A DNA stretch of 26,248 nt, from the IMG/VR virus record IMGVR_UViG_3300019093_000054, positions 1 through 26,248 of that record; one strand, given 5' to 3'. This stretch comes from a virus. Shown here piece by piece: positions 1 to 26,248 of this stretch. Position 1 is the stretch's first letter. Each line of letters opens with the position of its first letter. A program made the position numbers and the translations under genes. Below the pieces are notes generated by a model. That model was not told where the DNA came from and ran no database searches. It saw only the letters and a program-made list of their open reading frames with translations.

Positions 1-99
1 ACCCTGCACGTACAGGTTTCCTACATCATCTGCAGGTGGTTGTTGATTCTCTGGGGTAGTATCTTGCATGTTTTCGTCCGTTGTTTCGTTATTTATCAT
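1..99 (-). CDS. Partial CDS, unknown protein (N-terminal 33 codons)
   Basis: An open frame on the minus strand begins with ATG at 99-97 and runs off the left edge of the window without a stop. The 33 visible residues are polar and acidic (MINNETTDENMQDTTPEN, then a QQPP stretch), with no signal peptide or membrane segment. The start lies 6 bp after the stop of the collar-domain gene, which fits the tight spacing of the block and is the main reason to call it. The ribosome site is weak: only AAAGA about 9 bases upstream. A second in-frame ATG at codon 11 is an alternative start. I do not recognise the family. By position it could be another tail, fibre-associated or neck gene. Confidence 0.5.
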   Translation of the reverse strand, partial: MINNETTDENMQDTTPENQQPPADDVGNLYVQG

Positions 100-105
100 G
101 GTTTT

Positions 106-1722
106 TTAGGTCTTTATTATGAAGTTGATACCCAAGTAAGGCGGCAAGTTTAGATCTGTGCCGGGGCCTAGACTGCCGCCGCTGAGATTTTTGCCAGAAT
201 CTGAAGTGCCAGTCACGCTATGGGAGTGAAATCTATTTTGATTCATACCGCCTGTGACCGGGGGTGGACCGCTGTAATTTAGACGAGCAGCCGTATTTGT
301 GCCACCCGACGGACCGGCCCAGGTCTCGTTGTGATTATGGTCAAGGTCTACTAAATTGGTACTTCCAGTGAATTCATGATTATGAGACACTGCTACAGCA
401 TCCTTACTGCCGCCGGTGGAACCAATGGCAACTGAACTACCAGGACCGTAGGGCATACGATTTGTAAAATTTGGGACATTGAATGTTGTGCTATTATCAC
501 CCACACCAAACGTTGTACTGATTACTAAAAACAGTGACGCAAAGGTTGTCCTGCTGACTGCGCCGCCATTGCATATCAAATACCCACTTGGAGCACTGGT
601 TCCAGGCCACATTAAAACAGTACCAGTAGGCACTGCCGATGCCAATGCAGTGGTTACAAAAGATGTAGTGGCCACTGCTGTGTTGGACGTACCAGCCGAT
701 TGTGTCGTGGCCAATGTATTAGGTGGCAAATTAACTGTGCCCGTAAATGTAGGGCTATCGATATTTGCTTTTAAATTCAACGCAGACAGTGTGGGTGCGC
801 TGACCGGTTTGCTGGCATCGTTGGTGTTGTCGACTAGACCCAATCCTACCATGAGTTTGGTGATGCCATTGACATTGCCACTGAATGTCGGATTGTTCAA
901 CGGAGCTTTAGAGGTCAATAGATAATTAACTCTGTTGGCCAAACCAACGTTGGCTTCGTTGACAAATTCTGTTGTGGCCAATTTGCTGTTGTTGGTTCCA
1001 GGTGGTTGAGTGGTTGCCACTGTGCCTTCTGGAAACGTGGGCAATCCTGTGAAATTTGGACTGTTTAAATCTGCTTTTGCTGTTGCAAAACTTTTGACCC
1101 ACGCTGTGGTTGCCACCTGTGTGTCATTGCTTTCAGGTATGGGTGTGGGAGTTTTTATGTAACCACCAACATTGACATTGCCACCGATGCCCACCCCGCC
1201 AGCGATCACCAATGCACCAGTGGTGGTGTTATTCGAAGATGTTGAGTTTGAAAATTCAACGTTTCCGGTCGCTGTCAATCCTATAAGAGAACCAACACTG
1301 GTTATACTGGTCTGTGCGGGTGTTTTTATGTTGCCATAGATGTCTTTGAAAATTCCTGTGTTTGCTTGTATCTGTATGCCAGCAACATTGCCTACTGTGA
1401 TATTACCTGCGACTACCAAATTGCCCAGCGTACCTGTTCGTGTTATTCCCAGTTGGGTAGCCACCGATAGTGTGCCATAAACATTACCAGTAACAATTAA
1501 ACTGTTCGAATATACATTGCCACTTGTGTTTAAATTTGCTGGGTAAGCAATATTTCCAATAGTAATATTACCGGCAGAATTCAAAAAAGCCAAACTAGTT
1601 ACATAGTCTTTGATAGATGTGCCATATATTTTATATGTGACGTTGGCTGTTTCTATAGGCAACTGAGATGCATCATACAATGATGTTGTTAATGGTAATT
1701 GACCTATTTGTATATCTGACAT
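106..1722 (-). CDS. Tail fibre/adhesin with phage collar domain (gp12-like)
   Basis: This 538-residue protein is probably a receptor-binding short tail fibre attached to the baseplate. Residues 1-50 (MSDIQIGQLPLTTSLYDASQ) look like a baseplate-attachment segment. Residues 50-195 are Gly/Asn/Val-rich beta repeats (GNITIGN, GNVYG, GNITVGN). Residues about 200-360 hold repeats of the tail-fibre type (KADLNSPNFTG, LATTEFV, NIDSPTFTGTVNLP). Residues about 365-425 match the phage collar domain (PTGTVLMWPGTSAPSGYLIC, then FNVPNFTNRMPYG), as in T4 gp12 and microcystin-dependent-protein-like proteins. The tail carries three HxH motifs (H447/H449, H462/H464, H499/H501), like the metal-binding HxH pairs of T4 fibres. 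The start has an AAGGA site 10 bases upstream and a weak late-promoter-like sequence before it. Naming it gp12 is inference; the collar domain itself is clear. Confidence 0.8.
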   Translation of the reverse strand: MSDIQIGQLPLTTSLYDASQLPIETANVTYKIYGTSIKDYVTSLAFLNSAGNITIGNIAYPANLNTSGNVYSNSLIVTGNVYGTLSVATQLGITRTGTLGNLVVAGNITVGNVAGIQIQANTGIFKDIYGNIKTPAQTSITSVGSLIGLTATGNVEFSNSTSSNNTTTGALVIAGGVGIGGNVNVGGYIKTPTPIPESNDTQVATTAWVKSFATAKADLNSPNFTGLPTFPEGTVATTQPPGTNNSKLATTEFVNEANVGLANRVNYLLTSKAPLNNPTFSGNVNGITKLMVGLGLVDNTNDASKPVSAPTLSALNLKANIDSPTFTGTVNLPPNTLATTQSAGTSNTAVATTSFVTTALASAVPTGTVLMWPGTSAPSGYLICNGGAVSRTTFASLFLVISTTFGVGDNSTTFNVPNFTNRMPYGPGSSVAIGSTGGSKDAVAVSHNHEFTGSTNLVDLDHNHNETWAGPSGGTNTAARLNYSGPPPVTGGMNQNRFHSHSVTGTSDSGKNLSGGSLGPGTDLNLPPYLGINFIIKT

Positions 1723-1738
1723 TTTGCTTGTTCCTTTT

Positions 1739-1750
1739 TAGTATTTACCC
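1739..1750 (-). promoter_or_regulatory. Possible weak late promoter upstream of collar gene
   Basis: The minus strand reads GGGTAAATACTA in the 29-bp gap before the collar-domain gene. It matches the T4 late consensus TATAAATACTATT at TAAATACTA but has G in place of the A just before TAAATA. The same ten bases, GGGTAAATAC, occur upstream of gp25. The distance from motif to start codon (about 20 bases) is like that at the two clearer late promoters. The missing A makes this a tentative call. Confidence 0.35.
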
Positions 1751-1751
1751 A

Positions 1752-4700
1752 TTATCCTGGTAGTCCTGCTGCCAGTCTAATCGCTATGGATTCGGGCGTT
1801 GAACTGTTTTCTAATCCAGCCAGTCTTTGTGTCACTGTTGTACTGATATTTGCACCGGAGTTACTGACAATTGGATTATGAAACTTGTCAACCAAGGGCA
1901 CAACTACATTGCCTGTGGGTGCATTTATCCAAGTGGTCAAGTGTACATTACCAGCCAATCTTTGTGGCTCGCTAGAATCAACCACGCGACTTCCTGCAAC
2001 GTGAACTAAGCGAGCACCAGTTCCGTCAACACCGCGACGAATTTGACTCAGCGTATTGGTTGCCAAATTGCGACCATAATAGGTAATTTTTTCACCATTG
2101 ATAAACACCACACCAGGCAATAGTGTGTCTATGCCCGGGGGTGGCAGTGCTGATGCATTGGCAACGCGAATGGTTGTATCAGTTATATTCAAATTACTGG
2201 TCAATACAGTTATGTTGGTCGGACTAATGGTATAGTATTCGGGCCATGAATTTTTACGTACACCAACCACTGTTACTGCTTGATCAACATCATTGACATA
2301 GATGGATCTATCATCAGCAACAACAAATCCATAACGATCTATTCCATGTTGGTAGTAGTCATACACAGGGATTCGATCGCTGGTGATTGACGCAACACCT
2401 GGACCAAATGCCACTGCTGTGTTGGCCAGCGGATTCGCATGATCCAAATACACTTGCGAGATATATGTAGGTTCGGGATACACGTTGGCAACTGTGATGG
2501 TGTCAGACAATTCCAACATCAACTGTGTGGCCGAATCATTGTTCATGCCATGATAGATACGATATCCAACATTGGCAGTACCTGAATACATCTGTGTCCA
2601 CACTTCTATGTTCAAGTTGTCATACAGGCGTCCAGGTATCAACTCCTCTGGTGCATGACTGCTGTATTGATCCACATAAGCACCACCAGTGACATTGATA
2701 TCCTCAGGCCGGGTACCTAGTGCTGTATCAAGATACGAGCTTTGAATAATCGAATCCATGTCCAACGGATTGTTTTCGTTGTAGTAGGTCAATGTGATTG
2801 GTGTTCCGGCATTTTCGTCAATCACAGTTATTGCAACATTGGCAGACTCTGCAGGAATAGCAGAATCGTAGTATATAAAAGCCCGATCGTCTTGTATTTG
2901 ATTGATGGTCCACTTGCGGTTATTGGTAACAACATTGCCATACAGGGCTGATCCCGAAACGGCTGCACCCGATACTTCGATGGTTTGTCCGGCTGCAAGG
3001 TCCACCTTGTCAAAATTGAATTTACCAATATCGGTGGTATAGATGGTGCTGTTGCCAGCAAAGAATCGAAGCACGTTGCTGGTGACACTTACTTTCTGAT
3101 CGTATTTTATGCCAGAGACTTTTACGCCTGGATAACCAATGCCAGTGTATAATTGTTCTAGGTCCCTAGCAGGCATACCCGAGCCCGGAGTGTAATAACC
3201 AATAGTTCTATCGTTGGCATTGTCAAATTCATTGGCAGCAACTTTGACATACTGTGTATAGTCAAATATATTACCGGCCAGAACTGTGGCCACATTCGCT
3301 CTGTATACTTTATCAGAATCATTGTCTCCGTCGTAACGAACAGTGTCTCCAAGATAATATACAGTATTTGGAGCCCAATCAACTATGTTCGAAGTGTAGT
3401 TGATTCTATCAAATTTGATGGTGCTACTGATACTTCGAATAGTATTGTAATTGTTTGCTGTGTCAATCTTGTAGTACACATTGTGCATTCTGGCAATAGC
3501 TCGAGCATTGCCTTCGATTACAACATTGGGTCGAGTGATGTATCCTGTTCCAGGATTTGTAACAGTGACTGAACGAACAGTGCCATTTCCAGTCCAGATG
3601 TTGGCCGTTGCTTTGGCGCCACTGCCACCACCACCTGTGATAGTAACATTGGGCACAGAGGTATAGTTGCCACCAAAGTTGTACACTTTGATACTGCTGA
3701 CCTGGTATTTGTAGTTGTTGTACCAATTTGAATATTCTGCTCTCAGTGCTGTTGGTAAACTGGCCATGAAATCAGGATCTTCAATATTGCTCACAGTGGG
3801 ACTATGATATGTTTTGGTGCTTGAATCATATCGACTGGGCAAATCAAAGTCAGTGATATTGCCATTGAACAAATCATCTCCGGTATAGTCAAGCAAGTAT
3901 TCTCTTATCTGTGTACGATAAGGTTTGACTTCGTTGATGTAATCCTGATAGTATGTTTGATTATCTCGAATATAACTTGGGTACTGATCAAGTTTTCTAA
4001 TCTTGTGTAATACGCTAATGAAACTGGTTTTAAAAATCCAGTCTGTAGATTTTTGCTCACTCAACAAATAGTTGACCAACACAAAGAATAATTTATTAAA
4101 TTCTGCATCAAGATATTTGACAAAAATATCGCTTTGGATGGCGGCAAAGATATTTCGTATTTCTTCCACTGGATGTTCATCAAATCGGTTGGTATCAAAA
4201 TCTCCAGAGCCAAACGCAGTGTTGTTGACAGTTGGGTCATACAATGCTGAACTAATTTGTATTGTGCCGTTATGTAATCCAACCAGCGTGGTAGATTTAT
4301 CGGCATTTGCACGATAATATGCGTATCGTCCCGAACCATCATTGTTGACCAATACGATATCATCAGCAACCAATTGTGCGCGAATTGTTTCTAGTTCAGC
4401 CAAGGTCTGAACTGTCCAATTGGTTTCCTGACTGGCATTAAATGTATTATCGTACCAATCCACTAGATCAATATATTGATCAGTACGATATGTCTGCACT
4501 CTTTGTAGTACAAATTCTTTGTCAGCATCCAACACATAGATTGCCCAAAGTCCATTGTATTGTGTGTCTGCTGTCACTAGAATCTTGTATCCAACAGGCA
4601 ATACTGTTTTATCAACATAGGCAAGATCTTCATAGTTTGATGTTTTGAAATCCCAGGCACCTGAATTATCCGATGGGTATTCGGCGTTGGTGTAGAATTT

Positions 4701-7700
4701 CTGTGTATCAAATTCCAGTACTATGGGGTATTGAATCATGACCTGGTTACAATAATCCACAAAGGCCCGCAACGCAGAGAAACGATTCTTAAACACCGAC
4801 TGCATGGGTCTTGATTCGATACCAATCTGTTGATTGGTTGGCAACTTGGGATTTGGTACCAAACGATAATCTGCAGTTTCTCCAACAAGGCTATCTATGA
4901 TTTTGTTTATGATCTTGGCGGGTATTACACTTGCGGCTGTGTTTTCTTTTATCAACTCATATTCGCTATGAATAATATTTTCATTGGGGACAACACTATA
5001 TGCAATTTGTAATATGGCATCAGTGTCAGAAATATAATGATTGATGTTGTACAAATTAAATGCGTCTGCACGAATTGCGGCCGCATATGAAACGCCAGAA
5101 TTTTGCGGATTTTCAATGATATTTGCCACATCGGCAGCTGTCTTTGTTTTGTTGGCTGCAAACGGATCTGATGTATTTTTGTTCACTACCCAAAAATAAT
5201 ATTTGTTGACAATTACGCCAGTGGCATTGTCAACATTGTAGGACAAAGAATATGTGCTGTTGTCGTTGAACTTGGGTGTACCTGAACCAGTGTAACTGGC
5301 AGGCGGCAGCGAGCTTTCGACCCATTCACATACTTCTATGGTGCTACCAGGAAACAGTTTGCCCCAGTTCTTGCTTCTATAAACCAAGGTGTCTTGTTCG
5401 TAGTCAATGTAACGACAAGCATCAAGATTCCACCATAGTTGACCCACTTGTTCTGCACCCCAGGCAGCAGTGGTTCCCACATAGTTAAATGTAAAAGGAG
5501 TTCTAACACTGTCTTCGGCTGTCTGTGGTTGAAAAGTGTCAATGACTGGGTTTGATTGATTGTACTTGGCCGGATCGTAGCTGGTGATGTAATCTAGTTC
5601 TTGCTCGGCGATGCCCAATATCTTGCCTTTGGCAGGATCAATTATGTCTAAATTTGTTTGTATCTCGTTGGTCTTTTTGTTGTACACAAACATTTTATTT
5701 AGATTGGCAGTATCAACCTTGGCATTGTGCTGTCTGATCAGTTGCCATGATGGTTTGTTGCCATTGTTGACGTAAGAATACACTTCGCCAGCATCTAGCA
5801 CCATGCGACTATCTCGGTCGGCGCCAATAATTAATAATCCGCCAACAGCATCTATACTTGCACCAAAGTTTGCGCCAGATTCTGCATAATCTGAAATTAT
5901 TTCTTCAACAGAAATAAATTGCCCAGGAGTTGTAACATTGTCGGGTGTGGTGGCAATATAGTCAAATACAAATACTGCCCCCGAAGCTGGGGTTACATTT
6001 AACAGTCGAGTTGAATCTTGATCTAGTGTGGTATCGCCTTGATCCATTGTTTGAAGTTCTGTTGCTGTTGCGCCGGAGCTACCAACAAATACTGTGTTGG
6101 CTGTGTCAGATACTTTGACTGTTGTGCCAAAGCGTTGTGTATTGTCTGTGTTCGGATGTTCGATGGCCTGAGTAAATGCATACACCTCAAGCCCTAGATC
6201 TGCCAATGGATGTGTGCCGCTGCCGGGTAAAATATCCAGGCGTTTATTGGCAACAGCAACCGTCGAGTTGATCACCAAATGCCCATTGACTACCAAGGCA
6301 GCAATGCCCGGAATACGTGTCGCATTGATATCAGTGGCCACACTGGTCACTGTGGTGCCTGTGAATACCACTTCAATACCATTGATAAAAATACTGTTGC
6401 CCAACGTCACAGTTGGATTGGCTGCTGAGCCAGTTATGGTTCCATATACTCGACCTTGGTTCACATACCTGTATACACGACCAGCATAGTACTGAGGTCG
6501 TGTATAGTAGGGTGCGCCAACATACACTGAACAATTTAAATTGCAAATGTCAACAGCATATCCAAAACGTGCTTGGTTACTGACGTTGTCAAGTCCCAGT
6601 ACTTTTACCAAATTAAAAGAATTTATTTCAACTTGTACCAGGCTTCCTCTTGTGGGAGCCTGAACAAATTGTACACTATTACCATTAACAAAATAGTTTC
6701 CAACAAAGGTTTGCTCAACACCATCAACAGTTACAATCAAATCCTCATATGGGGTTGGCAAAGATCTACGTGGTGTAAATGTATTGCGGGTGCCGTCACC
6801 AATGAATGATTCTACAATTCTTTGATGTACTGTGGTGATACCAGCCAATTGTGTCCCAGCAACAAGAGCACGTGGATCCCCCACAACAATTTCTCTACCA
6901 TCAGTGGTTGTCTTAATTGACGATCCCCATTGATCATAAGTTACTCCAGACGCCGCAGGAGGAGTCAACGTGGCTATTAGTTTATAAGCCTGAGCCTGTT
7001 TAAACGTTATAGTGACATCATTAACTGGTTCAACAAATGTTACCACATTGCCAGCAAGAGTAAAATCCACATTGGCCACATAGGTATGATTGTCTCCGGT
7101 TACCACCAGAGTATCGATACTGATCGGGGTAAAAGATAATGTGAATTCTACTGGAGCAACATAAATTCCAGTACCTGGATCTAGTGTCAAATCTATGTAA
7201 TCTTTTACATCAACTGAATAAATGCTTGTGGTCGGAGTAGTTACGCCGTACACATAGACCTTGTTGGCACCCGGAGCACCAACATAAATCCAACGATCGT
7301 CTTTGCTCATGCTGATGGACTGACCAAATAGATCATCAGCGGCACCATCAGGCGCCCGTAATATCTGAGCAAAGTTAGAACTCAATCCAGAGTTGTAATT
7401 GTATAGAAAAACCAACCCTTGGTTTGTCAGTGATCCAGGAGCACCTATTGCCAGTACATTGGTTCCTGAATCAATGCTGGTACCAAATTTTAAATTGCCT
7501 CCCACTGTTGAAAGTTTCACCAATGCTTTGATTGGATCACTTTCTAAGAACTGATTTGTGTTTTGATCTATAGAAAATGTTCTAACAACATCAGCATCAG
7601 TTGCTGACATACCGCTGGGTTGTCCTACCAGTAGTGTGCCGCCGTTGCGGCTTATTTTTACTGCGGTGCCGTAAAGACTATCACGTATATATTCTTTAGA

Positions 7701-10700
7701 AGCCAAGGTGACTATGGTATTGCTTTTCCACACATCAAACTTTTTGTATACAGACCAACGGCCTTCACCTTGGTCATTGTCTGCCCAAACAATATCGTTG
7801 GCTCTCCATTTGTCTAATGGCTCTTTGCTGATGATTCCCGAGCTGTTGTCAACCCTCATGGATTCTAATTGGAACAACAGTCCCGAGCCCGACACCGATG
7901 ATAATTTTTGTAGGGTGGCGGCATTTCTTGCTGCCACAACATAGAAAGTGTTTGACGTATCCAAATCAAACACTCTATAAAATCCATCAAAATCTGTGTC
8001 AAAATTTCTAATAGCAACAACATCACCTATGGCAAAATTGTGTGATCCATACGTGGTTACCAATGCCAGGCCATTGAGAGCGTAATTCATCTCAATCACA
8101 AAGTTATCGGTCTCATTTACTCGATAAACGTTCCAGTCGTCTACAAAATCCTTTGCCACCCAAATTTTGTATCCGGCACCAACATTGTACAAGATATTGT
8201 TTAGTGTTGTATATTCACGTATGTCAAACAGTGTTGCATCAACATCGGCCAAGTTCACGTACCCTGCAGTGATTGGAATGCCAATATCTTTGGGTGCAGT
8301 TTGATCTGTTAGCAAATTGGGATTGTAATAATTTGGACGATGATACAAATTTTCTGGTGTTATACCAATAATTTGATCTGGTACAGTGTCATTGGTATTT
8401 AACAATACCAATGTTTCCGGATCGCTGGTAAACACCTGCTCATCAAGCACAATTTCTACGAAATCGTTGCTGTCAGTGGCGCCATATTCGCCCACACGTA
8501 ACGCCCACTCTTCAAAAGTTTCAATACTGCTTTGAACGTTGTTTAAAGAAACTTGACTGAATGCATCAACAGCGTTACGAGTTCCTTTTTGTTTGATATA
8601 GCCTTGATAGAATTTGACCTGTGTTTCAATGTCTAGGCCTAGATCTGTTAGGTAACTGCGCTCGCGGAATCCAATCAAGCTATTGCTGAATTTGTTGAGC
8701 TGTAGATTCTGAGGTTGATTGTTGACGTCATAAAAATTATCAAACTCTTGTGCGCTATAACTCAAATTATTTAATAGACCAGTCTTGATTTGATTTTCTG
8801 CAATCTGCTTCCATTGACTGCTCAAAAACTCTGAAGTTCCAATGAGATTGGTCAATGCAACATAATAGTTATTTTTATATACTACTAGACTGCCTTTTCT
8901 ATAATCAGTGTTGGCAGTCCATGCATCAACAACGCCGTTGTTGTAGATGAAACCTGGAATATCTAATTGACCATTCCAAGAGCCGGTACGATTGCCCACC
9001 AGTTTTAATCTAAACTGACGATTGCCCAATTCAGGTTTGTAAATAATGTCGTTGAATAATGTTGCATTATCAAAGATTAGTGCGTGTTCATATTGAACAA
9101 CATTTAATTGTGCAAAGCCAATGGTCTGACCACTGTGTGCCTTTAGTTTGAATTGATTGCCGTATCGAATCACAGTGAACTGAGAATTCTTAATAACATT
9201 GCTGTCTTGATCCAGCAGTTTGCTACCATAGATATTGTTTTCAATATAGTCAACTGTGCCTGTGGTGTTTTCGATCACAATCTGATCAATGATTGGACTC
9301 AGTACCAGTAGGCTTCCAGATCTCCAACCTTGTTGACTCCAAGTCAAAAATTCACGGGCGCTCAATGTCCAGTCTTGTGTGGTGTTTAATAGATCGCTGT
9401 AGGCATCAAATCTCATGCCTTGACCGATTAGATAACGACCATAGCTGATCAAAAAGTCAACTACCTGTTGGCGTGTGTTGAATTCGTATCCATAGGGAAT
9501 ACGAATTTTGTAATTTTGAAAATCTTGATAGATGATGCCAACCGTTGATCCTACTTCAACACGTGCCGCATTGTTGTTGGCCAGGCTAGGAATAATTGTA
9601 AAGAACGGATTCTCAATGTCATAACCACTTATGGTCCAACCATTGCCACTGCGCTGTACAATCACAGCACTGTAATTGATCTTCTTGATCGGTGTCGATT
9701 TGTTTAGAAAGATTTCGTAGTTGTTGTCTGGAATAACAATACTTTGATTGGTACTGGTAGGAGAACTCTGTTCAGCAAGAATTTTGACATAGTTCTTGCC
9801 AGTAAAGCCTGCCAGTTTGTAACTTAATTGTACATTTAAACTGCTTAGATAGTTGACAATCTTGACACCAGGGGAGATACCTAGGCTGGTCAGATAATCA
9901 CCAATCCAGTTGATGTAGCCCACTGTGCGTTGACGAGTACCGCCGACTAGACCATTTATCTTGATTGCCGTTGGCGTAATTCTCTGTAGTGTATCAGCAA
10001 ATACAACTTGATTTAGGTATGGATTGACATTGTAGTTGTCCACATTCATTAGCGTACCAAAGTAGAATCCAGGGCGCATCAATGATATTATTTGTTGTAG
10101 AGCAAAAGGATAGTCACTGCTACGGCGCCAAGCATTTTCTGCTGGACCAATGTCACCCACTGAAAAACTGGCATTAGTTTTGATACTGCTGAAATTGGCA
10201 ACTAAAAATTTGTCTGGACTACGTAGATTTCCTGCATCATCAACCGGAATGATTCTTAATAGATTAGGTCTAGCAAATCGTGTGTCGTAGCGATCCTCGC
10301 CGTAAATGTAGCCTAGACTCAAGTCTGTCCACAATACCAAGTTACCCCCGGTATAGGGTGCGGCGCCGTAACGATTTTCCCACCAAGCAGGCTTCTCACT
10401 GAATCCTAACATTTCCCAAGGTGCTCGATGCGGACGATCTGTGTCATAGTAATACTTGAATACTGCTCGCCAGCTGCCAGGCAACTGTTTGCCGTCAATG
10501 ACATCATAAAAGTTTTTGTAATTCCAACTAAACGAATCATTGGAATTATAACTGTTATTGGTTGTATAGTTGACTCTGTTACTGCCAATCCATTTCAAGA
10601 ATGACGTTGTGAGTATGTTATTGAACTCGGTGAGATTATAATCTGTGACTCTAAAACGACCAGGTAGATAATCATACAGATCAATCAAGGTTGAATCATA

Positions 10701-11099
10701 AGTGACCTTGATATTGTTGAATATTCTTGTTTCAAGTTCCAACAACATCTGATCACGGTAGTCTCCAAATGTTGGAGTCATACTGCCATCATGTCCCTGT
10801 ATCACTGTGGTAGGCGTCAGGTAAGTATCATCCGTAAAAATACTTGGAACAAATTTTGGATATAGTCCCAGTTTGGTAGGTGTTTCGGGCACGTAACTGC
10901 CGTTGGTACTGATGTAATCTTTGACCACAATCAAATCATTATAAAGTTGCGCCACCTGTTGCGTTAATGTGACGGCCGGACGATCTTGATTAAAATAGTA
11001 ATCGCGTCCTTTTACCAAGGCTCGTTTGCTAACAATGATGGGATTATTTTTAGCATCCAACACTAGATTGCCGTAGGTGTCTTTTTTTGGTTGTGGCAT
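1752..11099 (-). CDS. Giant baseplate/tail structural protein, probably C-terminal part of a larger polypeptide
   Basis: This 3115-codon frame encodes a virion structural protein of the giant type seen beside gp6 in cyanophage- and pelagiphage-like myoviruses. Its modules include a carbohydrate-binding-like W..NT.Y..G..V.Y segment near residues 725-765 and a second near 2574-2620. Seven FG-GAP-like beta-propeller repeats lie between about 1130 and 1790 (FGTSIDSGTNVLAIGAPG, FGQSISMSKDDRWIYVGAPG and others). A WW/EWVES-containing segment lies near 1873-1976, a helical stretch (HKIRKLDQYPSYIRDNQTYY) near 2370, a YTSVPNVTITGGGGSGA beta repeat near 2480-2530, and a VVFINGEKITYYG domain near 3000. 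The ATG at 11099 has no ribosome site and lies 50 bp inside the preceding frame. The two frames join smoothly if one A of a seven-A run is skipped, so this start may not be real. The function is inferred to be baseplate periphery or fibre platform; no T4 gp7-gp10 homologue is recognisable. Confidence 0.8.
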   Translation of the reverse strand: MPQPKKDTYGNLVLDAKNNPIIVSKRALVKGRDYYFNQDRPAVTLTQQVAQLYNDLIVVKDYISTNGSYVPETPTKLGLYPKFVPSIFTDDTYLTPTTVIQGHDGSMTPTFGDYRDQMLLELETRIFNNIKVTYDSTLIDLYDYLPGRFRVTDYNLTEFNNILTTSFLKWIGSNRVNYTTNNSYNSNDSFSWNYKNFYDVIDGKQLPGSWRAVFKYYYDTDRPHRAPWEMLGFSEKPAWWENRYGAAPYTGGNLVLWTDLSLGYIYGEDRYDTRFARPNLLRIIPVDDAGNLRSPDKFLVANFSSIKTNASFSVGDIGPAENAWRRSSDYPFALQQIISLMRPGFYFGTLMNVDNYNVNPYLNQVVFADTLQRITPTAIKINGLVGGTRQRTVGYINWIGDYLTSLGISPGVKIVNYLSSLNVQLSYKLAGFTGKNYVKILAEQSSPTSTNQSIVIPDNNYEIFLNKSTPIKKINYSAVIVQRSGNGWTISGYDIENPFFTIIPSLANNNAARVEVGSTVGIIYQDFQNYKIRIPYGYEFNTRQQVVDFLISYGRYLIGQGMRFDAYSDLLNTTQDWTLSAREFLTWSQQGWRSGSLLVLSPIIDQIVIENTTGTVDYIENNIYGSKLLDQDSNVIKNSQFTVIRYGNQFKLKAHSGQTIGFAQLNVVQYEHALIFDNATLFNDIIYKPELGNRQFRLKLVGNRTGSWNGQLDIPGFIYNNGVVDAWTANTDYRKGSLVVYKNNYYVALTNLIGTSEFLSSQWKQIAENQIKTGLLNNLSYSAQEFDNFYDVNNQPQNLQLNKFSNSLIGFRERSYLTDLGLDIETQVKFYQGYIKQKGTRNAVDAFSQVSLNNVQSSIETFEEWALRVGEYGATDSNDFVEIVLDEQVFTSDPETLVLLNTNDTVPDQIIGITPENLYHRPNYYNPNLLTDQTAPKDIGIPITAGYVNLADVDATLFDIREYTTLNNILYNVGAGYKIWVAKDFVDDWNVYRVNETDNFVIEMNYALNGLALVTTYGSHNFAIGDVVAIRNFDTDFDGFYRVFDLDTSNTFYVVAARNAATLQKLSSVSGSGLLFQLESMRVDNSSGIISKEPLDKWRANDIVWADNDQGEGRWSVYKKFDVWKSNTIVTLASKEYIRDSLYGTAVKISRNGGTLLVGQPSGMSATDADVVRTFSIDQNTNQFLESDPIKALVKLSTVGGNLKFGTSIDSGTNVLAIGAPGSLTNQGLVFLYNYNSGLSSNFAQILRAPDGAADDLFGQSISMSKDDRWIYVGAPGANKVYVYGVTTPTTSIYSVDVKDYIDLTLDPGTGIYVAPVEFTLSFTPISIDTLVVTGDNHTYVANVDFTLAGNVVTFVEPVNDVTITFKQAQAYKLIATLTPPAASGVTYDQWGSSIKTTTDGREIVVGDPRALVAGTQLAGITTVHQRIVESFIGDGTRNTFTPRRSLPTPYEDLIVTVDGVEQTFVGNYFVNGNSVQFVQAPTRGSLVQVEINSFNLVKVLGLDNVSNQARFGYAVDICNLNCSVYVGAPYYTRPQYYAGRVYRYVNQGRVYGTITGSAANPTVTLGNSIFINGIEVVFTGTTVTSVATDINATRIPGIAALVVNGHLVINSTVAVANKRLDILPGSGTHPLADLGLEVYAFTQAIEHPNTDNTQRFGTTVKVSDTANTVFVGSSGATATELQTMDQGDTTLDQDSTRLLNVTPASGAVFVFDYIATTPDNVTTPGQFISVEEIISDYAESGANFGASIDAVGGLLIIGADRDSRMVLDAGEVYSYVNNGNKPSWQLIRQHNAKVDTANLNKMFVYNKKTNEIQTNLDIIDPAKGKILGIAEQELDYITSYDPAKYNQSNPVIDTFQPQTAEDSVRTPFTFNYVGTTAAWGAEQVGQLWWNLDACRYIDYEQDTLVYRSKNWGKLFPGSTIEVCEWVESSLPPASYTGSGTPKFNDNSTYSLSYNVDNATGVIVNKYYFWVVNKNTSDPFAANKTKTAADVANIIENPQNSGVSYAAAIRADAFNLYNINHYISDTDAILQIAYSVVPNENIIHSEYELIKENTAASVIPAKIINKIIDSLVGETADYRLVPNPKLPTNQQIGIESRPMQSVFKNRFSALRAFVDYCNQVMIQYPIVLEFDTQKFYTNAEYPSDNSGAWDFKTSNYEDLAYVDKTVLPVGYKILVTADTQYNGLWAIYVLDADKEFVLQRVQTYRTDQYIDLVDWYDNTFNASQETNWTVQTLAELETIRAQLVADDIVLVNNDGSGRYAYYRANADKSTTLVGLHNGTIQISSALYDPTVNNTAFGSGDFDTNRFDEHPVEEIRNIFAAIQSDIFVKYLDAEFNKLFFVLVNYLLSEQKSTDWIFKTSFISVLHKIRKLDQYPSYIRDNQTYYQDYINEVKPYRTQIREYLLDYTGDDLFNGNITDFDLPSRYDSSTKTYHSPTVSNIEDPDFMASLPTALRAEYSNWYNNYKYQVSSIKVYNFGGNYTSVPNVTITGGGGSGAKATANIWTGNGTVRSVTVTNPGTGYITRPNVVIEGNARAIARMHNVYYKIDTANNYNTIRSISSTIKFDRINYTSNIVDWAPNTVYYLGDTVRYDGDNDSDKVYRANVATVLAGNIFDYTQYVKVAANEFDNANDRTIGYYTPGSGMPARDLEQLYTGIGYPGVKVSGIKYDQKVSVTSNVLRFFAGNSTIYTTDIGKFNFDKVDLAAGQTIEVSGAAVSGSALYGNVVTNNRKWTINQIQDDRAFIYYDSAIPAESANVAITVIDENAGTPITLTYYNENNPLDMDSIIQSSYLDTALGTRPEDINVTGGAYVDQYSSHAPEELIPGRLYDNLNIEVWTQMYSGTANVGYRIYHGMNNDSATQLMLELSDTITVANVYPEPTYISQVYLDHANPLANTAVAFGPGVASITSDRIPVYDYYQHGIDRYGFVVADDRSIYVNDVDQAVTVVGVRKNSWPEYYTISPTNITVLTSNLNITDTTIRVANASALPPPGIDTLLPGVVFINGEKITYYGRNLATNTLSQIRRGVDGTGARLVHVAGSRVVDSSEPQRLAGNVHLTTWINAPTGNVVVPLVDKFHNPIVSNSGANISTTVTQRLAGLENSSTPESIAIRLAAGLPG
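11050..11099 (-). other. Frame junction: 50-bp overlap at a seven-A run, likely one gene
   Basis: The upstream frame ends ...LVYYATTKK then RHLRQSSVGC and stop; the downstream frame starts MPQPKK then DTYGNLVLDA. Between them the coding strand reads ACC AAA AAA AGA CAC, with seven A in a row (11082-11088). Moving into the +1 frame on this run, or reading six A instead of seven, gives ...LVYYATTKKDTYGNLVL, which continues naturally into KGRDYYFNQDRPAV. The fusion would be about 4172 residues. A +1 slip is mechanistically plausible because lysyl-tRNA can re-pair with AAA while AGA, often a rare codon, is in the A site. A homopolymer sequencing or assembly error explains it equally well. Confidence 0.7.
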
Positions 11100-14000
11100 A
11101 GTAAACCAACACTGCGCGATCGCTCAACTGTGTATCGTCAAATATTGTAGTAATTTCATATTGGCGAATGGCGGCATCTAAAATTTGATATGTGGTCGAC
11201 GGTTGTAGGTTACTGCCATATGGCACCATGTCGCTGTAGTACCAAGCAAACTTGGAATTTTTATAACGATTGATTTCGCTAACGATGGCATCCACACTAG
11301 ATGGAATGTCATTGGTATCAACCAAGCCACTGGTAAGAGATAACTCTAAGAATTTGTTTTTAAACTTTGTGTATTCTTTTTGTGCATATTCTGCTGATTT
11401 GATAAAATTAACATCGCGGTCAAGCAAGAACAAATTGCTATATATTGCAGGACTTTGATGTTGTAAAATACTGCCGGTTGCATCCTTGACAGCTAAATCA
11501 CGAAGATTACTCACACCAGGCACAACACCGACGACTTGGTTGGTGTTGTGTGTTAATGTGACCAAATGATTACGTATTTGTCCCAATGTTAGGCTGGCAA
11601 ATGTGTTATTAAGACTGTTGAGATCTAGATTTTTTGGTATTTCGTATGCACCTATTGTGCTAACTGTGTTGCTGTATATTTTGATAGTGATGACGTCACC
11701 CACTGTCAAAATGTTTACGTTGACTCTAACTGCTTGTTTTCCGTTTACCGATACAATGGAATAATCGGCGGTGTCTACAGTGTCAAGAATTTTTCCGTCG
11801 TTTCTGTAAACAACTAGATTGGCAGATCCGTTGGCAGATTCTGGTGCAACGTCAACAACAAAATAATTTGTCTCGCCGGTGAACGTGTAATTGAATATTT
11901 GGTATTGTTTTGTTTCTTCTTTATTTTCTGTCCAGACATTTCGAAATACGTGGCCACCATTGACAGTATTTTTTCTAATAAAATAATTGTTGACTGGTTC
12001 TACTACAGGAACTTTATTAATCAAGTATTGATAAGTATCTGCGTCAAAATCATTAGAAAATTCAATGTCGCCTACGTTTTGAAAGTTTCGATAAGACAAA
12101 GGAAAACCCAGCACTTGGTCTGATCTTCCTGAGCCAATTTTGTAAGATAATATTCGAGTTCCTGCAAATGTACTGCTGTCTCCACGATAGGATAAACTTA
12201 CATTATTACTTGTAAAAATATCAAACAGTGGACTTTGATTGTATGCTGTTTTTTGTTGTGACTTTGACCAGATGGCCCCATCAAACCAGTATTCTTCATT
12301 GGTGACCAGACCATTCACAGTGTAAATTTTTCTCACCCACATGGTTTCGTCTACAGCAATAACGCTATCAGCGGCCAGTTCAAGATGCACACGATAGTCA
12401 GGAGTTATTTGATCATTGGTCAAATTAAAAATACTGACCACATAAATTTTATTTTTTACCAATGGATCAGTATCGGCTGCAAAAATAATTCTGTCGCCCA
12501 CATTGAATCTAAATGTAGTGCCGCCCACAGTGATGTCTGCGTACTGACTGTTATTGGTCGAATAATTTTCAACCTGCAAAAATGCATTGGTTATTTTTGT
12601 TAGCTCCAAAATATCCACTTGATCTTTTGCCAGATTGCCTTGATTGAATAGTTGTAGGTCTGGTTCAAATTCAATAATAGGACGTAGAGCACGTTGTGCC
12701 TGTGTCACTGACGGGAATTGATTCAAATATGTAGCGGCTGCTGTGATCACATCAATGTGAAACCAGCGATTGGTTCTTGACCAAGCATTACGATCAATGC
12801 TGGCACGATTGATGGTAACATAGTCATGTGTTGTTGGATCAGTGATGTATGTACCAATGCTGGTGTTTTGTTCAACGGATATCAATTTAATTGCAGTACC
12901 AACTCCTTCTACATAGAACGATTTGTTGGCATAGCTGGTAGGGGTGACTGAAGAATCAAACTGTATCTTGAGACCGCTGGTAAAGGTTATACCATTGGGA
13001 CTCTTGAAATATGTTTTTCCTAGTATTTCAGTGTCTACATTTATTAGTGTGCCGGTGGTACTGATCAATCTTATGCTTCCGGTCATGGTTGACGCCAGAT
13101 TGTCTTGATAATACAGATAAGGTGCGGCAGCAGTGACGACTGGAATACGGCTCCATTTGCCGGACGCAATTAGATATTGGGTGTTGGCATACGAAACGCC
13201 GCCCAGTACAAATACTTTTTGAGTGTTGGTAATTGGCAATGGATTGACTAGATCGACCACTTGACCGCCGTTGCCGTCATCAACAAGATTGATAGTCCAT
13301 ACGGTGTAACGATCTTGTACTGGCACTGGCGTGGCATCAAACACATCAATTGGAGTCCAGTCTGCGTTGGTATAGGACTGTCCAACAAATATAATTTTCT
13401 TGGTTGAAAAGTTTGTGGTTGCGCCGTCAAGTCCACCGTTGGCCACAATCTCGGCCACAGTCAAACCCTGCACCTGATTGTAAGGTATGTCTACTGCTAT
13501 GTCAACTTCGTAGGCCAAATTCAATTCGTTATAGCTGTCTTGGGAGTCAGGCATGGGCACTACAAATGTGACAGTACCCACATCCTCGCCGTTGTTGGTC
13601 ACTCCAAATATTTGTCTACTGCTGGTGTTGGGTTGACCCAATCTCAGTCCTGATGTTCCGGATTCGGTCTGGATCCAAAAAGGTATGCCAGGTTGATTGA
13701 CTATAAAATTATAAGTGCCGCCGTGTACCAGAAACAGCTCAGGATTCAGTGCACCATCTTCTGTGGAAAATTTATAAGAACCAGTGGCTGTGTCTCTGGT
13801 TACAGTTATGTTGGCAGTCAATGGTGCGCCGGCGCAGGATACAGTTACAGCGTCAGGCCCATTGGGCAACCAGTAATATTGATTGAAGTTAACAAACTTA
13901 TCAAAATCAAACAGGCCATTGTAGCTGTAACATTTGCTTTTAAACAAACGATCATGGTCGGCTATGTTGCCGCCATAGTATTCGATTTGTTGCAACAAAT

Positions 14001-14271
14001 CAATGTAGTTGCCAAAGAATTCTGTATCACCCGATTTGTTCTTGATAACAGCACTGGGTTCCAGTTGATAATTTTGTCTCAGTGTTGAGGATTCTTTTAT
14101 GTAGTAGTCAGCTGATTTGGCAGTGGGCGAAAATCGACGACCAATATAGCCATTGATTTTTTGAAAATTAGAATCAGAAACCAACTGATCCAAGGTAGCG
14201 TTGAGAAACTTTTTGTTGGTATCGGTGCGGAATACTTCAGGTAATAGGTTTACTGTTTTATTATTGGCCAT
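11050..14271 (-). CDS. Large baseplate structural protein, probably N-terminal part of the giant protein
   Basis: This 1073-codon frame directly follows gp6: its ATG overlaps the gp6 stop by one base (TAATG) and a GGAG ribosome site lies 7 bases upstream, inside gp6. The N-terminus (NLLPEVFRTDTNKKFLNATL, residues 8-27) and FDFDKFVNFNQYYWLPNGPD (near 121-140) are typical of the large structural protein next to gp6 in marine T4-like phages; this is from memory of the family. Residues about 180-245 form a cupredoxin-like sandwich (GGTYNFIVNQPGIPFWIQTE, later GVTNNGEDVGTVTFVVP) without visible copper ligands. The rest is beta-rich. Its last ten residues (RHLRQSSVGC) look like an out-of-frame tail after a seven-A run, and the true product probably continues into the next frame. 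By position after gp6 it could stand in for T4 gp7, but I see no sequence match to gp7. Confidence 0.8.
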   Translation of the reverse strand: MANNKTVNLLPEVFRTDTNKKFLNATLDQLVSDSNFQKINGYIGRRFSPTAKSADYYIKESSTLRQNYQLEPSAVIKNKSGDTEFFGNYIDLLQQIEYYGGNIADHDRLFKSKCYSYNGLFDFDKFVNFNQYYWLPNGPDAVTVSCAGAPLTANITVTRDTATGSYKFSTEDGALNPELFLVHGGTYNFIVNQPGIPFWIQTESGTSGLRLGQPNTSSRQIFGVTNNGEDVGTVTFVVPMPDSQDSYNELNLAYEVDIAVDIPYNQVQGLTVAEIVANGGLDGATTNFSTKKIIFVGQSYTNADWTPIDVFDATPVPVQDRYTVWTINLVDDGNGGQVVDLVNPLPITNTQKVFVLGGVSYANTQYLIASGKWSRIPVVTAAAPYLYYQDNLASTMTGSIRLISTTGTLINVDTEILGKTYFKSPNGITFTSGLKIQFDSSVTPTSYANKSFYVEGVGTAIKLISVEQNTSIGTYITDPTTHDYVTINRASIDRNAWSRTNRWFHIDVITAAATYLNQFPSVTQAQRALRPIIEFEPDLQLFNQGNLAKDQVDILELTKITNAFLQVENYSTNNSQYADITVGGTTFRFNVGDRIIFAADTDPLVKNKIYVVSIFNLTNDQITPDYRVHLELAADSVIAVDETMWVRKIYTVNGLVTNEEYWFDGAIWSKSQQKTAYNQSPLFDIFTSNNVSLSYRGDSSTFAGTRILSYKIGSGRSDQVLGFPLSYRNFQNVGDIEFSNDFDADTYQYLINKVPVVEPVNNYFIRKNTVNGGHVFRNVWTENKEETKQYQIFNYTFTGETNYFVVDVAPESANGSANLVVYRNDGKILDTVDTADYSIVSVNGKQAVRVNVNILTVGDVITIKIYSNTVSTIGAYEIPKNLDLNSLNNTFASLTLGQIRNHLVTLTHNTNQVVGVVPGVSNLRDLAVKDATGSILQHQSPAIYSNLFLLDRDVNFIKSAEYAQKEYTKFKNKFLELSLTSGLVDTNDIPSSVDAIVSEINRYKNSKFAWYYSDMVPYGSNLQPSTTYQILDAAIRQYEITTIFDDTQLSDRAVLVYYATTKKRHLRQSSVGC

Positions 14272-17200
14272 TAAACTGCTCCAGAAGTCAATGCTAGTGT
14301 CTGATTGATTTGTGCCGCTGTTACTGCGCTGATGATTTCTACATCGTCAACTGTGGCAGCACTGATGATAATTTCATTGGCTTCAGAATTGATTTGATAC
14401 AAGGTACCAAATCTGACTGCACTATCGTTGGGAACAATAACAATACTGGCAATGTTAGGTGTTAGGGTGGTGTGTAAATATGCACTCAACTCTGAGAAAT
14501 AAAATGTCTCACCAAAATCCCATTGACCAATTGCAAAGTATGTGTTGATAGCATTGATCACAGTACTCTTGACGTCGTTGTCGCTGATGACAATGTTGGA
14601 ATTTTTAACAATTTTAAATTTGGCCTGTAGTGCAGGATCTGCACGTAAACCAAACAAGGGCTTGAATTTTGCTGTGTTGTATATCAATGTGTCACTCAAT
14701 GCTTTGTAATTTTCTAATCCACTGAACTCAATTTTTAAGGTCTCGTTGGTGGGTGCCACTGGTTCTGCAACTGCGCCGCTGGTATCTTGTATCCAGGCTG
14801 CATAGTCGGCTGCATACTGTTTTGTTAAAATATACAAGTCCATAATGTTGTTTGGACTTGGATCAATGCGTCGATAGTTGGGACTGTTGTGACGATACTG
14901 GAAGTACAACCGCTGACGACCAGTGTATGCTGCCAAGTCTGTGCGTACCACAAGACTTCTCACACTGTTGACTATAGACAATTCGTAGAATATTTTTTCT
15001 GTGGTGGCATAGAACAACTGTCCACTTTCGTAGATGTTGATATAGGTCCTGATATCGTTTTGAGTAGCGTAGGTGCTGACAACCAGAGCATTGTCATACG
15101 GTTGTGTGTACAAGAACTGGTTGGGATCATTCACCGACTGTTGGTACACATACTTGGCTGAAGTATTCACCAAGGGATTTACGATGTTATCAAATAGGTC
15201 AGGATTGTCTGGAACACCATCGCTGTTGCTGTCTGGAAAAGTCACCAAGATTCTGCGTGTGCTTTGATAACCATCGGGTTCAACCATATTTTTGTAAACG
15301 TACCAAGTTTGGTCTTGGCCAATGGCTTCACGACTGTCGGGTTGATTGTTGATTTTTAATACATTGATTTGATCATGTAGGGTAAGTCCAGTTCTTGTGT
15401 CGTACACTTTGACCCGTTCGTCAAAATAGAAACGTGTTTCTCGTTGGCTTTCAAAGATATAATCAATTCCTCGATAGTCGACTCGATAGTCGATGCCGTT
15501 GTAGCTGAGTCTGATCAACCAACTGGTGTCCAGGGCTTGTCCTGTGGTATCACCAGCACGAGACAAACTAAAATCATATGCATTTGATGCTGTGTTCAAA
15601 TTGGCAGATTCAATTATGGACCAGGTTTGGGTCGAGTCGTCGTAGCGCAGTCCAAATGTTTTTTTGCTTTGGATATAAGTTTTTACGGTGTCGGTCAAGG
15701 AGCTCAAGAAATTGTTTTTAAACTGAGGGACAATTTGATCAATGATGGCAGAGTCAGGGACCATTTCGCCCAATGTAATAACGGTGTCGTTGATGTCCAT
15801 GACACCTGCATAGATATAGGTGCGATCACCACTCAGTGTTGGTGAACCGGTGACAATCTGATTTTGTGCATTGAAATATTTTCCTGTGCCGGCTGCAAAT
15901 CTAATGATAGACCCTGTGCGAACATAACGAAGTTTGTTCGATAAACCCACATCCAATACTGCGATGGCAGTTGTGCCATCTTCACTTAGATATCCCACAC
16001 TGCCAGTGCTTAGTTTTTGTGTTGTAGTCCACAGTATGGTAGTATTAGGCACATATCGTGTGTATGTCTTATAGTATAAGTGTTCTAATTCTTTGGCATC
16101 CAACAAAGGAATAATTTGATTGTAAACAATCTTGGAAATTTCTGTGGTGCTGTTCCATTGGAAATTGAAGCTGCCAGAGAATTCATTGCGATACAACCAA
16201 CCATCTTCAGCAAACACATTGGTACTGGAATACTTGCCAGTTACATCAAGCACATCCAAGTAACGACTGACACCAGAACTGGTCCTATTGACTGCTTTGA
16301 CTTTTAGAATGTTGGCATATTGAGTGTAAGGAAAAAGATTATAGTCTTCTCCGGTGACCATACGATTCTGTGCATAATAGTTTTGTGGGGCCTTGGTACG
16401 AATATCATCAATGGTTTCTTTGGCACTGGCGTTGGCCACTGTGTAGTGCAAACTTGCACGAATAGTCAATGTCTCGGCGCGACCACTACGGCTGGTATAA
16501 GTCAATGGTATGATGATGTTTTGCATTTCATCCGGAGTGATCTTATAGCTCAATCCATTGCTTTGACGATAATACAATCTAAAGTTGCCCTGTGGCACAT
16601 TTGTAAAGGCGCCGTCGCCAAATACCAAATCAATTTGATCGTTGGTGCGACTACTGACTTGGTAAAGATTCTTTTCAGCAATGTTGTTGTAGATCACATT
16701 GGTGCCCGACACCGACGGGACAGCTTTCCAAAGAGTCTGTTCGTTGTTAAAACTGTCCAATGAATACAACCAAACATCGGTATTGTTGATGTTGTCAAAA
16801 TTGATATTGACCACACGATTAGGCAAATTATCAGCAATGGTAAAATCTTGTGTGTTCATTACCCCTTGCTTGAAATAAAGGAAGAATCCAGTGCTGTTAC
16901 TGCTGTTGCCCAGGCTGTCATTGCGATACAATATATTGAAGTTGGCACTGGCACTGGGAGTTCGTTCGTAGATATAACTTTGTTCGGCAGTGGTTGCATT
17001 GACTGCTTCGAAGTTCATTTGAGCCCCATTGACTATGCTAGCAAATCTAAACACTGGCGTTTGTCCCGGCGTCAATTGCACTGTGTATTCTTCGGTTTCA
17101 ATACCATTGATAATCTGTGTGTTACCAGGTTTGCCTACAACTTGGCTGGATACAAAGGCGGCATTCAAAATTGCGTTGAATTGTTCTTGCCAAGAATCAT

Positions 17201-17645
17201 TGGCACTGTCATTCCAGTTGATTGCTAAGTTTGCTACATCTAATCCATTTGTGTCAACTACTGATTCGGTAGTACTGATACTGCTGATTTTTAGCAGTCC
17301 AGTACTGGCAAGATTACGTTTGGGGTTATAGCTGATCAAACGAGCCAGTTTGAGAATACTGTCGCGGCGTTCTGCTGTGTCTATAAAGTTTTCGCGAGCA
17401 TTTAGGTCTGTGCGAAATGCAAGGCTTTGTCCCAAGAATGCAATTAGGTCAATAAGAGCAATGTATTCTGAACTTTCAATGAAGTCGTTGAAATCTTCAG
17501 GATAATAAGTTTTGATATAGTCAATCATGCTCTTGCGAAGAGTCTCGAAGTCGTAGCTCTGAAAATCTGCTTCGCGGAAAGTCTGGTACAAGGTCTTCCA
17601 ATCCTGTTGTACCAGTAAACTAGTTTGTCTTGTTGTAATTGCCAT
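14271..17645 (-). CDS. gp6: Baseplate wedge protein gp6
   Basis: gp6 joins neighbouring wedges into the ring at the core of the T4 baseplate. The 1124-residue product starts with a conserved gp6-like helical region (WKTLYQTFREADFQSYDF at residues 16-33, then YYPEDFNDFIESSEYIALID and the Arg-rich ENFIDTAERRDSILKLARLI near 85-104). It ends with the Baseplate_J-like C-terminal pattern INTYFAIGQWDFGETFYFSE near residue 1040. T4 gp6 is 660 residues, so this one is much enlarged, mostly in the middle. Residues 804-819 read DSNSDGVPDNPDLFDN, a thrombospondin-type-3-like calcium loop. The start has a modest AGGG site 8 bases upstream and a clear late-promoter motif at 17661-17671. The family call is firm; the roles of the inserted regions are unknown. 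Confidence 0.9.
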   Translation of the reverse strand: MAITTRQTSLLVQQDWKTLYQTFREADFQSYDFETLRKSMIDYIKTYYPEDFNDFIESSEYIALIDLIAFLGQSLAFRTDLNARENFIDTAERRDSILKLARLISYNPKRNLASTGLLKISSISTTESVVDTNGLDVANLAINWNDSANDSWQEQFNAILNAAFVSSQVVGKPGNTQIINGIETEEYTVQLTPGQTPVFRFASIVNGAQMNFEAVNATTAEQSYIYERTPSASANFNILYRNDSLGNSSNSTGFFLYFKQGVMNTQDFTIADNLPNRVVNINFDNINNTDVWLYSLDSFNNEQTLWKAVPSVSGTNVIYNNIAEKNLYQVSSRTNDQIDLVFGDGAFTNVPQGNFRLYYRQSNGLSYKITPDEMQNIIIPLTYTSRSGRAETLTIRASLHYTVANASAKETIDDIRTKAPQNYYAQNRMVTGEDYNLFPYTQYANILKVKAVNRTSSGVSRYLDVLDVTGKYSSTNVFAEDGWLYRNEFSGSFNFQWNSTTEISKIVYNQIIPLLDAKELEHLYYKTYTRYVPNTTILWTTTQKLSTGSVGYLSEDGTTAIAVLDVGLSNKLRYVRTGSIIRFAAGTGKYFNAQNQIVTGSPTLSGDRTYIYAGVMDINDTVITLGEMVPDSAIIDQIVPQFKNNFLSSLTDTVKTYIQSKKTFGLRYDDSTQTWSIIESANLNTASNAYDFSLSRAGDTTGQALDTSWLIRLSYNGIDYRVDYRGIDYIFESQRETRFYFDERVKVYDTRTGLTLHDQINVLKINNQPDSREAIGQDQTWYVYKNMVEPDGYQSTRRILVTFPDSNSDGVPDNPDLFDNIVNPLVNTSAKYVYQQSVNDPNQFLYTQPYDNALVVSTYATQNDIRTYINIYESGQLFYATTEKIFYELSIVNSVRSLVVRTDLAAYTGRQRLYFQYRHNSPNYRRIDPSPNNIMDLYILTKQYAADYAAWIQDTSGAVAEPVAPTNETLKIEFSGLENYKALSDTLIYNTAKFKPLFGLRADPALQAKFKIVKNSNIVISDNDVKSTVINAINTYFAIGQWDFGETFYFSELSAYLHTTLTPNIASIVIVPNDSAVRFGTLYQINSEANEIIISAATVDDVEIISAVTAAQINQTLALTSGAV

Positions 17646-17660
17646 GTTTTAACCCTGTTC

Positions 17661-17671
17661 TAATATTTATT
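17661..17671 (-). promoter_or_regulatory. T4-type late promoter upstream of gp6
   Basis: In the 49-bp gap between gp25 and gp6 the minus strand reads AATAAATATTA, matching the NATAAATA late core of T4-like cyanophages and most of T4's TATAAATACTATT. The core ends 18 bases before the gp6 ATG, so a transcript starting about 6 bases downstream would have a very short leader that still carries the AGGG ribosome site. The motif sits in an AT-rich, imperfect dyad (17663-17684). Its likely user is the gp55-type factor encoded at the right edge. Confidence 0.7.
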
Positions 17672-17694
17672 TAAAATAAAATATGGGTGTTTAA

Positions 17695-18072
17695 TTAAGC
17701 ACGGGTCAGTGTTTGTGATTGATTGTCAAAGTTAAAAGCCAATACATCTACTTGATTTGTATCTATAAACAGTAGTTCTATTTCTATTTGAATTCCGTAC
17801 TCGAACTGCGTTACTATGACATTTGTTGCACGGGTTCTTGGATCATAGGCCACAATACGTTTGACATCGTCGACCATGAGACTGCGTGTTTCTTCAGTTA
17901 GAGGTTCAAACATCATGTTCCATATTATGGTACCAAAATTTGGCTGCATGAGTTTTTCGCCTTTTTTGACATTAAAATTGTTGAACAAATCCTGTTTGAT
18001 CAGTTCGTGGTCGGTCAATCTAAACTTTTTTGTTCGATTATATGTACTGAAACCTTTGTATAGTATAGCCAT
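17695..18072 (-). CDS. gp25: Baseplate wedge protein gp25
   Basis: gp25 is a small wedge protein of the conserved contractile-injection core; it binds gp6 and gp53 and contacts the sheath. The 125-residue product is close to the 132 of T4 gp25 and fits the GPW/gp25 family. It has an N-terminal YKGFSTYNRTKKFRLTDHEL, then the FGTIIWNMMFEPLTEETRS block at about residues 55-74, the DPRTRATNV segment that corresponds to the family's conserved R-rich turn near residues 90-98, and the C-terminal IQIEIELLFI strand. It starts 8 bp after the gp5 stop, with a GAGG site inside the end of gp5. Despite the historic 'lysozyme-like' label of the family, no catalytic role is expected. Confident call. Confidence 0.93.
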   Translation of the reverse strand: MAILYKGFSTYNRTKKFRLTDHELIKQDLFNNFNVKKGEKLMQPNFGTIIWNMMFEPLTEETRSLMVDDVKRIVAYDPRTRATNVIVTQFEYGIQIEIELLFIDTNQVDVLAFNFDNQSQTLTRA

Positions 18073-18074
18073 AA

Positions 18075-18086
18075 CTGTATTTACCC
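18075..18086 (-). promoter_or_regulatory. Possible weak late promoter at gp25 start
   Basis: The minus strand reads GGGTAAATACAG just before the gp25 ATG, overlapping the gp5 stop codon. It shares GGGTAAATAC with the sequence before the collar gene. It is only 2 bases from the start codon, so a transcript beginning downstream would lack a ribosome site and perhaps the start codon. It may be a chance match or serve the downstream gene gp6 instead. Confidence 0.15.
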
Positions 18087-20837
18087 TCTACTCAATGGTG
18101 TCTGAATGTGTGGTGGATCCTTGGGGTTCAACCATTGTAGACCGTATTTGGACAGCAATCCCAAACTGCTCATTCTTGTCAGTTGTTCTGCTGGACAATC
18201 CATGGCAAAGCCGCGGCCGTGCTGTCCTGGAGATTTCAGTGGCATACTGATACGACCATACTGAGTATTGACTGTATTTTTGCCGCGACCACCGCCTTCG
18301 ACCCAGGCATTGTACAGTTTGGTTTGATCGTCTGCGGTACGTAGGCTACTGTTACATATCAGTTTCTGTCCAGTTTTTTCTTTGTATTCTTTGGCTGCAC
18401 CCAGCACCATTGCACGGAATTTGGCATCACATTGATTAAAACGTTCCAGTGTGCCCGAACCTGTGTTGCCTCGGGCGGCTGGTGTAAACTGTATGACATC
18501 TGTAGGATTGATATTTTGTGCGGCAGCGGCAGCGGCAGCTGGTGTCAGAGCCTGTGTACTGGCCAGGCCAGTACTGCGTGTGGCCAATCCGCCATTGAAA
18601 CTTGCTGTTGTTCCGTTGCCATTGAGAGCCAGAATATCAATGGCATATCTACCACGGTTGTAATAAGTTGCGCCATCTGTTCCATTGGCATCTCCGCCTA
18701 CTGCACTGTAACGCCATTTTCTAGCACCACCAGCGCCCAACAGGTGTGCCACACAAATCATACCTGCCACAGTGCATAGATCATCATCGGCATTGATGCC
18801 ATATTTGCCATCACTTCTTGCAGTGAGTGCTTTGTAGTTGGCTGTCATTAGGTCAAACATGACTTTTTCTTGTATTGCCTTGTTGGCAAGATAATCAGTG
18901 TCACTGTTGATATTTTCTTTGCCGTACCAAGCATCAGCATAACGCACTGCTCGTGTCTTGTATTGTGTATAATAATCCAGCTTGATATATTTTAAGTCAG
19001 TAAAGGCAGCGGATCCAAGCTGATAGCGGCCTAGATAATTACCATTGGCAGCTTCACGGATATCATAATTGTAACGGCTTTCACTGTAGGCCATCTGTGC
19101 CATGACGCATTTGACTTGGTACTGACTCAATGGGCCAATTGCCCCAGGCGGATTAGGAGCATCATCTCTACGGACCCATTCAGGAGGAACAGGTTTGGTC
19201 ACTGGCTTTTTCTCGGCTGCTGCCGGTCCTGGATCTGCGGCGGCGGCACTGATCCTAACTGGTTGTCCACTGCCATCAGTCACTGCTTGACCGTTGCCGT
19301 CTTTGACCACACTGCCTTTGGGCACACAGTTGATTGGTCCAATATATTGTGCAGGAGCTCCGCCTTCGGACACGCTATCAGGACCTTGATTGCCGTTGGG
19401 ACTCAACCCTGTGCCTTGGCCAACGCCGGTTTGTCTGGTCCAAGGTTCGTGTGCTGGTGCCACGGTGACAATACTGTCAATGGCATTGGGCACAGATTCC
19501 CAGGCCGATGTGGCGTTGAGCTGACTGGCATCATTGTGTACATAAGTTTTCATTTTGCCAGGTGCATTGACCGACACACCGCCACCACTGTTTAGTTTGA
19601 TCTGCGAGCCCACACAGTACAGCACTCCATCGGTGGTAAAAGTACCTTTGCCACTGGCCGACAGGTGTATGTCGGCATCGCTGCCAATGTTCATACCACC
19701 AGCAAACAACGTAGTTTTACCAATGGATCGCATGGTCAATGCATTGGTTTCTGCGTTGATGGCTGTGGCAGCCTTCATGTTTATAGAGTCATCAGCGTTG
19801 ATGTTGATACTCTTGTCGCTGTGCAGGTTCAAATCACCTTGTGTGCGTATGTTCAGTCCGCCGGCACTGAATATATGCATTTGGCCGTTTTCAGCAAATT
19901 CCAGCCATACACTGCCTTCACTGTTGGCAATGTACATGACCTTGTTGCTGTCGCTCATCAGGATCTGATGGCCGCTGGCTGTGCGTAATCTTACTAGACT
20001 GTCAACACCCAATATGTCGCCATCGTCCATGACAAATTGATGACCACCTTGGCGAGCGCCTGTGGGCAGGTCGTCTTTGGTCAGTGTTCCTTCTTCAAGT
20101 TTCTTTTGAAAATCTTCATTGGTAGCCGGATCGTTCACAAAGCGTCCCGGGGTGCTGATACCAAACACTGTACTGGGACTTTCACGCTGGCTGCTGGATG
20201 AGATGGCACCGCGCACTTTGTCTTTGTCCAATCCCTGCGTTAACAATCTGTTGTATTGTGCTTCGTGTACCGGCTTGGGGTTGTTGTAGAAAATGTCATT
20301 GACCGAGCCTGGAGTATTTTCATTGAATTCAGTCACCGGTATCACACTGGCACCAGACTTGATTGATGCCTTGACATCTGCACTAGTAGAATCTGTGTCT
20401 ATGTTGTTGCCAGCAGCCATGCCTGGAGTCATGTATGTGCTGACTGTACCGGGTATGCAAGCAAACCAAAATCCACGGTCAGGATCACCGTTGACAAATG
20501 TACACAACACCTGATTATCTAGGTCTGGTGGCACTGCCCACATTCCGTAGGTGTGTAGGGCCACGTCCCATTTGTTTGTGGTGTTGTTGGCATTGGCTGC
20601 ACCGGGTGCAGTACTTCCAAAGAATGGACTGGCATAACTGACTGTGCGCCAATTTTTAGAATCATCTTCCTGCCCACCTAGATCTGGAATCCAAATCTGT
20701 AGTCGACCTGAACGTGCAGGATCTAGATTGTTTTTCACAATGCCCACAAACACCGCGGTGTCTAACTTGACTCCGGTGGCAGAGTCGCGGTCTGCCCACT
20801 TGGGTAATTTGTTGCCTACTCGATTATTGCTTGCCAT
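18081..20837 (-). CDS. gp5: Baseplate central spike gp5 with two C-terminal hydrolase-like domains
   Basis: gp5 forms the membrane-puncturing spike at the tail tip. Residues about 25-130 are the N-terminal OB fold (AVFVGIVKNNLDPARSGRLQ, then LCTFVNGDPDRGFWFACIPG). Residues about 290-430 are a beta-helix of short repeats (GGLNIRTQGDLNLHSDKSIN). A Pro/Ala-rich linker (530-560) leads to a lysozyme/SLT-like domain (about 565-740; candidate catalytic E586 in AYSESRYN, then GRYQLG at 603-608). A seven-Ala linker (767-773) is followed by an M15-like peptidase domain (about 797-918; SSLRTADDQ, HGRGFAMD with H873 and D880, DPPHIQ with D907 and H910 as expected zinc and catalytic residues). The T4 gp5 lysozyme lies before the beta-helix instead. 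The ATG directly follows the previous stop (TAAATG), with AGGA 12 bases upstream. The gp5 call is firm; the enzyme activities are inferred. Confidence 0.9.
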   Translation of the reverse strand: MASNNRVGNKLPKWADRDSATGVKLDTAVFVGIVKNNLDPARSGRLQIWIPDLGGQEDDSKNWRTVSYASPFFGSTAPGAANANNTTNKWDVALHTYGMWAVPPDLDNQVLCTFVNGDPDRGFWFACIPGTVSTYMTPGMAAGNNIDTDSTSADVKASIKSGASVIPVTEFNENTPGSVNDIFYNNPKPVHEAQYNRLLTQGLDKDKVRGAISSSSQRESPSTVFGISTPGRFVNDPATNEDFQKKLEEGTLTKDDLPTGARQGGHQFVMDDGDILGVDSLVRLRTASGHQILMSDSNKVMYIANSEGSVWLEFAENGQMHIFSAGGLNIRTQGDLNLHSDKSININADDSINMKAATAINAETNALTMRSIGKTTLFAGGMNIGSDADIHLSASGKGTFTTDGVLYCVGSQIKLNSGGGVSVNAPGKMKTYVHNDASQLNATSAWESVPNAIDSIVTVAPAHEPWTRQTGVGQGTGLSPNGNQGPDSVSEGGAPAQYIGPINCVPKGSVVKDGNGQAVTDGSGQPVRISAAAADPGPAAAEKKPVTKPVPPEWVRRDDAPNPPGAIGPLSQYQVKCVMAQMAYSESRYNYDIREAANGNYLGRYQLGSAAFTDLKYIKLDYYTQYKTRAVRYADAWYGKENINSDTDYLANKAIQEKVMFDLMTANYKALTARSDGKYGINADDDLCTVAGMICVAHLLGAGGARKWRYSAVGGDANGTDGATYYNRGRYAIDILALNGNGTTASFNGGLATRSTGLASTQALTPAAAAAAAQNINPTDVIQFTPAARGNTGSGTLERFNQCDAKFRAMVLGAAKEYKEKTGQKLICNSSLRTADDQTKLYNAWVEGGGRGKNTVNTQYGRISMPLKSPGQHGRGFAMDCPAEQLTRMSSLGLLSKYGLQWLNPKDPPHIQTPLSRG
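18519..18539 (-). repeat. Hexanucleotide repeat encoding poly-Ala linker in gp5
   Basis: Three copies of GCTGCC followed by GCA encode seven consecutive alanines (residues 767-773). They sit between the lysozyme-like and M15-peptidase-like domains of gp5 and probably form a flexible or helical spacer. Such short repeats can change length by slippage. Confidence 0.7.
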
Positions 20838-23800
20838 TTAAATTGTCTTTCCTGTTTTATTAACGTAGGCCTTGTACGCAACATCTAACTTAGCTTCAGT
20901 TGCCTTGTACTCAGCATAGGCCGCATCCTCAGCAATCTTGGCTTCATCTCTTTGTGCCAGCAATTTTGCTTCGGCCGGGGTACCAAACACCCTGTCGGCT
21001 CGCTCTTTAAAGTCAATAGTCACACGTCTAGCTGCCCGCCATTTTTGTTCGTCTGCCCCAAACTCTTTCAATGCTTGTTTGTATGCTATTTCTTCTTTGG
21101 ATTCAGGAGGATCAGGTGGCGGAGGTGCTGGCGGTGCTGGCGGTGCTGCCGCAGTGGCATCACTGGTACTGTCTTTGGCTGTACTAGCAGCGGTCTGCAC
21201 TTCAGTTACATTTCTAGTGTCACCATTGGCTGCCACCGATTCAAGTTTGGAAGTTTCTGTGTTATCAACTTCATTGAGTTTGGCTTTGGTTACGTCGCTG
21301 GGACTCATTACAGGTTGTTCAAGTTTCTTTTCAGGGGCCGGCGCTTTTGCAACAGGTTTTGAGTTCAATTCGTTCTTGTTGTTTGAGTCTGTACGTTCTG
21401 TGTTGGCTTTGGCTTTCTTGGGATCAACCGGAGGATCTGGATATCTAATGGTTTCTATATTTTGTTCAAATCGTCCGCCTCGAAATTCACTGCTGACCTT
21501 GATAATTTTGTAGATACCGCTAAAATTGCTGTTGAGATATTTTTGGTCTGTGCGTAGACCACCGCTTGCAGGATCAATGTCAACTGGTGTTTTAAAATTT
21601 ATACGGGCAAAAATATCTCCCCGATCAGTCAAGATACTGCCGCTGGGTGTATGTGTTTCTTCCAATGCTGGATAATTACTGTTGCCAGGACTAAGATACA
21701 CATCGTCTTGTTTTATAAAATCTGGATCTCCAATGATTTTTAATTTGGCGTTCAACATTTCTCCACGCGGAGTACTGTACAAACTCTGCATGACATCGGC
21801 AGCAATTTGAACACTGCTGTTCTGTCCAGCATTAAATCCAACATTTCGTTGATCACCGGTGATTATTTGAGTCTGATTTGGTTGAACATTGTCTGTGCGT
21901 TGCTTGGATAATTCACTAAGATAAGACTTGACACCAGATCCTGTGTTACCGGAACTACTACCATCCTCGGCATTTTGTGCATCACTTAGAGATTCTAGAT
22001 TCTTTGAAAACACATTAACAGCAGTAAAATACAGGGCATCAAAGTCAATAGCAAAATCTATAATATCATTATTGTGTCCAGTGTAGATGTAACTGTATTC
22101 TTTACGCAAATCTTGTTGTATTTGTTCGTCGGTTGATATGGGTGCCAATGGATGTTTGCCATTGTGTGCTGTGTATGCAATTATCTTAAAAGTTACTTCG
22201 TGACTGAATTGATTTCTAATAAAATCAAAATCTTTGAGTAGTACGTGCGGAATCACTTTGAACCACTTCATGGGATTGCCGTCTGAATCTACCTTGTTTT
22301 GGTCTTTGATTTGATCTGTTATGTATGTACTACCACGCATGACCATGTTTATGACATCTAATATGCTGGTACCAGCATTGACGTTGAATTTTTCTTTGGT
22401 CAAGTCCATGCCCGATGCTGAAGCAGAATTACGACCACTGCCGGTGTTGTTGGCAGCAACCGCTTTGCTGACTTCTTTGCCGCTGTCGGTGTTGGTCATT
22501 GCAGTATTCGACGATGAGTTTTTCTTTTCGTACACTATCAACGACTTGGCAATTTCAGGGTCAATTTCAAATTTAATCTTTGTAGGATGCTCTACAGATT
22601 TGTTGTCAACAAGGAACTGCTGATATGCATTGTATGCACCGTTGAAACTTTTGACCTCGTATGGCTTTGCCAAAGCTGCCTGTTTATTTTTGATAATTTC
22701 TTGGCTGGTGGCAACAGTGCGTGGATCAACTGGGCCATTGTTGGGATTTATTCTGTATTGTTCCGTTTGAATGTCTTTTTGTCTTTGTGCATTTCGTGTT
22801 GCCTGTTCTGTTAAGTTTGCTTCGTCGGCATCATTCTGAAAAAAGTCTTGAACTGTTTTTGCTGTGATTTCAAAGTTGGCCGGCGTGGCAGCAATGACCT
22901 GACTGAATGCTTCGTGGTTGTAAGGTATAGCTCTGCAGGCGTAGTTGGTGCCAGTGGTACCAACTTTCATTTTCATATCAATCAGTTTGATTGGAACATA
23001 CTTGGTAAGATTTGGAATAGGATGTACTATGTCGCCGGCTTCGTCGTTGCCAAAGAAATCAATTTGCAACACATAAGGATTGGCTAGATAGTTTGGTATT
23101 TGTAATTCTACTGCCATTTCCAGCAAGCGGTTTAGTAATGTTAGTCCATAAGGTTCAATCAAATTGAAGCTGATGTCGATCACATTAGAACTTTTGCCTT
23201 GTGCAGATAATCCAATGATTGTCTGCATGGTCAGTCCATCAAAGTAAAAATCATCTGCAAACTGTGCAGGTCTTTTGAATGTTTTGCTTCCGTATCTGCC
23301 TGCACTGCTGATTAGAGTCTTTGCACCGGGCAACCAGGCTTTGCCGTTAGACATGTCATTGTAGGATTGTGCTGACAGCAGGTGCAGAGTTATACCATAG
23401 GTATAGGTGGCATAACGGTGCAGGGGATTGAGTGTTATTGATGTTTTAGATTTCTTTTGTGTGCCCGATGACGTTACTTTTTGTGTGGCTGTGACTGCAG
23501 ATGTGGGAGCCGGTTGGCTAGTAACAGGCGCGGACTGCTTTTTTGGTGTGTTACGATCTTCCTCGCTGGACTTTGGTACATTCTTGTTGGCTGCAATTTC
23601 TTCTGCGGTCAATGGCTTGGCATCGGTATTGTTGCCGGCATTGGTACCAGTACCGTCACTGCCTGTGTTTGCAGGTTGGCTATCGCCAGCAGTCTGTGAG
23701 CTGGCTGTGTCTTTTTCTTTTTGTTTATTAGCTTCTGTGTCGGGTGCGCCTGCAATCTTGCTCAACTCTGCAATTTTTGTGTTGTTGTTGTTGACTTTTT

Positions 23801-24149
23801 CTGTGAGAGTGTTTATGTTTGATTGAGTTCTTTGCAGTAGGGCCAATAAATCGTCGCCAACTACTGCCGATTTTTGTAAATCATTGAGGATGGCCTCGTA
23901 GGCATCTAGCGTAGTATCATTAGCAGGCTTCAGTGTGTTGGTTCTTAAATCAAGTTCTTTTTGGGCCTTTTGTGCGGCTGTGAGCGAAGTATCTCCGTTG
24001 ATCTGATCTAGAGTTGTTTTGGCCTGTTCTGATACAGCGTTTCTTGTTGTGTTGGTTTGATCAATTCTTGCATTGAATTCTTTCGCCAGGCGCTTGCTCT
24101 CATTAAGGTATCTTAACCGTTCTGCAGCTATTTCATCACTGGTTGCCAT
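20838..24149 (-). CDS. Baseplate hub-like structural protein (possible gp27 counterpart)
   Basis: The 1103-residue product lies between gp53 and gp5, where a hub subunit would fit. Residues 1-125 are helical, probably coiled coil, and 130-240 are low-complexity (Ser/Thr/Asn/Gly/Lys). A first core (about 238-430) carries HRYATYTYGITLHLLSAQSY and SNVIDISFNLIEPYGLTLLN. A second (about 590-725) carries TSILDVINMVMRGSTYITDQ. A third (about 795-905; LKIIGDPDFIKQDDVYL, then SGIYKIIKVSSEFRGGRFEQ) resembles the ending of gp27/gpD/XkdQ hub barrels. Residues 1001-1016 are Pro/Ala-rich and the last 85 residues are charged helix. The start has only a weak GGGA site 9 bases upstream, one base after the gp53 stop. 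The hub role is inferred from position and the third core; I do not see a direct match to T4 gp27. Confidence 0.7.
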   Translation of the reverse strand: MATSDEIAAERLRYLNESKRLAKEFNARIDQTNTTRNAVSEQAKTTLDQINGDTSLTAAQKAQKELDLRTNTLKPANDTTLDAYEAILNDLQKSAVVGDDLLALLQRTQSNINTLTEKVNNNNTKIAELSKIAGAPDTEANKQKEKDTASSQTAGDSQPANTGSDGTGTNAGNNTDAKPLTAEEIAANKNVPKSSEEDRNTPKKQSAPVTSQPAPTSAVTATQKVTSSGTQKKSKTSITLNPLHRYATYTYGITLHLLSAQSYNDMSNGKAWLPGAKTLISSAGRYGSKTFKRPAQFADDFYFDGLTMQTIIGLSAQGKSSNVIDISFNLIEPYGLTLLNRLLEMAVELQIPNYLANPYVLQIDFFGNDEAGDIVHPIPNLTKYVPIKLIDMKMKVGTTGTNYACRAIPYNHEAFSQVIAATPANFEITAKTVQDFFQNDADEANLTEQATRNAQRQKDIQTEQYRINPNNGPVDPRTVATSQEIIKNKQAALAKPYEVKSFNGAYNAYQQFLVDNKSVEHPTKIKFEIDPEIAKSLIVYEKKNSSSNTAMTNTDSGKEVSKAVAANNTGSGRNSASASGMDLTKEKFNVNAGTSILDVINMVMRGSTYITDQIKDQNKVDSDGNPMKWFKVIPHVLLKDFDFIRNQFSHEVTFKIIAYTAHNGKHPLAPISTDEQIQQDLRKEYSYIYTGHNNDIIDFAIDFDALYFTAVNVFSKNLESLSDAQNAEDGSSSGNTGSGVKSYLSELSKQRTDNVQPNQTQIITGDQRNVGFNAGQNSSVQIAADVMQSLYSTPRGEMLNAKLKIIGDPDFIKQDDVYLSPGNSNYPALEETHTPSGSILTDRGDIFARINFKTPVDIDPASGGLRTDQKYLNSNFSGIYKIIKVSSEFRGGRFEQNIETIRYPDPPVDPKKAKANTERTDSNNKNELNSKPVAKAPAPEKKLEQPVMSPSDVTKAKLNEVDNTETSKLESVAANGDTRNVTEVQTAASTAKDSTSDATAAAPPAPPAPPPPDPPESKEEIAYKQALKEFGADEQKWRAARRVTIDFKERADRVFGTPAEAKLLAQRDEAKIAEDAAYAEYKATEAKLDVAYKAYVNKTGKTI
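21121..21147 (-). repeat. 9-bp tandem repeat encoding Pro/Ala-rich linker
   Basis: Three near-identical 9-bp units (GGAGGTGCT once, GGCGGTGCT twice on the plus strand) encode repeated Ala-Pro-Pro in the hub-like protein. They form part of a proline-rich hinge before its helical C-terminal tail. Confidence 0.7.
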
Positions 24150-24150
24150 C

Positions 24151-24453
24151 TTATAGTCCCAAATCTTGTTCTAGAGTGGCCTGCTTGGGAATATAAATGG
24201 TTATGCCCGACACAAAATCAAATATAGGATCTCGTATGACATCGGGATTACGAACAGCAAACACCCACCATAGGCTGCTGTCGCCGTACAGGTCATAGGC
24301 CAGTAGGTCTGGTCGATTTTGATAAACTTTGTCTATGGTATAGTAAACATCGTCTACCTGTTTGGTAATGGTACGTGAGTCCAGTACGTCTAAGAAATTA
24401 CCGTACAGGCCAGTGTTGTAGTAGGCACTTTTCTTTGAATAAGCAACAGCCAT
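24151..24453 (-). CDS. gp53: Baseplate wedge protein gp53
   Basis: gp53 binds gp6, gp7 and gp25 in the T4 wedge. This 100-residue protein shows the family core: YYTIDKVYQNRPDLLAYDLY at residues 37-56, then LWWVFAVRNPDVIRDPIFDF at 62-81, and a LysM-like end GITIYIP. T4 gp53 is 196 residues, so this is a short form holding only the conserved core. Its ATG overlaps the previous stop (TAATG), and the strongest ribosome site in the window (AAGGAGGA, 24462-24469) lies 8 bases upstream, inside the previous gene. That fits translational coupling and high output for a six-fold wedge component. Confidence 0.87.
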   Translation of the reverse strand: MAVAYSKKSAYYNTGLYGNFLDVLDSRTITKQVDDVYYTIDKVYQNRPDLLAYDLYGDSSLWWVFAVRNPDVIRDPIFDFVSGITIYIPKQATLEQDLGL

Positions 24454-25403
24454 TATAGGAATCCTCCTTGGCCTTCTGCACCGCTGATCAACAAATCACC
24501 GTTGGCAAACTTGTCAAGATTAAACGATTGATGTACCATACGGCGACTGTAAACTGGTTGCAAGGTGATTGCCAAGGTACTGGTGGTGGGCACACGAGTT
24601 TTTCCCACACTACTCTTGACCATTTCTTGTTGACGTAGATAGCTTTGAGAAATTTCAACATAGTCTACATCCGGTGGCATGGTGTGTTGAAAACTGGTCA
24701 GCACACAGGGTACATTGGGAAAATAGTATTTGCCGTAGCCGTTCAAAAATACCATGGGCGGTGGACTACCCGAAGGAGTGTTGGTATCTTGATTGCCAAA
24801 GAACATCTTGGTACAACTTCTAAAGAAACTGATCACTGCCAATAGATACTGCCCTTCGCCGGGTGTTTGTACCGTGAACTCACCCGAAATATTGATTGAG
24901 GATACGTCTGATCCTTCGTAAAAGTAACTGGCATAGTTGCTGTGTGTCAACTTTTGTTCTGCATAACGTGCCGCGTGTGTCACGCTGATCTGTGGAGTAT
25001 AAGGGAATATTGCTCCACCAGTGTCTTTCAATCGAGACATAATACCAGCATTGCTACTTTTGTAAAATATAGTACTGCTAGGTGCAAGACTTACCTTGAC
25101 TCGCCAATCTTCGCTGGGACTGTCGGTTTGTACACCACCTTGCGAGTCAACAGATACTGGAACATCTTTGGCGGCGTAGTCCTCTTTTCGACAACTGAGT
25201 CCACCAGGATTGAGTCCAGCATTGCCCAATCTCAATTGCTTGGGATCAAAACTGTAAAGACTGGTTTGCTCAGGCGGATTTGGAACTGCCTTGAGCATTC
25301 GTGCTCGAATGTACGGATCATTGGCATCTGCGCCGCCAAGCCATTTTTGTTGCTCGGGCGACAGCGGTGCCGGTGGTCCCATTGTGTCAGAGTTGACTGC
25401 CAT
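24453..25403 (-). CDS. Baseplate tail-tube cap/initiator-like protein (gp48/gp54 type)
   Basis: This is the first gene of the minus-strand block. The 316-residue product has a Pro/Gly-rich N-terminus (1-100) and a beta-rich core (about 101-290). Key segments are WRVKVSLAPSSTIFY, FPYTPQISVTHAARYAEQKL, SINISGEFTVQTPGEGQYLL, FFRSCTKMFFG, PPPMVFLNGYGKYYFPNVPC and LAITLQPVYSRR. This resembles the protein annotated as tail-tube cap gp48 in marine T4-like phages, and the tube-like beta core suits a protein that nucleates the inner tube on the hub. T4 gp48 (364 residues) and gp54 (320) share that fold, so either label is possible. An AGGA site lies 9 bases before the ATG and a late promoter directly upstream. 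No cleavage or membrane signal is visible. Confidence 0.65.
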   Translation of the reverse strand: MAVNSDTMGPPAPLSPEQQKWLGGADANDPYIRARMLKAVPNPPEQTSLYSFDPKQLRLGNAGLNPGGLSCRKEDYAAKDVPVSVDSQGGVQTDSPSEDWRVKVSLAPSSTIFYKSSNAGIMSRLKDTGGAIFPYTPQISVTHAARYAEQKLTHSNYASYFYEGSDVSSINISGEFTVQTPGEGQYLLAVISFFRSCTKMFFGNQDTNTPSGSPPPMVFLNGYGKYYFPNVPCVLTSFQHTMPPDVDYVEISQSYLRQQEMVKSSVGKTRVPTTSTLAITLQPVYSRRMVHQSFNLDKFANGDLLISGAEGQGGFL

Positions 25404-25408
25404 AAATA
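25401..25408 (+). promoter_or_regulatory. Possible plus-strand late-promoter core facing gp55
   Basis: The plus strand reads CATAAATA, a match to the NATAAATA late core, oriented toward the sigma-factor gene with a leader of about 100 bases. It overlaps the start codon of the divergent gp48/gp54-like gene and is one arm of the inverted repeat there. If used, it would let gp55 maintain its own late expression; it may equally be a by-product of the inverted repeat. Confidence 0.25.
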
Positions 25409-25432
25409 TTGTTCCTATCTTTTAATATTTAT
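25402..25432. repeat. 9-bp perfect inverted repeat spanning start codon, RBS and late promoter
   Basis: ATAAATATT (25402-25410) and AATATTTAT (25424-25432) are exact reverse complements separated by 13 bases. On the minus-strand RNA the first arm is the late-promoter core, the loop contains the AGGA ribosome site, and the second arm includes the first two bases of the AUG. A transcript starting upstream could fold and hide the start; one starting at the late promoter would lack most of the first arm. Confidence 0.7.
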
Positions 25433-25433
25433 C
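25423..25433 (-). promoter_or_regulatory. T4-type late promoter of the baseplate block
   Basis: The minus strand reads GATAAATATTA, matching NATAAATA and most of TATAAATACTATT. The core ends 22 bases before the ATG of the first baseplate gene. Expected initiation about 6 bases downstream leaves a leader of about 16 bases carrying AGGA. It shares TAAATATTA with the gp6 promoter. The gp55-type factor is encoded divergently next door. Confidence 0.75.
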
Positions 25434-25460
25434 GAAGCCAAAATAGCATCATATAATCGG

Positions 25461-25490
25461 TTGACAAGCCTGTTGTTTTTCTGCTACTAT
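25461..25490 (+). promoter_or_regulatory. Sigma70-like promoter for the gp55-type gene
   Basis: TTGACA (25461-25466) is a perfect -35 box and TACTAT (25485-25490) a good -10 box, with an 18-base spacer. Expected initiation near 25497 would give a leader of about 18 bases containing AAAGGA. This is consistent with transcription by unmodified host polymerase early in infection. No MotA-like box is visible. Confidence 0.7.
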
Positions 25491-25501
25491 ACACCAACTA
25501 T

Positions 25502-25507
25502 AAAGGA
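25502..25507 (+). promoter_or_regulatory. Ribosome-binding site fixing a GTG start
   Basis: AAAGGA lies 7 bases before GTG at 25515. It decides the start of the sigma-factor gene, because no in-frame ATG is present near the conserved N-terminus. Confidence 0.75.
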
Positions 25508-25514
25508 TTCGTCT

Positions 25515-26248
25515 GTGAAAGCCAACTATCTTAACAACAAAGATATTCTCAAAGAAATACACAAAAGCAAGACCACCTACTGCAAATATGTCGGGCCAGA
25601 ATTTGCAGATTATGATATTATTCTTACTGATGTCAAACAGATCAACAAGAAGAATATCTTACAGGCACGCCGTAATCGTGCAGAACGTCTGGCCAAACTG
25701 GCACACGAAGCCGCCACAGCAGATGGTACCAAACGCAAACTGGACGAGTTTGAAATCAAATATACCAAAATACCCGAGACTGAAGTGGTATTTCGTGTCA
25801 TGACCTGGGATCACGTGCCTGTGGACGATGTCAAAACACGCAGAGCCGCAGAAAAACTTGCCGAAGAAGAAGGTCCACCCACTACAGAATATGATGATGA
25901 CGGTATCGAAATCCCAGCGCCGGCCAAATATGTCAAATGCAATTTTCCACCGTTCAAACACTACACAGTACAGGAAGATGGCGCTGTGGTCTGTGTGGGC
26001 AAAAGTCATTGGCAAGGCGACCTGGATTCAGGAGAGTTCTGTAAGGACCACGGAGCAATGACCAAAAAATTGGCTCATATGTTTATGAAACTGTGCGAAC
26101 GTTATGCCACAAGATCAAACTGGAGAGGATACACCTACAATGACGAAATGCGAAGCCAAGCCCTGTTGCAACTCAGCCAAATCGGACTGCAATTCGATGA
26201 ATCAAAATCGCAGAACCCTTTTGCGTATTATACTGCCGCTATCACTAA
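25515..26248 (+). CDS. gp55: Late-transcription sigma factor, T4 gp55-like (partial, 3' end missing)
   Basis: T4 gp55 directs host RNA polymerase to late promoters with the sliding clamp and gp33. This frame starts with GTG and stays open for 244 codons to the window end. Residues 4-12 (NYLNNKDIL) match the T4 gp55 start NYVNNKELL. Residues 186-244 (LAHMFMKLCERYATRSNWRG, YTYNDEMRSQALLQLS, then GLQFDESKSQNPFAYYT) match sigma region 2 of gp55 (T4: FSGYTQSWKQEM, FDETKYKNPHAY). T4 has only about 30 residues between these two parts; here there are about 170, with a basic helical segment (41-77), an acidic stretch (113-132) and a conserved-looking PPFKHYTVQ...GKSHWQGD...FCKDHG segment (145-180). 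The C-terminus, including the clamp-binding tail, is outside the window. It is the only plus-strand gene here. Confidence 0.87.
   Translation, partial: MKANYLNNKDILKEIHKSKTTYCKYVGPEFADYDIILTDVKQINKKNILQARRNRAERLAKLAHEAATADGTKRKLDEFEIKYTKIPETEVVFRVMTWDHVPVDDVKTRRAAEKLAEEEGPPTTEYDDDGIEIPAPAKYVKCNFPPFKHYTVQEDGAVVCVGKSHWQGDLDSGEFCKDHGAMTKKLAHMFMKLCERYATRSNWRGYTYNDEMRSQALLQLSQIGLQFDESKSQNPFAYYTAAIT

Follow-up and report, generated by a model that had tools for sequence, protein, structure and literature searches.

The stretch of viral DNA analysed here, called the window throughout, is 26,248 nucleotides long. This 26-kb virus record is a T4-like baseplate cluster, and every gene listed in it from Pfam and PHROG matches lies on the minus strand. 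A single open frame (18081-20837, minus strand) encodes a baseplate hub and central spike protein of the gp5 type with 918 amino acids. The hub gene is flanked by a gp53-like gene (24151-24453, minus strand) and by gp25 (17695-18072, minus strand), and gp6 (14271-17645, minus strand) belongs to the same baseplate cluster. A virion protein of 1103 amino acids is encoded between the gp53-like gene and the hub, and more tail genes are likewise found on the minus strand. The gene order gp53-x-gp5-gp25-gp6 is similar in PA5oct-like and CBB phages. The core of the hub comprises an OB-fold region (residues 29-127; 20457-20753, minus strand) and a triple-stranded beta-helix (about residues 312-431; 19545-19904, minus strand) with octad-like repeats in its sequence. 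The OB fold is recognized by PF04717, with the best stretch at residues 96-127 (E 3.8e-6, above the cut-off), while the DUF2345 match to the helix at residues 321-431 has an E value of 1.2e-4 for the protein and lies under the curated cut-off. Homology to the annotated hubs of PA5oct-group Pseudomonas phages starts at residue 29, and tblastn gives 35% identity over residues 29-431. Alignments and structure models show that an OB fold, a helix, a linker and predicted lysozyme-like and M15 domains follow each other in one chain, an arrangement conserved family-wide. We consider it likely (probability about 0.78) that this protein, with its two predicted C-terminal peptidoglycan-degrading domains, serves a T4-like contractile-tailed phage as central spike. 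A search for PAAR tips and GH24 lysozymes in the window's record and seven relatives (fragment records) yielded none, except for one PAAR gene in a record of 277 kb. Among PDB sequences, neither the full hub protein nor the first domain profiles had a relative; a cupin match from this search had a low score and was rejected as chance. CHAP was sought and is absent. The window also encodes a protein of 3115 amino acids (1752-11099) that contains FG-GAP repeats and matches CBM5/12 weakly; it is probably a fibre or adhesin.

Two enzyme-like domains beyond the beta-helix

The sequence-only reading had placed two enzyme-like domains past the beta-helix, and profiles, AlphaFold2 models and conservation bear this out: both are present (residues 558-743 and 775-918), real and conserved. 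The residues it had proposed as catalytic, E586, H873 and H910, were found exactly at these numbers and were chosen correctly. When structure prediction was run per domain, an M15 fold was predicted for the second domain and a lysozyme-like fold, with moderate confidence, for the first.

The M15 metallopeptidase domain (residues 775-918; 18084-18515, minus strand) was delimited by its AlphaFold2 model, by Foldseek and by invariant residues. The model, calculated from a nine-sequence alignment, has a pLDDT of 85.8. In a Foldseek search of the PDB, its first 14 matches were all M15 enzymes, the best being Ply500 (2vo9; E 2.5e-4, probability 1.00), and the structures matched were those of Ply500, BaLdcB, ChiX, VanYB, LdcB and LysECD7. 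A profile built from 15 relatives gave ten weak matches among PDB sequences, nine of them M15 enzymes, and residues 798-914 match the PHROG endolysin family phrog_2649 (E 6.5e-6). The Pfam family VanY reaches E 0.0087 on the C-terminal fragment, with 16.3 bits below a curated threshold of 25 that is a sensitivity setting of the Pfam model and no property of the enzyme; weak VanY matches recur in nine of nine near relatives. Because VanY alone stays below its threshold, the M15 call rests jointly on fold, motif and profile. Across 18 of 18 hubs, with identities of 33-97%, R833, Q838, H873, G876, D880, D907 and H910 never vary, and D880 (codon 18198-18200) and D907 (18117-18119) complete the M15 signature HxxGxAxD...DxxH alongside the previously named H873 (18219-18221) and H910 (18108-18110; all on the minus strand). 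Motif and model together establish the predicted domain as a member of peptidase family M15 (VanY/Ply500-like). A peptidase activity is predicted, and endopeptidase and carboxypeptidase are both compatible with it. In the isolate phages searched, from one phage collection, the M15 domain had no significant match, and none of them was found to carry M15 at this hub position beyond the helix. The "peptidase" of HRDY3 was rejected as an isolate counterpart; it combines a VgrG3-like hydrolase with VanY, but is a tail protein without OB fold or helix.

The lysozyme/transglycosylase-like (SLT) domain (residues 558-743; 18609-19166, minus strand) was assigned from phrog_27932, AlphaFold2, Foldseek and PF06737 matches in relatives. 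Residues 564-777 match phrog_27932, annotated as hub and tail lysozyme, with E 2.6e-26, and the domain shares 34% identity (E 8e-21) with a hub domain of Ochrobactrum phage ORM_20 and phiM9-type (Rhizobium/Agrobacterium-type) phages. Its AlphaFold2 model is almost wholly helical (pLDDT 78.2), with low confidence at model residues 28-42, which include E586 (codon 19080-19082, minus strand). Foldseek matches of this model in the PDB are lysozyme-fold throughout the top ranks (phi6 lysin, phiKZ gp144, g-type lysozyme, MltE) and none is significant (best E 0.2); among predicted viral structures, the matches are other hub proteins. Pfam has no family for the window's own SLT domain, for which NCBIfam gave a single weak match to an aggregation-promoting factor, while PF06737 (Transglycosylas) matches 8 of 27 homologues (best 3.8e-5). 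Of 46 aligned homologues, 37 retain the equivalent of E586. Thus, the assignment of residues 558-743 as a predicted glycan cutter is good, but weaker than the M15 call.

Tethering of the domains and proposed working of the spike

At the helix end the protein carries the motif AHEPW (residues 462-466; 19440-19454, minus strand), and this THEP motif aligns across all hubs compared except the Rak2-like ones. Enzyme-less hubs, such as PAC2 (477 aa) and SCTP-2 (476 aa), stop shortly past a THEP-type motif, hence the simplest explanation is that the enzymes were appended past the ancestral C-terminus. In the window, AHEPW is connected to the SLT-like domain by 91 residues among which Ala, Pro and Gly are frequent (residues 467-557; 19167-19439, minus strand); this linker was delimited by conservation and the composition of residues 432-557, and is probably flexible. 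Since enzyme-less hubs end at the helix-end THEP motif and the linker follows it, the tether starts at the helix's distal end. The domains may be located at the needle tip, and both a seat ahead of the tip and one beside the needle are compatible with such a chain. Residues 432-557 have no match among phage records. Several architectures share a TDGxGxPV...DPGP-type segment ahead of the SLT domain (window 19167-19439; loci L032, L038 and L070), and none was found in hubs without SLT. Of the seven-Ala linker described in the sequence-only reading, the run itself is present between the domains (residues 767-773; 18519-18539, minus strand), but it is not conserved; it is limited to the closest relatives and missing in L003 and L006. 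Where other hubs have THEP, the Rak2-like ones (L034, L035, L015) show motifs of the HIH/HTH type close to the end of the helix, which call to mind spike tips that bind metal.

By analogy with gp5, three copies of the spike protein would form one needle. Upon sheath contraction the helix would pierce the outer membrane, bringing the tethered domains into the periplasm. There, the SLT-like domain could cut the glycan strand with E586 as catalytic residue, and the zinc peptidase, with H873, D880 and H910 as putative ligands and D907 as general base (assigned from Ply500-type M15 enzymes), could cut the stem peptide. Acting jointly, the two might then make an opening in the sacculus through which the tail tube passes. 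In evolution, the domains would have been gained past the ancestral C-terminus near the THEP motif, and some relatives have a third enzyme inserted.

Other arrangements have to be weighed against this scheme. That the C-terminal domains flank the helix instead of riding on its tip, or are cleaved off as free lysins, appears rather unlikely to us. The probably flexible stretch of about 91 residues ahead of the SLT domain is in line with it, and T4 gp5 is itself cleaved during assembly; however, an unsystematic look identified no cleavage site, and by topology the linker begins at the distal helix end. Similarly, the M15 domain alone might be active, with the SLT-like domain now serving mainly as a peptidoglycan-binding or structural module. 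The equivalent of E586 is gone in 9 of 46 homologues, including L041 (7164-7712) and L044 (7191-7754), hubs with an additional transglycosylase-like module, so that the domain can persist after losing its catalytic Glu, and the M15 residues are never lost in the 18 hubs. The window and all its closest relatives nevertheless retain E586, within a GRYQ or GKYQ motif in nearly all of them (GRYL in L006 and L007), and we regard this alternative as improbable. Evolved VgrGs also carry C-terminal enzymes, namely a hydrolase in V. cholerae VgrG3 and a metallopeptidase in P. aeruginosa VgrG2b (PMC6899460), and after their example the domains could act as effectors following entry or in host lysis, with no role in entry itself. 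With the hub gene embedded in a phage baseplate cluster (gp53, gp25, gp6), and one spike per virion that, by T4 analogy, would meet one host at entry, this seems very improbable.

Enzyme series among related hubs

A hub-core profile search of viral contigs recovered at least 593 relatives, of which the best 80 were read together with earlier loci. Among these 90 hubs, the window included, 44 lack the SLT domain (some being truncated or having other long C-termini), 28 have SLT only, 10 combine SLT and M15, and 8 carry a third enzyme in addition to these two; this sample is tilted to near relatives, contains near-identical contigs and yields no frequencies. An M15 domain without SLT was never seen among the 90 hubs. 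The third enzyme is a GH19 in L038 and L039 (Pfam above the cut-off in L038), a lysozyme-like module in L058, L066 and L070 (phrog_30077 matches in L058 and L070) and a transglycosylase-like module in L040, L041 and L044 (phrog_196/4928 matches in L040 and L044). In the hubs of L038 and L039 (both 4929-8192), GH19, SLT-like and M15 domains all lie past the helix. Architecture labels are strongly clustered on the hub-core tree, with 11 changes compared to a shuffled mean of 39.8. The series from no enzyme over SLT and SLT+M15 to X+SLT+M15 (X, the third enzyme) on one hub tree is a natural experiment in the acquisition of enzymes by entry machines. The SLT homologue of phiM9 and ORM_20 precedes the helix (hubs of Rhizobium-type phages with this order: L008, 5005-7581; L009, 2996-5566), and as it follows the helix in the window, the domain must have moved relative to the needle in either lineage. 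In one clade of hubs, the helix is followed by hundreds of Ala/Gly/Ser-rich residues and no recognised enzyme (L076, 4917-8339; L090, L093, L095, L096, L107, L116).

Comparison with known spikes and tail enzymes

The sequence-only reading implied that two enzymes past the helix set this spike apart, which does not hold: the CBB and 2.275.O hubs have M23-like and GH24 domains there, and Atu_ph07 a lysozyme-like and a trypsin-like one. A C-terminal lysozyme has been published for RaK2 gp078 (PMC3622015), and a lysozyme and M23-like domains, the latter as possible peptidase domains, for CBB_240 and its homologues (PMC5259590). Evolved VgrGs have enzymes in the same place as well, and the idea as such was thus already known. 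The Rak2-like hubs (RaK2 gp078, CBB_240, K64-1 and Vibrio phage 2.275.O) share OB fold and helix followed by M23-like and GH24 domains, but differ from the window in their enzyme families, in that the peptidase-like domain comes first, and in helix-end motifs other than THEP. Both HxxxD and HxH are missing from the M23 region in CBB, K64-1 and 2.275.O (motif-less hubs: L034, 3429-6113; L035, 3435-6095; L015, 3998-6649), so this region is probably inactive and the M23+GH24 pair is probably not one of two active enzymes. The hubs of Agrobacterium phage Atu_ph07 and Sinorhizobium phage Phosso likewise have OB fold, helix, THEP motif and a lysozyme-like region; their second domain, however, is trypsin-like, outside the wall peptidase families, and is intact in Atu_ph07 and degenerate in Phosso. 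The Phosso hub (L037, 3417-6551) contains a very long Gly/Ser-rich linker, and its trypsin-like domain reads NAQ and GMAGG.

Neither the pairing with M15 and its strict conservation nor relatives with three enzymes appear to have been described in the open-access papers and the one phage collection searched. We see an even chance that contractile-phage spikes stack up to three wall enzymes past the needle (e.g. GH19, SLT-like and M15), with the peptidase site strictly kept and glycan cutters added or swapped, and that this is the first beyond-helix pair in which glycan- and peptide-cutting sites are both intact. If true, stacked enzymes would serve on hosts with a wall that lysozyme alone does not open. 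Both domains are also compact candidates for enzymology. Known hosts of phages with T4-like spikes are Gram-negative; for the window, a search of genome contigs returned MAG contigs only and pointed to no reliable host. According to a review of virion lysins (PMC6116005), endopeptidase domains are almost confined to phages that infect Gram-positive bacteria, and a T4-like spike in which a fully conserved predicted M15 peptidase adjoins a glycan cutter would depart from this rule.

T4 gp5 has the same OB fold and helix and brings a wall enzyme in the virion, but this is a single lysozyme of another family, ahead of the helix. The hubs of Sinorhizobium phage phiM9 and Ochrobactrum phage ORM_20 use the same SLT-like domain family; there it stands before the helix, as does the T4 gp5 lysozyme, and M15 is missing. 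Evolved VgrGs also have an enzyme past the spike helix, yet they are secretion-system effectors with one enzyme and no role in phage entry. A peptidoglycan hydrolase with an endopeptidase domain has been described at the tail tip of phi29, gp13 (PMC9662197). While this tail-tip endopeptidase is a parallel, gp13 is a podovirus knob protein without spike helix, its endopeptidase is of the M23 type and the host is Gram-positive. The phi29 protein also has a lysozyme-like domain. In Anabaena phage A-1(L), the hub gp15 unites lysozyme, endoglucanase and peptidase domains in one protein, with measured action of the latter two on host cells (PMC10966104). There, in contrast to the window, the enzyme domains sit on the hub, apart from the spike protein.
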